From Rhizobium sullae (lineage in GTDB: Bacteria; Pseudomonadota; Alphaproteobacteria; Rhizobiales; Rhizobiaceae): a stretch of DNA of 64,000 nucleotides. The DNA is taken from positions 2,893,501-2,957,500 of the forward strand of contig NZ_CP104143.1 of assembly GCF_025200715.1 (NCBI RefSeq). The letters run 5' to 3'. Position 1 is the first letter of the stretch, and each line of letters starts with the position of its first letter. Position numbers and translations under genes: made by a program. Shown here one piece after another: positions 1 through 64,000 of this stretch. The notes below the pieces were generated by a model. The model ran no database searches, was not told where the DNA came from, and saw only the letters and a list, made by a program, of their open reading frames with translations.

Positions 1-280
1 CCTGCCCGGTCTGCACGATCACCGGGATCTGCGTGCCGAGTTCATGGAGCGCCTCGAGGAATTCGAGGCCGGTCATTTCCGGCATCATCAGGTCGAGAAG
101 GATGACGTTGAAGAGACCACCGTCGCGCTTCACCATCTCCAGACCGATCCGGCCGTTTTCAGCCTGATGGACGACATGTCCGTGACGCTCGATTGCATTC
201 TTCAGCAGACGGCGCTGTACCGGGTCGTCCTCGACCACGAGAATCTGCCCTGCACCCTTGAGCTCACTATAACTGGTCAT
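1..280 (-). CDS. Response regulator, N-terminal receiver domain (partial, runs off the left edge)
   Basis: The 93 residues present form a complete start to a CheY-like receiver domain: an acidic pocket (VVEDD), a phospho-acceptor Asp in LLDLMMPEMTG, and the region towards the conserved Thr/Ser at the cut edge. The ATG lies at 278-280, and GAGGCGA just upstream on the minus strand is a good ribosome binding site. The divergent neighbour is an M3 peptidase. From memory, rhizobial proteins beginning MTSYSELKGAG are sigma-54-dependent NtrC-like regulators, so AAA+ and Fis-type DNA-binding domains may follow outside the window. That part is inference; only the receiver domain is seen. Confidence 0.85.
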   Translation of the reverse strand, partial: MTSYSELKGAGQILVVEDDPVQRRLLKNAIERHGHVVHQAENGRIGLEMVKRDGGLFNVILLDLMMPEMTGLEFLEALHELGTQIPVIVQTGQ

Positions 281-487
281 TGTCGCCTCACTTCATGCGA
301 AACCTGAGGTCACTCTGTCAGAAAGGCTTGAACATCCAGTTTTGAGAAATAATTGCATTTTAACGATTGTGGCGACACCGAATCCGTATCGAAGCGGGGC
401 CTCCGGCATCCCGAAAGCCCCTTGATACGGGGCCTTCCGGCGCTTAGACAGTCAGACCTGTTCGAAATGAGGAAGAGGAACCCAGCC

Positions 488-2341
488 ATGAATTTCGTGC
501 TCCCCGGCGCCGGTCTTAATTTTTCGGCAACAGTTGCCTCTGCCGCGGCTGATCCGGCGCTCGGCGACCTTCCGGTCTGGAAGCTGCAGGATCTCTACCC
601 CTCCGCCACCTCGACTGCCTTCACAAGCGACATGGAAAAGGCGGGCCGGAACGCGATCGCCTTCGAAGAAAGATGGAAGGGCAAGCTGGCGGAGGCAACG
701 ACCAAAGCAGGCGCTGAAGGCATCGGCCAGGCGCTGAAGGAATACGAGGCGTTGGATGACCTCATCGGCCGTCTCGGCTCTTTCGCGGGTCTCACTTATT
801 TCTCCGATACGACCAACCCGGTGAACGGCAAGCTCTACGGCGACGTCCAGGCGAAGGTCACCGAATTCTTCGGCCACCTTCTCTTCTTCGGGCTGGAACT
901 GAACCGCATCGACGACGCGGTGATGGATGCATGCATGGCGAACGACCCCGATGCCGGCCATTACCGCCCTTGGCTGATCGACCTGCGCAAGGACAAGCCC
1001 TACCAGCTGGAAGACAAGCTGGAACAGCTCTTCCTCGAAAAATCGATGACGAGTGCAGCTGCATTCAACCGCCTCTTCGATGAGACCATGGCAGAACTCC
1101 GCTACGATATCGACGGCGAGAAAGTGCCGCTCGAAGTCGCGCTCAATCTACTGCAGGACAAGGATCCGGAAGCGCGCCGCAAGGCAGCGATGGCGCTTGC
1201 CGAAACCTTCACGGCGAATATCCGCACTTTCACGCTGATCACCAATACTCTTGCCAAGGACAAGGATATTTCCGACCGCTGGCGCGGCTTCGAGGATATC
1301 GCCGACAGCCGCCATTTGGCGAACCGCGTTGAGCGCAACGTGGTCGATGCGCTGGCGGCTGCCGTCAAGCAGGCCTATCCGCGCCTTTCGCACCGCTATT
1401 ACAAGATGAAGGCGAAGTGGCTCGGAATGGACCAGATGAATTTCTGGGACCGCAACGCGCCGCTCCCGGAAACCTCCAATGCGGTGATTTCCTGGAGCGA
1501 AGCGAAGGATACCGTTCTTTCGGCCTACGGCAATTTCGCGCCGGAAATGGCGGCAATCGCCAGCCGCTTCTTCGACGAACAGTGGATCGACGCACCCGTG
1601 CGTCCCGGCAAAGCGCCCGGCGCTTTCTCTCACCCGACGGTTCCCTCGGCGCACCCCTATGTGCTGGTCAACTACATGGGCAAGCCTCGAGATGTCATGA
1701 CGCTTGCCCATGAACTCGGCCACGGCGTCCATCAGGTGCTGGCCGGTGCACAGGGCGCGCTGATGTGCCAGACCCCGCTGACGCTCGCCGAAACCGCATC
1801 CGTCTTCGGCGAAATGCTGACCTTCCGCGCGCTGCTCGACAAGACGGCGGACAGGCGCGAGCGCAAGGCGATGCTCGCCCAGAAGGTCGAGGACATGATC
1901 AACACGGTGGTGCGCCAGATCGCCTTTTACGAATTCGAACGCGAGCTTCACACGGCCCGCAAGGCAGGCGAACTGACCGCCGAAGACATCGGCGAGCTCT
2001 GGCTTTCGGTTCAGTCGGAAAGCCTTGGCCCCGCGATCAGGATTTCGGAAGGATACGAGACTTACTGGGCCTATATCCCCCACTTCATCCACTCGCCTTT
2101 CTACGTCTATGCCTACGCTTTCGGCGATTGCCTGGTGAACTCGCTCTATGCGGTCTATCAGAAGGCCGACAAGGGCTTTCAGGACAAGTATTTCGAGCTG
2201 CTGAAGGCCGGCGGCACGAAGCATCACTCCGAACTCCTGAAACCTTTCGGCCTCGACGCCACCGATCCGTCGTTTTGGAGCAAGGGCCTGTCCATGATCG
2301 AAGGGCTGATCGATGAGCTTGAGGCGTTGGATAGGGGCTAA
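488..2341 (+). CDS. pepF: M3 family oligoendopeptidase (PepF/oligopeptidase F type)
   Basis: This 617-residue cytoplasmic zinc metallopeptidase is predicted to cleave short peptides. The zinc motif HELGH lies at residues 408-412, and a downstream Glu in LAETASVFGEML is the expected third ligand, as in thimet/oligopeptidase F enzymes. The C-terminal half carries the usual M3 segment around GYETYWAYIPHF. Length is normal for the family. The frame is open back to 353, but the ATG at 488 follows GAGGAAGAGGAA at the right distance and starts the conserved part. The gene is followed by a RIME-like repeat rather than another operon member. Confidence 0.93.
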   Translation: MNFVLPGAGLNFSATVASAAADPALGDLPVWKLQDLYPSATSTAFTSDMEKAGRNAIAFEERWKGKLAEATTKAGAEGIGQALKEYEALDDLIGRLGSFAGLTYFSDTTNPVNGKLYGDVQAKVTEFFGHLLFFGLELNRIDDAVMDACMANDPDAGHYRPWLIDLRKDKPYQLEDKLEQLFLEKSMTSAAAFNRLFDETMAELRYDIDGEKVPLEVALNLLQDKDPEARRKAAMALAETFTANIRTFTLITNTLAKDKDISDRWRGFEDIADSRHLANRVERNVVDALAAAVKQAYPRLSHRYYKMKAKWLGMDQMNFWDRNAPLPETSNAVISWSEAKDTVLSAYGNFAPEMAAIASRFFDEQWIDAPVRPGKAPGAFSHPTVPSAHPYVLVNYMGKPRDVMTLAHELGHGVHQVLAGAQGALMCQTPLTLAETASVFGEMLTFRALLDKTADRRERKAMLAQKVEDMINTVVRQIAFYEFERELHTARKAGELTAEDIGELWLSVQSESLGPAIRISEGYETYWAYIPHFIHSPFYVYAYAFGDCLVNSLYAVYQKADKGFQDKYFELLKAGGTKHHSELLKPFGLDATDPSFWSKGLSMIEGLIDELEALDRG

Positions 2342-2350
2342 GCAAGAAGT

Positions 2351-2489
2351 TGCCCCTCACCCTAACCCTCTCCACGCAAACGGGGCGACGGGACCTGCCA
2401 CGCGCAACGTCGAGATTTCAAGCAGCCGCTGCGGCATATCCCTTCTCCCCGCGAGTTGGAAGAAGGTGCCCGCAGGCGGATGAGGGGCA
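2351..2489. repeat. RIME-like intergenic palindromic element
   Basis: A 139-bp intergenic block is bounded by perfect 9-bp inverted ends, TGCCCCTCA at 2351-2359 and TGAGGGGCA at 2481-2489. It contains CCCTAACCCTCTCC and TTCTCCCCGC segments of the kind found in the Rhizobium-specific intergenic mosaic elements (RIME) described in rhizobia. It fills nearly all of the space between pepF and pabB. No second copy was noticed in this window, so the assignment rests on the ends and the base pattern. Confidence 0.6.
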
Positions 2490-2510
2490 TTCCCACGGAA
2501 CAACATCGCC

Positions 2511-3671
2511 ATGATCGGCCTCCAACCCCACATCCTCTTCCGTGACGACACGACCGGACAAGTGATGCTCTTCACCGATCCCGCCGAGGTTATCACCGCC
2601 CGGACGCGTGATGAATTCTTTGCAGGCCTGGTGCGGATGGAAGCGGCCAGAGCCCAGGGAAGGTGGCTGGCGGGTTATATATCTTACGAGGCGGGCTACC
2701 TTTTTGAGAAAAAGCTCGCAGACTTCGCGGAAGAGAACAGGCCGACGCCGCTGCTTTGCTTCGGCATCTTCGACGACCCGCAAAAGGGCGATCATCCGCT
2801 CGCGCAGCCCAAACAGCGCCTCGAAAACGAGGAGTTCCTGACCGCGCCCAAAGCCGCTTGGGCATTTCCCGTATACAAAGAGCGATTCGACCGATTGCAT
2901 TGGCATCTGCGCCAGGGTGATTGCTACCAGGCAAACCTGACGATGCCCATCGAAGCACGCTGGAACGGCGATCCGCGCGCGGCTTTCTGGTCGCTGATCG
3001 AACGTCAGCCCGTGAAATACGGAGCGCTCGTCGATCTCGGCGGTCCTGTTATCCTATCGCGCTCTCCCGAACTCTTCTTCCGGACGGACGAGGAAGGCTG
3101 GATCGAGACTCATCCGATGAAGGGCACCGCCAAGCGCGGTGCCGACGCGGCCGAAGATGCCGCCATCATCGCGGCGATGCAGGCGGACACGAAGACGCAA
3201 GCCGAAAACCGGATGATCGTCGACCTGCTACGCAACGACATCTCGCGCATCACCGAGGTCGGCACGCTCGATGTTCCGAAGCTTTTTGAGATCGAGACCT
3301 ACCCGACCTTGCACCAAATGGTGAGCCATGTGCAGGCGAAGCTGCTGCCCGGCCTTTCCATCCGCGATATCTTTGCCGCCCTGTTCCCTTGCGGTTCGAT
3401 CACCGGCGCGCCGAAGCTCAGCGCCATGCAGATCCTGCATGAACTCGAAGACACGCCGCGCGATGCCTATTGCGGCGCAATCGGCATGATTTCGCCGACG
3501 GGCTCCATGCGCTTTTCCGTTGCGATCCGCACCATCAGCCTCTTCGATGACGGCAAGGCGATCTTCAACGTCGGCGGCGGCATCGTCTTCGATTCCACGG
3601 CTGAGGCCGAATATGAAGAATGCCTGCTCAAGGCCCGCTTCGCGGTCGGCGATGAGGAGATTGCGCGATGA
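2511..3671 (+). CDS. pabB: Aminodeoxychorismate synthase component I
   Basis: PabB converts chorismate, with ammonia from a glutaminase partner, to 4-amino-4-deoxychorismate in folate synthesis. The 386 residues carry the chorismate-binding fold: HPMKGTAKRG in the middle, AENRMIVDLLRND, and GSITGAPKLSAMQI near the C terminus, followed by the typical FNVGGGIVFDS. It is shorter than E. coli PabB (about 450) because the N-terminal part is reduced, which is common in alphaproteobacteria. The stop overlaps the start of the next gene by 4 bp (ATGA), so it is translationally coupled to a PabC-like lyase. No glutaminase (pabA) gene is nearby. The ATG at 2511 has only a weak ribosome binding site. Confidence 0.92.
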   Translation: MIGLQPHILFRDDTTGQVMLFTDPAEVITARTRDEFFAGLVRMEAARAQGRWLAGYISYEAGYLFEKKLADFAEENRPTPLLCFGIFDDPQKGDHPLAQPKQRLENEEFLTAPKAAWAFPVYKERFDRLHWHLRQGDCYQANLTMPIEARWNGDPRAAFWSLIERQPVKYGALVDLGGPVILSRSPELFFRTDEEGWIETHPMKGTAKRGADAAEDAAIIAAMQADTKTQAENRMIVDLLRNDISRITEVGTLDVPKLFEIETYPTLHQMVSHVQAKLLPGLSIRDIFAALFPCGSITGAPKLSAMQILHELEDTPRDAYCGAIGMISPTGSMRFSVAIRTISLFDDGKAIFNVGGGIVFDSTAEAEYEECLLKARFAVGDEEIAR

Positions 3672-4294
3672 GCAATTTCTCGCTGCTGGAGACATTGCGG
3701 TGGGAGCCGGAAACCGGCTTCGTCCGCCTCCGGCTGCATCTTGCCCGTCTGACGCGATCCGCCCGGCGGATCGGCTTTCCCGAGCCGCGGCATGCGCTCG
3801 ACGAGCTCAATGCATCCGTCCAGGGCGCGACGGGCGCTCTGCGCATCCGGCTGACCTTCGATACTCATGGCCGCACAGAAGTCACCACCGCGCCCTTCAC
3901 ACCACTTGCGCCCTGCACGGTGTGGAACATCCGCATCGCTTCGACGCGCCTCGACAGCGCCGACAAGCTGCTTCGGATCAAGACCACCCGCCGCGCCGTC
4001 TACGAGGCTGCCCGCGCCGAATACACGCCGCACCAGGCCGACGAGGTGCTGATGCTGAATGAACGCGGCGAGGTCTGCGAGGGCACGATCACTTCGATCT
4101 TCCTGGACAATGGTTCCGGCACCCTTCGCACGCCGCCGATCGCCTGCGGCCTGCTCGCCGGCGTGCTGCGCACGGAACTGATCTGTCAGCGAAAGGCGCG
4201 GGTGGGCCACATTCGGATGAACCACCTGGAGAGCAGCCGGATTTTCGTCGGAAACTCTCTCCGCGGCCTCATACCCGCAAGGCTTACCACCTGA
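3668..4294 (+). CDS. pabC: Class IV aminotransferase family protein, probable aminodeoxychorismate lyase
   Basis: This 208-residue class IV PLP enzyme probably releases pyruvate from aminodeoxychorismate to give p-aminobenzoate. The likely PLP lysine is in RIKTTRRAVYEAA, and the following NERGEVCEGTITSIF segment matches the Glu-Gly-Thr phosphate-binding part of the fold. At 208 residues it is shorter than typical PabC (about 270), with the N-terminal lid reduced. The start overlaps the pabB stop (ATGA), which supports a joint role. A D-amino-acid or branched-chain aminotransferase activity cannot be excluded from sequence alone, but the context favours PabC. Confidence 0.85.
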   Translation: MSNFSLLETLRWEPETGFVRLRLHLARLTRSARRIGFPEPRHALDELNASVQGATGALRIRLTFDTHGRTEVTTAPFTPLAPCTVWNIRIASTRLDSADKLLRIKTTRRAVYEAARAEYTPHQADEVLMLNERGEVCEGTITSIFLDNGSGTLRTPPIACGLLAGVLRTELICQRKARVGHIRMNHLESSRIFVGNSLRGLIPARLTT

Positions 4295-4341
4295 GCCGCG
4301 CATAAATCCTAAGACGAACGATAAGCCGGAAGGATTCTGCC

Positions 4342-4626
4342 ATGTTTATCCTCGCGCTCACTTATGTGAAGCCGAACGAAGAAGCCGACAAGCTCATGGA
4401 GCCGCATATGGCCTGGGTCAAGGAAGGCTATGCGCGGGGCTGGTTCCTTGCCTCCGGCCGCAAAGTCCCCCGCACCGGTGGCGTGGTTCTCGCCATCGGA
4501 AATCGTGCCGAGATCGAGGCCTATGTCGCCGCCGATCCCTTTGCAGTCCACGGCGTTGCGGAATACGACATCACGGAAGTCGCGGTGACAACGGTGGCCG
4601 CGGGGCTGGAGCTTCTCAAAAGCTGA
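4342..4626 (+). CDS. YciI family protein
   Basis: A 94-residue single-domain protein of the YciI-like ferredoxin-fold family: the N terminus FILALTYVKP is followed by EADKLMEPHMAWVKEG, where the conserved His sits, and then FLASGRKVPRTGG. Members are small cytoplasmic proteins with a possible active-site His/Asp. Their reaction is mostly unknown, although some act as dehydrochlorinase-like enzymes. It starts 47 bp after pabC, with AAGGA about 10 bp before the ATG, and may be co-transcribed with pabBC. Confidence 0.85.
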   Translation: MFILALTYVKPNEEADKLMEPHMAWVKEGYARGWFLASGRKVPRTGGVVLAIGNRAEIEAYVAADPFAVHGVAEYDITEVAVTTVAAGLELLKS

Positions 4627-4713
4627 GGCGCAAATGCGCGGCGGGGATCGTCAATTGGAAAGAAGGACAATCGCCAGCTGTTCCACCGCGCGGCGTTAGG
4701 CTAGGTTTTCGCT

Positions 4714-5652
4714 ATGACGCTCCCGACCTACACTCCCTATGACGGTTCCTCCAAACCCTTCACCATCGGCCTCATGCCGCTCGATATCGGCCGCTGGATC
4801 GAGCCGGATGCCGATCTGCCGCGCTATCTCGGCGAAAAGCAACATCTGCTTGAAGCCCATCGGGATGAGATTTTCGTGGCCGAGGAGGACACCGAAACCG
4901 CACAGCAGGAATGCCTCGACCTTCTCGTGAATTACCTTTGCGAGGCCTATCCGGCCCTCTACCGCCGCATTGGCAATCTTGTTGAAGTAGCCGGCAAACC
5001 CGTCGATGTCTGGGAGCCATCCCTTCCGCCACTTCTGAAGGCCGGCTCACTTATTGCCGACGACCTCGTCATCATGCGCCGCAAGGACGACGGCTGGCAC
5101 CTCGTCGCCGGTTACGTTGCCTTCCCTTCTTCCTGGTCGCTCAAGGAAAAGTTTGGCCGGCCGATGCAGGCGATCCATGCAGACGTGCCCGGTTTCGGCG
5201 AAGGGACGCGCAACGCGACCTTGATTACCCGCATCTTCGACAGTCTGCAGACCGCTCAGCCCGTCGAGCGCATGAACTGGTCTGTGAACGCCACAGGCGA
5301 TCTTTTCCTGCCTGCGTCCAAACATAGCCGTCCGCCGCAGGCCGCGGCCTTTACACTCGCTGAACGCTTCGCCCGTGTCGAGCGCCAGACATTGCGCAAG
5401 CTGCCAGGCTCCGGCGATATCGTCTTCACCATCCGCGTCTATGTCGATCCCGTAGCCGCGATCGAGCACCATCCAAAGGCGGCAGTACTGGTGCAAAGCT
5501 TCGCGAACCAGCTCGAGACGCTTGACGAACATCAGACCGCTTACAAAGGTCTGGCCTTGCAGAAGGCCGCACTCGTCGCAAAGCTGCGCATGCTCGCCCG
5601 CCGGCTATCGCCTGTCTGCCAATCGATTTCCCGCAAACGCTCTTTATTGTGA
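4714..5652 (+). CDS. Haem-dependent oxidative N-demethylase-like protein (DUF3445 family)
   Basis: The 312-residue protein has the DUF3445 signature: an early GLMPLDIGRWIEPD, the segment LGEKQHLLEAHRDEIF, a central LADDLVIMRRKDDGWHLVAGYVAF split in characteristic fashion, and NATLITRIFDSLQ plus WSVNATGDLFLP after it. Characterised relatives are haem enzymes that oxidatively demethylate dimethylamine-type substrates, but many rhizobial members have no known substrate. There is no signal peptide, so it is probably cytoplasmic. It lies 101 bp before homospermidine synthase on the same strand. A link between amine breakdown and polyamine synthesis is only a suggestion from context. Confidence 0.75.
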   Translation: MTLPTYTPYDGSSKPFTIGLMPLDIGRWIEPDADLPRYLGEKQHLLEAHRDEIFVAEEDTETAQQECLDLLVNYLCEAYPALYRRIGNLVEVAGKPVDVWEPSLPPLLKAGSLIADDLVIMRRKDDGWHLVAGYVAFPSSWSLKEKFGRPMQAIHADVPGFGEGTRNATLITRIFDSLQTAQPVERMNWSVNATGDLFLPASKHSRPPQAAAFTLAERFARVERQTLRKLPGSGDIVFTIRVYVDPVAAIEHHPKAAVLVQSFANQLETLDEHQTAYKGLALQKAALVAKLRMLARRLSPVCQSISRKRSLL

Positions 5653-5753
5653 CGCCGATTTATGATTAGAGCCGGTCACCTCGCATTTCTTGCGCCATTT
5701 CAGAAGAATCCTTAGAGGCTCATCGCCTTCGCCGCCTTCCACAGGAGAAAAGA

Positions 5754-7208
5754 ATGACGGAACAGACCCACCCGGTATATGCCGAAATTACCGGTCCGAT
5801 CGTGATGATCGGCTTTGGCTCCATCGGCCGCGGCACGCTGCCGCTGATCGAGCGCCACTTCAAGTTCGACAAGAGCCGGATGGTTGTTATCGACCCGCGC
5901 GACGAGCCGGCCGACATGGAAATCCTGAAGAAGTACGGCATCCTCCATATCAAGGAATATGTGACGAAGGACAACTACAAGGATCTCCTGAAGCCGCTTC
6001 TGACCAAAGGCGGAGGGCAGGGCTTCTGCGTCAATCTCTCGGTCGACACTGGCTCGCTCGACATCATGAAGCTCTGCCGCAAGCTCGACGTGCTCTATAT
6101 CGATACCGTCGTCGAACCCTGGCTCGGCTTCTATTTCGACAAGAACATGAAGAATGCTGACCGCACCAACTATGCGCTGCGCGAAACCGTGCGCAAGGAA
6201 AAGGCAAGGAACCCAGGCGGGGCGACGGCTGTCTCCACCTGCGGCGCAAACCCGGGCATGGTGTCCTGGTTCGTCAAGCAGGCGCTGGTCAATCTCGCCA
6301 ACGAGATCGGCGTGAAGTTCGAAGAACCGGATCAGCACGACCGCGAAGCCTGGGCGAAGCTGATGAAGAAGGTCGGCGTCAAGGGCGTTCACATCGCCGA
6401 ACGCGACACCCAGCGCACCAAGCATCCGAAACCGCTCAACGTCTTCTGGAACACTTGGTCTGTCGAAGGCTTCATCTCCGAAGGCTTGCAGCCCGCCGAA
6501 CTCGGCTGGGGCACCCATGAAAACTGGATGCCGAAGAACGCCAAGAAGCAGAAGAAGGGCTGCAAGGCCGCGATCTATCTGGAGCAGCCAGGCGCCAACA
6601 CCCGCGTCCGCACATGGTGCCCGACGCCAGGTCCGCAATACGGCTTCCTGGTCACCCATAACGAATCGATCTCGATCGCCGATTATTTCACGGTCCGCGA
6701 CAAGGATGGCGAGGTCACCTTCCGCCCGACCTGCCACTATGCCTACCATCCGGCCAATGACGCGATCCTGTCGCTGCATGAAATGTTCGGCAACGGCGGT
6801 ACGTCGCAGCCGGTCCACCACGTCCTCGACGAGGACGAGCTGGAGGATGGCATCGACGAACTCGGCGTGCTCCTCTACGGCCACGAGAAGAATGCGTACT
6901 GGTACGGCTCGCGTCTCTCGCTTGATGAGACCCGTCGCATCGCGCCTTACCAGAACGCAACGGGCCTGCAGGTGACCTCCGCGGTTCTCGCAGGCATGGT
7001 CTGGGCCCTCGAACATCCGAAGGCCGGCATCGTCGAGGCCGACGAGATCGATTATAAGCGCTGCCTCGAAGTGCAACTGCCTTATCTCGGCCCGGTTGAA
7101 GGTCACTACACCGACTGGACCCCCCTCGATGGCCGCCCGGGCCTCTTCCCGGAAGACATCGATACGAAGGATCCCTGGCAATTCAAGAACATCCTGGTCC
7201 GTTCGTAA
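5754..7208 (+). CDS. hss: Homospermidine synthase
   Basis: This 484-residue NAD-dependent enzyme makes sym-homospermidine from two putrescines (or spermidine plus putrescine). The nucleotide-binding loop MIGFGSIGRGTLPLI lies near the N terminus, and the chain then follows the saccharopine-dehydrogenase-like fold, including STCGANPGMVSWFVKQAL. Length and sequence fit the rhizobial enzymes closely. Homospermidine is a characteristic polyamine of rhizobia and other alphaproteobacteria. The ATG follows AGGAGAAAAGA, a strong ribosome binding site. No polyamine transporter or decarboxylase is adjacent. Confidence 0.95.
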   Translation: MTEQTHPVYAEITGPIVMIGFGSIGRGTLPLIERHFKFDKSRMVVIDPRDEPADMEILKKYGILHIKEYVTKDNYKDLLKPLLTKGGGQGFCVNLSVDTGSLDIMKLCRKLDVLYIDTVVEPWLGFYFDKNMKNADRTNYALRETVRKEKARNPGGATAVSTCGANPGMVSWFVKQALVNLANEIGVKFEEPDQHDREAWAKLMKKVGVKGVHIAERDTQRTKHPKPLNVFWNTWSVEGFISEGLQPAELGWGTHENWMPKNAKKQKKGCKAAIYLEQPGANTRVRTWCPTPGPQYGFLVTHNESISIADYFTVRDKDGEVTFRPTCHYAYHPANDAILSLHEMFGNGGTSQPVHHVLDEDELEDGIDELGVLLYGHEKNAYWYGSRLSLDETRRIAPYQNATGLQVTSAVLAGMVWALEHPKAGIVEADEIDYKRCLEVQLPYLGPVEGHYTDWTPLDGRPGLFPEDIDTKDPWQFKNILVRS

Positions 7209-7420
7209 CCAGGAGATTCAAACTCGCATCAATGCCTACGCGGGGCGAGTGTAGTGGGGCGGCAGATAATCCGCTCCACTCCACATCCGAAAACGATCTT
7301 ATCGGTAGGACGACAAGCGTGAAGGTCGCCAAGCGCGACGTCCCGACTTTTCTCGATTGGGAAATCCTATTTCTACATGGCACACTGCTGGGGCAACAGG
7401 CTCATAGAGAGGAACCCTCC

Positions 7421-7903
7421 GTGATCTCATCCAGACCAATGCGTGAAAGCGAATATCCGGCTTACCTCGATTATTTCATCACGGATTATGCCACCGAGAT
7501 CTCGGCCAATTACGGTCTTTCCCGCCATGAAGCCGTGGCACAGGCCAATCGGGAAATTGCAAATGACCTGCCGCTTGGCGTCAACACGCCCGGCGAAGTC
7601 ATGCTCTGTGTCATAGACCAAGCGTCGGAAATTGAGTGCGTCGTGGGTTATCTTTGGTATCGTCCCGATCCAGCGAAGCGCTTCGTATTCATCAAAGATT
7701 TCTATATCTTTGCAGAGCATCAGGGAAAAGGCTTTGGCAAGCGGGCGTTGAATACCTTGGAAGCCAACCTGTCACAGACAGGTTTCGAGCAGATAAGGCT
7801 GCGCGTTGCCGAGGATAACAAGCGCGCCAAGCATGTCTATGAGACAGCTGGCTTTCGCGTCACCGGCATTAATATGAGCAAGTCAATTAAAACGGAATGC
7901 TAA
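7421..7903 (+). CDS. GNAT family N-acetyltransferase
   Basis: About 160 residues with a GNAT fold: the acetyl-CoA loop is HQGKGFGKRALNTLE, followed by RLRVAEDNKRAKHVYETAGF, the typical motif B end. The frame stays open back to 7232, but that stretch is not GNAT-like. GTG at 7421 has AGAGAGGA about 7 bp upstream and starts just before the conserved region, so it is chosen. The acceptor substrate cannot be predicted. The 212 bp between hss and this start hold no recognised signal. Confidence 0.8.
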   Translation: MISSRPMRESEYPAYLDYFITDYATEISANYGLSRHEAVAQANREIANDLPLGVNTPGEVMLCVIDQASEIECVVGYLWYRPDPAKRFVFIKDFYIFAEHQGKGFGKRALNTLEANLSQTGFEQIRLRVAEDNKRAKHVYETAGFRVTGINMSKSIKTEC

Positions 7904-8079
7904 TTATCAGCGCATCAGAAACTTCGCCCCAATTTGCCGGGCAAAGGCGGACATTTTTGTAACGCCTGCTGTGTAATTTCGCTTCATCGTTGCAGGAGAC
8001 TTGCCATGGCGGCGGGCTCGGGCCATGTTTTTCAGGACTTTCGCGGATAGAGTCCGCTCCGAATCGCCGGGAGAACCAT

Positions 8080-8442
8080 ATGACGTTTAGAAACATTCTC
8101 GTCCTTGCGGGTGCAGCGGCAGCGCTTGCCGCCTGCGTCTCAGACCGCCCCATGCCGGTAGCGACACGCGCTGCGCCGACCGGCGTCGAGGGTTCCTGGG
8201 CTGATCCGAACGGCATCATTTCTACCTTCCAGGCCGGCACCTTCACCACCCGCACGACCGACAGCAACCAGCTGCTCGCGTCCGGCACGTACATCAACAC
8301 TTCGCCGTCACTGGTCGAAATCAGCATGACATCGCTGGTTCGCAAGACGCAGTCGAAGGTCAATTGCGCGCTCGTCAACCAAAGTCAGCTGAACTGCACC
8401 TCGGATGCAGGTTCGCAATTCACGTTGACGCGCCGCATGTAA
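8080..8442 (+). CDS. omp10: Outer membrane lipoprotein Omp10
   Basis: A 120-residue lipoprotein with a signal peptide ending in a lipobox (LAAC, lipidated Cys19). The mature part closely resembles Brucella Omp10: [46 protein letters not shown] and the final TLTRR are all recognisable. The two Cys residues in VNCAL and LNCTS could form a disulfide. It should sit in the outer membrane facing the periplasm; Brucella Omp10 is a known antigen. The ATG at 8080 follows GGGAGAACC. The gene stands alone, followed by a clear terminator. Confidence 0.9.
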
Positions 8443-8465
8443 TTTCCCAGCACACCTTCAATGAA

Positions 8466-8492
8466 GAAGCTCCCTTCGCGGGAGCTTTTTTC
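8466..8492 (+). terminator. Rho-independent terminator of omp10
   Basis: The stem GCTCCC (8469-8474) pairs with GGGAGC (8480-8485) around loop TTCGC, extended by flanking A-T pairs and followed by a run of six T. It ends the omp10 transcript before the 5'-nucleotidase gene. Confidence 0.88.
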
Positions 8493-8650
8493 GTTTTTGC
8501 CTTTTGGAAAGCACCTCGGGAAACACGGCTTTTTGCACTTGCGGTCGGTCATCGTTGATGAAAACATCCGCCCGCCGGGTAACCGCCAAAACGAATAAGG
8601 GAAGGGCGGAGCCAGGGGTACGGGCCTCGCCATCAAATCAGGAGAACAGG

Positions 8651-10495
8651 ATGACCAAGTCATTTAGCTTCGGTCTGTTGACCGCATCGATGCTGGCCCT
8701 CAGCGCCGGCGCAGCCTTCGCGGACTACCAGCTCAATATTCTTCATATCAACGATTTCCATTCACGCATCGAGTCGATCAACAAGTTCGATTCCACCTGC
8801 TCGGCGGAGGACGAAGGCAAGAACGCGTGCTTCGGCGGCGCCGCCCGCTTGAAGACCGCGATCGACCAGCGCCGTCAGGCGCTCTCCGGCCAGAACGTCC
8901 TGCTGCTGAACGCCGGCGACAACTTTCAGGGCTCGCTCTTCTACACGACCTACAAGGGTACTGCGGAAGCCGAAATGCTGAACGCCATGAATTTCGACGT
9001 CATGACCGTCGGCAATCATGAATTTGACGACAGCGAGGACGGTCTCGCCGCCTTCCTCGACAAGGTGCAGTTCCCGGTCATTTCCGCCAACGTCCTTGCC
9101 GCCGACGGCGCGAAGGTCGGTGATCGCATCAAGCCTTCATTAGTACTCGATGTCGGCGGCCAGAAGATCGGCATCGTCGGGGCTGTGGCCAATGATACTG
9201 AAGAGCTTTCCTCTCCCGGCCCCAAGGTGATGATTGCCGAAGATGTCCAGACGATCACCGCCGCCATCGCGGAACTAAAGGCGCAGGGCATCAACAAGAT
9301 CATCGCTCTCACCCATGTCGGCTATCCGCGCGATCTCGCAGCCATCGCCAAGATTCCGGATGTCGATGTGGTCGTCGGCGGCCACTCGCACAGCCTGCTT
9401 TCGAATACCGATCCAAAGGCGGAAGGCCCCTACCCGACGATGGTAGACAATCCGGGCGGCTACAAGGTGCCGGTCGTGCAGGCTGCCTCCTACAGCAAGT
9501 ATCTCGGCGATCTCGTCGTCGACTTCGACGACAGCGGCGTCGTCAAGAGCGCCAAGGGCGATCCGATCCTGATCGACTCCTCCTTCACGCCCGACCCGGC
9601 CCTCGTTGCCCGTATCCAGGAGCTGGCAAAACCGATCGAAGAACTCCGCAAGAAGGTCATCGGCGCATCCGAAGCTCCGATCGAGGGCGACCGCACGGTT
9701 TGCCGCGTCAAGGAGTGCTCGATGGGCAACCTCGTCGCCGACGCCATGCTGGACCGCACGAAAAACCAGGGCATGCAGATCGCCATCCAGAACGGCGGCG
9801 GCCTGCGCGCCTCGATCGACGGTGGCGATATCACCCAGGGCGAGGTCATCACCGTCCTGCCGTTCCAGAATACGGTGGCCACCTTCCAGCTGACGGGCTC
9901 GGACATCGTCAAGGCGCTGGAAAACGGCGTCAGCCAGATCGACGAGGGCGCTGGCCGCTTCCCGCAGGTTGCCGGCCTGAAGTACAGCTTCGACAAATCC
10001 AAGCCGGCAGGCAGCCGCATCAGCGACGTCCAAGTGAGGGAAGGCGATGCATTCGTCCCGATCGCTCCCGCCAAGAGCTACGGTGTCGTCACCAACAATT
10101 TCATGCGCGGCGGCGGCGACGGTTATTCGATCTTCGAAACGGCCGGCAAGAACGCCTATGATTTCGGCCCGGATCTTGCGGACGTGACCGTCGAATATCT
10201 GGCGGCCCATAACCCCTACAAGCCCTATACCGACGGCCGCATAACGGCGCTCGCATCGGCTGAGGCTGCAGCGCCTGCGGCTCCAGCTGCGACGGCACCT
10301 GCTCCCGCAGCCACTGCACCTGCACCGGCTGCAACGCCGGCAAACCACGTTATCGCGGCAGGTGACACGCTTTGGGATCTTGCTAAGCAATTCTACGGTG
10401 ACGGCGAACTTTGGAAGAAGATCTCCGAAGCCAACGGCAATCCAGACCCGCGCCGTCTGATGGTGGGCAAGGAGCTTCAGGTTCCCGCGAAGTAA
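8651..10495 (+). CDS. Secreted 5'-nucleotidase / metallophosphatase with C-terminal LysM domain
   Basis: This 614-residue exported enzyme probably dephosphorylates nucleotides in the periplasm. A signal peptide (cleavage near AFA/DY, residue 24) is followed by calcineurin-like metal motifs: NDFH with D35 and H37, GNHEFD, THVG and GGHSHS. Then comes the 5'-nucleotidase C-terminal domain (MGNLVADAML, NGGGLRASI, and the FMRGGGDGY substrate loop). An Ala/Pro-rich linker (about residues 535-562) leads to a LysM domain in the last 50 residues (AGDTLWDLAKQFYGD). LysM would tether the enzyme to peptidoglycan. The ATG at 8651 follows GGAGAACAGG, although the frame opens at 8504. A terminator follows. 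Confidence 0.92.
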   Translation: MTKSFSFGLLTASMLALSAGAAFADYQLNILHINDFHSRIESINKFDSTCSAEDEGKNACFGGAARLKTAIDQRRQALSGQNVLLLNAGDNFQGSLFYTTYKGTAEAEMLNAMNFDVMTVGNHEFDDSEDGLAAFLDKVQFPVISANVLAADGAKVGDRIKPSLVLDVGGQKIGIVGAVANDTEELSSPGPKVMIAEDVQTITAAIAELKAQGINKIIALTHVGYPRDLAAIAKIPDVDVVVGGHSHSLLSNTDPKAEGPYPTMVDNPGGYKVPVVQAASYSKYLGDLVVDFDDSGVVKSAKGDPILIDSSFTPDPALVARIQELAKPIEELRKKVIGASEAPIEGDRTVCRVKECSMGNLVADAMLDRTKNQGMQIAIQNGGGLRASIDGGDITQGEVITVLPFQNTVATFQLTGSDIVKALENGVSQIDEGAGRFPQVAGLKYSFDKSKPAGSRISDVQVREGDAFVPIAPAKSYGVVTNNFMRGGGDGYSIFETAGKNAYDFGPDLADVTVEYLAAHNPYKPYTDGRITALASAEAAAPAAPAATAPAPAATAPAPAATPANHVIAAGDTLWDLAKQFYGDGELWKKISEANGNPDPRRLMVGKELQVPAK

Positions 10496-10517
10496 GACGA
10501 TTTGTCCCGAGCTTGAA

Positions 10518-10549
10518 AGCCGGTCCGGGGTTTCCCGGGCCGGTTTTTC
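10518..10549 (+). terminator. Rho-independent terminator after the 5'-nucleotidase gene
   Basis: The stem CCGGTCCGGG (10520-10529) pairs with CCCGGGCCGG (10534-10543), with one T-G wobble and a short GTTT loop, and is followed by TTTTTC. Confidence 0.85.
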
Positions 10550-10621
10550 TACTTATAGGGATGAGCCAACCGAGCCCGACTGCGCATGAGCGGGTAGAGA
10601 CTATTAAGCGTTGGGGCCAAG

Positions 10622-11656
10622 ATGACCATTGCAACTTCATACCTCCCGGCGGAGCATCCACCCGTCAAGTTCGGCAGGGTCGGTGTTCTTCTCGTCAATC
10701 TCGGCACGCCTGACGGCACCGACTACACATCCATGCGACGCTATCTGCGCGAATTCCTGACAGACAAACGCGTCATCGAATGGTCGCCGTGGAAATGGTA
10801 TCCGATCCTCTTCGGCATTGTCCTTAACACCCGCCCCCAGAAGGTCGGTAAGGCCTACGAGACGATCTGGAACAAGGATAATAACGAGAGCTATCTGCGT
10901 ACCTACACGCGCAACCAGTCCGATCTCATGGCCGCGCGTCTGAAAGACCTGCCGAACGTCAAGGTCGATTGGGCGATGCGCTACGGCACGCCCTCCATCG
11001 GCTCGCGCATCGACGCACTAAAGGACGAAGGCTGCGACCGCATCGTTCTTTTCCCGCTCTATCCGCAATATGCGGCAGCAACGACCGCGACGGTCAACGA
11101 CAAGGCATTCCAGCATCTCTTGAAGATGCGCTGGCAGCCGGCGCTGCGGACCGTGCCGGACTACCATGACGATGAAACCTATATCGAGGCGCTCGCCAGT
11201 TCGGTGACGAAGCGTCTTGGGACGCTCGACTGGGAACCGGAGATGATCCTTGCTTCGTTCCACGGCATCCCACTCTCCTATTCCGAACAAGGCGATCCCT
11301 ATTACTTCCAGTGCCAGAAGACAGGGCACCTGCTCCGCAAAAAGCTCGGCCTTTCGGAGGAGAAGTTCATGGTCACCTTCCAGTCCCGCTTCGGGCCGGA
11401 AGAATGGCTGCAACCCTATACGGACAAGACCGTCGAGAAGCTGGCGCAGGACGGCGTCAAACGCATCGCCGTCCTTAATCCGGGTTTCGTCTCCGACTGT
11501 CTGGAGACACTGGAAGAGATCGCCGAGCAGGCGGCTCACTCCTTCCACGCGAACGGCGGCGAGAAATTTGCGCATATCCCCTGCCTCAACGACAGCGACG
11601 ACGGCATGCGCGTGCTGGAAAAAGTCGTGCGTCGCGAGTTGCTCGGCTGGGTCTGA
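10622..11656 (+). CDS. hemH: Ferrochelatase
   Basis: HemH inserts Fe(II) into protoporphyrin IX, the last step of haem b synthesis. The 344 residues begin with the typical VGVLLVNLGTPDG. The metal-transfer His is in ILASFHGIPLSY and the conserved Glu in CLETLEEI. RYGTPSI and FPLYPQYAAATTATV are further family hallmarks. It is a soluble or membrane-associated protein of normal length. The ATG has a modest ribosome binding site. The gene is preceded by a terminator and followed at 84 bp by an SPFH gene, so co-transcription with that pair is possible but unproven. Confidence 0.96.
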   Translation: MTIATSYLPAEHPPVKFGRVGVLLVNLGTPDGTDYTSMRRYLREFLTDKRVIEWSPWKWYPILFGIVLNTRPQKVGKAYETIWNKDNNESYLRTYTRNQSDLMAARLKDLPNVKVDWAMRYGTPSIGSRIDALKDEGCDRIVLFPLYPQYAAATTATVNDKAFQHLLKMRWQPALRTVPDYHDDETYIEALASSVTKRLGTLDWEPEMILASFHGIPLSYSEQGDPYYFQCQKTGHLLRKKLGLSEEKFMVTFQSRFGPEEWLQPYTDKTVEKLAQDGVKRIAVLNPGFVSDCLETLEEIAEQAAHSFHANGGEKFAHIPCLNDSDDGMRVLEKVVRRELLGWV

Positions 11657-11740
11657 CGGTCGTCATTTCCCAATTGCAAAGAACATGTTAACTCACCACA
11701 TCCGATGTTGTGGCGCGGCCTGCGCCGAGGGAGGGGTTTC

Positions 11741-12751
11741 ATGGTCTTGGGCGGTTTCGATATCGTCGTTATTGCGCTCGTCGTCTTCGTCATCCTGGTG
11801 CTTTTTGCGGGCGTCAAGACGGTGCCGCAGGGTTATCGCTATACGATCGAGCGCTTCGGACGCTATACGCGGACGTTGGAGCCGGGCCTCAACATCATCA
11901 CGCCCTTCATCGAGCGCATCGGCGCCCGCTTGAACGTCATGGAGCAGGTGCTCGATGTTCCTACCCAGGAAGTCATCACCCGCGACAACGCTTCCGTCGC
12001 CGCCGATGCCGTCGCCTTCTACCAGGTCCTGAATGCCGCTCAGGCCGCCTACCAGGTCTCCAATCTCGAAAACGCCATCCTCAACCTGACGATGACCAAT
12101 ATCCGCTCCGTCATGGGCTCCATGGATCTCGATGAGCTTCTGTCCAACCGTGATGCGATCAACGACCGGCTGCTGCGCGTCGTTGATGACGCGGTGCAGC
12201 CCTGGGGTATCAAGGTCACGCGCATCGAGATCAAGGACATCCGTCCACCGACCGATCTCGTCGACGCCATGGCACGGCAGATGAAGGCCGAACGTGAGAA
12301 ACGTGCCCAAATTCTGGAAGCCGAAGGTTCGCGCAATGCCCAGATCCTTCGCGCCGAAGGGGCCAAGCAATCGGCGATCCTCGAAGCGGAAGGCCAGCGC
12401 GAGGCAGCGTTTCGCGAGGCGGAAGCCCGGGAGCGTCTGGCCGAGGCCGAGGCCAAGGCGACAAAGATGGTCTCGGAAGCAATCGCCGCCGGCGATGTGC
12501 AGGCGATCAACTACTTCGTCGCCCAAAAATATACCGAGGCTCTTACCGCGATCGGCTCGGCTTCCAATTCCAAGATTGTCATGATGCCGATGGAAGCCTC
12601 GTCCATTATCGGCTCTCTGAGCGGCATCGGCGCGATCGCTAGGGAGGTCTTCGGCGACGGCAACAATCCGCCCTCCCCGCCACGTCCGCGTCAAGTGCCG
12701 TCGCGCACGAACCCACCGGTCAATCCCTTCAACCAAACCCCGGAGCGCTGA
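11741..12751 (+). CDS. SPFH/Band 7 (slipin-type) membrane protein
   Basis: The 336-residue protein has one N-terminal membrane segment (residues about 5-25, [14 protein letters not shown]), then an SPFH domain ([24 protein letters not shown]) and a long charged helical region rich in Ala and Glu from about residue 185 that should oligomerise as coiled coil ([30 protein letters not shown]). It ends with a Pro/Arg tail. The ATG at 11741 follows GAGGGAGGGG, clearly better than the upstream ATG at 11705. It is 3 bp from nfeD, the usual SPFH-NfeD pair thought to organise membrane microdomains or membrane-protein quality control (QmcA-like). Confidence 0.92.
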
Positions 12752-12754
12752 CGA

Positions 12755-13210
12755 ATGCTGGCACGCATCGTTGCAGAATTGGGACCATGGAGCTGGTGGA
12801 TCGTGGGCCTGGTGCTGCTTGCCGCCGAGATGATCGTGCCTGGCTTTTTCCTCGTCTGGATCGGGCTCGCCGCACTCGCCATAGGCGTTCTGTCGCTACT
12901 GTTTTGGGATGCCGCCTTCTGGGTCTGGGAAACGCAGCTCATCCTGTTCGCTGTCCTGGCCGTTGCCGCGACACTCCTCGGCCGCCGGCTAACGCTTCGC
13001 CATAATGTGACTGACGAGCCCTTCCTCAATCAGCGGGGCGCAAGTCTCGTCGGCCGAACGGCAACGCTCTCGGAACCGATCGCCGAAGGCCGCGGCCGCA
13101 TTCGCCTCGATGATACGATCTGGCGGGTGACAGGCCCGAACCTCCCGGCCGGAACGCAGGTGAAGGTGGTCGCAAGCAATGGCCGCGACCTGACGGTCGA
13201 GCCGCTCTAA
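12755..13210 (+). CDS. NfeD family membrane protein
   Basis: A 151-residue partner of the SPFH protein just upstream. Two to three hydrophobic helices occupy residues 8-75 (WWIVGLVLLAAEMIVPGFFLVWIG split by polar turns; LILFAVLAVAATLLG), followed by a C-terminal OB-fold domain (GRTATLSEPIAEGRGRIRLD, WRVTGPNLPAGTQVKVV) typical of short NfeD1b proteins. There is no ClpP-like protease domain, so it is the short form. Its stop codon is directly adjacent to the stop of the convergent kdsD gene, with no space for a terminator. Confidence 0.9.
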   Translation: MLARIVAELGPWSWWIVGLVLLAAEMIVPGFFLVWIGLAALAIGVLSLLFWDAAFWVWETQLILFAVLAVAATLLGRRLTLRHNVTDEPFLNQRGASLVGRTATLSEPIAEGRGRIRLDDTIWRVTGPNLPAGTQVKVVASNGRDLTVEPL

Positions 13211-14209
13211 TCAGGCGACGCCGATCCGCAAGAGATCGTGAAAATGCACCAGGCCCGCCGGTCTGTTGTCGTCATCGATGACGATCAGTGCGCCGATTTG
13301 ATACTGCTCCAGCAATGCCAGCGCGCTTGTTGCAAGCGCCGTCGGCTTCACGGTCTTCGGCGTGCGCGTCATGATATCGTCGACGCAAAGCTCGGACAGA
13401 TTGCGTGTAAGGTTGCGGGCAATGTCCCCCTCGGTAACGATGCCGCAGAGCCGCCCGTCTTCCTCTAGAACGCCGACGCAGCCAAAATGCTTGCGCGACA
13501 GCACTTGGATCGCCTCCGGCATCGGCGTCCCCTTCGGCACCAGCGGCACGCGCTCGCCAGTGTGCATGACGTCGCCGACATGCGTCAGGCTGGCGCCGAG
13601 CTTTCCGCCCGGATGGAAAACATGGAAATCCCGCGCCGTGAAACCGCGCGCTTCAAGCAACGCGATCGCCAGCGCATCCCCGAGGGCGAGTTGCATCAAT
13701 GTCGATGTCGTTGGCGCAAGCCCGTTCGGGCAGGCTTCCTGTTCGTTCGGGATCAGCAATACGATGTCAGATGCTGTCGCCAGCGACGAGCGCTCGCTGC
13801 ACGTGAGCGCGATCAAAGGAATGGAGAATCGGCGTGTATAGGCAATGATGCTGCGCAGTTCTGCGCTTTCGCCGCCTTTGGATATGGCGAGGACAAGATC
13901 GTCCCTCGCGATCATCCCGAGGTCGCCGTGATTGGCCTCCGCGGCGTGAACGAAAAACGCCGGCGTGCCCGTCGAAGCAAGAGTAGCCGCCAATTTTGTA
14001 CCAATGTGCCCGCTTTTGCCGACACCAGTCACGATGACTCGGCCGCTAATGCCGCCGATCGTCTCAACCGCTTGAGAAAAGGGCTCAGACAGGCCGTCAT
14101 TCAAGGCGCGTTCCAACGCCTCCAGGCCGCGTCTCTCCGTCTCGATCGTCCGCTTGGCGGATTCGAGCACACTGTTTTCAACAAGTTTGACCGCTTTCCT
14201 CATGGCCAT
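13211..14209 (-). CDS. kdsD: Arabinose-5-phosphate isomerase, KpsF/GutQ family
   Basis: This 332-residue enzyme interconverts ribulose-5-phosphate and arabinose-5-phosphate, feeding 3-deoxy-manno-octulosonate (Kdo) for lipopolysaccharide. The SIS sugar-isomerase domain covers about residues 40-180 (VTGVGKSGHIGTKLAATLASTGTP broken over the loop, HGDLGMI, SKGGESAE). Two CBS domains fill residues 210-332 (VGDVMHTGERVPLV, CVGVLEEDGRLCGIVTEGD, VDDIMTRTPKTV). It is a cytoplasmic tetramer in known relatives. It lies tail-to-tail with nfeD with no gap. The first ATG is 14209; a second Met two codons later is equally possible. Confidence 0.92.
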   Translation of the reverse strand: MAMRKAVKLVENSVLESAKRTIETERRGLEALERALNDGLSEPFSQAVETIGGISGRVIVTGVGKSGHIGTKLAATLASTGTPAFFVHAAEANHGDLGMIARDDLVLAISKGGESAELRSIIAYTRRFSIPLIALTCSERSSLATASDIVLLIPNEQEACPNGLAPTTSTLMQLALGDALAIALLEARGFTARDFHVFHPGGKLGASLTHVGDVMHTGERVPLVPKGTPMPEAIQVLSRKHFGCVGVLEEDGRLCGIVTEGDIARNLTRNLSELCVDDIMTRTPKTVKPTALATSALALLEQYQIGALIVIDDDNRPAGLVHFHDLLRIGVA

Positions 14210-14347
14210 GCGTTAGCGCTTTTCATTTAAGGTGTCCACCCATGCCGCTTTGCAACCTGTGAACAGAGCGCTGCAGCCGAAACGAATGATTAACCACAAG
14301 GCTTTACGTTCGGGTAACAAATTGAGCATGCCACACGCGGAATCCGG

Positions 14348-15931
14348 ATGGCCAAGGAAAATGAGACGAGCAGTTTGACGCCGCTCCGCGCGACGCGTTT
14401 TGCCGTGTCTTCTATCGTTCTCTGCGCTGTGTTTCTTCCACCTGGCCCTGGGTTTGCTCAGTCCACGCAGAGCAGCATCAGCAGCGGCACATCCCGCTAT
14501 TCGTCTGCATCCAGTTCGCAGTCGTATAGCGGTTCCTCGAATGCACAGCAGTCTTTTCCCGCCGGCAATGGCGCGGTCGATGATAGCGATATAGCAAATC
14601 CTTCCAACGATGAATTAATCAGCGGCATCCCATCCAACTCAGGTCAACAAGCCGGAACATCAACGACAGCCGGGGCAACGAATCAGGATCCGTCCGATGA
14701 AACGACCGGCTCCATCCTCGATGAGGAGATACGCCGCCTGAACACCCGCGAACCAGCGGTCGATGACAGGAGGGCGCCACGGAAACTGGAGGAAACCCTC
14801 TCGGCCCAGGAGACGGCGGGCATCCACGTCGGTACCTTCGTACTGCGCCCCTCCGTTACCCAGTCGATCAATACCGAAACCACGAAGGACGGCAGCACGA
14901 AGGAAACCCGTGCTTTCCTCGAAACCGATGCTTACGCAACACTGACCTCCGATTGGGCGCTGCATCAGCTCCTCATCACCAGCCAGGGCACATGGCAGCA
15001 GAATATCAGCGGTAGCGGCGAAGAGCAGCCCGCCTTCGACATCGACGGCGACCTTCGCCTCGACCTGCATGACGACACGGTCGCGCATATCAAGGGCGGA
15101 TACCGGTTCTATCGCGAGGACACCGACGATCCCGACGCAATCGCCGATGCCGAGCAGCAATCGGACGTGCAGGAGTTTTCGGCGGGCGCATCCGTCGAGC
15201 GCGATTTCGGGATCTTGCGCGGTACCGCAGCACTCGATCTGACACGGACGATCTACTCCGACGCCGTGCTTTCGAACGGCACGAGGGTCTCGCTCAGCGA
15301 CCGCAACCAGACGTCAGGCACATTGCGGACCCGCGTCGGCTACGAGCTTTCGCCCGCACTCATTCCCTTCATCGAGGCCTCCATCGGCACAACGGTCTAC
15401 GATGAAACGCGGGATTCGGCAGGCTTTGCACGCTCCGGCGACAGCTACGGTGTCATAGCCGGCGTCGAAATCGATCTCGGAGAAAAGCTGAAAGGCGAAG
15501 TCGGTCTCGGCTACGAAACTGCAACCTTTGATGATAGCCGCCTCGACTCGATCGACACCGCAACCGTCGACGCAAACCTCCTCTGGTCGCCGCTGCGTGG
15601 AACCGACGTTCGTTTTGATCTATCGACCAGCATCCAACCTTCAACGACGGCTGGTCAGAGCGGTTATATCTCGCACGTGCTGACGACGGCGATCACGCAT
15701 CAGCTGCGCGCCAATCTTCAAGCAACGGTGCTGGGTGGGGTGACTTTGCGGGACTATCCGTCCGGCGGCAGCAGCGACGAGACGGTCTACACCGCGAGCG
15801 GCGGATTGACCTGGAACATCAACCGCTATCTCGATTTCACCAGCACGCTGGGATACGAGCTGACGACGCGGGATGTAGGCGCCGACTCGCAGCAATGGCG
15901 AGCCGGCGTCGGTCTCAAGCTGAAACGCTAG
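14348..15931 (+). CDS. Outer membrane beta-barrel protein of unknown function
   Basis: This 527-residue exported protein has a signal peptide (hydrophobic about 18-37, cleavage near GFAQ/ST), then a Ser/Gln/Thr-rich low-complexity region (to about residue 130). From residue about 160 there is a long series of alternating amphipathic strands (repeated ATLTSDWALHQLL, GTAALDLTRTIYSD, VGLGYETATFDDS, TSTLGYELTT) ending in ...GVGLKLKR, as expected for an outer membrane barrel. It resembles rhizobial barrel proteins in the BBP2 family range. It is convergent with galU with a 2-bp gap. Substrate and partners are unknown. Confidence 0.8.
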   Translation: MAKENETSSLTPLRATRFAVSSIVLCAVFLPPGPGFAQSTQSSISSGTSRYSSASSSQSYSGSSNAQQSFPAGNGAVDDSDIANPSNDELISGIPSNSGQQAGTSTTAGATNQDPSDETTGSILDEEIRRLNTREPAVDDRRAPRKLEETLSAQETAGIHVGTFVLRPSVTQSINTETTKDGSTKETRAFLETDAYATLTSDWALHQLLITSQGTWQQNISGSGEEQPAFDIDGDLRLDLHDDTVAHIKGGYRFYREDTDDPDAIADAEQQSDVQEFSAGASVERDFGILRGTAALDLTRTIYSDAVLSNGTRVSLSDRNQTSGTLRTRVGYELSPALIPFIEASIGTTVYDETRDSAGFARSGDSYGVIAGVEIDLGEKLKGEVGLGYETATFDDSRLDSIDTATVDANLLWSPLRGTDVRFDLSTSIQPSTTAGQSGYISHVLTTAITHQLRANLQATVLGGVTLRDYPSGGSSDETVYTASGGLTWNINRYLDFTSTLGYELTTRDVGADSQQWRAGVGLKLKR

Positions 15932-15933
15932 CC

Positions 15934-16821
15934 TCAAAGGCCTTTCAGCAGTGCCTTGAAACCGTCTTCGACGGTCGGGCGAATATCCGCACGTTCGAGT
16001 GCGAACGCCACGTTGGCCAGGATGAAACCATCCTTCGCGCCGCAGTCGTAGGTCGTGCCACGGAAGTGGTAGCCTGCAAAATCCTGTTCCTTGAGCAACT
16101 TCAGCATGCCGTCGGTCAGCTGGATTTCATTGCCGGCACCGCGCTCCTGCGTCTCGAGGATCTTGAAGATTTCCGGCTGCAGGATGTAGCGGCCGTTGAT
16201 GAAGAAGTTGGAGGGTGCAGTGCCTTTGGCTGGCTTTTCGACCATACCAGTGATGCGGAAACCCTCGCCGATCGGTTCGCCCGCTCCCACGATGCCGTAT
16301 CTGTGCGCCTGCTCCGGATCGCACTCTTCAACGGCGATGATGTTGCCACCGCTCTGGGCATAGAGATCGATCATGCCCTTCATGCAGCCCTTGCCTTCCA
16401 CCTTCATGATCATGTCCGGCAGCAGCAGGGCGAAAGGTTCGTCGCCGACGATCTCTCGGGCGCACCATACGGCGTGGCCGAGGCCGAGCGGCTCCTGCTG
16501 ACGTGTGAAGCTGACCGTGCCTGCTTTCGGAAGCTGATTGGCGAGCAGCGTCATTTCCGCCTGCTTGCTGCGTTCCTTCAGCGTTTGCTCGAGTTCGAAA
16601 TGAATGTCGAAATAGTCTTCGATGATATGCTTGTTGCGGCCCGTCACGAAAACGAAGTGTTCAATGCCGGCTTCGAGCGCCTCGTCGATCACATACTGGA
16701 TGATCGGTTTATCGACGACAGTCAGCATTTCCTTCGGAACGGCTTTGGTGGCCGGGAGGAACCGTGTCCCCAAACCTGCAACCGGAAATACCGCTTTACG
16801 AACTTTTTTCTGCTGTCCCAC
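15934..16821 (-). CDS. galU: UTP-glucose-1-phosphate uridylyltransferase
   Basis: The 295-residue nucleotidyltransferase makes UDP-glucose from UTP and glucose-1-phosphate for exopolysaccharide, LPS and glucan synthesis. The N terminus has the signature [20 protein letters not shown], with the activating Lys and Arg, followed by [26 protein letters not shown] and [10 protein letters not shown] segments are in place (VEKPAKG seen directly). It starts with GTG at 16821, which is preceded by an excellent GGAGGT site; the in-frame alternatives are poorer. In rhizobia this type is also called ExoN. There is no sugar operon around it. Confidence 0.95.
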
Positions 16822-17023
16822 GTAGACCTCCTAGGGGGCTGGATCGCTTTTACACTCAAGCTATTTAGGGTGAACTAGATTAGAATCGCTACCGTTTTGC
16901 AAAGGATGACGGGAGAAGCCGGTCATGGTAAAGAATTTGTTGACTCCGTTCCGGTAGTGTCGGGTTTGGCCGGAAACCGCAACTCCGCCGCACGTGTAAC
17001 GAAGATGACGGATACGACTGCCG

Positions 17024-18247
17024 ATGGCCCAGAATCGCAAATACTCCCTTCATGGTCTTGCTCTCGCCCTCATTGTGACCGCTTCCGCAGGTCTGGCTCC
17101 CCATAACGCGGCTGCCGACCAGCGGTTCCAGAAGTGGATCGCGGACTTTTACCAAACTGCCGCGCAAAATGGCATCAGCAAGGCAACCTACCGGAAAGCT
17201 TTCGCAGGCGTGACTGAACCGGACCCAACAGTCCTTGAAAAGGCGGCCTATCAGCCGGAATTCAGGGCCAAGATTTGGGACTATGTAGACTCCCGCGTGA
17301 ACCCCTATACAGCCGAGATCGGCCGCAAAATGGCCGCAAAGCATGCGGCAACCCTTACCGCGATCGAACGGCATTTTGGCGTCGACAAGAACATCATTCT
17401 GGCGATCTGGTCGATGGAATCAAATTATGGCGCCGTGCTCCAAAAGGACGACCGCCTACACTACGTGCCGCGCGCGCTGGCGACCCTTGCCTACGCGGAC
17501 GACCGCCGCGCCAAATACGCCAAGAAGCAGCTCGTCGCCGCGCTGAAGATTCTGCAGAACGGCGATATCTCGGCCGATGGCATGACGGGATCCTGGGCAG
17601 GCGCCATGGGCCATACGCAGTTCATCCCGACAAGCTATCTGCTCTATGCGGTCGATGCCGACCGCAACGGCCATCGCGACATATGGAATTCCGTGCCGGA
17701 CGCGCTTGCGACCTCCGCTAATCTTCTCGCAAAGAACGGCTGGGACACCGGCAGAACATGGGGCTACGAAGTCTCGGTTCCGGCGAGCCTGGCAAAGCAG
17801 GCCGGTAAGACGCATACGATCGCGCAGTGGGCAGCGATGGGCGTCACCCGCCCCAACGGCAAGGGCTTCCGCGACGGCTCAACAAGGGCCGTGCTGAAGA
17901 TGCCGGCCGGCGCCGGCGGTCCCGGCTTCCTGATGACCGCGAACTTTTTCACCATCAAGAAGTACAATGCTTCCGACAGCTACGCGCTCGCCGTCGGTTT
18001 GCTTGCTGATGAAATCGCCGGTTATGGCGGCGTGAAGCAGCGTTGGCCGCGCCCGGACGGCACGCTCGACATGAAGGAAAAATTCGAGCTGCAAAATCGC
18101 TTGAAGACGCTCGGCTATTACAATGGCGAGGTCGACGGCAATTTCGGCTCAGGTTCGAAAGCCGCGATCTCGGCTGTTCAGGAACGCCTCGGAATGCAGG
18201 CCGATGGCGAACCTTCGCTCCCCCTCCTGAACGCGCTCCGGCGCTAG
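17024..18247 (+). CDS. Lytic murein transglycosylase (MltB-type) with peptidoglycan-binding domain
   Basis: The 407-residue periplasmic enzyme cleaves the MurNAc-GlcNAc bond of peptidoglycan. A signal peptide (residues 1-30, cleavage near AAA/DQ) precedes an MltB-like catalytic domain. The catalytic Glu132 is in IWSMESNYGA, with LATLAYADDRRAKY and GSWAGAMGHTQFIPTSY, all family hallmarks. A C-terminal peptidoglycan-binding domain (KTLGYYNGEVDGNFGSGSKAAI within residues about 345-405, split by short turns) anchors it to the wall. The ribosome binding site is weak. The DUF459 protein gene follows 82 bp downstream. Confidence 0.92.
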   Translation: MAQNRKYSLHGLALALIVTASAGLAPHNAAADQRFQKWIADFYQTAAQNGISKATYRKAFAGVTEPDPTVLEKAAYQPEFRAKIWDYVDSRVNPYTAEIGRKMAAKHAATLTAIERHFGVDKNIILAIWSMESNYGAVLQKDDRLHYVPRALATLAYADDRRAKYAKKQLVAALKILQNGDISADGMTGSWAGAMGHTQFIPTSYLLYAVDADRNGHRDIWNSVPDALATSANLLAKNGWDTGRTWGYEVSVPASLAKQAGKTHTIAQWAAMGVTRPNGKGFRDGSTRAVLKMPAGAGGPGFLMTANFFTIKKYNASDSYALAVGLLADEIAGYGGVKQRWPRPDGTLDMKEKFELQNRLKTLGYYNGEVDGNFGSGSKAAISAVQERLGMQADGEPSLPLLNALRR

Positions 18248-18329
18248 AAAGGAAAAATCCGCGACATAGATTTCATGGAGAGTGGACGCCTGCGTCCCCT
18301 CCATGCGAAAATGTCGCGAGAGGTGGGGC

Positions 18330-19538
18330 ATGACGATGCGTAGATCGGGTGAGGGGCTAAAACCGGGCTGGAGGACGCTGCTATCCGCCGTTCTGGTGTT
18401 TTCTTTCGGCATCACAGCTCCCGTCGATTTCGCCGATGCCCAAGAGCGCTACTATTACCGCCGCTCGATCTTCGATTTCTTCCTCGGACGCCGTTATATC
18501 GATGAATATCCAGCCCCCCCCGAGGTCCGGCGCGCCCCGCAGCGCCAGCGTAGACGCACTGCAGTCACACCCAAGACAGTTGCTACTCCGCGGCCCGCAG
18601 CGCCGGTTCCCCAGGAACCCGTGGTCCAGAAGCTCGAGAACGCACAAAAAATCCTGATCGTCGGCGATTTCCTTGCGAGCGGCCTCGGCGACGGCATGAT
18701 GGAAGCCTTCAAGGCCTCACCCGGCGTCGTCGTCGAAGCCCGGGGCAACGTTGCTTCCGGCTTGGTGCGGGACGACTATTACGATTGGCCCGAACAGCTC
18801 TTAAACATGATGGACGAACTGAAGCCGGCGATGGTCGTCGTCATGATCGGCGCCAACGACCGGCAGCAGATGGCAATCGGCGGCACCAAGGAGAAGTTCC
18901 GCACGGACGCCTGGTATGGCGAATATCAGAAGCGCGTACTGAACTTCGGCAAGGAAATAACCAACCGCAAGATACCATTGCTTTGGGTCGGCTTGCCCGC
19001 CTTCGAATCACCCTCGATGACGGCCGACGCCGTTCAGATGAACCAGCTCTATCGCAAGCAGGTCGAAAGCATCGGCGGTGAGTTCATCGATATCTGGGAT
19101 GGCTTTGTAGACGAGAACGGACAGTTCGTCGTTACCGGTTCCGACATCAATGGTCAGCAGGTGCGCCTGCGCACGTCGGACGGCATCAATTTGACACAGG
19201 CCGGACGCCGCAAGGTGGCCTTCTACGTGGAAAAGCCGGCCCGTCGTCTTCTCGGCACGCAGGCAAGCCCCGACCTCATGCGCCTCGACACAAGCAATCT
19301 GCCCCATCTAGGGCTGCCGTCGGATCCGGCCGCGCATACACAGCCGATCAGCCTTTCGGATCCCAATCTCGACGGAGGCACCGAGCTCCTCGGCGGCAGG
19401 CAGCCTCCGGTCACGCTGACGAGGTCGCCGCGAGACATGCTGGTGCACGACGGCCAGATGGAACCGGCGCCGGCAGGACGCGTGGACGACTACAGCCTTC
19501 CGGCCTCGAAAGTGCCGAAGCAGGTCTCGGCCAAATAA
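18330..19538 (+). CDS. DUF459 / SGNH-hydrolase-like exported protein
   Basis: A 402-residue protein with a signal peptide (residues about 10-38, FADA/QE), a Pro/Arg-rich linker, and an SGNH-like domain from about residue 105. Block I reads VGDFLASGLGDGM (D113-F114), where a classical SGNH enzyme has Asp-Ser. Block III GANDRQQM is normal. Block V reads SDGINLTQAG (D284, N287), where the catalytic His is usually found. The frame opens at 18282, but the ATG at 18330 follows GAGAGGTGGGG. It follows a lytic transglycosylase, so a role in cell-wall or surface-polysaccharide modification is a reasonable guess, not proven. Confidence 0.8.
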   Translation: MTMRRSGEGLKPGWRTLLSAVLVFSFGITAPVDFADAQERYYYRRSIFDFFLGRRYIDEYPAPPEVRRAPQRQRRRTAVTPKTVATPRPAAPVPQEPVVQKLENAQKILIVGDFLASGLGDGMMEAFKASPGVVVEARGNVASGLVRDDYYDWPEQLLNMMDELKPAMVVVMIGANDRQQMAIGGTKEKFRTDAWYGEYQKRVLNFGKEITNRKIPLLWVGLPAFESPSMTADAVQMNQLYRKQVESIGGEFIDIWDGFVDENGQFVVTGSDINGQQVRLRTSDGINLTQAGRRKVAFYVEKPARRLLGTQASPDLMRLDTSNLPHLGLPSDPAAHTQPISLSDPNLDGGTELLGGRQPPVTLTRSPRDMLVHDGQMEPAPAGRVDDYSLPASKVPKQVSAK

Positions 19539-19541
19539 GCT

Positions 19542-20069
19542 TCAGCCCTTCGGCTGAGCGACAATGCGAAGGTAGATGAGATTTTCGTGACGCTCGCCTT
19601 CGAACTCGAAGTAGGTCGAGCCCCGCCTTTCAAAGCCCTGCCGTTCATAGAACTGGATAGCGTGGGCGTTCTGATGGTTGACGGCCAGCCATATGTGCGT
19701 CGCGCTACGCCTGGCCGAGAGGCGGTCTGCCTCCCGCAGCAATTCGGCGCCGATGCCCTTTCCGATGAAGTGCTCTTGGACATAGAGTGTGACGACCTGT
19801 GTCGTGACGTCGGAAAGCTCCGGACACGGCGCATCGAAATCGAGACGCAGATAACCGACAAGATGTCCGTCGATCTCGCACAGGATGAAATACTGGGTGT
19901 CACCGGCCAGGTGAGGCCGGAAATTCTCTGCCGTGAACTGTGTCAGCACATAATCTGAAAGCGCCTGACGGATTCCCGTCCTGGCATAGGTGTGCAGCCA
20001 GACCTGGGTCGTCAGGGCTGCTACATTCGCCGCATCGTCCGGCAAAGCTTTCCGAAAGCTCATAGTCAT
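19542..20069 (-). CDS. GNAT family N-acetyltransferase
   Basis: The 175-residue protein has the GNAT core: [20 protein letters not shown] carries the acetyl-CoA-binding Q/H-x-x-G-x-G/A loop ([10 protein letters not shown]), followed by [23 protein letters not shown]. It is probably a cytoplasmic small-molecule or protein acetyltransferase; the substrate is unknown. The ATG at 20069 has GGAG six bases upstream. It is convergent with the DUF459 gene with only a few bases between the stops. Confidence 0.85.
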
Positions 20070-20181
20070 TAAGCACTCCGCATGGCCAAATCAGCAGTTT
20101 GCCCTACAGACTGCTCAATAGATCAACCGCCCACAACCTCTTGCGAGCGGTCCATGTCATGTTCGGCTTCAAGCGACAGTA

Positions 20182-21636
20182 TCAGCCCGGCAGAACCGTG
20201 GAGCCCATCAGCGCCTCATCGATCGCGCGTGCTGCCTGGCGGCCTTCGCGGATCGCCCAGACGACCAGCGACTGGCCGCGGCGGACATCGCCTGCCGTCC
20301 ACAGCTTGTCGACGGAGGTCTTGTAGTCCTTGTCGTTAGCAACGACATTGGTCGAGCCGCGGCGGTCGGTGTTGAGCGTCAGCTTGCCGTCGAGATCCTT
20401 GAGCACGCTGTCGGTGAACGGGCCGCGGAAACCGATGGCGATAAAGGCGAGGTCCGCCTTGATGACGAATTCCGTGCCGAGAACCGGCTTGCGGCGCTCA
20501 TCGACTTCACAGCACTTCACACCTGTCAGCACGCCATCCTCGCCGATGAATTCCAGCGTCGCCACCTGGAACTCGCGGACGGCGCCTTCGGCCTGCGAGG
20601 ATGACGTGCGCATCTTCGTTGCCCAGAACGGCCAGACGGCGAGCTTGTCTTCCTTCTCCGGCGGCTGCGGACGAATGTCGAGCTGTGTGACCTTGACGGC
20701 GCCCTGACGGAAGGCCGTGCCGACACAGTCCGAAGCGGTATCGCCGCCGCCGACGACGACCACATGCTTGGCGCCCGCCAGGATCGGATCTGACGCCCAG
20801 CCGACACTGTCAATATTTTCGCGGCCGACGCGCTTGTTCTGCTGCACGAGGTAAGGCATCGCGTCGTGGACGCCGGCAAGTTCGATGCCGGGAATGCCCG
20901 CTTCGCGCGGCGTTTCGGAGCCGCCGCAATAAAGCACCGCATCGTAATCCGACAGCAGTTGCTCGACCTTCAGATCGACGCCGACATTAACGCCGCAATG
21001 GAAGGTGACGCCCTCGCCCTTCATTTGCTCGACACGACGGTCGATGAAATTCTTCTCCATCTTGAAGTCCGGAATGCCGTAGCGCAACAGGCCGCCCGGC
21101 CGGCTCTCGCGCTCGTAGACATGGACCTCATGGCCGGCGCGGCCGAGCTGCTGGGCGGCCGCCATACCAGCGGGACCGGAGCCGATGACCGCGACCTTCT
21201 TGCCCGTATGGACCGTTGCCGGCTGCGGACGGATGAAGCCGAGCTCGTAAGCCTTGTCGGCAATCGCCTGCTCGACCGTCTTGATCGCAACCGGCGCATC
21301 TTCAAGGTTCAGCGTGCAGGCCTCCTCGCAGGGCGCCGGGCAGACACGGCCGGTGAACTCCGGGAAGTTGTTGGTCGAATGCAGGTTCTGAATCGCCGCT
21401 TCCCAGTTGTTGTTGTAAACGAGGTCGTTCCAGTCCGGAATCTGGTTGTGGATCGGGCAGCCGGTCGGGCCATGACAATAGGGAATGCCACAGTCCATGC
21501 AGCGGGCGGCCTGTTTCTGCACTTCCGGGTCCGACATCGGGATCGTGAATTCGCGGAAATGCCGGATGCGATCCGACGCCGGCTGATACTTCGCTACCTG
21601 CCGGTCGATTTCCAGAAACCCTGTGACCTTACCCAT
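20182..21636 (-). CDS. gltD: Glutamate synthase [NADPH] small subunit
   Basis: The 484-residue beta subunit passes electrons from NADPH through FAD and two [4Fe-4S] clusters to GltB. Cluster cysteines are C46, C49, C54, C60 and C99, C103, C107. The FAD-binding [11 protein letters not shown] loop is near residue 152 and the NADPH-binding [13 protein letters not shown] loop is in the second half. Length is standard. The start ATG at 21636 ([10 protein letters not shown]) has GAGGGA upstream; the frame extends a further ten codons but with a weaker site. It is the last gene of a gltB - small ORF - gltD unit. Confidence 0.96.
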
Positions 21637-21655
21637 ATTTTCGTCCCTCATCATC

Positions 21656-21829
21656 TTAAAGCCCAAGACCCAAAGGCCCCCAGTACCTGTAGGCCAGTCC
21701 CATGACTGCGCCCAGGGCTATGAATTCCGTTTCAAGGCCGCCGGCGGCAAAAGAGGCTCCGGCGGAAACTGCAACGGCGAGGCACAGAGAGATGAAGGAA
21801 TGAAGCAGCGAAAACCGATTTTTCATCAT
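21656..21829 (-). CDS. Small membrane protein encoded between gltB and gltD
   Basis: A 57-residue ORF (MMKNRFSLLHSFISLCLAVA...). It has a positively charged N terminus, a hydrophobic helix (residues about 8-27, SLLHSFISLCLAVAVSAGAS), a short polar turn, and a second hydrophobic stretch to the C terminus (FIALGAVMGLAYRYWGPLGL). GGAAAG lies 5 bp before the ATG pair; an in-frame ATG at 21844 sits directly on GGAGG, too close for efficient use. It occupies most of the gap between the two glutamate synthase genes and is read in the same direction, so it would be co-transcribed. No function is recognised. Confidence 0.55.
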   Translation of the reverse strand: MMKNRFSLLHSFISLCLAVAVSAGASFAAGGLETEFIALGAVMGLAYRYWGPLGLGL

Positions 21830-21893
21830 CGTTCTTTCCAGCATCCTCCATGCCGCTCGTCAGAGCAGTGGCAGATTTAGCGATTTAGAGCAC

Positions 21894-26612
<4,719 letters not shown>

Positions 26613-26798
26613 CTTTCCCTCCTGTCAAAGCCCGCGAGCGGGCGTCTCTTCGTCGCGCGCCGCCCTTGATACTGGGTTCGGCGCGTGACAGCGCTGTTGC
26701 ATTATCGAAGATCCGGTCGCGTTGACCCGCTAAAAGCAAGCCGCCGCGCTCCGCGCCTGCCAGTCGCCTCCGCGCTGCCAAGGCTGCGCTTGAGTGGA

Positions 26799-26827
26799 CT
26801 ATAGCGTGAAACCCTGCAAAGGTCAGG
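26799..26827 (-). promoter_or_regulatory. Candidate housekeeping promoter of gltB
   Basis: Read on the minus strand: CCTGAC (26827-26822), a 17-bp spacer and CTATAG (26804-26799). This is close to the rhizobial sigma-70 form CTTGAC-N17-CTATAT. It would start transcription near 26792, leaving a leader of about 180 bases before gltB. Confidence 0.5.
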
Positions 26828-26861
26828 GCTTTCGGCGCCTCTTCGGCCGTAAAGGCCAAAA

Positions 26862-26882
26862 TAGGACAGCAACACTGTCCTA
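26862..26882. promoter_or_regulatory. Inverted repeat upstream of gltB, candidate operator
   Basis: A perfect 8-bp inverted repeat, TAGGACAG and CTGTCCTA, is separated by CAACA. Its centre is about 80 bp upstream of the predicted gltB start of transcription and about 260 bp before the divergent threonine aldolase gene. A position near -80 suits an activator. The binding protein is not known; LysR- or MarR-type regulators bind sites of this shape. Confidence 0.45.
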
Positions 26883-27135
26883 ATTCATCAGTTCTATGCC
26901 AGAAACCTATGCGCTCCGCAAGAGCGCGCGATTAAAAAATCGTCAATTTGGGACTGAAGATTGCCGAATTAATAGGAATGACGAAATTAAATTACATATT
27001 GCCGCACTATTTTGTTTATTGATTGCGGAGTTCAATTTTTGTGATGCATTGCAAGGCAGATGTTTGATCCCGTGAAGCTTTGGCGTAATGTCCCTGCCGA
27101 ACTTGCCAACCCCACATTTTCCCCGACGGTTCTTC

Positions 27136-28188
27136 ATGTTTTTTTCTTCCGACAACTGGGCTGGCGCCCATGAATCCATTGCCCAACGCCTGCTCGCCGA
27201 ATCCGCCGGTTTCGCTTCCGCATACGGCACCAGCAATCTCGATAAAAAAGTCGAGGTGCGCTTTTGCGAAGTCTTCGAGCGCGAAGTCGCTGTCTTCTTT
27301 GTCGCGACGGGTACGGCTGCGAACTCCCTTTCTCTTGCGAGCGTCCAACGCCCCGGCGGCGTCGCCTTCTGCCATTCGGAGGCCCATGTCATTGAGGATG
27401 AATGCGGCGCACCGGAATTTTTTTCAGGTTCCGCCCGCCTTGTCGCTGTGCCCGGAGAGTCCGGCAAGATCGATCCGGCAAAGCTTTCGGCAAAGATCGC
27501 AAGCTTCCCTGAGGATGACGTGCATCACGGCCGCGCGAGTGCCGTCACTATTACCCAGGCCACCGAGATCGGTACCGTCTATTCGCTGCCGGAAATCGGT
27601 GAGATTTCCGGCATTGCAAGGAAGCGCAACCTGGCCCTTCATATGGATGGCGCACGTTTTGCCAACGCACTCGTGGCGCTTGGCGCAACGCCTGCCGAAA
27701 TGACCTGGAAACGCGGCGTGGACATGCTTTCCTTCGGCGGCACCAAGAACGGCTGCTGGTGCGCGGAGGCGATCGTCTTCTTCAATCCGGATCAGGCCAG
27801 AGAGATGCCCTTCACCCGCAAGCGTGCCGCGCAGCTCTTCTCCAAGTCGCGCTTCATCGCCGCCCAGTTCGACGCCTATTTCGAGAACGATCTCTGGCTC
27901 GGTCTCGCCCGCCACGCGAACCGCATGGCGGACGGCCTTCGCGTAGGCATCGGCGCCAGCAATTCGGCGAGACTCGCATGGCCCACCGCCACGAACGAAG
28001 TCTTCGCCGTCGTCACGACGGCGGCGGCGAAGATCGCCGAGGGAAGGGGTGCAAAGTTCTACGAGTGGCCGGTTCCAGCCGCAACCCCGGAACTCGTCGG
28101 CGGCAACGAGACGTTGATCCGCCTCGTCACCAGCTTCGCCACGACGGAAGCCGATGTCGACGGCTTCCTGAAATGCCTGGCGGCATAA
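27136..28188 (+). CDS. ltaE: Low-specificity L-threonine aldolase family protein
   Basis: The 350-residue PLP enzyme cleaves L-threonine / allo-threonine to glycine and acetaldehyde, or performs a related beta-elimination. The N terminus FFSSDNWAGAHESIA is typical. The PLP lysine is K204 in SFGGTKNGCWCAEAI, and LHMDGARFANALVALG carries the PLP-binding Asp. ATG at 27136 starts the conserved part; the frame extends to 27088 without family similarity. The ribosome binding site is weak. It is divergent from gltB, so it might respond to nitrogen or amino-acid status through the shared upstream region. Confidence 0.88.
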   Translation: MFFSSDNWAGAHESIAQRLLAESAGFASAYGTSNLDKKVEVRFCEVFEREVAVFFVATGTAANSLSLASVQRPGGVAFCHSEAHVIEDECGAPEFFSGSARLVAVPGESGKIDPAKLSAKIASFPEDDVHHGRASAVTITQATEIGTVYSLPEIGEISGIARKRNLALHMDGARFANALVALGATPAEMTWKRGVDMLSFGGTKNGCWCAEAIVFFNPDQAREMPFTRKRAAQLFSKSRFIAAQFDAYFENDLWLGLARHANRMADGLRVGIGASNSARLAWPTATNEVFAVVTTAAAKIAEGRGAKFYEWPVPAATPELVGGNETLIRLVTSFATTEADVDGFLKCLAA

Positions 28189-28201
28189 AGGCCGATTACA
28201 T

Positions 28202-28330
28202 TTAGTTCTGATGGCCGTAGACGGCGGATTGCGGGGCACCGCGAGCCGCCTTTTCCGCTTCGTGCCCGATCACAAGGATCATCATTACACAGGCCACCAG
28301 CCCGGATACGAATAGTGCGCCATACATCAT
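28202..28330 (-). CDS. 42-residue small membrane protein
   Basis: A short ORF missed by length cut-offs. GGGAGGAC lies 6 bp before ATG-ATG. The protein starts MMYGALFVSGLVACV, has one hydrophobic helix (residues 4-22), then a polar tail HEAEKAARGAPQS...GHQN. It looks like the many single-pass small proteins of rhizobia. The strong ribosome binding site, the hydrophobic helix followed by a charged tail, and its placement alone in an intergenic region support it. Function is unknown. Confidence 0.65.
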   Translation of the reverse strand: MMYGALFVSGLVACVMMILVIGHEAEKAARGAPQSAVYGHQN

Positions 28331-28489
28331 CGGTCCGTCCTCCCTTGCCCCGAGCGACGACCGTTACCGGTTCCTAAACTAGGAGTCGGAATCTCACCAA
28401 ACAGCTAAGCGAAAGGGTTGAGAGGGGCTTAAAACGGTAAGCAGCCGGTTAACTTTTGCGGGCGAAATGCTGCGAATGTTCCATCGACT

Positions 28490-28514
28490 GGAACTTTAAG
28501 GAGGGTTTCTCGTT
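28490..28514 (+). promoter_or_regulatory. Candidate EcfG (general stress sigma factor) promoter
   Basis: GGAAC (28490-28494), 16 bp, then CGTT (28511-28514): an exact match to the alphaproteobacterial EcfG/RpoE2 consensus GGAAC-N16/17-CGTT. It lies 22 bp before the BA14K start codon. Confidence 0.5.
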
Positions 28515-28536
28515 TATGAGCGAAAGGTGAAGAGCC

Positions 28537-29046
28537 ATGAAAAAGTTAGCAGTCGCGCTCATGTCACTTGTGACGGCTTTTGCCGGTATTCCACCTGCCG
28601 AAGCATTTCCGGTTGTCAATTTCGAAAAACCGAAGGTGGTTTCGAACATAGAGCAGGTTCAAGACCGCCGCCTGATCATCCGCCGATGGAATGGACGCCG
28701 CTATTATCCGGGCTATAGGAACTACGGCAGCTATCGCTACCGAAATTATGGTGGCTATCGCTACCGAAATTATGGTGGCTATCGCTATCGGAACTATGAC
28801 GGCTATTACGGCCGCCGCTATTACCGGCATCGTAATAACGACGCCGCGGCCATTATTGGCGGATTGGCACTCGGTGCGATCATCGGCGGTGCTTTGGCTC
28901 AGCCACGTTACTATGCTCCGGCGGGCTACAATGGCGGCAACGCCCATACCCGCTGGTGCTATAATCAATACCGCTCCTACAGGGCCTGGGACAATACTTT
29001 CCAGCCGTACTATGGCCCGCGCCGGCAGTGCGTTTCGCCTTATTGA
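28537..29046 (+). CDS. BA14K family exported protein with YRYRNYGG repeats
   Basis: The 169-residue protein has a signal peptide (cleavage near AEA/FP), a middle region of near-identical Tyr/Arg/Gly repeats (YRYRNYGG repeated about three times, residues about 65-90), a hydrophobic segment ([17 protein letters not shown]) and a C-terminal BA14K motif, [20 protein letters not shown] with [10 protein letters not shown] after it. BA14K was named from a Brucella immunoreactive 14-kDa protein with lectin-like properties. It is probably membrane-anchored in the periplasm or envelope. An EcfG-type promoter lies just upstream, suggesting stress induction, and a terminator follows. Confidence 0.85.
28733..28802 (+). 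repeat. Short tandem coding repeat in the BA14K gene
   Basis: About 2.5-3 copies of a 24-bp unit encoding YRYRNYGG (for example TATCGCTACCGAAATTATGG with the rest of the unit), in frame. The third copy has drifted. Copy number may vary between strains by slippage. Confidence 0.75.
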
Positions 29047-29061
29047 TCGGCAAGCAACCGG

Positions 29062-29088
29062 AACCCGCCACCAAGCGGGTTTCTATTT
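29062..29088 (+). terminator. Terminator after the BA14K gene
   Basis: AACCCGC (29062-29068) pairs with GCGGGTT (29075-29081) around a 6-base loop, followed by a T-rich run (TCTATTTCT). Confidence 0.7.
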
Positions 29089-29946
29089 CTATGCGGCTGA
29101 TCGCAGGCCCCGCACCTTCCCAAGAATATCCTCCGAAAGCGCCGACACCAGCGCCTGATCGGCCCCTTTGCGCGGCACCAGCACGAATTCCACATCCTCC
29201 AGCAGCGGCAGCCTTGCCGCACCAATCTCTTTCAATCCGGAAGGAGCCATGCTGCGCGGCTGCACCAGCACGCCCATTCCAGCCCGCGCCGCGGCTGTCA
29301 AGCCACTGAGGCTGCCGCAGGTGCAGACGATCCGCCAAGGCACCTGCATCCGGCTGAGGGCCTCGAGCGCAATGGTCCGTGTCACGCTCGGCGGCGGGAA
29401 GGCAATCAGCGGCAGCGGTCCCTGCGCAAACACATGGTCCGGATCGCGCGCCAGCCAGACGAGCGGCTCGCGATAGACAAGCGTGCCGCGGGCATCGCCG
29501 AGCCGGCGCTTGGCGAGCACCAGATCGATCTCGCCATTGTCCTGCATCTCGTAGAGCGCTCCAGAGAGCGCTACCGTCAATTCCAGATCAACCGACGGAT
29601 GCGACCGCACGAAATCCTCCAACACGGCCGGAAGCTGGCTTGTCACGAAATCTTCCGAGACACCGAGGCGGAGCCGGCCACGCAGGCTGCTATCCTTGAA
29701 AAGCGATTGAACCTGTCCCTCGATCGAAAGCATCATGCGCGCATGCGAAAGCAGCGCTTCCCCATCTCCGGTGAGTACGACCTTGTGGGTATCGCGAGCC
29801 AGCAGTTTTCGCCCGAGGGTAGTCTCCAGCCGCTGGATATGCTGGCTGACGGTCGATTGCCCAAGACCCAGCCGCTCGGCCGCGAGCGTGAAACTGCCCA
29901 TCTGCTCGACGGCAACAAAACTGCGCAATTGCGTCAAATCAAGCAC
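29089..29946 (-). CDS. LysR family transcriptional regulator
   Basis: The 285-residue protein has the N-terminal winged helix-turn-helix (residues 1-60: LDLTQLRSFVAV, GSFTLAAERLGLGQSTVSQH, LETTLGRKLLARD) and a C-terminal LysR substrate-binding fold (LRLGVSEDFV, VDLELTVALSG). It starts with GTG at 29946. It is divergent from an SBF-type transporter gene 93 bp away, which it probably regulates. Such regulators usually bind the shared intergenic region and respond to a small molecule; the ligand is unknown. Confidence 0.9.
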   Translation of the reverse strand: MLDLTQLRSFVAVEQMGSFTLAAERLGLGQSTVSQHIQRLETTLGRKLLARDTHKVVLTGDGEALLSHARMMLSIEGQVQSLFKDSSLRGRLRLGVSEDFVTSQLPAVLEDFVRSHPSVDLELTVALSGALYEMQDNGEIDLVLAKRRLGDARGTLVYREPLVWLARDPDHVFAQGPLPLIAFPPPSVTRTIALEALSRMQVPWRIVCTCGSLSGLTAAARAGMGVLVQPRSMAPSGLKEIGAARLPLLEDVEFVLVPRKGADQALVSALSEDILGKVRGLRSAA

Positions 29947-29963
29947 GGAAATCCCAGTTCGCG

Positions 29964-29974
29964 ATAACTGTTAT
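29964..29974. promoter_or_regulatory. Palindrome in the LysR / transporter intergenic region
   Basis: ATAAC-T-GTTAT, a perfect 11-bp palindrome, lies 18 bp upstream of the LysR start and 66 bp before the divergent transporter gene. This position fits an autoregulatory LysR box, but a short AT-rich palindrome can arise by chance. Confidence 0.3.
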
Positions 29975-30039
29975 TCCTTGCATCCTGAATCATAATTAGC
30001 GACAAAGCAACGAGCTTCTGAAAATGCCGAGAGAGCATC

Positions 30040-31044
30040 ATGCGCCGCTTCTTGCCCGATACCTTCACGATCCTGCTCGTCTGTACTGTCATTCTTGCCT
30101 CGCTGCTTCCGGCAAGCGGCACTTTCGCGGATTATTTTGGCGTCGCCACTAATCTTGCCATCGCTCTGCTCTTCTTCCTGCATGGCGCACGGCTCTCCAG
30201 TGACGTCGTCATTGCGGGCCTCTTGCACTGGCGGCTGCACCTCGTCATTCTGTTGACAACCTTCGCCATCTTCCCGCTGCTCGGCATGGGGCTTAGCCTG
30301 ATCCCGGATTCGATCTTGCCGCGGCCGCTTTATCTCGGCATTCTTTTCCTGTGCGTCCTGCCATCCACGGTGCAGTCTTCGATTGCCTTCACCTCGATGG
30401 CAGCTGGCAATGTGCCGGCGGCCATCTGCTCGGCCTCTGCTTCCAACATCTTCGGCATGTTCCTGACGCCGCTGCTCGTCGGCCTGCTCTTTTCCGTTGG
30501 TGGCCATGGCGGCTTTTCCTGGGATGCGCTGGAGCAGATCCTGCTGCAACTGCTTGCGCCCTTCGTGGCCGGCCAGATCCTGCAGCCTTGGATCGGCAAC
30601 TGGATCCGCGCGAAGAAAAAGGTCCTGATGCCGGTGGATCGCGGTTCGATCCTGATGGTCGTCTATCTCGCTTTCAGCACCGCGGTGGTCGAGGGACTGT
30701 GGCACACCTTCTCGGTAAGAGACATCGCCGTCGTCGTCGTGCTCGACATGCTGCTGCTTGCGATCGTCCTGATGCTCACGATGCACGGCAGCCGCTTTCT
30801 CGGCTTCAACAAGGCCGACGAGATCACCATCACTTTCTGCGGCTCGAAGAAGAGTTTGGCAAGCGGCGTGCCGATGGCAAGCGTCATCTTCGCCGGCCAG
30901 TCGATCGGCGCAATCGTCCTGCCGCTGATGCTCTTCCATCAGATTCAGTTGATGGTCTGCGCCGTGATCGCGCAGAAATATGCCGCAGCGGCCGCGCACC
31001 GGATAACGGAAGAGGAAGCCGAAGAGGCTGCAAGCCCGGCCTGA
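30040..31044 (+). CDS. Bile acid:sodium symporter (SBF) family membrane protein
   Basis: The 334-residue protein is hydrophobic almost throughout, with about nine to ten membrane helices (for example ILLVCTVILASLLPASG, LAIALLFFLHGARL, LVILLTTFAIFPLLG). The sequence FCGSKKSLASGVPMASVIF near residue 270 and AFTSMAAGNVPAAICSASASN in the middle are family hallmarks. Members of this YfeH-like subgroup are inner membrane transporters, probably for organic anions; the substrate is unknown. It has a divergent LysR regulator and a terminator directly after it, so it is a single-gene transcript. Confidence 0.88.
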   Translation: MRRFLPDTFTILLVCTVILASLLPASGTFADYFGVATNLAIALLFFLHGARLSSDVVIAGLLHWRLHLVILLTTFAIFPLLGMGLSLIPDSILPRPLYLGILFLCVLPSTVQSSIAFTSMAAGNVPAAICSASASNIFGMFLTPLLVGLLFSVGGHGGFSWDALEQILLQLLAPFVAGQILQPWIGNWIRAKKKVLMPVDRGSILMVVYLAFSTAVVEGLWHTFSVRDIAVVVVLDMLLLAIVLMLTMHGSRFLGFNKADEITITFCGSKKSLASGVPMASVIFAGQSIGAIVLPLMLFHQIQLMVCAVIAQKYAAAAAHRITEEEAEEAASPA

Positions 31045-31055
31045 TCCGCAGGTAA

Positions 31056-31092
31056 CAAAAAAGCGGCGCCCCAACGGAGCGCCGCCTGCCTT
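31056..31092. terminator. Bidirectional terminator between the SBF transporter and hsp20
   Basis: GCGGCGC (31063-31069) pairs with GCGCCGC (31079-31085), 9-base loop. A-run AAAAAA at 31056-31062 serves the minus-strand hsp20 transcript; the pyrimidine stretch CTGCCTTTTCC on the right serves the transporter. Confidence 0.75.
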
Positions 31093-31114
31093 TTCCTATC
31101 CTGGGAGGGATCGG

Positions 31115-31582
31115 TTAGTTGGCGACCTGGGCCTCGATAGCCTTCGGCGCGCTTACCGGCTCTGCGGCAATCGCGATCTTGCGCGGCTTCATGGCTTCCG
31201 GGATGCTGCGAAGAAGGTCGATATGGAGCAGGCCGTTCTTCAGCGAAGCAGCGGTTACCTCGACATGGTCGGCAAGTTGGAAGCGGCGCTCGAAGGCGCG
31301 CTTGGCGATGCCGCGATAGAGGAACTCGCTGCCCTCCGCATTCTCTTCGCTCTTTCCGCCCTTGACGGTCAGCGCGTGAGCTTGAGCCTCGATGGAGATT
31401 TCGCTTTCATCGAAACCGGCAACCGCCATGGTGATACGGTAGGTGTTTTCACCGGTTCGCTCGATATTGTAGGGCGGATAAGTATTGCCCTGATCCGGCT
31501 GAGACAAGCTATCAAGCATGGTGAAGAGACGGTCGAAACCGACGGTCGAGCGATAGAGTGGAGAAAAGTCGACGTGACGCAT
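31115..31582 (-). CDS. Small heat-shock protein, Hsp20/alpha-crystallin family
   Basis: A 155-residue holdase chaperone, IbpA-like. The N terminus MRHVDFSPLYRSTVGFDRLF is typical of the rhizobial/IbpA class. The alpha-crystallin domain covers about residues 38-130 (YRITMAVAGFDESEISI, LYRGIAKRAFERRFQLADHV, ASLKNGLLHIDL), with the conserved A-x-x-x-N-G-L motif. Expression is predicted to be heat-controlled at two levels: an RpoH-type promoter and a ROSE-like leader, both listed separately. AGGAGG is the ribosome binding site, 5 bp before the ATG. Confidence 0.95.
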   Translation of the reverse strand: MRHVDFSPLYRSTVGFDRLFTMLDSLSQPDQGNTYPPYNIERTGENTYRITMAVAGFDESEISIEAQAHALTVKGGKSEENAEGSEFLYRGIAKRAFERRFQLADHVEVTAASLKNGLLHIDLLRSIPEAMKPRKIAIAAEPVSAPKAIEAQVAN

Positions 31583-31681
31583 GATGTCCTCCTGAGGAAG
31601 CGACGTGTTGCGATAGATGCCCCTGAAACCCCATATTCGGCAGCTTCGGGACGGTTCAGCGGACCCCTTTTGGCACCCGCA
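31583..31681 (-). promoter_or_regulatory. ROSE-like RNA thermometer in the hsp20 5' leader
   Basis: Between the predicted start of transcription and the ATG is a leader of about 98 bases. Its 3' end has UCGCU (31603-31599), then UCCUC, then AGGAGG (the Shine-Dalgarno, 31593-31588). UCGCU matches the conserved U(U/C)GCU anti-Shine-Dalgarno motif of ROSE elements, which control small heat-shock genes of rhizobia. Pairing would sequester the ribosome binding site at low temperature and melt on heating. Leader length and gene type fit the ROSE family; the full fold was not computed. Confidence 0.6.
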
Positions 31682-31687
31682 GAATTG

Positions 31688-31716
31688 AGATGGTGATCGA
31701 CTTTCCGCAGTTCAAG
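31688..31716 (-). promoter_or_regulatory. RpoH (heat-shock sigma factor) type promoter of hsp20
   Basis: On the minus strand CTTGAA (31716-31711), 17 bp, CCATCT (31693-31688). This matches the sigma-32-like consensus used by rhizobial RpoH (CTTGAA ... CCATNT). Confidence 0.7.
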
Positions 31717-31985
31717 CCCCCGTTTGAAGCCAGGTGAACAGGGCATGAACGCGCGGTTCGGCATGCGTTCAGCCGCACTTCTGTAAACATTGTATCGTCG
31801 GGTAATCAAACTGGCCCGATGGCTGAAGTGCATCGTCCCTTCTTCTTCAGTCCGATTTGCGGCCGGCGCCGGGCATCCCCTCAGATCGCCCCGCCGGTCT
31901 CTTTTTCTTGCTCCAGCTTAAGAGTTGATTTTCCATCTCCGTGCATTATCCCCTACATTCAAGGCGGCATCGAAAGCAGCGGCTT
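31717..31985. other. Intergenic region between the hsp20 promoter and the alpha/beta hydrolase gene
   Basis: No gene, RNA or terminator was recognised in this stretch. The ORF that begins at 31819 on the plus strand is out of frame with the hydrolase and has no coding character. Confidence 0.5.
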
Positions 31986-32960
31986 ATGGACAGCGTCCTC
32001 ATCTCCACACCTGACAATCCGGTTCCAGCAAGCCGCACAGAGGGCTATTTCGAGACGCATGACGGCTGGAAGCTGCGCTATGCGGTATTCCGGTCCGATA
32101 CCTCCGTTGCGAAAGGCACGGTCGTCATTCTCCAGGGGCGCAATGAATGTATCGAGAAATATTTCGAGACGATCCGCGATCTGACGGCAAAGGGCCTCTG
32201 GGTTGCGATCTTCGATCTTCGCGGTCAGGGCGGTTCGCCACGGCTCATCAAGAAGCGGCAGCATGGCCATGTGCGGCGCTTTTCCGACTATGAACGGGAC
32301 CTCGACACCTTTTTGGAGAAGGTGGTGCTGCCCGACACCCGCCTGCCATTCTATCTGCTCGGCCATTCGACCGGCGGCCTGATTGCGCTTTCGGCAGCAC
32401 CCTATCTGACGACGCGCATCGAACGCATGGTGCTTTCCGCGCCCTTCATCGGCCTGATCGGCCAGGCGGCGTCAGCCTCGACCATCCGCCGCCTCGCCGC
32501 CACGGCTTGCGCGCTCGGGCTCGGCTCGCTGCCGCTAAGCCGCAAACTCCGGGAACTGCCTTTTCAGGACAATCCGCTGACATCGGACGAAGTGCGTTTC
32601 GAACGGAACGTCGCTATGATGAAGGAGCACCCGGAACTGACACTCGGCCCGCCCACAGCACGCTGGTTGCACGAATCCTTCAAGGCGATCGAGAGGGTTC
32701 TAATGCCGAGCCATCTCTTTTCGATCACCATCCCAACGATCGTCATTGCCCCGACCCGCGACGGCGTCGTGCCTTATATCGCGCAGGAACGGCTCTCCCG
32801 CTATTTCCGTGCCGGCCAGCTCGTGCCCATCAATGGCGCGCGGCATGAGATTTTTCAGGAGCGCGATGCCTATCGCGCCGCAGCACTCGCAGCGTTCCAT
32901 GCGTTTATCCCCGGTAGCGACGCCGAGGCCAGGAAAGAGGTCGAGGGGATCGGTGTCTGA
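31986..32960 (+). CDS. Alpha/beta hydrolase, lysophospholipase/monoacylglycerol lipase-like
   Basis: The 324-residue serine hydrolase has the nucleophile elbow LLGHSTGGLIAL, the early GYFETHDGWKLRYAVF strand, oxyanion segment LQGRNECIEKYF, and FDLRGQGGS, all typical of the PldB/monoacylglycerol lipase group. The Asp (PTRDGVVPYIAQ) and His (INGARHEIFQE) of the triad are in the expected places. It has no signal peptide, so it is cytoplasmic or membrane-associated. The frame opens at 31941; the Met at 31986 is the first after the non-conserved part, with only a weak ribosome binding site. It is convergent with hisN. Confidence 0.88.
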   Translation: MDSVLISTPDNPVPASRTEGYFETHDGWKLRYAVFRSDTSVAKGTVVILQGRNECIEKYFETIRDLTAKGLWVAIFDLRGQGGSPRLIKKRQHGHVRRFSDYERDLDTFLEKVVLPDTRLPFYLLGHSTGGLIALSAAPYLTTRIERMVLSAPFIGLIGQAASASTIRRLAATACALGLGSLPLSRKLRELPFQDNPLTSDEVRFERNVAMMKEHPELTLGPPTARWLHESFKAIERVLMPSHLFSITIPTIVIAPTRDGVVPYIAQERLSRYFRAGQLVPINGARHEIFQERDAYRAAALAAFHAFIPGSDAEARKEVEGIGV

Positions 32961-32972
32961 GCGGACGGTAGC

Positions 32973-33746
32973 TTAGCGCTGCAGGATCGCAAGTGCCTGG
33001 TCGTAAACAGCACGGCTGCCGGCAGCGATGATCGAGCCACCGTTTTCCGGCCGCCCGCCCTCCCAAGTCGTGATGATGCCGCCGGCATTTTCGATCACCG
33101 GAATGATCCCGCCGACATCGTAAGGCTTGAGGCCGTTTTCGATCACCAGATCGACATGGCCGGCCGCCAGCAGTGCATAGGCATAGCAATCCGTTCCGTA
33201 GCGGAAAAGCCGGACTTGGCTTTCGATCTCACGATATCTCTCCATTTCGAAGCCGGTGAAGAGATGCGGCGACGTGGTGAAGAGGATCGCCTTCGAAAGC
33301 ATGCCGCAATCGCGTGTCTTCAAGCGCCGTTCGCCCTCCGGCCCGGAATAGATCGAGCCGTTCTGATCCGCAAAATAGCGCTCACCAGTGAAGGGTTGCT
33401 CGATCATACCCATGATCGCCCGGCCGTTCTTCTGCAGCCCGATCAGCGTTCCCCAGACCGGCACGCCGGAAATGAAGGCCCGCGTGCCGTCGATCGGGTC
33501 GATGACCCAGACATAGTCGCGATCCAGCCCGACATTGCCATGTTCCTCGCCGAGAATGCCATGATCAGGAAAACGCTCTTCAATCAGCTTGCGGATTGCA
33601 GCTTCCGCTGCCTTATCGCCCTCGGTAACGGGATCGAAACCGCTCGAAAGCTTGTTTGTGACATCGAGGCCGGACCGGAATCGCGGCAGCGTTTCAGCCT
33701 TGGCGGCTTCCGCCAGGCGATTGAAGAACGTGCGGTCAGGGAGCAT
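32973..33746 (-). CDS. hisN: Histidinol-phosphatase, inositol monophosphatase family
   Basis: The 257-residue Mg-dependent phosphatase carries the family motifs GEEHGN (metal 1) and WVIDPIDGTRAFISG (metal 1/2), then YDVGGIIPVIENAGG near the C terminus. The TRAFISG form and EGDKAAEAAIRKLIEE fit the HisN-type histidinol-phosphatases that complete histidine synthesis in alphaproteobacteria. A broader IMPase specificity cannot be excluded. The frame extends upstream to 33872, but the family-like region begins at MLPDRTFFNRL (33746). It is divergent from the sRNA gene. Confidence 0.85.
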   Translation of the reverse strand: MLPDRTFFNRLAEAAKAETLPRFRSGLDVTNKLSSGFDPVTEGDKAAEAAIRKLIEERFPDHGILGEEHGNVGLDRDYVWVIDPIDGTRAFISGVPVWGTLIGLQKNGRAIMGMIEQPFTGERYFADQNGSIYSGPEGERRLKTRDCGMLSKAILFTTSPHLFTGFEMERYREIESQVRLFRYGTDCYAYALLAAGHVDLVIENGLKPYDVGGIIPVIENAGGIITTWEGGRPENGGSIIAAGSRAVYDQALAILQR

Positions 33747-33865
33747 GGGCAATCCGTTTTTCTGGGCCGTGTCGCGCGCATTTCTTAGCGGAATTGCGCT
33801 CGAATGCAAACGTTTCAGGCATTTTCTCGATAGCTGCCTAAAGATTTTGCATTGCAAAATAATGA

Positions 33866-33894
33866 TTGACAATTGTGCAGCGCAGCAGTAGCGT
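33866..33894 (+). promoter_or_regulatory. Promoter of the sRNA
   Basis: TTGACA (33866-33871), 17 bp, TAGCGT (33889-33894). The -35 box is perfect and the -10 box weak. Transcription would start at about 33900. Confidence 0.5.
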
Positions 33895-33899
33895 CTTCA

Positions 33900-33980
33900 T
33901 ACAGTCTTCTGACTGTAAATACCCTCCTTGGGTGTTTCCTCCCTAGACTTAGCCGCGCTGAACAGCGCGGTTCTTTTTTG
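33900..33980 (+). ncRNA. Candidate trans-acting sRNA with anti-Shine-Dalgarno motifs (alpha-r14/NfeR-like architecture)
   Basis: About 80 bases between hisN and the formylglutamate amidohydrolase gene. Three stem-loops are seen: ACAGTC/GACTGT with TTCT loop (33901-33916); ACCC/GGGT with TCCTT loop (33921-33933); and a GC-rich terminator hairpin CCGCGCTG/CAGCGCGG (33953-33970) plus TTCTTTTTT. CCTCC in or next to loop 2 and single-stranded TTCCTCCC (33936-33943) are complementary to ribosome binding sites. This is the layout of the rhizobial alpha-r14 (NfeR1-type) sRNAs. A sigma-70-like promoter is at the right distance. No ORF is present. Family membership is from memory and should be tested. 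Confidence 0.65.
33953..33979 (+). terminator. Terminator of the sRNA
   Basis: Perfect 8-bp stem CCGCGCTG/CAGCGCGG with an AA loop core, followed by TTCTTTTTT. Confidence 0.88.
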
Positions 33981-33997
33981 AGCGACTGTCTAGGAGC

Positions 33998-34879
33998 TTA
34001 TTCGGCAGCAAGCGCCGTATCGATCGAGAATTGTTCCACGTAGCTCGCCATCTGCCGCATGAAACCCGTTACGGCGTTGACGATCAGCGGAAAATCCGTG
34101 TGCTTTTCCAGGGTCACTTCGTCCACGTAGATCGCCCGGTTCACCTCGATCTGCAGGGCGTGCAACCCTCGCGCCGGCCGACCGTAGTGTTCGGTGATGA
34201 AGCCGCCAGCATAAGGCTTGTTGCGGATGGCGGTGAAACCCATCTCCTCGAGAATACTGATTGCCATACGCGAAAGCTCGGCCGATGCGCTGGTGCCATA
34301 CCGGTCGCCAATGATGAAGTCGGGCCGCGTATTGCTGCCTGCGACACGCACATTGCCCGGCATGGAGTGGCAATCGATCAGCACGCCGAAGCCGAACTGC
34401 ACGTGGGTGCGCGCAATCAGGCGACGCAGCGCGGCGTGGTAGGGTTTATAGATACTCTCGACCCGATCGAGCCCTTCCTGCACCGGCAGCCGACGGGCAT
34501 AGATTTCCATATTCTCGGCAACGATGCGCGGAATGGTCCCGAGCCCGCCTGCAACACGCAGCGAATTGATGTTCGCATAAGGCGGCAACAGCCCATCGAA
34601 CATGCGCGGATCGAGTTCGTAGGGTTCGCGGTTCACATCCAGATAGGCGCGCGGGAAATTGGCGAGAAGCAAAGGCGCGCCGAGCCGACTGGCGGCGGAA
34701 AAGAGCTCGTCGACATAGTGATCCTCCGACCGGCGGATGGAAATGCCCTCGAGCCGCGACTGGGCGATAAATTCCGGTGGATAAATACGGCCGCTGTGGG
34801 GGGAATTATAAACGAAGGGAATGGTCTGCGACACGGGCTCACGGATCTCAAAAAGCTCGTATTCGCGAATTTCCGGCAC
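33998..34879 (-). CDS. N-formylglutamate amidohydrolase family protein
   Basis: The 293-residue putative zinc hydrolase resembles HutG-type N-formylglutamate deformylases: FVYNSPHSGRIYPPEF at the start, RSEDHYVDELF, RAYLDVNREPYELDP, VLIDCHSMPGN, and LQIEVNRAIYVDE. In histidine degradation such enzymes release formate and glutamate, but there are no hut genes here. GTG at 34879 follows AGAGGGA with six bases between, better than the ATG eight codons upstream (34903). It precedes cpdR, divergently. The substrate is therefore uncertain. Confidence 0.85.
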   Translation of the reverse strand: MPEIREYELFEIREPVSQTIPFVYNSPHSGRIYPPEFIAQSRLEGISIRRSEDHYVDELFSAASRLGAPLLLANFPRAYLDVNREPYELDPRMFDGLLPPYANINSLRVAGGLGTIPRIVAENMEIYARRLPVQEGLDRVESIYKPYHAALRRLIARTHVQFGFGVLIDCHSMPGNVRVAGSNTRPDFIIGDRYGTSASAELSRMAISILEEMGFTAIRNKPYAGGFITEHYGRPARGLHALQIEVNRAIYVDEVTLEKHTDFPLIVNAVTGFMRQMASYVEQFSIDTALAAE

Positions 34880-35067
34880 CTTTTTCCCTCTTAACCATGT
34901 CACAGGACGGCTGCTTCGCCCATGTTGCCAGTTGCCTCACCTCAAGTCCATACTATGTAGCGGGGATGACAGCCTGGGGTAGGCAATTCACCGGTTGTTT
35001 ACCGGCTAAAGTCTAGTGTAAATAGCTGGCACCTCCCACCAAAACCTATTCACAATCGGTCTGGATA

Positions 35068-35430
35068 ATGACTCAGAAGATACTGCTCGCCGAAGACGAC
35101 AACGACATGCGCCGCTTCCTCGTGAAGGCGCTCGAAAAGGCCGGTTACAAGGTCCTGTCCTACGACAACGGCGCAAGCGCCTATGACAGGCTCCGTGAAG
35201 AGCCCTTCTCCCTGCTCCTGACCGATATCGTCATGCCGGAGATGGATGGCATCGAGCTCGCGCGCCGGGCGACCGAACTCGACCCGGACCTCAAGGTTAT
35301 GTTCATAACCGGTTTTGCAGCCGTCGCGCTCAATCCCGATTCGAAGGCGCCGAAGGATGCAAAGGTGCTTTCCAAGCCCTTCCATCTTCGCGATCTCGTT
35401 GATGAAGTAAACAAAATGCTTGCCGCATAA
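35068..35430 (+). CDS. cpdR: CpdR-type single-domain response regulator
   Basis: A 120-residue stand-alone receiver domain with acidic pocket E9-D10-D11, phospho-acceptor D53 (LLTDIVMPEMDG), and the conserved Lys103 (VLSKPFHL). The sequence is very close to CpdR1 of Sinorhizobium and Caulobacter CpdR. CpdR, when unphosphorylated, directs the ClpXP protease to the cell pole to degrade cell-cycle proteins such as CtrA. It has no output domain, as expected. A tRNA gene follows about 85 bp downstream. Confidence 0.93.
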   Translation: MTQKILLAEDDNDMRRFLVKALEKAGYKVLSYDNGASAYDRLREEPFSLLLTDIVMPEMDGIELARRATELDPDLKVMFITGFAAVALNPDSKAPKDAKVLSKPFHLRDLVDEVNKMLAA

Positions 35431-35470
35431 GGCTTGCGGCCGGCGCGTCACAAAACTTCAAAAAAGCCTA

Positions 35471-35500
35471 TTGACGGCTCCCAAGGTTTTGTGATCTATG
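35471..35500 (+). promoter_or_regulatory. Promoter of tRNA-Val
   Basis: TTGACG (35471-35476), 17-18 bp, ATCTAT/TCTATG (35494-35500), about 15 bp before the mature tRNA start. Confidence 0.5.
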
Positions 35501-35514
35501 CGCCGCCATCGGAT

Positions 35515-35589
<75 letters not shown>

Positions 35590-35608
35590 TTCAGATCGCT
35601 TAAAATTC

Positions 35609-35640
35609 AGGGCCTTTCGAGAAATCGAGAGGCCCTTTTT
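35609..35640 (+). terminator. Terminator of the tRNA-Val transcript
   Basis: GGGCCT-T-TCGA (35610-35620) pairs with TCGA-G-AGGCCC (35625-35635) around a GAAA tetraloop, followed by TTTTT. Confidence 0.85.
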
Positions 35641-36003
35641 ACATAGTGCTCCTCCCAGATTCAGCAAACCTTGAAACACTATCATCCAGTGCCGTTTTCG
35701 GAGCTTCCGAAAGACCGACAAGAAGCCATCCTCAAGTTCTTCAAAGCACTTGCCCGGAGGAAAGCGAGGCTGGATTACTGCAGTGGGCGCTTGCCAGTGG
35801 CGCTCACTATCAGCGACCCAATAGACCGGAGCGGCCTGTACGGCCGTGAACGAAGCCGACATCAATACTCGAGAGGGTTATCGCCACCGCGCCAGCAGCA
35901 TGCAATGTTGCTGATTTGCCGCCAGAACAAATAGCTATCGGTTGCATTTAATGCGCGTCTCTCGTAAAGAGTTTAGATGCGCAACAACCGATGAGCCGTT
36001 ACG
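35641..36003. other. Intergenic region after tRNA-Val, no reliable gene
   Basis: The tRNA terminator is at its left end. A frame from 35671 (TTG) encodes an 87-residue peptide (LKHYHPVPFSELPKDRQEAI at its start), which could be the remains of a small gene. It has no ribosome binding site and ends in a low-quality Arg/Ser/Gln-rich tail, so it is not called. No second copy of the tRNA 3' end was noticed that would mark an integrated element. Confidence 0.4.
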
Positions 36004-36939
36004 ATGGATACGATTCCCACCGAAGGCTTTGACGCGGCCGTGACCCTGACAGACCATCTCGACCATTTGCCCGACAAGAAGCGCCGGGAGCTCGCCCGCA
36101 TTCTGCAGATCCTGTTTTTCGAGGTCGAGCAGTTCCGCGCCAGCAAGCTGTCCGGCAAGAAAGCGGCCGGCAAGGTGCTCAAGGTGGTGCTCTACGGCTC
36201 GTTTGCCCGCGGCGACTGGGTCGAGGATCGCTCAAGCGGCTATCGCTCCGACTATGACCTTCTGATCGTCGTCAACACCAAGAGCTTTGCCGAAGAGCAT
36301 GAGCTGTGGGAGGCGCTGGAGGAACGCTTGCTGCAGGAGCAGATCAGCCACCGGATCGAAACGCCGGTGATCCCGATCGTGCACTGCCTTTCAGACGTCA
36401 ACGACCAGTTGGCACGCGGCCGGCCGTTTTTTACCGACATCGCCAGGGATGGCATCGTGCTCTACGAGGAGCCCGGCCATCCTCTCGCCCAGCCGAAGGC
36501 GCTGACACCAGAGGAGGCAACGGCTGAAGCGCAGCGGTATTTTGATCAGTGGTTTCCGACCGCTTGCCATCGATTCGAACTTGCAGAGATTGCAGCTTCG
36601 AAAAGTTACTCAGTTGAGGCAGCCTTCGACCTTCACCAAGCGACAGAGCGCTTTTACCACTGCGTCTTACTGACTCTGACGCTATACAGTCCGAAATCTC
36701 ATCGCATCAAGGTGCTGCGCTCGCAAGCCGAAAGCGCCGATGCGCGACTGGTTTCCGCCTGGCCGCGCGACACGCGTTTTGCCCGCCGTTGCTTTGAGCT
36801 TTTGTCTCGCGCGTACGTCGAGGCGAGATACTCGTCGAAATACACGATCAGCAGTGAAGAGCTGCAATGGCTTGTCACTCGCGTGAAGGACTTGCAGGCG
36901 CTCGTTGAGGAGATCTGCAAAGACCGTCTTGGTCCATGA
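36004..36939 (+). CDS. Fused MNT-type nucleotidyltransferase and HEPN domain protein
   Basis: The 311-residue protein joins two domains normally found as separate toxin-antitoxin partners. The minimal nucleotidyltransferase has GSFARGDW (G65-W72), then SDYDLLIVV with catalytic D83 and D85. From about residue 175 a HEPN domain of the sacsin-like type follows (DLHQATERFYHCVLL, RAYVEARYSSKY). A typical R-x4-6-H RNase motif was not found, so RNase activity is doubtful. Its third quarter is less GC-biased than surrounding genes. It is close to a tRNA and followed by small unknown genes, which suggests an accessory segment. Substrate and role are unknown. Confidence 0.85.
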   Translation: MDTIPTEGFDAAVTLTDHLDHLPDKKRRELARILQILFFEVEQFRASKLSGKKAAGKVLKVVLYGSFARGDWVEDRSSGYRSDYDLLIVVNTKSFAEEHELWEALEERLLQEQISHRIETPVIPIVHCLSDVNDQLARGRPFFTDIARDGIVLYEEPGHPLAQPKALTPEEATAEAQRYFDQWFPTACHRFELAEIAASKSYSVEAAFDLHQATERFYHCVLLTLTLYSPKSHRIKVLRSQAESADARLVSAWPRDTRFARRCFELLSRAYVEARYSSKYTISSEELQWLVTRVKDLQALVEEICKDRLGP

Positions 36940-37568
36940 AGCCGGATCTTCCCCATATTGAGCGGTCAAAGCGTTGTTCCACGCTAGAAAGGGGATTTCG
37001 CCAAGCCGCTGGTAGGCGAGTTATCTTCCAGGAAGCGAGCAATCGCGCCTCACAGCGCAGAACTGCGCTCTCGCTCAACACGGCTGACAAGCCAGCCAAA
37101 ACCCCAACAAGCACTTTTACTTCGTAAGCGTGGCGTCTTCAGATAGAGTTGCTGCGGTTTGCAGGTTCGGCGTCTCAGGGATGGCTGCGATGAAGAACAT
37201 CGTGAACGCATAGACTGAGAACAGCGTCAGCACCGCGGTCAATCGAATCATTCAGTATCTCCTTATTCACAAGGAACAGCTTGACCCATATCGGAGCTTT
37301 CCCAAACCGTTTTCTGAACGGGAGATGAACAAAAACTTGTGACAGAGCATTTTAACGATATTTTTACAACACATTTTGGAGAGTCTCTCCTGTTCCCGCG
37401 GGGGCTTATAAGCCGGAAGAAGGAGGGTTCCATGACCGTGACGAAGGTATTGCTCCATTTGAGCTAATCCTGTGAATAGCGGGAATCGACACCGGCCCTC
37501 TGGACATTAGCAAGGAGAAATGTTTGCCTAGGCAGGCTGGCTGAGGGGCCGGCGGTTGGGGGCAAGCG
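36940..37568. other. Intergenic region around the 44-residue gene
   Basis: Apart from the 44-residue gene (37117-37251), this region holds a 13-bp palindrome GGAGAGTCTCTCC (37379-37391) and two strong Shine-Dalgarno-ATG units with very short frames: GAAGGAGGGTTCC-ATG opening an 11-codon ORF (MTVTKVLLHLS, start 37432), and AAGGAGAA-ATG with a three-codon ORF (start 37516). These may be leader peptides, gene remnants or chance. The ORF read on the plus strand from 36936 shows no coding character. Confidence 0.4.
37117..37251 (-). CDS. 44-residue small membrane protein
   Basis: A short ORF with AAGGAGATACTGA directly before the ATG. The protein starts MIRLTAVLTLFSVYAF, has one membrane helix (residues about 4-24), then a Thr/Ala-rich polar tail (ETPNLQTAATLSEDATLTK). 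The start-helix-polar-tail design resembles the 42-residue protein at 28202-28330. No function is known. Confidence 0.6.
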   Translation of the reverse strand: MIRLTAVLTLFSVYAFTMFFIAAIPETPNLQTAATLSEDATLTK

Positions 37569-37766
37569 ATGGAAATCGAAGAACTGCTCGACATGCAGGA
37601 GCGCGGAATCCGCGACCGGGTCCTTGGCTACACTTTGAGCGACAACCCCATGTCGCGGCCGGAACTGATGCCGATCCGCGACGTCACGGAGCTTGAGGTG
37701 TGGTACGCCCGCTACGAAGCATGGCGCTTCGGCTGGTCCGTCGAGGACGCCAACCGGCGCCATTGA
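37569..37766 (+). CDS. Small conserved-looking protein, possibly Rmf/CrpP-like
   Basis: A 65-residue acidic protein (MEIEELLDMQERGIRDRVLG...RDVTELEVWYARYEAWRFGW). GGGGGC lies just before the ATG. The pattern of Q-x-R-G, N-P, and a late W-x-x-x-x-x-A-W-x-x-G-W resembles the Rmf/CrpP fold proteins (ribosome modulation factor family) found in rhizobia. The similarity is a pattern by eye only. If real, it may help ribosome hibernation or stress survival. Confidence 0.55.
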   Translation: MEIEELLDMQERGIRDRVLGYTLSDNPMSRPELMPIRDVTELEVWYARYEAWRFGWSVEDANRRH

Positions 37767-37958
37767 ACAGGCGAAGACCTATTCAGCCCCGCTCAAGCAA
37801 GACGGAAGACTGAGGCCGGCCGTTGTTGTTGACGGCCACGCTTCCCGGAACGGGTCGCTATCCCTGCAGCGGCCCGTTTTCTTTGAGTGCGGCAAATTTC
37901 GGACACAGAAACATGCGACGCCCGTCCGGCAAACCAGCATGACAGGAATCCTGAACAG

Positions 37959-38435
37959 ATGAGACTGATAGTGATTGCAGCCGCGGCGCTTTCCGCCGCA
38001 GCTTTCGCCTCCGGCGCCAGCGCCGCCTCCCAGAATTTTCCAGGTGCCGGCGTTTCGACACTCGCGGGCAAATGCGCAAAACTCGTCGTTGGCAAAGTGG
38101 ATGCAACGAAGGGCTGCAAGGGCGAACTCGCCAGCGTGGGACTGCCGAACGGTCAAGTGACCTTCATCTTCACGTCAGGCGGCAAGATGCTTGGCTTTCA
38201 AGGCGATGGCACCGCGATCAAGCCGGCATCCAACGGCAATGCCCGCATTCCGCTCAAGATGGTAACGACGGGCGCCGGCGAGAAAATGACAGGCCAGGTC
38301 AAGGTGGCAGGCACCTGCACCTTCGGCAATCCTTACGGCGGCAAGCCTATCGTGATCGAATGCACCGCCGAGAGCAAGGATACGGCCTTCACCGGCAGCT
38401 TCCGCACCAGCGGTAAGGCTCCGAAGCAGAAATAG
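37959..38435 (+). CDS. Exported protein of unknown function
   Basis: A 158-residue protein with a clean signal peptide (MRLIVIAAAALSAAAFA, cleavage near ASA/AS, about residue 22). The mature part contains four Cys residues (KCAKL, KGCKG, GTCTF, IECTA) that could form two disulfides in the periplasm, and strands such as VTFIFTSGGKMLGFQGDG. The ATG at 37959 begins the signal peptide, while the frame opens earlier. No family was recognised. It is convergent with the nuclease-like gene, 3 bp between stops. Confidence 0.75.
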   Translation: MRLIVIAAAALSAAAFASGASAASQNFPGAGVSTLAGKCAKLVVGKVDATKGCKGELASVGLPNGQVTFIFTSGGKMLGFQGDGTAIKPASNGNARIPLKMVTTGAGEKMTGQVKVAGTCTFGNPYGGKPIVIECTAESKDTAFTGSFRTSGKAPKQK

Positions 38436-38438
38436 ACC

Positions 38439-39197
38439 TCAGGTGCACCACCCACCGGCAGCGCCTGGCTTGCGGGCAAGTCCCTCGTTAATCAGTTGAG
38501 TGCCCAAGGAACGGCCACCGCGCGAAATCACGTGCGGCGCACCGGCACCGACCGGCTTGCCGGCAGCGTTCATGACGAAGGGCCCGGCATTCAGAAATTT
38601 GAGCAGCCTCGATTTTGCGGCAAAGCCGATCCTCCGCTCTCCTTCGCAACGCGCGGCGCCGACGTCCGGCACGGCCATATCCGCGATCAGGATCTTTTCA
38701 CCCTTATACCAAAAAGTCCCGCCGTCTCCGACGCAGTTCATATGCTCGCCCTGCCCGCAATAGCCGAAGGCAGCGCGGGCGTTTTCCGAACTGGCGGGTG
38801 ATGCGGCCGTCGAGGACAGCTTCACAGGCTGCGCGGCAGGAACCGGAACGGCGGCAGGCGGCACGGGGCGCTGCGGCTGCGAAACAGCGGCCTGCCTCGG
38901 CACACTCTTGGCGACAGCCGCTTTGGGCGCATCTGGCTTGATTGCAGCGGTAATCGCAGCTGTATCCAGCGCCCGTGAGGCAAGGATCGGCCGCACGCTC
39001 TTCCAGTTGTCGTAAAGAGCAATGCCGCTTACGGCAACGGCGCCTGCGAAGAGCCAGGGCAAGGCTCCGCCCTGCCCCCTGCCCTTCGATTTTGCGGATG
39101 ATTTGCGGCGGCGGCCGCGAGGTGCAGTTCTAGCCATCTGGTCCGAATCCCGTGATGGCCGATTATCGCCTCCCAATCCTTTCCGAAAGGTTGGCAT
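38439..39197 (-). CDS. Membrane-anchored thermonuclease-like (SNase fold) protein, active site doubtful
   Basis: The 252-residue protein has a basic N terminus (RGRRRKSSAKSKGRG), one membrane helix (LPWLFAGAVAVSGIALY, about residues 48-64), a Pro/Ala/Val linker, and a C-terminal SNase-like domain from about residue 145 (NCVGDGGTFWYKGEK, ILIADMAVPDVGAARCEGE, SLGTQLINEGLARK). In staphylococcal nuclease the catalytic residues are R35, D40, E43 and R87. Here the R35-equivalent strand reads KILIADMAVPD and has no Arg, so catalysis may be lost. A start at 39197 follows GGGAGGAG at a long distance; a Met at 39137 is an alternative. It is divergent from mgtC. Confidence 0.7.
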   Translation of the reverse strand: MPTFRKGLGGDNRPSRDSDQMARTAPRGRRRKSSAKSKGRGQGGALPWLFAGAVAVSGIALYDNWKSVRPILASRALDTAAITAAIKPDAPKAAVAKSVPRQAAVSQPQRPVPPAAVPVPAAQPVKLSSTAASPASSENARAAFGYCGQGEHMNCVGDGGTFWYKGEKILIADMAVPDVGAARCEGERRIGFAAKSRLLKFLNAGPFVMNAAGKPVGAGAPHVISRGGRSLGTQLINEGLARKPGAAGGWCT

Positions 39198-39280
39198 GAG
39201 CGCTCACACTCCTCCCGGCGAACAAAGAGCCACGCAGGACGTTAGCTCGCGGAGATGTTTTCACCGGAAGAGTTCCCGTC

Positions 39281-39799
39281 ATGGACGTCATTTTTGCCGA
39301 CATGTTCCCCGAAACCGGTATTCATTATTCGGTCATCTTTGCGCGGCTCATCGGCGCGATCGTCCTCGGCGGCGTCATCGGTTTCGAACGCGAGGTGCGC
39401 GACCATCCTGCGGGCCTCCGCACTCATATTCTGGTGAGCCTTGCTGCAGCGCTCTTCGGGATCATTTCCATCGAAGCCGTGCAGGTGCCGAGTTTTGCCA
39501 ACGACCAGCAGGTCCGCATCGATCCGCTGCGCGTCATCGAGGCCGTGACGGCGGGCGTCGCATTTCTGGCCGCAGGCATGATCGTTTTCTCGAGAGGTAA
39601 GGTGAAAGGACTGACGACCGGAGCTGGCATGTGGCTCTCAGGCGCGATCGGCCTTGCCATGGGCTTCGGTTACTGGCCGGTCGCCTTCTTCGCGACGGCG
39701 GCTGCAGTCTGCGTCCTGTTTGCTCTGGGTAAAATGGAGCAGCGCCTGGAACGCGATTCCGGAAAAAATCTGCCGCCGGAGGATGAGGCCGACTCATAG
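39281..39799 (+). CDS. MgtC/SapB family membrane protein
   Basis: The 172-residue inner membrane protein has an N-terminal region with four to five helices, including FARLIGAIVLGGVIGFEREV with the typical R-E-V and the RDHPAGLRTHILVSLAAALFG segment that marks MgtC/SapB proteins. GMWLSGAIGLAMGFGYW is the last conserved helix. The C-terminal cytoplasmic ACT-like domain of Salmonella MgtC is absent, so it is the short form. MgtC proteins affect growth in low magnesium and intracellular survival; here the function is not known. The ribosome binding site is GGAAGAG. A divergent nuclease-like gene lies upstream. Confidence 0.88.
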   Translation: MDVIFADMFPETGIHYSVIFARLIGAIVLGGVIGFEREVRDHPAGLRTHILVSLAAALFGIISIEAVQVPSFANDQQVRIDPLRVIEAVTAGVAFLAAGMIVFSRGKVKGLTTGAGMWLSGAIGLAMGFGYWPVAFFATAAAVCVLFALGKMEQRLERDSGKNLPPEDEADS

Positions 39800-39827
39800 A
39801 AAACGCCAGGCATGCAAGCGCTTCCTT

Positions 39828-40025
39828 TTAATTGCGATCAGAATTAGCGGGCTGCCCTGTTGACCTGTCGTTCTCGGGAGGCACGTTCGTCCCACCGCCA
39901 GTGATATTCCCGAGTGCCGTTTTGCGCTTCTGGATATCGATGCCGTTCCCGAAGGCTTCCTTGAGAGCCTGCCATTCGCTTTCGTGTTTCAAATAGATGT
40001 CCTGCGGCACGAGATCAGTCGTCAT
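39828..40025 (-). CDS. Small hypothetical protein
   Basis: A 65-residue hydrophilic protein (MTTDLVPQDIYLKHESEWQA...). It has GAGGACC just before the ATG. The C-terminal part is Asn/Gly/Pro-rich. The in-frame extension to 40172 has no coding character. It lies downstream of the 77-residue gene on the same strand and could be co-transcribed with it. No family is recognised. Confidence 0.5.
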   Translation of the reverse strand: MTTDLVPQDIYLKHESEWQALKEAFGNGIDIQKRKTALGNITGGGTNVPPENDRSTGQPANSDRN

Positions 40026-40098
40026 GTGGTCCTCACATTTTTGTCCGGGCTTTAAATGCAAAAACCCCGACGACGGTTCCCGCGCCGTCTGAAAAAAT

Positions 40099-40332
40099 CT
40101 AGCGGCGCTGTTTGCGGCCTTTGGACGCTGCAGTGTCGGGACCGCCTTTTGAAAGATCAGCACCGGTGACATGAGCCGGAAAATGAATGTCGTCCATCGG
40201 CGTCTGCGGCAGCGTCAGATCGACATGGTGCGGCGGCAGCACCTGCACCTTCTGCATGCGGTTTGGCTTTGCCCGCTTCATGCGGTCAGCCGCTTCCGCC
40301 CGCTTGTCGGGAGAATGAGTCGAAGCCTGCAT
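40099..40332 (-). CDS. Small basic hypothetical protein behind an EcfG-like promoter
   Basis: A 77-residue protein rich in Lys, Arg, Pro and His (MQASTHSPDKRAEAADRMKR at the start; SKGRKQRR at the end). GGAGGGA precedes the ATG at the correct distance. A match to the EcfG promoter consensus sits about 60 bp upstream, so it may belong to the general stress response. It has no membrane helix, and the composition suggests a disordered or nucleic-acid-binding protein. Function is unknown. Confidence 0.6.
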   Translation of the reverse strand: MQASTHSPDKRAEAADRMKRAKPNRMQKVQVLPPHHVDLTLPQTPMDDIHFPAHVTGADLSKGGPDTAASKGRKQRR

Positions 40333-40390
40333 CGTTGTCCCTCCTTTTTATCGCGCCGGCAATGGAGTTCCATTGCCTCAACCAGAGCCT

Positions 40391-40415
40391 AACGGGCGGG
40401 CGGCTGCATGGTTCC
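40391..40415 (-). promoter_or_regulatory. Candidate EcfG promoter of the 77-residue protein gene
   Basis: On the minus strand GGAAC (40415-40411), 16 bp, CGTT (40394-40391): an exact consensus match. Confidence 0.5.
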
Positions 40416-40566
40416 AAAGAAAAGCTCCGGCGCGTACTGCGGCCGCCTTGACTGCCGCCGCAGGTTAACTACCTAGAAGGCTGTCTGCAGCCAAAATGAT
40501 GCGCATGGTTGCCCCCCGTGCAGAAGCATCGGCTGCAGGACAAACACTGGTGCCGGGCCCCTCTGG

Positions 40567-40678
40567 CGAGAGTTTTTACGGCGCTCTCGTGATGTCGGTA
40601 CCGCCTGCAAATAGCCGGCGGATTTTCATTCGATGAAAAAGCTCACAATTCCTCACGCGCATATCCCTTGCGATATGC
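40567..40678 (+). other. Series of three hairpins upstream of the DUF475 gene
   Basis: In the 404-bp gap before the DUF475 gene are three inverted repeats: CGAGAG/CTCTCG (40567-40589), TTTTCAT-TCG-ATGAAAA (40623-40639) and GCATATC-CCTTGC-GATATGC (40659-40678). They could form a structured leader. No sequence hallmark of the yybP-ykoY manganese riboswitch, which controls related TerC genes elsewhere, was found. Confidence 0.35.
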
Positions 40679-40736
40679 CGCGCTTTTCAATCACATCATC
40701 CTTCAAAAACGATGTCCGCACCAAAGGAGTGCGGCC

Positions 40737-41864
40737 ATGAAGCAATCCATCAGCCATAAACCCACGCTTGGCTATTTCCGCTGGGCTTTCATCATGACGG
40801 CATTTGGCCTGGCGCTCGGCGCTTTGCTGGGCTGGCAGTCCACCGGCACGATCAGCGGCATGGCGACGATCTTCTTCATCTGCGCGGTTCTGGCAGTGCT
40901 GGAGATTTCCCTCTCCTTCGACAACGCGATCGTCAATGCCAACAAGCTCAATGAAATGACGCCAGCCTGGCAGCACCGGTTCTTGACCTGGGGCATCATC
41001 ATTGCCGTCTTCGGCATGCGCATCGTCTTTCCGCTGGCAATCGTGGCGATTGCCGCAAATATCGGCCCGATCGACGCCGTGCTCCTCGCAGCGCGGCAAC
41101 CGGCCGAATATGCACGCATCATGAACGAGGCCCATCTGCCGATCGCAGCCTTCGGCGGGACCTTTCTTCTGATGGTCGGCCTTACTTACTTCTTCGACCA
41201 TGAAAAGGACGTCCATTGGATCGTCTCTCTCGAGAAACTGATGTCGCGTGGCGCAACGATCAAGGGCATCGAGATCGCCTTCGTTCTCCTGCTGATTCTC
41301 ACTTTCGCTTCACTGCTTGAGGGCGAAGAATCGACGACGTTCGTCTACAGCGCGATCTACGGTCTTGTCACATTCTTGGTCGTCGAAGTGATTGGCGCAC
41401 TGCTGGATGCCTCGCAAAGGGCCATGTCAGAGGCGGCACGCGGCGGCCTCGGCGCATTCATCTATCTCGAGGTGCTGGATGCAAGCTTCTCGTTCGACGG
41501 CGTCATCGGCGCTTTCGCCCTGACGCAAAACCTTTTCATCATCGCCATCGGTCTGGGCATCGGCGCGATGTATGTACGCTCGATGACGATCATGCTCGTC
41601 GAAAAGGGGACGCTGACGCATTACCGCTACCTGGAGCATGGCGCATTCTACGCGATCCTGATCCTTGCGATCATAATGTACGTCCAGACCCTCTTCCACA
41701 TTCCGGAAGTCGTCACCGGTCTCGGTGGTGCAGCACTCATCGGCGTCTCGCTCTGGTCTTCGATCCGCCACAACAAGCGGAAAGGCAAGAAAACCCAAGC
41801 GGAAGCGGAAGCGAAGGCGCAAGCCGAAGCCCGTTCACCTGCCCGCGAGCGGCTGAAGGCCTGA
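40737..41864 (+). CDS. DUF475 / TerC-like integral membrane protein
   Basis: The 375-residue protein has about eight to nine membrane helices. LEISLSFDNAIVNANKL carries the conserved Asp-Asn of the TerC/DUF475 group, and a second similar segment is LEVLDASFSFDGVIGAF. The two halves look like an internal duplication, as in TerC. Relatives are linked with metal export (including manganese) or tellurite resistance, but the substrate is unknown. The C-terminal 25 residues are Lys/Glu/Ala-rich. The ATG at 40737 follows AAAGGAG. The leader has several hairpins and a strong terminator follows. Confidence 0.88.
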   Translation: MKQSISHKPTLGYFRWAFIMTAFGLALGALLGWQSTGTISGMATIFFICAVLAVLEISLSFDNAIVNANKLNEMTPAWQHRFLTWGIIIAVFGMRIVFPLAIVAIAANIGPIDAVLLAARQPAEYARIMNEAHLPIAAFGGTFLLMVGLTYFFDHEKDVHWIVSLEKLMSRGATIKGIEIAFVLLLILTFASLLEGEESTTFVYSAIYGLVTFLVVEVIGALLDASQRAMSEAARGGLGAFIYLEVLDASFSFDGVIGAFALTQNLFIIAIGLGIGAMYVRSMTIMLVEKGTLTHYRYLEHGAFYAILILAIIMYVQTLFHIPEVVTGLGGAALIGVSLWSSIRHNKRKGKKTQAEAEAKAQAEARSPARERLKA

Positions 41865-41910
41865 TGCAAGCAAAGCCGCAGCGTTTCATGCGTTGCGGCT
41901 TGTCCGGGGC

Positions 41911-41952
41911 AAAAATAAAGCCCGCGACCAACCGGTTGCGGGCTGTTTCATT
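41911..41952. terminator. Bidirectional terminator after the DUF475 gene
   Basis: AGCCCGCGACC (41919-41929) pairs with GGTTGCGGGCT (41934-41944), one wobble, followed by GTTTCATTC on the right; AAAAATAA on the left can serve the minus-strand small gene. Confidence 0.82.
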
Positions 41953-41969
41953 CGTAATATATCGGCAGA

Positions 41970-42140
41970 TTAACGGCCGATATGGTCGAAGGCGTCCGGC
42001 GCGATACCGAGAACCTTGAGGTCCCGACCCTTCGGACGGCGACCAGCTTCGAAAGCTGCGCTTACGGCATTTGCGGCGCCGATCACAGCGAAGGCACGGC
42101 CGAAGAAACCTTCCCGAATGGACTTGCTGTAGGAGGACAT
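41970..42140 (-). CDS. 56-residue small protein
   Basis: This ORF has a Ser-rich start (MSSYSKSIREGFFGRAFAVI), a mildly hydrophobic helix with a short Gly/Ala stretch, and a basic C-terminal part (GRRPKGRDLKVLGIAPDAF) somewhat like DUF1127-type small proteins. Codon use is like that of the neighbours, and the reading frame exactly fills the space between the terminator and the upstream intergenic region. The ribosome binding site (GTGAGAAAAATAA) is modest. On the minus strand, CTTGTG-N18-CATATG is a weak promoter candidate upstream. Confidence 0.6.
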   Translation of the reverse strand: MSSYSKSIREGFFGRAFAVIGAANAVSAAFEAGRRPKGRDLKVLGIAPDAFDHIGR

Positions 42141-42299
42141 TTATTTTTCTCACTTAGCTTCATTATTGACTGCTCACATATGATGCGCCGCAGCATTTTC
42201 CACAAGTGACGGGAATTCAGGCCTGCCATGCAAAAACAAGCAGCCGGCCCATGTTTCATGGCCGGCCGCAAGGCAGGGGTTCGAGCAGTATTTTTTCTT

Positions 42300-43826
42300 T
42301 TAGTCTTCGCTTGCAGCAAGTTGCGAAAGAACTTCGCCGCGGCCGCGTATTCTCAAGATCAGCGGAATGATAAAGGCCGCAGCCGCAACGATCAGCAGCC
42401 CGGCTGCAATCGGCGACATGACAAGCGTCGTCACGTCGCCCTGGCTGATGGCGAGTGCCCGCCGCAACTGCTGTTCGGCAAGCGGCCCGAGGATGAGGCC
42501 GACGACCGCAGGCGCGATCGGATAGCCGAAGAGCCGCATGATATAGCCGAGAACACCGAAGGCGAGCAGCATGCCGAGTTCGAACACCGACGGATTGGCG
42601 CCGATCGTGCCGAGCGTCGCAAACAGCAGGATGCCGGCATAGAGCCAGGGCTTCGGAATCGTCAGCAGACGCACCCATAGGCCGATCATCGGCAGGTTGA
42701 GCACGAGCAGCATGGCATTGGCGATCAAAAGGCTGGCGATCAGCCCCCAGACAAGCTGCGGATTGGACGCAAACAGCAGCGGCCCAGGCTGCAGCCCGTA
42801 CTGCTGAAAGCCGGCGAGCATGATCGCCGCCGTTGCCGTCGTCGGCAGGCCGAGCGTCAGGAGCGGCACAAGGGTGCCAGCCGCCGACGCATTGTTTGCC
42901 GCTTCCGGACCTGCAACACCTTCGATCGCGCCTTGACCGAATTCTTCGGGATTCTTCGCAAGACGTTTCTCGGTCGCATAAGAAAGGAACGTGCCTATCT
43001 CGGCACCACCGGCCGGCATGGCGCCGATCGGGAAGCCGATCAGCGTGCCGCGCAACCAGGGTTTCCAAGAACGGGACCAATCCTGCGCCGTCATCCACAG
43101 CGAGCCCCGGACGGCTTCCACTTTTTCCTCGCCGCGATTGCCTTGGGCGGCGATGTAAAGCGTTTCTCCGATCGCAAACATGGCAACCGCAAGCGTCGTC
43201 ACTTCGACACCGTCAAGGAGATCGGGAATCCCGAACGAAAGCCGTGCCTGACCCGTTTGCTGGTCGATACCGACCATGGCAAGGACAAAGCCTATGAAGA
43301 GGGAGGTCAAGCCGCGCAGCGCTGAGTCCCCGAAGGCCGACGAAACGGTCACAAAAGCGAGTACCATCAGGGCGAAATATTCGCGCGGGCCGAAGATCAG
43401 CGCCAGTTTGACGATATAAGGCGCGACGAAAGCAAGCCCCAGCGTGGCGATGAGGCCGGCCACGAACGAACCGATTGCCGCTGTCGCCAGCGCCGGACCA
43501 CCGCGGCCCGCGCGTGCCATTTTATTACCTTCAAGCGCAGTGACGATCGAGGCGCTCTCGCCCGGCGTATTCAACAGAATGGAGGTCGTCGAGCCACCGT
43601 ACATGCCGCCGTAGTAGATACCGGCAAACATGATCAGCGAGCCGGCCGGATCGAGCCGGTAGGTGACAGGCAGGAGAAGGGCAACCGTCAGCGCAGGGCC
43701 AATGCCTGGCAGAACGCCGACAGCCGTGCCAAGCGTAACGCCGACGAATGCGTAAAGCAGGTTCATCGGCTGCATGGCGACCAGTATACCCTGGAAGAGG
43801 AATTCAAAGGTGCTCATCGCATCCAA
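42300..43826 (-). CDS. tctA: Tripartite tricarboxylate transporter permease, TctA family
   Basis: The 508-residue large membrane subunit has about twelve helices and drives uptake of a carboxylate delivered by the binding protein TctC. Family hallmarks: [20 protein letters not shown] with the conserved Gly/Pro, [20 protein letters not shown] and the second-half repeat [37 protein letters not shown]. It is the last gene of tctCBA, 2 bp after tctB. ATG at 43826 and at 43817 (MSTFEF) are both possible; the first has AGGA at a short distance. Confidence 0.94.
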
Positions 43827-43828
43827 TC

Positions 43829-44320
43829 CTAGAAGAAGAGTCTTTCGAGCGGCCCGGCAGGCAAGGTGAGCTGCAGCAGTTGTGAGAAGATGGCCCAGAC
43901 GATGAAGCTGAAGACGATGCCGAAGGGAATCGAAAGCCAGAGCTTGCGGCGCCCGAAGCCGCGTGCCGTAAACGCAAAGAGAATGCCGGTGGCAATCGAG
44001 AAGCCGGCCGTTTTCAGAAGCAGCATTTGTGCCGCAAGACCGGCAACGATCCAGATGACGGGAGCGACTTCCTGGCGTTCGCGCTCGGAAAAATCTCCGC
44101 GCAACGCCTCAAAGACAGTCCAGATGCCGAGGCCAATCAACCCGAACGCCACGACCTTGGGCGCGGTGGCCGGCCCGATGCGGGCATATTGCGCGATCGC
44201 TCTCATATGCGTGGCGTCCCAAAGCATGACGGCCGCAACGACGAAAAGACAGATGGCAATGATCAGCGCCGCCCAATCCGGGCGGCGCTTCGTTGCCAAG
44301 GGTGCGTTGCCCCTGCTCAT
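43829..44320 (-). CDS. tctB: Tripartite tricarboxylate transporter, small membrane subunit TctB
   Basis: A 163-residue protein with four membrane helices (for example [38 protein letters not shown], [19 protein letters not shown]). TctB proteins support TctA in the membrane. The start ATG overlaps the tctC stop by 4 bp (ATGA), and tctA begins 2 bp after its stop, so the three are translationally coupled. Confidence 0.9.
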
Positions 44321-45261
44321 TTAACAAGCCCGATCTCTTTGAGGATGCTCTCGGTAGCCGAAACGTCCTTCTCGAGCTGCACCTTGAAGGCATCGCCGGC
44401 GAGGTATGTGTCGGCCCAGCCCTTCGTCTTCAGGATTTCCTGCCAGCCTGCCGACTTGGAAAGTTTGTCAAAATCAGCAGTCACAGCAGCCGTCTGCTCA
44501 GGCGTCAGGCCGGGAGCGGCGGCGACCATGCGCCAGTTCTGCACGCTGACATCGACGCCAGATTCTTTCAGCGTCGGGGCGTCGACGCCCTCAATGCGCT
44601 GATCGCTCGAGACGGCGAGCAGGCGGAGCTGCCCGGCCTTTACCTGCGATTCGAATTCGCCATAGCCTGAAATCCCGGCCGTCACCTGTCCGCCGAGGAT
44701 AGCGGCAAGCGCCTCGCCGCCGCCCGAGAAGGCGACATAGTTGATCATCGTCGGATCGACGCCGGAGGCCTTCGCGATGAGACCGACCGCGATGTGGTCG
44801 GTACCGCCGGCCGAACCGCCACCCCAGGACACCGAACCCGGATCAGCCTTCAGCTTGGCAACGAGATCGCCCATCGTCTTGATGTCGGACGACGCCGGAA
44901 CGACAATGGCTTCATACTCACCGGTCAGGCGAGCGATCGGTGTGACGTCCTTCAGCGTGACAGGCGATTGATTGGTCAGGATCGCACCGACCATGACATA
45001 GCCGCCAACGATCAGGGCGTTCGGATTGCCGCTGTTCTGGCTGGCGAACTGCGCCAGACCGATGGTGCCGCCGGCGCCCGGAACGTTCTGAACCTGAACA
45101 TTGCCGGAGATGCCTTCCTTCTGCATGACCGTCTGCAGCGAACGGGCCGTCTGGTCCCAGCCGCCGCCAGGTGCGGCAGGCGCCATGATGGTGTAGTCGG
45201 CCGAATAGGCCGGCAGCGCGATAGCCGCTGCGAAAAGCGTAGCAAGGAAAGTATGCTTCAC
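44317..45261 (-). CDS. tctC: Tripartite tricarboxylate transporter substrate-binding protein TctC
   Basis: This 314-residue periplasmic protein captures a tri- or dicarboxylate for TctAB. It starts with GTG at 45261, preceded by GGAGG at seven bases, and has a signal peptide (VKHTFLATLFAAAIALPAYS). The mature part has the Bug-family signatures PAAPGGGWDQTARSLQTVM, NVPGAGGTIGLAQFA, and SWGGGSAGGTDHIAVGLI. The frame extends to 45426 without coding character. Upstream lies an 11-bp tandem repeat that could bind the TctD-like regulator encoded at 48957. Confidence 0.93.
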   Translation of the reverse strand: MKHTFLATLFAAAIALPAYSADYTIMAPAAPGGGWDQTARSLQTVMQKEGISGNVQVQNVPGAGGTIGLAQFASQNSGNPNALIVGGYVMVGAILTNQSPVTLKDVTPIARLTGEYEAIVVPASSDIKTMGDLVAKLKADPGSVSWGGGSAGGTDHIAVGLIAKASGVDPTMINYVAFSGGGEALAAILGGQVTAGISGYGEFESQVKAGQLRLLAVSSDQRIEGVDAPTLKESGVDVSVQNWRMVAAAPGLTPEQTAAVTADFDKLSKSAGWQEILKTKGWADTYLAGDAFKVQLEKDVSATESILKEIGLVK

Positions 45262-45571
45262 GATGTGTCCTCCGTGACCGCGGTGAGCGCCGCGTATTGT
45301 TCTCAAGGGAATCGGGAAGCAATGCCGGGCAGCGGACTTGATGGTCCGCAATAGCGACGGAAACTCCTCCCGAAACGTCTGCCCTCCGCCTCCACGGAGA
45401 GAAGTGCCAGAACCGCACCACATCAAGCTGTCATTTAGCTGACATTACCAGGATATCCAGCGCCGATGACACTTTTTTGCCGTAATTCGAGCATGGGGCG
45501 CCCGGTCACGCCAGCGGCACACACCTCAAATCCGCTTCAGCAAAGGACGGGAATGCGAACGCCGCCATCAT
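45262..45571. other. Intergenic region between tctC and the solute-binding protein gene
   Basis: The 310-bp intergenic region holds the tctC leader and the 11-bp tandem repeat (listed). No other RNA or gene was seen. Confidence 0.5.
45426..45447. promoter_or_regulatory. 11-bp tandem direct repeat upstream of tctC, candidate TctD-type binding site
   Basis: AGCTGTCATTT followed directly by AGCTGACATTA: 9 of 11 positions are identical at exactly 11-bp spacing, one helical turn. OmpR/PhoB-family regulators bind such repeats. It lies about 165 bp upstream of the tctC start. An OmpR-family regulator of the TctD type is encoded 3.5 kb away. Confidence 0.45.
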
Positions 45572-46636
45572 CTACCGCGTCCGCAGCACCTCGTTCCAAT
45601 GGGCGATCAGCCGCGCGCGTTTGACCTGGTCGAGATAGACCATCAGGCCAGGGCTTACCGGAACGGGCCGGAGCTGGGCGCCGAGAAGTTCCTGCAGGGT
45701 ATTGGCCGTATTCTCGCCCGCGACCTCCGGGCTGACAGCGGGAATCTGGAGCTCGCGGGCCATGATCGTCTGTCCCTCCTTCGACATGAAGAAGGTGAGA
45801 TATTGCCGCCCGAGTTCCGGCTCGGCAGCGGCCTGCGGCACTAGGCCGATCCGCGACATTACGACGGTATAGTCTTTTGGCAGCACGATGCCGACATCAG
45901 GGTGCCGGGACGCCCAGTCCGCCGCATAGGAGCCGAGGATGTTGTAACCGAGCACGAAGCGCCCGTCGGCGACCCGCTCCAGGATCGCCGAGCTCGTCGA
46001 ATAAAGCTTGACGCCAGCAGCTCCCATGGCCCGGATCACTGACCAGATGTCCCCGAACTGCTCCTGATCGCGCGCCATGAAAAGAAAGCCTACGCCGGAG
46101 CGTTCGATGTCATAGGTGCCGATCCGGCCGTAGACCGCGTTGCCCTTGCGCTTCAGATAATCGACGAATTCCGCCCGTGAACTTGGTACCGGCTCATGCG
46201 TGAAGCTCGGCTTGTGATAGACGAAAACGGCCGGCTCGAAAGTGAGCGCATAGGCGGTGTTCCGCCAGTTTGCCCATTTCGGCCATTGCCCGCTCATCGG
46301 CAGATTGCTGACCTGCGCGTAGCCGTCGTTGGAGAGCTTCACCTGCAGGTCCATCGCCGACGAAAAGGCAAAATCCGCCGTTTTCTTCCCGGCATCCGTC
46401 TCCCGCACGATCCGGTCGTAGATCTCGCCCGTCAGCATGTCTTCGTAACGCACGGCGACATCCGGATTGGCCTTCTGAAAGCCATGGATCATCGGTTGGG
46501 CTAGCGGCTCGTCGAGCGAGGAATAGACCGTCAGCACTCGTGCATCCGCCTTGCCGGATTTCGCGGGATAAAAGGCCTGATCCGCAAGCGCGAGGTGCGG
46601 TGTAAGACACAAAAGCAGAATGAAACGGATCCTCAT
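45572..46636 (-). CDS. Extracellular solute-binding protein (iron/AfuA-like ABC type)
   Basis: A 354-residue exported protein with a short signal peptide (ILLLCLTPHLALA/DQ), then a type II periplasmic binding fold: VLTVYSSLDEPLAQPMIHGF at the start, VRYEDMLTGEIYDRI, DFAFSSAMDLQVKL, and YLTFFMSKEGQTIMARE near the end. These are features of ferric/2-aminoethylphosphonate-type binding proteins, but no ABC permease or ATPase is nearby. Close to TctD/E-like regulators such lone binding proteins often act as ligand presenters for the sensor kinase; this is inference. Confidence 0.85.
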   Translation of the reverse strand: MRIRFILLLCLTPHLALADQAFYPAKSGKADARVLTVYSSLDEPLAQPMIHGFQKANPDVAVRYEDMLTGEIYDRIVRETDAGKKTADFAFSSAMDLQVKLSNDGYAQVSNLPMSGQWPKWANWRNTAYALTFEPAVFVYHKPSFTHEPVPSSRAEFVDYLKRKGNAVYGRIGTYDIERSGVGFLFMARDQEQFGDIWSVIRAMGAAGVKLYSTSSAILERVADGRFVLGYNILGSYAADWASRHPDVGIVLPKDYTVVMSRIGLVPQAAAEPELGRQYLTFFMSKEGQTIMARELQIPAVSPEVAGENTANTLQELLGAQLRPVPVSPGLMVYLDQVKRARLIAHWNEVLRTR

Positions 46637-46950
46637 GCGCCCAACAATGCATCAGCGGCCGCAAGGGCACAAGCAGCCGACCGCATCAGGAATTTCAAGA
46701 GAGTGCCGCTGAGGCGCGGATCGGCTCGTGTTGCGAATCGAGGCACTGCCTCAAAATATGCTTTTGGCAGGTTGCCACCGCCAACCAATCCTAAAGGATT
46801 AGCGTTTGGCGCAATCTTCGCCCGAACGGTGTATTGATGCGTGGCCACAACATAATAGGTTCAACCAGCCGCGAAGCACGCCGATATCGCAAGACGCGTC
46901 TTGCAGGGGGATGGCTTTGCGCGGTCAAAATCTGGAAAAGCGAGACTGAC
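46637..46950. other. Intergenic region before the cyclase gene
   Basis: The divergent 314-bp region holds a short inverted repeat AATCC-TAAA-GGATT (46787-46800) and no convincing promoter match or gene. Confidence 0.4.
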
Positions 46951-48855
46951 ATGAGAGAATCCATGGAGAGAGTCATGGAACGGCGACTGAGTGCTATTCT
47001 CGCCGTCGATGTCGTCGGCTTCAGCCGGCTGATGGGTATCGATGAGTCCGGCACGTTGCAGGCGCTGAACCGCCACCGCTGCGAACTGATCGATATTCGA
47101 ATCTCAGACTACAAGGGCCGCATCTTCAAACTTACTGGCGACGGCATCTTCGCCGAGTTCCAGAGCGTGGTGAACGCGGTCGCCTGCGCCGCCGAGATCC
47201 AGCGCAGCATGGCCGTCCGCAACGAGGACGTACCGAAGGAGGAGCGCGTGGAGTTCCGCATCGGCATCAATCTCGGCGATGTTATCGTCGAGGATGGCGA
47301 TGTCTTCGGCGACGGTGTCAATCTGGCGGCGCGGCTGGAGCGCGTCGCGCCTCCGGGCGGCATCGCCGTTTCCTCCATCGTTCGCGATCAGGTGGGCTCG
47401 CGCCTCAATCTCGGCTTCGACTTTTTAGGTGAACACGTGTTCAAAAATATCAGGCAGGCCGTCCCGGTCTACACGGTCGCCTTCAACGCGCCGACTTCGG
47501 CGCGCTTCGTGGCACAGAACCGCAATACCTGCTTCGTCGCCGTCCTGCCCTTCACGAACATGAGCGGCGACGCCGATCAAGACTATTTTTCGGACGGGAT
47601 AACCGAAGACATCATCACAGACCTCTCCAAGATCTCCAGTCTGCACGTCGTTCCACGCAACACCGTCTTCACTTACAAGGGCACGTCGGTAAAGGTGAAG
47701 CAGGTCGCTCAGGAACTCGGCGTTCGCTATATGCTCGAAGGCAGCGTTCGCATCGCCGGCAAGCGCGTGCGTATCTCGAGCCATTTGGTCGACACGATGA
47801 ACGGCGACCATCTCTGGGCCGAACGCTACGATCGCGACCTGACCGACATCTTCGCCATTCAGGATGAGATCACCCATGCCATCGTCAGCCAGTTGAAGGT
47901 GCGCCTGCTGCCGGAGGAGAAAAAGGCGATTGCCGTCGAGCCGACCGCCAATGTCGAGGCCTATACCTATTATCTGCGCGGCCGCCAGCTCTCCCATACC
48001 TGGACGAAATCCTACCTGCAGCTTGCGCGCCGTATGTTCCTCAAGGCGGTCGAACTCGACCCGGACTACGGCCGGGCCTATGCTGGCATCGCCGATTGCG
48101 ACGCGGCAATCCGCGATTGGGCACCGGCGGATGTGCCTTTGAAAGGCATTCTCGAAATGAGTGCCCGCGCCCTGGAGATCGATCCGGACCTTGCCGAGGC
48201 CCATGCCTCCCGCGGCCTGGCGCTCCACCAGAACGGCGAGGACGACAAGGCCATGGCCGCTTTCGAGCGCGCGCTTGCCCTCGACCCCAATCTCTACGAA
48301 GCGAATTTCCACTATGCCCGCTTCTTCTTCATGCGTGGCAATTTCGCCGAGGCGGTGCAATATTTTACCCGCGCCGCCGAAATCCGGCCGGATGACTACG
48401 TCTCTCCCATCCACCTGATGTCCGCCTATCTATCGCTCGGCCGGACGTTGGATAAGGAAAACTGGGCCCGCCTCGGCCTCCAGCGGGCCGAACGGGCGCT
48501 CAACCTCAACCCGGAAAATTCAGGCCCGGCTCATCGCGGCGCGCTGGCGCTTGCCCATCTCGGCGATGCAGTGCGCGCCTGCGACTGGGCAGCACGGGCC
48601 ATCGCCATCGATCCAGACGACATCGTCGCCCAGTACAACCTCGCCTGCGTCCATGCCGTGCTGGGAAACGTGGACAAGGCGATCGATATCCTGGAGGAGT
48701 TGCTGCCGCGCAGCTCGGTTTACCATATCAAGTGGTTCACCCACGATTCGGACCTGGACAATCTGCGCGACGACCCCCGCTTTCGCAAACTGCTGGCGGA
48801 GGCGATGAAGGAGCGCGAACGGATCGAGGGGGGTAGGGAGCGGTGTACTGTGTAG
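46951..48855 (+). CDS. Class III adenylate/guanylate cyclase with FlgO/TolB-like and TPR domains
   Basis: A 634-residue protein of a type common in rhizobia. The N-terminal class III cyclase domain (about residues 10-170) has a metal-binding Asp in ILAVDVVGFSRLMG, then GDGIFAEF and RIGINLGDVIVEDGD, and DGVNLAARLE. A middle domain resembles the FlgO/TolB N-terminal family (VLPFTNMSGDADQDYFSDGI, GVRYMLEGSVRIAGKRVRIS). TPR repeats occupy the rest (DPDLAEAHASRGLAL, ALDPNLYEANFHYARFF). It lacks membrane helices. Starts at 46951, 46963 and 46975 are all in frame; the last has GGAGAG upstream and begins MERRLSAILA, as many relatives do. It may produce cAMP in response to an unknown signal. Confidence 0.85.
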   Translation: MRESMERVMERRLSAILAVDVVGFSRLMGIDESGTLQALNRHRCELIDIRISDYKGRIFKLTGDGIFAEFQSVVNAVACAAEIQRSMAVRNEDVPKEERVEFRIGINLGDVIVEDGDVFGDGVNLAARLERVAPPGGIAVSSIVRDQVGSRLNLGFDFLGEHVFKNIRQAVPVYTVAFNAPTSARFVAQNRNTCFVAVLPFTNMSGDADQDYFSDGITEDIITDLSKISSLHVVPRNTVFTYKGTSVKVKQVAQELGVRYMLEGSVRIAGKRVRISSHLVDTMNGDHLWAERYDRDLTDIFAIQDEITHAIVSQLKVRLLPEEKKAIAVEPTANVEAYTYYLRGRQLSHTWTKSYLQLARRMFLKAVELDPDYGRAYAGIADCDAAIRDWAPADVPLKGILEMSARALEIDPDLAEAHASRGLALHQNGEDDKAMAAFERALALDPNLYEANFHYARFFFMRGNFAEAVQYFTRAAEIRPDDYVSPIHLMSAYLSLGRTLDKENWARLGLQRAERALNLNPENSGPAHRGALALAHLGDAVRACDWAARAIAIDPDDIVAQYNLACVHAVLGNVDKAIDILEELLPRSSVYHIKWFTHDSDLDNLRDDPRFRKLLAEAMKERERIEGGRERCTV

Positions 48856-48956
48856 CCGGCCAGGGGCTCCGCACCCAACCATCACCCCACACAATTTCAC
48901 TATGACATCCATTCCCCATACCTGATAATCTCTCGCAGAACATTGGGGAAACACTG

Positions 48957-49634
48957 TTGCGCATCCTGCTCACCGAAGACAACATCGCGCTGGCCGACGG
49001 CCTGTCTGCGATCTTGCGCGGTACGGGGCATGCCGTCGACGTCGTCCATGACGGCGCATCCGCCGATGCGGTCATCGCGGCGGAAAATTTCGATCTCGTG
49101 ATCCTCGACCTCAACCTGCCGGAGATGGACGGGCTGGACGTCTTGCGCAGCATGCGCGCCCGGCAGAACCAGGCGGCGGTCCTGATCCTGACCGCACGCG
49201 GAGCGCCGGAGGAGCGGGTCAGGGGCCTCGATCTCGGCGCCGACGATTACCTCATCAAGCCCTTCGACATTGCCGAATTCGAAGCGCGTGTCCGCGTGCT
49301 GCTCCGGCGCCAGGCGGGCCTGCACTCAGCGACGGTGATGTATGGCTGCGTGTCTTTCGACCTCAAATCCCGAACTTTTTCCGCCGGAAACATGCAGCTT
49401 GATATTCCCGCTCGCGAAGTCGGACTGCTTGAAATCCTCTTCATGCGTGCCGGCAAGGTCGTGTCCAAGGAGGCAATCACCCAGTCGCTGACGGCCTTCG
49501 ACGATGACATTTCCGCCAACGCGATCGAGCAATATGTCAGCCGGTTGCGCAAGCGCCTTGCGCCGCATGGATTGACCGTGAAGACCGCACGCGGCATCGG
49601 CTACTATCTCGACAAGCTTCACGAGGCCTCATGA
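48957..49634 (+). CDS. tctD: OmpR-family response regulator, TctD-like
   Basis: The 225-residue regulator has a receiver domain with E7-D8 pocket and phospho-acceptor D51 (VILDLNLPEMDG), and a C-terminal winged helix DNA-binding domain (LDIPAREVGLLEILFM, VSKEAITQSL, AIEQYVSRLRKRLAPHGL). It begins with TTG at 48957; GGGGAA sits six bases upstream, and no ATG fits the frame. The stop overlaps the histidine kinase start by 4 bp (ATGA). By analogy with Salmonella TctDE it may activate the tctCBA operon, supported here by the 11-bp direct repeat upstream of tctC. Confidence 0.9.
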   Translation: MRILLTEDNIALADGLSAILRGTGHAVDVVHDGASADAVIAAENFDLVILDLNLPEMDGLDVLRSMRARQNQAAVLILTARGAPEERVRGLDLGADDYLIKPFDIAEFEARVRVLLRRQAGLHSATVMYGCVSFDLKSRTFSAGNMQLDIPAREVGLLEILFMRAGKVVSKEAITQSLTAFDDDISANAIEQYVSRLRKRLAPHGLTVKTARGIGYYLDKLHEAS

Positions 49635-51013
49635 AAGCCGCCTATTCGCTGAGGCGCCGGTTGCTTTTCTGGCTGCTGATCTCCACCGCCGTCATCGGCA
49701 CGCTAGCACTTGCCGACACATACCGGGAGGCGGTCGAGACCTCGAACATCGTGTCCGACCGTGTGCTTGCCGGTTCGGCGCTTGCCATTGCCGAGCGCGT
49801 TGTCGTGGCAGAGGACGGTACGCTGGAAGTCGATATCCCCTATGTCGCACTGGAAATGCTTACGTCTGCTGCGCAGGATCGGGTGTTCTACCGCGTCGAT
49901 GGCCCGCCCGGAACGTTCATCACCGGCTATCAGGAGCTTCCGGTTCTCAAGGAAACCAAAGGCGACGCGGCCGTCTTCGCAGACGATATTTTCCGCGGCG
50001 AACCGATCCGCGTCGCCACGCTGGAGCGCTCCGCCTCGACCGGTATCCGCTCCGTTCCCTTCGTCGTCACCGTCGCGGAAACGACGATCGCCCGGCGCCA
50101 TCTCGCACGTGCCATCCTTCTTCGTTCGGCTGTCCGCCTCGCCTTCATGATCGCCGGTGCGGCCGTGATCGTCTGGATCTCGGTCTCGGTCGCGCTTCGC
50201 CCGCTCTACAAACTTCGCGATGCGATCGGCGAGCGCAGCCCGGACGACTTGCATCCGATCGAGCAATCGGTGCCGAGCGAGGTGCAGCCGCTGGTGGATA
50301 CGGTGAACAGCTTCATGGTGCGCCTGCAGTCCGCCCTTGACGCCCTTCGGAATTTTACCGGCAATGCCAGCCATCAATTGCGCACGCCGCTTGCCATCAT
50401 CCGGACCCAGCTCGCGCTTTCCGCCCGCGCCGCAACGCTGCCTGAAGCGCAGGACTCGGCCCTGAAGGGCGACCAGGCCGTCGCGCATGCCGAACGCATC
50501 CTCGCCCAGCTGCTGCTGATGGCAAAGATTGACGCCGCAACGGCCAAGGAGGCTCTGGCAGCCTCGAAGATCGACATCGCCGCCATCGCCCAGGACATCA
50601 CGGGCGAGTTGATCCCCGCTGCCGCCGAAGCCGGTATCGACCTGGGGTTCGAAGGTGAAGGTCCTGCGATGATCCGCGCCGAACCCCTGCTGATCGGCGA
50701 ATTGCTGCGCAATCTCGCGGGAAACGCTATCGCATATTCCGGCAAGGGTGCCGAGGTCACCGTGCGGATCGCGCAGGAAGGTGATGCCGTGCGTCTCGAG
50801 GTTGAGGACAATGGTCCCGGTATTCCGCCGGAGAAGCTCGAAGCCGTGCGCCGCCGCTTTTCACGCGGCGGCAACTCCGATGCGCCAGGCGCCGGCCTCG
50901 GCCTCCCGATCGTTGAGGAAATCGCCAATCTTTTCAATGCGATGCTCACGCTCTCGCCAGCGGCCCGCGGCAAGGGGCTCAAAGCCGTCGTCGCCTTTGC
51001 AAAAGTGTCGTAA
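49631..51013 (+). CDS. tctE: Sensor histidine kinase, TctE-like
   Basis: The 460-residue kinase has a first membrane helix (about 12-30, LLFWLLISTAVIGTLALAD), a periplasmic TctE-type sensor domain (to about 165), a second helix (LAFMIAGAAVIVWISVSVAL), a short linker, then a HisKA domain with phospho-acceptor His248 (GNASHQLRTPLAI) and an HATPase domain (NLAGNAIAYSGKG, VEDNGPGIPPEKL, GAGLGLPIVEEI). All kinase boxes look intact. It is translationally coupled to the regulator. The signal may be a carboxylate, perhaps delivered by the nearby solute-binding protein. Confidence 0.9.
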   Translation: MKAAYSLRRRLLFWLLISTAVIGTLALADTYREAVETSNIVSDRVLAGSALAIAERVVVAEDGTLEVDIPYVALEMLTSAAQDRVFYRVDGPPGTFITGYQELPVLKETKGDAAVFADDIFRGEPIRVATLERSASTGIRSVPFVVTVAETTIARRHLARAILLRSAVRLAFMIAGAAVIVWISVSVALRPLYKLRDAIGERSPDDLHPIEQSVPSEVQPLVDTVNSFMVRLQSALDALRNFTGNASHQLRTPLAIIRTQLALSARAATLPEAQDSALKGDQAVAHAERILAQLLLMAKIDAATAKEALAASKIDIAAIAQDITGELIPAAAEAGIDLGFEGEGPAMIRAEPLLIGELLRNLAGNAIAYSGKGAEVTVRIAQEGDAVRLEVEDNGPGIPPEKLEAVRRRFSRGGNSDAPGAGLGLPIVEEIANLFNAMLTLSPAARGKGLKAVVAFAKVS

Positions 51014-51121
51014 AGGCTGCAGCGTTAGCCTTCCGCCTTGCTTTCTCTCGCTGCATTGCACACTATCGACAATGGGACCAGCTCATGCCGCACAGTGAGG
51101 CGGCGCCGGATAAGGCAACAT

Positions 51122-54100
51122 ATGTCGATCAAAGCCAGCATCTATCATCTGACGCATTACAAATACGACAGACCGGTCCGCCTCGGGCCGCAGGTCATCC
51201 GCCTCAAGCCTGCCTCGCATTCGAAGACGCGCGTGCTCAGTCATTCGCTGAAGGTCACACCGTCGAACCATTTCGTGAACTTGCAGCAGGATCCCTACGG
51301 GAATTATCTTGCCCGCTACGTCTTTCCCGACCCGGTGACCGAATTCAAGATCGAGGTCGATCTGGTCGCCGACATGACGGTCTATAACCCCTTCGACTTC
51401 TTCGTCGAGGAGGAAGCTACCAAATGGCCCTTCGACTATCCTGAGACGATCCAGGAAGACCTCTCGATCTACATGAAGGCGGAGGACCCCGGCCCGCGGC
51501 TCAAGGCTTTCCTCGAAACGCTCGATTATTCGCCGGATCAGCCGACCGTCGACATGATTGTTGGCCTCAACGCCCGCCTGCAGCAGCAGATCGGCTATGT
51601 CATCCGCATGGAAACTGGCGTCCAGACGCCGGAGGAAACACTCGAAATAGCCAAAGGCTCTTGCCGCGATACCAGCTGGCTGTTCGTTCAGGTTCTCCGT
51701 CATCTCGGCCTCGCCGCGCGCTTCGTTTCCGGCTACCTCATCCAGTTGACGCCAGACCTGAAGGCTCTTGACGGCCCCTCCGGCACGGAAGTCGATTTCA
51801 CGGACCTTCATGCCTGGGCCGAGGTCTATCTACCCGGCGCTGGCTGGGTCGGTCTCGACCCCACATCCGGGCTGCTGACTGGTGAAAGCCATATCCCGCT
51901 GGCAGCGACCCCGCATTACCGCAATGCTGCCCCGATCTCCGGCGGCTATTTCGGCGAAGCCAATACCGAGTTCGCCTTCGACATGAACGTGGCCCGTGTC
52001 GCCGAACATCCGCGCATCACCAAGCCATTCTCGGAGGAGAGCTGGAACGAGCTCGACGCGCTTGGCGAAAAAGTGGATAGCATCCTCAAAGCAGAAGACG
52101 TGCGCCTGACGATGGGTGGGGAACCCACTTTCGTGTCGATCGACGATTTCGAATCGGAAGAGTGGAATACCGCCGCCGTAGGCCCGACAAAACGGGAGAA
52201 GGCGGACAGCCTGATCCGCAGGCTGCGCCAGCGCTTCGCTCCGGGCGGCTTCCTGCATTACGGACAAGGCAAGTGGTATCCCGGCGAAAGCCTGCCGCGC
52301 TGGACCTTCTCGCTCTATTGGCGCAAGGACGGAATGCCGATCTGGCAGAATCCGGATTTGATCGCGGCAGAAGGCGCCGATACCGCCGCCAAGGCCGACG
52401 ACGCCGAGCGGCTGCTCACCGGCATCGCGCGCGAGCTGGCGATTGCGCCTGACATGGTGCTGCCCGCCTATGAAGATCCCGCTGAATGGATCGTCAAGGA
52501 AGGAAGCCTTCCCGAAAATGTCGATCCGTCGAATTCCAAGCTGAAGGATCCGGAAGAGCGCAGCCGCATCGCCCGCGTCTTCGAACGGGGCCTGACGGTT
52601 CCGACAGGCTACATTCTTCCGGTACAGGCCTGGAATGCCAAGGCCGCGGGACACCGCTGGATCAGCGAGAAATGGCAGACCCGGCGCGGCAAGATCTTCC
52701 TTGTGCCGGGCGACAGTCCGGTCGGATACCGTCTGCCGCTTGGCACACTTCCTTACGTGCCGCCATCGCAATATCCTTATATCCACATCGCCGACCCATC
52801 GATCCCCCGCCAGCCCCTGCCCGAAGTTTTGGTGCCCGCCGGCCGCGCCATGCCAGAGGCCTCCTTTCAGCGCGACGAGAGCGGCCAGAGCCGCGTGGAA
52901 CAGACGCTCGGCGAAATCGGCGGCGCGGTTCGCACGGCGATATCGGTCGAGCCGCGCGACGGCCGGCTTTGCGTCTTCATGCCGCCCGTCGAGCGCATCG
53001 AAGACTACCTCGAGCTCATCGCAGCCGCCGAAAACGCGGCGGCTGAACTTGGCCTTGCCGTCCATATCGAGGGCTATTCGCCGCCACAGGACGAGCGCAT
53101 CAACGTCATTCGTGTCGCACCGGATCCAGGTGTCATCGAGGTGAATATCCATCCCGCCTCGAACTGGCAGGATTGCGTCGCGATCACCACCGCGATCTAC
53201 GAAGAAGCGCGGATGACCCGCCTCGGCGCCGACAAGTTCATGATCGACGGCCGTCATACGGGCACGGGCGGCGGTAACCATGTCGTCGTCGGCGGCGCCA
53301 ACCCGAACGACAGTCCGTTCCTGCGCCGGCCCGACCTCTTGAAGAGCCTTGTGCTGCATTGGCAGCGGCATCCTTCGCTCTCCTACCTCTTCTCCGGCAT
53401 GTTCATCGGACCAACCAGCCAGGCGCCGCGCATCGACGAGGCCAGGCACGACAGCCTGTACGAGTTGGAAATCGCGCTTGCCCATGTCCCCGCACCCGGC
53501 GGCGGCCCGCAACCGCTTCCCTGGTTGGCCGACCGTCTGTTCCGCAATCTGCTGATCGACGTGACAGGCAATACGCACCGGGCCGAAATCTGCATCGACA
53601 AGCTTTTTTCGCCGGATGGGCCAACCGGCCGTCTCGGTCTCGTCGAGTTCCGCGGCTTCGAAATGCCCCCGAATGCCCGCATGTCGCTGGCTCAGCAATT
53701 GATGGTCCGCGCCCTCATTGCCCGTTTCTGGAAAAATCCCGCGGATGGCAAATTCGTGCGCTGGGGCACTTCCCTGCACGATCGCTTCATGCTGCCGCAT
53801 TTCGTCTGGGCCGATTTCCTGGACGTGCTCGCCGATCTCAAGGAGAACGGTTTCGATGTCAGTCCGGAATGGTTCAAGGCGCAACTCGAATTCCGCTTCC
53901 CCTTCTGCGGCGAAGTGGAATACGAGGGCTCGAAACTCGAGCTCCGTCAGGCGCTCGAACCTTGGCACGTCATGGGCGAGGAAGGCGCGATCGGCGGCAC
54001 CGTTCGATACGTCGACAGCTCGGTCGAGCGACTTCAGGTTCGCCTCGAAACCAGCAATTCCTCACGCTACACCGTCACCTGCAACGGCCGAACCGTGCCG

Positions 54101-54445
54101 CTGACGCCAACAGGCACGTCCGGTGTGTCCGTCGCCGGGGTCCGCTTTAAGGCATGGCAGCCGTCCTCGGGCCTGCATCCGGTTTTGCCGGTGAACACGC
54201 CGCTGACATTTGACATTTATGATACATGGTCGAAGCGTTCGATCGGCGGCTGCATCTATCATGTTGCCCATCCGGGCGGGCGCAACTATGACACCTTCCC
54301 GGTAAACGGCAACGAAGCGGAAGCAAGGCGGCTCTCCCGATTCGAGCCGTGGGGGCATACGGCCGGCGGCTTCATTCCGCTCGCCGAGACGGGTTCGCCG
54401 GAATTCCCGCTGACGCTGGATCTCCGCAGGCCCACAGGCATTTGA
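51122..54445 (+). CDS. Transglutaminase-like protein with C-terminal DUF2126 domain
   Basis: The 1107-residue protein starts with a transglutaminase N-terminal beta domain ([18 protein letters not shown]), then a transglutaminase/protease-like domain with a complete Cys-His-Asp triad: C181 in [11 protein letters not shown]230 in [10 protein letters not shown]246 in GLDPTSG. Residues about 330-1107 form the DUF2126 region, which includes [20 protein letters not shown] and an [15 protein letters not shown] segment typical of a nucleotide-dependent amidoligase-like fold. The ATG at 51122 is chosen over an upstream frame. It is the first gene of a three-gene unit with an ATP-grasp-alpha-E fusion and a second transglutaminase. 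No signal peptide is present. Confidence 0.88.
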
Positions 54446-54459
54446 CGAGCTAGGTTTTA

Positions 54460-56880
54460 ATGGGCAAGAAACCGGCAGTGGCGAAGCGCAGGGACGAGGT
54501 TCAAAGCCGCGGCGGCAACGATGCGGCCTTCGGCTATGCGCCTCTGCCCGGCATTGCCGACGAGATGGTTGACAACGACGGCGCAATCCGTCCGGTCTGG
54601 CAGCGCTTTCTTGCGGGCTTCGGGGCAATTCCGCAGCAGGAACTAACCGAGCGTTTCGCCCGTGCCGACCGCTATCTGCGCGATGCCGGCGTGTTCTACC
54701 GCGCTTATGGCAGCAAGGGCACCGGCGAGCGGTCTTGGCCACTGTCGCATATCCCGGTCCTGATCGACGAGCGCGAATGGCAGGCGCTTTCCGCCGGCCT
54801 CGTGCAGCGCGCCGATATGCTCGAGGCGATCGTCGCCGACATCTATGGCGACAACAAACTGGTCGAGGAAGGCTTTCTGCCGCCCGCCCTGATTGCGGCC
54901 AATCCGGAATTCCAGCGCCCGCTTGCCGGGATAAAGCCCGCGACCGGCCACTACCTGCATTTCTGTGCCTTCGAGATCGGCCGCGGACCGGACGGTAACT
55001 GGTGGGTACTAGCCGACCGCACGCAAGCGCCGTCAGGTGCAGGCTTCGCGCTCGAAAGTCGCGTTGCCACCACCCGCGCCTTTTCCGATATCTATGCCGA
55101 AACTCCGGTCCATCGCCTCGCCTCCTTCTTCGGCGCCTTCCGCGACGCGCTGCAGGCGATGAAGCACTCCGGCGACGACCGCATCGGCGTTCTGACCCCC
55201 GGCCCGGCAAACGAGACCTATTACGAGCACGCCTATATCGCCCGCTATCTCGGCTTCATGCTGCTCGAAGGCGAAGATCTGACGGTGGTCAACGGCCGCG
55301 TCATGGTTCGCACGGTGGCCGGCCTGAAGCCGATCGGCGTGCTCTGGCGCCGCCTCGATTCCGCCTACGCCGATCCGCTGGAGCTGAACCAGAATTCGCA
55401 TATCGGCACGCCTGGTCTGGTCGAGGCGCTGCGTGCCGAATCGGTGACGATCGTCAATGCTCTCGGAACCGGCATCCTCGAGACGCGCGCCCTGCTCGCC
55501 TTCATGCCGACGATCTGTCGCCGCTTGCTCGGCGAAAAACTGCACCTGCCGTCGATCGCCACATGGTGGTGCGGGCAAAAGGAAGAACGCGAGCATGTCG
55601 CTAAGAACATCGAGAAGATGGTGATCGGTCCCGCCTATTCGCGCGCGCCCTTCTTCGACGACAGCGGCGAATCCGTGCTCGGCTCGTCACTCCGCGCAAC
55701 CGCAAAGGACTCGATCACCGACTGGCTGAATTCCGACGGTCCGAAACTCGTCGGCCAGGAAGTCGTGACGCTGTCGACAACGCCGGCCTGGGTGGACGGG
55801 AAGCTGACGCCGCGGCCGATGTCGCTTCGCGTCTTTGCTGCCCGCACCGCCAATGGCTGGCAGATCATGCCGGGCGGCTTTGCCCGCATCGGCGCCGGCG
55901 CCGATGCTGCCGCGATCGCCATGCAGTCGGGCGGCGCGGCGGCGGACGTCTGGATCGTCAGCGACAAGCCGGTCGAGCGCCATACGCTGCTGCCCGCCGA
56001 AGGAAGCTTCACGCGCAACATGCCGGGCAGCCTGCCGAGCCGGGCGGCCGACAATCTCTTCTGGCTCGGCCGCTATATCGAGCGCGCCGAAGGAGCGCTG
56101 CGTATCCTTCGTGCCTGGCATGCGCGCTATGCCGAAGCCGCCGATCCGAGCCAGCCGCTGCTTGCCGATGTTTCGGAATATCTCGCCGCCGTCGACATCG
56201 ACACGGAAGAAGCCGTGCCCGAAACGCTGCTGCGCAACATCGACAGCGCCGTCTATTCCGCCAGCAATATCCGCGACCGGTTCTCGCCCGACGGCTGGCT
56301 GGCGCTCAACGATCTTGCCAAGACCGCGCACCGTTTCCACGTCAGCGTTGCCGCGGGCGACGACGCCAGCCATGCCATGACGATCCTGCTGCGCAAGCTC
56401 GCGGGCTTCGCAGGTCTCGTGCACGAAAACATGTATCGCTTCACCGGATGGCGCTTCCTCTCGCTCGGCCGCTACATCGAGCGCGGACTGCACATGACGC
56501 GGCTCCTCGGCCATATGTCCGGTCCCGAAGCTCCGGATGGCGCGCTGGACATGCTGCTCGAAATCGGCGACAGCGTCATGACCCACCGCCGCCGCTACAA
56601 CGTCAACACCGCGCGCCTGACCGTCACCGATCTTCTGGCGCTCGATCCGCTGAACCCGCGCTCGGTTCTCTTCCAGATGAATGAGATCCATCGCGAGGTC
56701 GAGCAACTGCCGAACGCCTTCGTCAACGGCCAGATGTCGCCCTTCTACCGCGAGGCCATGCGTCTGCATTCGGGCCTCGCCGTCATGACGCCGGAAGCGA
56801 TGACGGGCGAGATCTACAAGAAGTTCGAACGCGAGCTGGAGCAGCTCTCCGACCTTCTCGCCCAGACCTATCTCGGGTGA
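54460..56880 (+). CDS. Circularly permuted ATP-grasp / alpha-E (DUF403) fusion protein
   Basis: The 806-residue protein fuses two normally separate proteins. Residues about 30-510 form a circularly permuted ATP-grasp enzyme (HIPVLIDEREW, HFCAFEIGRGPDGNWWVLAD, GVLTPGPANETYYEHAYIAR, WCGQKEEREH). Residues about 520-800 form the alpha-helical alpha-E/DUF403 domain (SRAADNLFWLGRYIERAEG, HENMYRFTGWRFLSLGRYIE). ATP-grasp enzymes of this class are thought to make peptide or amide bonds; alpha-E may be a partner or carrier. It starts 15 bp after the DUF2126 gene and its stop overlaps the next start (GTGA). Encoding both as one chain supports an obligate complex. Confidence 0.9.
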   Translation: MGKKPAVAKRRDEVQSRGGNDAAFGYAPLPGIADEMVDNDGAIRPVWQRFLAGFGAIPQQELTERFARADRYLRDAGVFYRAYGSKGTGERSWPLSHIPVLIDEREWQALSAGLVQRADMLEAIVADIYGDNKLVEEGFLPPALIAANPEFQRPLAGIKPATGHYLHFCAFEIGRGPDGNWWVLADRTQAPSGAGFALESRVATTRAFSDIYAETPVHRLASFFGAFRDALQAMKHSGDDRIGVLTPGPANETYYEHAYIARYLGFMLLEGEDLTVVNGRVMVRTVAGLKPIGVLWRRLDSAYADPLELNQNSHIGTPGLVEALRAESVTIVNALGTGILETRALLAFMPTICRRLLGEKLHLPSIATWWCGQKEEREHVAKNIEKMVIGPAYSRAPFFDDSGESVLGSSLRATAKDSITDWLNSDGPKLVGQEVVTLSTTPAWVDGKLTPRPMSLRVFAARTANGWQIMPGGFARIGAGADAAAIAMQSGGAAADVWIVSDKPVERHTLLPAEGSFTRNMPGSLPSRAADNLFWLGRYIERAEGALRILRAWHARYAEAADPSQPLLADVSEYLAAVDIDTEEAVPETLLRNIDSAVYSASNIRDRFSPDGWLALNDLAKTAHRFHVSVAAGDDASHAMTILLRKLAGFAGLVHENMYRFTGWRFLSLGRYIERGLHMTRLLGHMSGPEAPDGALDMLLEIGDSVMTHRRRYNVNTARLTVTDLLALDPLNPRSVLFQMNEIHREVEQLPNAFVNGQMSPFYREAMRLHSGLAVMTPEAMTGEIYKKFERELEQLSDLLAQTYLG

Positions 56881-57764
56881 CCGCCGTGCTCTACGACCTC
56901 ACCCTGCACATGGAATACACCTACGAGACGCCAGCCTCCGGCGCGCGCCACATCATGCGGCTGATGCCGCTGTCTCTGCCCGATCGCCAGCGGCTGGTTG
57001 CTGGCTCGATTGCCATTTCTCCGCAGCCGGATGAGCAATCGCATTTTACCGATTTCTTCCGCCATCCGGCGACGTCCTTCCTGCTGCGGTCGCCGCACGA
57101 GACGCTGGATATCCGCATGCAGGCCCGCGTGCAGGTCGATAGCCGCTCGATCGCCGCCGATTTCTCGCCGGACCTCGACCGCCTTCCGGAGGAAGTCGCC
57201 GGCATCTGGTCGCTGGAGCCGGACTCTCCACATCATTTCCTCGCCAGCAGCCCGCGCCTCACGGAAACTCGCGCGATTTCCGACTATGCCAGGGACTGCG
57301 CTCTGCACGGCCTCACCGTCCTGCAGATCGCCAACGCCTTGTGCACCCGCATCAACAGGGATTTCACCTACGACACGGAAGCGACGACGGTGGATTCCAC
57401 CGCCCTCGACGCTTTCAAGCTGAAACGCGGCGTCTGCCAGGATTTCGTCCATGTGATGATCCTCGCACTCCGCAGCCTCGGCATTCCGGCAGGCTATGTC
57501 TCAGGCTTCCTGCGCACTATCCCGCCGCCCGGCAAGGAACGGCTCGAAGGGGCGGATGCCATGCATGCCTGGGTCCGCGTCTGGTGCGGCGAAACGCTGG
57601 GCTGGATTGAGCTCGACCCGACCAACGACATGCCCGCCGGCACCGACCACATCGTCGTCGCCTACGGCCGCGACTACTCCGACGTCGCCCCCGTCATCGG
57701 CGTCCTGAAAAGCTACGGCGGCCACCGCGCCGTCCAGGCGGTCGACGTTATTCCGATCAAGTAA
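56877..57764 (+). CDS. Transglutaminase-like protein (short form)
   Basis: The 295-residue protein has the same two-domain plan as the N-terminal part of the first gene: a beta-domain (LYDLTLHMEYTYETPASGA), then a transglutaminase-like core with a complete triad, C187 (GVCQDFVHVMILALRSLGI), H230 (DAMHAWVRVW) and D247 (IELDPTNDM). Peptidase rather than crosslinking activity is usual for such bacterial proteins. It starts with GTG overlapping the previous stop (GTGA); a second in-frame GTG follows three codons later. It completes the three-gene unit. Confidence 0.9.
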   Translation: MTAVLYDLTLHMEYTYETPASGARHIMRLMPLSLPDRQRLVAGSIAISPQPDEQSHFTDFFRHPATSFLLRSPHETLDIRMQARVQVDSRSIAADFSPDLDRLPEEVAGIWSLEPDSPHHFLASSPRLTETRAISDYARDCALHGLTVLQIANALCTRINRDFTYDTEATTVDSTALDAFKLKRGVCQDFVHVMILALRSLGIPAGYVSGFLRTIPPPGKERLEGADAMHAWVRVWCGETLGWIELDPTNDMPAGTDHIVVAYGRDYSDVAPVIGVLKSYGGHRAVQAVDVIPIK

Positions 57765-58087
57765 TCGGAAGAGGAATAGCTTTTTGCCTGCTGGAATCCC
57801 GAAATCAACCGGACTTCGCCGAAGCATCGGCATGCTTTCCTGGCCTCCGTGCCGGAATGTACCAACGGCGATGGAAAGCGTGCAGGACTGAGGCAGCAAC
57901 CGCCGCCACAGACGTTAATGCGCAAACGCGCCAGCTATCCGCCTGGCGAGAAGGATTATCGACAAACGCAGTAGATCATGTCCCGAAATCGCAAGTTATC
58001 TGCAATTTTAACGATTACATTAAGACCTGCGGTAACAACCGCGCTGTAAGTATGAAGGCCGAATAAACCTTCTTACTTTCAGGTGAC
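57765..58087. other. Intergenic region between the transglutaminase operon and the vWA gene
   Basis: The 323-bp region holds a short inverted repeat AAGCAT-CGGC-ATGCTT (57822-57837), possibly a weak terminator, and an AT-richer segment near 57990-58030 that is a likely promoter zone. No gene or RNA was recognised. Confidence 0.45.
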
Positions 58088-59281
58088 ATGATGTCCCCCA
58101 TATCTTTTCTACGCTCCAATATTGCGCGCATCCTACGCGACCGTTCAGGCAATTTCGCCATGATGACGGCGATTCTAATGCCGGTGGCGATTGGTGCGGC
58201 CGGTATAGCAGTCGATGTATCCAGTATGATGCTTTCGCAACGCCAGTTGCAGGAAGCCTCCGATTCGGCTGCTCTGGCCGCGGCCTCCGCGCTCGTCGCC
58301 GAAGACGTCGATGTGAATGGCGCCAAGGAGCTTGCCAAGAACTTTGTCATTGGCCAGATGTCAAACTACCTCGACGATTCGGATACCATCGCGGCCCTAA
58401 AGGATGGAATGTCTGTCGTTGTCACCGAAACTACATCCGGTTCGGGCGGCAAGACTTATAAAGTTGAGGTCAAAACTGCCTACAACATGGCCAACAGCGC
58501 CCTGGTGCGCATCATGGGCAGAGAGAGCACCGAAATCGGTTCATTGTCCAAGACGGAAAGCAGCACCGAAAATACCGTCACAGAGAGCTCGCTCTCAATG
58601 TATCTCGTGCTCGACCGTTCGGGCTCGATGGCTGAAGATACCACGTCTTCGTATACGAAGACGGAAAGCTACAACTGTGGCACGCAATGGAGCCCAAAGA
58701 CCTGTGAACGAACTGTTACGGACTACTACACCAAGATCGAGGCATTGAAGCTGGCAGTTTCCAGCCTGCTGACCCAGTTGAATACCGCCGATCCTAATCT
58801 GCAATACGTCCGCACCGGCAGCGTCTCTTACAATGACCAAATGCAGTCAGCATTGAAGCTGGCCTGGGGAACGTCGCGCGTCTCGACCTACGTCAACGCT
58901 CTAACCGCGACAGGTGGGACGAATTCAAGTGCTGCCTTCAAGGCCGCCTATAACAAGCTTAGCGACCCGGCCGAGAATACAGCACATTTGAATAAGAACG
59001 GCCTGACGCCAGACAAATACATTGTCTTCATGACAGACGGCAACAACAATTACACTTCAGCCGACACTGAAACCAAAGAATGGTGCGACTTGGCGCGCGA
59101 TAAAAATATCACGGTCTATACGGTTGCGTTCATGGCTCCTGATCGCGGCAAGGCGCTGCTTAGCTATTGCGCGACGAGCTCTTCTACCTATTTCGCCGCC
59201 GAGAACATGGCCTCGCTTGTCGCCGCCTTCAAGATAATCGGTTCCTCGGCCGCCAAGCAGAGCGTGCGCCTCACCCAATAA
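58088..59281 (+). CDS. TadG-like membrane-anchored vWA domain protein
   Basis: The 397-residue protein has an N-terminal TadE/TadG-type region (RDRSGNFAMMTAILMPVAIG, then DVSSMMLSQRQLQEASDSAA), an anchor helix at about residues 24-45, and a von Willebrand A domain with the MIDAS motif D176-x-S-x-S (LDRSGSM), and YIVFMTDGNNNYT and ITVYTVAFMAP in the C-terminal half. MIDAS metal ligands suggest binding of a protein partner. No other Tad/Flp pilus genes are in the window. It is less GC-rich and uses more AAA and ACA codons than adjacent operons. The first ATG follows AGGTGAC. A terminator follows. Confidence 0.85.
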   Translation: MMSPISFLRSNIARILRDRSGNFAMMTAILMPVAIGAAGIAVDVSSMMLSQRQLQEASDSAALAAASALVAEDVDVNGAKELAKNFVIGQMSNYLDDSDTIAALKDGMSVVVTETTSGSGGKTYKVEVKTAYNMANSALVRIMGRESTEIGSLSKTESSTENTVTESSLSMYLVLDRSGSMAEDTTSSYTKTESYNCGTQWSPKTCERTVTDYYTKIEALKLAVSSLLTQLNTADPNLQYVRTGSVSYNDQMQSALKLAWGTSRVSTYVNALTATGGTNSSAAFKAAYNKLSDPAENTAHLNKNGLTPDKYIVFMTDGNNNYTSADTETKEWCDLARDKNITVYTVAFMAPDRGKALLSYCATSSSTYFAAENMASLVAAFKIIGSSAAKQSVRLTQ

Positions 59282-59302
59282 ACCCCGCGCTCTCAACAAA
59301 AA

Positions 59303-59335
59303 AACCGCTCCGGAACAAACCGGGGCGGCTTTTCG
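59303..59335 (+). terminator. Terminator after the vWA gene
   Basis: CCGCTCCGG (59305-59313) pairs with CCGGGGCGG (59320-59328), with one wobble, then CTTTTCG. Confidence 0.8.
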
Positions 59336-59546
59336 TTTAGCGCTAATCTCGTGCATCAGACCGGGAAAACCAATTGAAATCAAGTCCCTTATGCCGGCGA
59401 ATGTGAAGGTTCCGCAAATTTTTGCTTTCGCTAAATCCCTTGTTGCAAGTGCTTGGTAACGATGCATAAACTGCCGTGACCGGCGTGCGTGCAAAGTCGG
59501 CTTCGTCAGACGTAACGCACTGAAAATAAATCAAAATTGGCGAGAT

Positions 59547-62011
59547 ATGACGATGAATACCGTTTCCAAGCCGACCATCCCCTCTCCCGCTCCGCGCAGT
59601 TCCCGGCCGGAAATTCTCGCCGAAGAAATCATCGAACGCCTGACTTACCGCATCGGCAAGGATGCAAAGGTTGCCAAGCCGCATGACTGGCTGACGGCGA
59701 CTATCCTCGTCGTTCGCGACCGCATCATCGACAAATGGATGGAGTCTACGCGTAAGGTCTACGCGACCGGCGACAAGCGCGTTTACTATCTGTCGCTCGA
59801 ATTCCTGATCGGCCGCCTGATGCGCGATGCCGTCACGAACATGGGCCTGATGGAGCAGGTGCGCGATGCGCTGACCTCCCTCGGCGTCGACGTCAACGTG
59901 ATCGCCGGCCTCGAGCCGGATGCCGCCCTCGGCAATGGCGGCCTCGGACGCCTCGCGGCCTGTTTCATGGAAAGCATGGCGACGGTCGAGGTGCCGGCCT
60001 ATGGTTACGGCATCCGGTACGTCCACGGCCTCTTCCGCCAGCAACTCGCCGACGGCTGGCAGGTGGAACTGCCGGAAAGCTGGCTGGCGCACGGCAATCC
60101 CTGGGAGTTCGAACGCCGCGAAAGCGCCTATGAAATCGGCTACGGCGGCGCCGTCGACGTCGCCAACGACGCCGAAGGCGAGCCGCGCTATGTCTGGAAA
60201 CCGGCAGAGCGCGTCATCGCCGCTGCCTTCGACACTCCGGTGGTCGGCTGGCGCGGCAAGCGCGTCAACACGTTGCGTCTCTGGTCGGCCCAGCCGATCG
60301 ACCCGATCCTGCTCGACGCCTTCAATGCCGGCGACCACATCGGCGCTCTGCGCGAAAGCAACAAGGCCGAAAGCCTGACGCGGGTGCTCTATCCGGCGGA
60401 CGCAACGCCGGCCGGGCAGGAGCTGCGTCTTCGCCAGGAATTCTTCTTCTCCTCCGCCTCGCTTCAGGACATCCTGCGCCGCCACCTGCAGCAATATGAC
60501 GATTTCACCTCATTGCCCGACAAGGTCGCGATCCAGCTGAACGACACCCACCCAGCCGTTTCGGTGGCCGAGCTGACGCGCCTGCTGTGCGACGTCCACG
60601 GCATGGATTTCGAGCAAGCCTTCGACATCGTCCGCCGCACGATTTCCTACACCAATCACACGCTCCTGCCGGAAGCTCTCGAAACTTGGCCGATCCCGCT
60701 CTTTGAACGGCTGCTGCCGCGGCACATGCAGCTGATCTACGCGATCAACGCCAAGATCCTGCTTGAGGCCCGCAGGGAAAAGAACTTCACCGACACCGAA
60801 ATCCGGTCGATTTCGCTGATCGACGAAAGCGGAGATCGCCGGGTGCGCATGGGCAACCTCGCCTTCGTCGGCTCGCATTCGATCAACGGCGTCTCCGCCT
60901 TGCATACCGAACTTATGAAGGTCACGGTCTTTGCGGACCTGCACAAGCTTTATCCGAACCGCATCAACAACAAGACGAACGGCATCACCCCGCGCCGCTG
61001 GCTGCAGCAATGCAACCCCGGGCTTACCGGCCTCATCCGCGAGGCGATCGGCGACGAATTCATGGATGACGCCGAGAAGCTGAAGCCGCTCGAAAAATTC
61101 GCCACCGATCCGAGCTTCCAGGAAAGGTTCGGCGCCGTAAAGCGCGCGAACAAGGTGGCGCTTTCCAATCTTGTCGCCAGCCGCATGGGCGTGAAGATTG
61201 ATCCTTCCGCGATGTTCGACATTCAGATCAAGCGCATCCACGAATACAAACGCCAGCTGCTTAACGTTATCGAGGCGGTGGCCCTCTATGACCAGATCCG
61301 ATCGCATCCGGAACTCGACTGGGTGCCGCGCGTGAAGCTATTCGCCGGCAAGGCGGCGCCGAGCTACCACAACGCCAAGCTCATCATCAAGCTGATCAAC
61401 GACGTCTCCCGCACGATCAATAACGACCCGGCTGTCCGTGGCCTCCTGAAAGTGGTCTTCATACCCAATTACAATGTCTCGCTTGCCGAGGTCATGGTGC
61501 CCGCAGCGGATCTGTCTGAGCAGATTTCGACCGCCGGCATGGAAGCCTCCGGCACCGGCAACATGAAATTCGGTCTGAATGGGGCGCTTACGATCGGAAC
61601 ACTGGACGGGGCGAATGTCGAAATGCGCGACAATGTCGGTGCCGACAACATCGTCATCTTCGGCCTTCGAGCGGACGAAGTCTCCGACGCCCGCAGCGAC
61701 GGACACAACCCGCGCGCCATCATCGAAAGCTCCCGCGAACTGTCGCAGGCGCTGGCTTCGATCGCCGGCGGCGTCTTCTCGCCGGATGACCGCAATCGCT
61801 ACGCCCAGCTGATCGATGGCATTTATTCGCACGACTGGTTCATGGTCGCCGCCGATTTCGATGCCTACGCGGCCGCGCAGAGAGACGTGGACCAGATCTG
61901 GAACAAGCCGTCCTCCTGGTATGCCAAGACCATCAACAATACCGCTCGAATGGGCTGGTTCTCCTCCGACCGCACGATTCGGCAGTATGCCGATGAAATC
62001 TGGAGAGCCGG

Positions 62012-62015
<4 letters not shown>
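59547..62015 (+). CDS. glgP: Glycogen phosphorylase
   Basis: The 822-residue PLP-dependent phosphorylase releases glucose-1-phosphate from glycogen. YYLSLEFLIGRLMRDAVTNMG and ALGNGGLGRLAACFMES are N-terminal hallmarks. The PLP lysine is K674 in GTGNMKFGLNGALTIG. NDTHPAVSVAELTRLL and KRIHEYKRQLLNV are typical core segments. Length is standard and all seem intact. ATG at 59547 has GGCGAGAT upstream; a second Met two codons later is possible. The stop overlaps the glgB start (ATGA). Confidence 0.97.

Positions 62016-64000
<1,985 letters not shown>

Follow-up and report, generated by a model that had tools for sequence, protein, structure and literature searches.

The window analysed here is a 64,000-nucleotide stretch of the Rhizobium sullae genome (7.6 Mb, four contigs) and it carries, on the forward strand, a tightly packed unit of three large genes. 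ORF1 (51122..54445) encodes a protein of 1107 aa with a transglutaminase-like domain fused to DUF2126, ORF2 (54460..56880) a protein of 806 aa in which a pseudo-ATP-grasp domain is fused to an Alpha-E domain, and ORF3 (56877..57764) a second transglutaminase-like protein of 295 aa. The last 4 bases of ORF2 are shared with the start of ORF3, as described in the initial annotation; 14 bases, and not the 15 given there, separate ORF1 from ORF2. Using Pfam we matched ORF1 to Bact_transglu_N (residues 6-83, 51137..51370), Transglut_core (residues 140-247, 51539..51862, with C181, H230 and D246) and DUF2126 (1337.9 bits; residues 279-1102, 51956..54427, also supported by alignments). ORF2 matches CP_ATPgrasp_2 (464.9 bits; circularly permuted ATP-grasp ligases, PF14403/PF04174) and Alpha-E (PF04168, 203.6 bits; residues 525-805, 56032..56874), with its circularly permuted, glutathione-synthetase-type ATP-grasp fold spanning residues 34-503 (54559..55968), and ORF3 matches Bact_transglu_N and Transglut_core. 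These matches agree with the initial annotation, which had placed DUF2126 in one protein and a fusion of permuted ATP-grasp and Alpha-E in the middle one. NCBIfam gave no name for ORF1, ORF2 or ORF3, and the nearest named homologues of the three proteins come from Rhizobium.

The arrangement is conserved. A pattern scan with a DUF2126 alignment returned at least 593 loci, the best 80 of which, nearly all from Alphaproteobacteria according to their record titles, form a set of named loci. In 70 of these 80 the order DUF2126, fused gene, transglutaminase gene is kept on one strand, and in another three the contig ends inside the fused gene. DUF2126 stands without its partners in seven, two of them ended by the contig, and at loci L147, L149, L163, L180 and L196 downstream sequence is present, yet no fused gene adjoins DUF2126. 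A second set, 55 of 84 DUF2126 loci from 26 families chosen for variety, has the fused gene and an ORF3-type transglutaminase gene in the same stretch as DUF2126 in 50 cases. The three-gene arrangement is thus beyond chance and is held together across the sampled phylum, which bears out the consistent neighbourhood expected by the initial annotation. A strictly inseparable triad was rejected, given the exceptions among the named loci, the variety-chosen loci and the genomes without DUF2126. The unit looks like three genes, since homologues of the window's own eight flanking genes, the neighbours tested across the 80 named loci, occur in at most 14 of them each. We accordingly rejected a larger operon including the upstream two-component pair (homologues in 3/80 named loci); homologues of the downstream Tad-like and glgP-like genes were present in 14/80 each.

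Profile matching and a predicted model indicate that ORF2 retains the glutathione-synthetase-type fold. Several presumed substrate-side residues are also retained, and S192, E256, R297, R298, R457 and R476 are candidates for binding a carboxylate. The loss of most of its ATP/Mg residues, a point the initial annotation had missed, was first seen by eye against the host's own unfused paralogue (L004:9514-10923) and was then counted. Six residues, E155, N157, K316, K363, D423 and N454, are kept in all 61 rows of the unfused family that were checked for intactness, and the host's unfused protein has all six. Among 131 distinct fused proteins 113 keep none of the six and 18 keep one; ORF2 itself keeps none. 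The 131 rows, near-copies included, are what remained of 134 (116 with none, 18 with one) once three repeats had been removed; fused rows were counted if their ORF also gave an Alpha-E match (locus L226 being exempt in the 134-row count), ATP-grasp segments had to be longer than 330 residues, and rows had to be free of X. The comparison was also made on smaller sets of 52 and 56 rows, and a single-sequence alignment of ORF2 with the structure 3n6x showed the same loss. The glycine loop has largely gone as well, with G369 present in 13/131 fused rows, G370 in 19/131 and G372 in 21/131.

The six positions were assigned as presumed ATP/Mg sites on the basis of an alignment with E. coli glutathionylspermidine synthetase/amidase (Gss) and of the motif order of glutathione synthetase. 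Plain multiple alignment succeeded in joining the unfused family with 31 Gss-like proteins, and in three such joint alignments Gss E330, N332, K498 and K533 align with E155, N157, K316 and K363, although the K498 and K533 columns hold gaps in 16/31 Gss-like rows. Gss D318 aligns with D142, and Gss R316, which shifts between two positions across the alignments, was not used. We take D318, E330, N332, K498 and K533 to have catalytic roles in Gss. When the unfused family was aligned profile to profile, neither E. coli Gss nor the 31 Gss-like proteins gave a result. The order of motifs in the unfused family matches that of glutathione synthetase, where a lysine pair and the glycine loop bind the ATP phosphates and acidic residues bind Mg (PMC2845819).

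In a tree of these proteins one fully supported branch parts the fused from the unfused forms. Judged by sequence, they are two long-separated paralogues. The initial annotation was right that fused and split forms both exist, but they are not interchangeable versions of one protein, and the host genome holds both. ORF2 is thus most likely a pseudo-ligase: it has none of the six presumed ATP/Mg residues but keeps the fold, and on its substrate side several presumed residues are retained. The loss of most residues needed for ATP use likewise makes it most likely that ORF2 is a helper and that the bond-making step lies elsewhere.

The initial annotation had treated the ATP-grasp domain as the peptide-making part and had named lost ATP-grasp active sites, seen after alignment, as evidence against its reading; such loss is what we found. 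With at most one of the six residues in 131/131 distinct fused proteins, compared with six in 61/61 unfused ones, we rejected the view that ORF2 makes the peptide through its ATP-grasp domain. That ORF2 could still be an ATP-dependent ligase by means of replacement residues, so that the proposed peptide maker holds after all, strikes us as very unlikely. Such a reading could draw on the retained fold, on position 142, which is acidic in all 131 fused rows (D in 77, E in 54, including ORF2), and on newly conserved residues, arginine at position 157 in 116/131 and glutamine at position 159 in 109/131. In addition, the ATP-grasp protein of an Anbu operon released phosphate from ATP (PMC6376114), but that operon has separate ATP-grasp and Alpha-E genes. 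Against it, two of the metal ligands, both phosphate lysines and the glycine loop are absent together in one clade, and the glycine-loop positions vary even inside that clade.

The Alpha-E domain of ORF2 keeps its Glu-Arg motifs; among 129 fused rows E541 is conserved in 98%, R542 in 100%, E674 in 99% and R675 in 100%. In Foldseek and VIA this part of the protein matched generic helical proteins.

The transglutaminase domains of ORF1 and ORF3 look active, as suggested by their catalytic residues. The triad C181/H230/D246 of ORF1 is invariant in alignments of 22 and 53 rows (22/22 and 53/53), and the triad C187/H230/D247 of ORF3 is present in 129/129 rows of 240-340 aa, so that the two intact Cys-His-Asp triads reported in the initial annotation stand. 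By sequence both proteins are putative members of the transglutaminase-like Cys family (PF01841), an assignment that spans transglutaminase, amidase and protease alike.

DUF2126 is a profile match to PF09899, described as a putative amidoligase, and matched no further Pfam family of the glutamine-synthetase kind. E334, E673, N675, H720, E842 and R844 are invariant in the alignments of 22 and 53 rows, and four of them, E334, H720, E842 and R844, presumably resemble glutamine synthetase motifs. A medium-confidence predicted model of ORF1 gave glutamine-synthetase matches, mostly over residues ~300-930; Foldseek rows to unrelated long proteins with E > 0.009 were disregarded. On the strength of the Pfam match and of this model, DUF2126 would be likelier than ORF2 to be the ATP-dependent ligase of the unit.

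A separate ATP-grasp/Alpha-E/transglutaminase set (L004:7739-10923) lies elsewhere on the host chromosome. The host genome has two Alpha-E genes, the second of which (C1:2410584-2411513) stands with the unfused ATP-grasp and a transglutaminase gene. We followed this set through 299 genomes, all from one phylum. DUF2126 was found in 84 and Alpha-E in 156, half of the sample, and every one of the 84 DUF2126 genomes has Alpha-E. An unfused ATP-grasp match at E 1e-110 or better occurs in all 80 DUF2126 genomes tested and was seen directly in three of the remaining four (G000, G107 and G130), giving 83/84. In the variety-chosen set the unfused gene lies in the same stretch as DUF2126 at 27/55 loci from 15/26 families, in varied orientation, though this is not a blind count because a few stretches had been delimited so that an already known Alpha-E match fell inside them. 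Among the 72 Alpha-E genomes without DUF2126 we found eight clear and three likely fused genes; an ORF3-type transglutaminase gene adjoins 10 of these 11, and the unfused ATP-grasp was seen in 10 of the 11 genomes, the eleventh being a 74% complete assembly. Synechococcus elongatus, a control from another phylum, gave matches for DUF2126 and Alpha-E. Since Alpha-E accompanies DUF2126 in 84/84 genomes and the unfused ATP-grasp in 83/84, we read the three-gene unit as an apparent second layer added to an active ligase and, probably, as a cycle in which amides are synthesised and cleaved.

The proteasome-like protease Anbu, whose absence here the initial annotation had noted, was not found anywhere in the host genome: the sole proteasome-fold match there is HslV, and a search with an Anbu query was also negative. 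Anbu was found at E 1e-15 or better in 100/299 genomes, and 99 of these have Alpha-E. It occurs in 50/95 genomes with DUF2126 or the fused protein, compared with 49/61 Alpha-E genomes with neither, and is therefore rarer where DUF2126 or the fused protein is present (Fisher p 0.0006, a statistic that ignores kinship). These counts suggest a core made of the unfused ATP-grasp/Alpha-E set, with Anbu and the three-gene unit looking like two layers on top of it. The near-constant company of Anbu and Alpha-E (99/100 genomes) would also fit protein tagging, in which ligases add an amide or isopeptide tag and the transglutaminase-like proteins, together with Anbu where present, remove it; this has been proposed for the Anbu operon, as told in PMC6376114. 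However, the three-gene unit shows no gene for a tag protein or peptide, of the eight flanking genes tested in the window none recurs widely, and Anbu is missing from the host genome and from 45/95 of the genomes that carry DUF2126 or the fused protein. We regard tagging as unlikely.

We lean, by a little more than an even chance, towards a cytoplasmic unit for amide synthesis and cleavage, layered as an accessory onto an active ATP-grasp ligase whose gene lies elsewhere. Amide bonds would be made by the unfused ligase and by DUF2126, the latter, with its predicted glutamine-synthetase-like fold, being the unit's own ATP-dependent carboxylate-amine ligase. The transglutaminase domains would cut or transfer the same amide, acting as Cys amidases or as acyl-transferases. 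ORF2 would bind either the active ligase's substrate or its product and pass this to the transglutaminases; alternatively, ORF2 may be a dead partner that regulates the active unfused ligase. The substrate may be a small peptide or a peptide-amine conjugate, and the compound acted on by the unit would be a small molecule with an amide link. Our working analogy is glutathionylspermidine synthetase/amidase, with its functions here divided among several proteins.

A mainly degradative role, which we consider fairly unlikely, would have the transglutaminase-like amidases free ammonia or amino acids from amide compounds when nitrogen is limiting; ORF2 would then be a subunit that binds the substrate, and DUF2126 would run in the salvage direction. 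Relatives in other species are regulated by nitrogen limitation. The ATP-grasp and Anbu genes of P. putida differ in expression by nitrogen source; of their promoters, studied with reporters, that of the ATP-grasp gene is nitrogen-responsive and that of Anbu is not (PMC8050072). PMC5666114 reports that Anbu is up in nitrogen-limited P. putida and that the operon is unchanged under various other conditions. In B. cenocepacia a cluster of DUF404/407, DUF403, transglutaminase and large transglutaminase protein genes depends on NtrC and sigma54 (PMC5491218), and the domains of the unit have been associated with urea metabolism in marine metagenomes (PMC3597751). Pairs of fused and transglutaminase genes without DUF2126 would suit a cutting role too. 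Yet the constant presence of the unfused ATP-grasp ligase points to synthesis as well, and no regulatory site was found at the host locus: no sigma54-like site was detected upstream of ORF1 or of the host's unfused ATP-grasp gene, and a sigma54 promoter was not enriched among relatives.

Returning to synthesis and cleavage, a more specific version, which we offer only tentatively and think may well fail, casts ORF2 as a pseudo-ligase whose retained substrate pocket makes it a carrier or dead partner, presenting the acyl substrate or product of the unfused ligase to the transglutaminases and DUF2126. If true, a pseudo-enzyme would organise an amide pathway of two tiers, one that joined the Alpha-E core long ago, and Anbu would be a second, partly alternative addition to that core. 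With ORF2 very unlikely to be a ligase and an unfused ligase encoded elsewhere, DUF2126 rather than ORF2 becomes the candidate for ATP-dependent amide formation. The metabolite to be sought would be expected to need the unfused ligase first and ORF1-3 second. The literature searched gave no experimental product for a unit of DUF2126, fused and transglutaminase proteins, and no product for the Alpha-E gene families.

The nearest counterpart in the permuted ATP-grasp fold is offered by E. coli Gss, which shares this fold with ORF2, as do YgiC/YjfC and eukaryotic glutathione synthetase in the fold comparison. Gss is annotated as a fused amidase/synthetase and pairs an amidase with a ligase; the amidase is a Cys enzyme. 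In ORF2, on the other hand, most ATP/Mg residues are absent and Alpha-E stands in place of the amidase, and the Cys enzymes of the window are transglutaminase-like and lie on chains separate from the ATP-grasp domain. In the unfused permuted ATP-grasp protein 3n6x from Methylobacillus flagellatus all six residues conserved in the unfused family are present; ORF2 lacks them. The Anbu operon consists of separate ATP-grasp, Alpha-E, transglutaminase and Anbu protease genes, the first three of families homologous to those in the window, and the host's separate set at L004:7739-10923 is of this type. Compared with that operon, the window has an ATP-grasp domain that is fused and, from its residues, predicted to be inactive; it has DUF2126 in addition, and the search of the genome for Anbu was negative. 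Iyer et al. (2009) reportedly described the DUF2126-transglutaminase / ATP-grasp-Alpha-E / transglutaminase neighbourhood and are said to have noted frequent fusion of inactive ATP-grasp forms to Alpha-E. Their neighbourhood comprises the same three domain sets as the window, where nothing differs in kind. The Pfam descriptions of PF04174 and PF04168 reportedly fit this neighbourhood as well. Overall, the window is an ordinary member of an already described neighbourhood, to which this analysis adds how often the ATP/Mg residues are lost, the grouping of the fused forms in a single clade, the retention of the substrate side and the finding that the unit co-occurs with the unfused ligase.

Directly upstream of ORF1, the transglutaminase-DUF2126 gene that opens the three-gene unit, lies a two-component pair, made up of a response regulator together with a histidine kinase that has a 2CSK_N domain (window 48957-51013, identified by domain match); the end of this pair is separated from the ORF1 start by 108 bases. 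Homologues of this pair occur at only 3 of the 80 relatives' loci, the best 80 of at least 593, and therefore the two-component pair is not a fixed component of the ORF1-ORF3 unit. Further upstream, at window 46834-48855, domain matches show a single protein in which TPR repeats come after a guanylate/adenylate-cyclase domain. On the 3' side of the unit, a Tad-like protein that carries a von Willebrand A domain (58088-59281, domain match) is followed by a glycogen-phosphorylase-like ORF (59547-62015) whose identity was assigned by eye; homologues of each were found at 14 loci of the same best 80.

The R. sullae genome also carries two adjoining transglutaminase-like genes on the + strand (L004:3603-4478 and L004:4541-5383), a few kb from its own unfused ATP-grasp/Alpha-E/transglutaminase set.

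Variant arrangements were observed among relatives. At L095:7109-10136 the DUF2126 protein is divergent and shorter (713 aa), with the transglutaminase encoded by a separate gene upstream. L227:8014-13777 encodes consecutive unfused ATP-grasp, Alpha-E, fused pseudo-ligase and transglutaminase-like proteins without DUF2126, and its fused protein forms the longest branch in the tree. Five named alphaproteobacterial loci (L147, L149, L163, L180 and L196) contain DUF2126 and no adjoining fused gene despite sufficient room.

Among the 100 genomes positive for the proteasome-like protease Anbu in a 299-genome sample of one phylum, G094 alone has no Alpha-E match. In family f28 (loci L075, L083 and L084), DUF2126 adjoins an unfused ATP-grasp/Alpha-E/transglutaminase set with no fused protein, and Anbu lies near DUF2126 on the same contigs.
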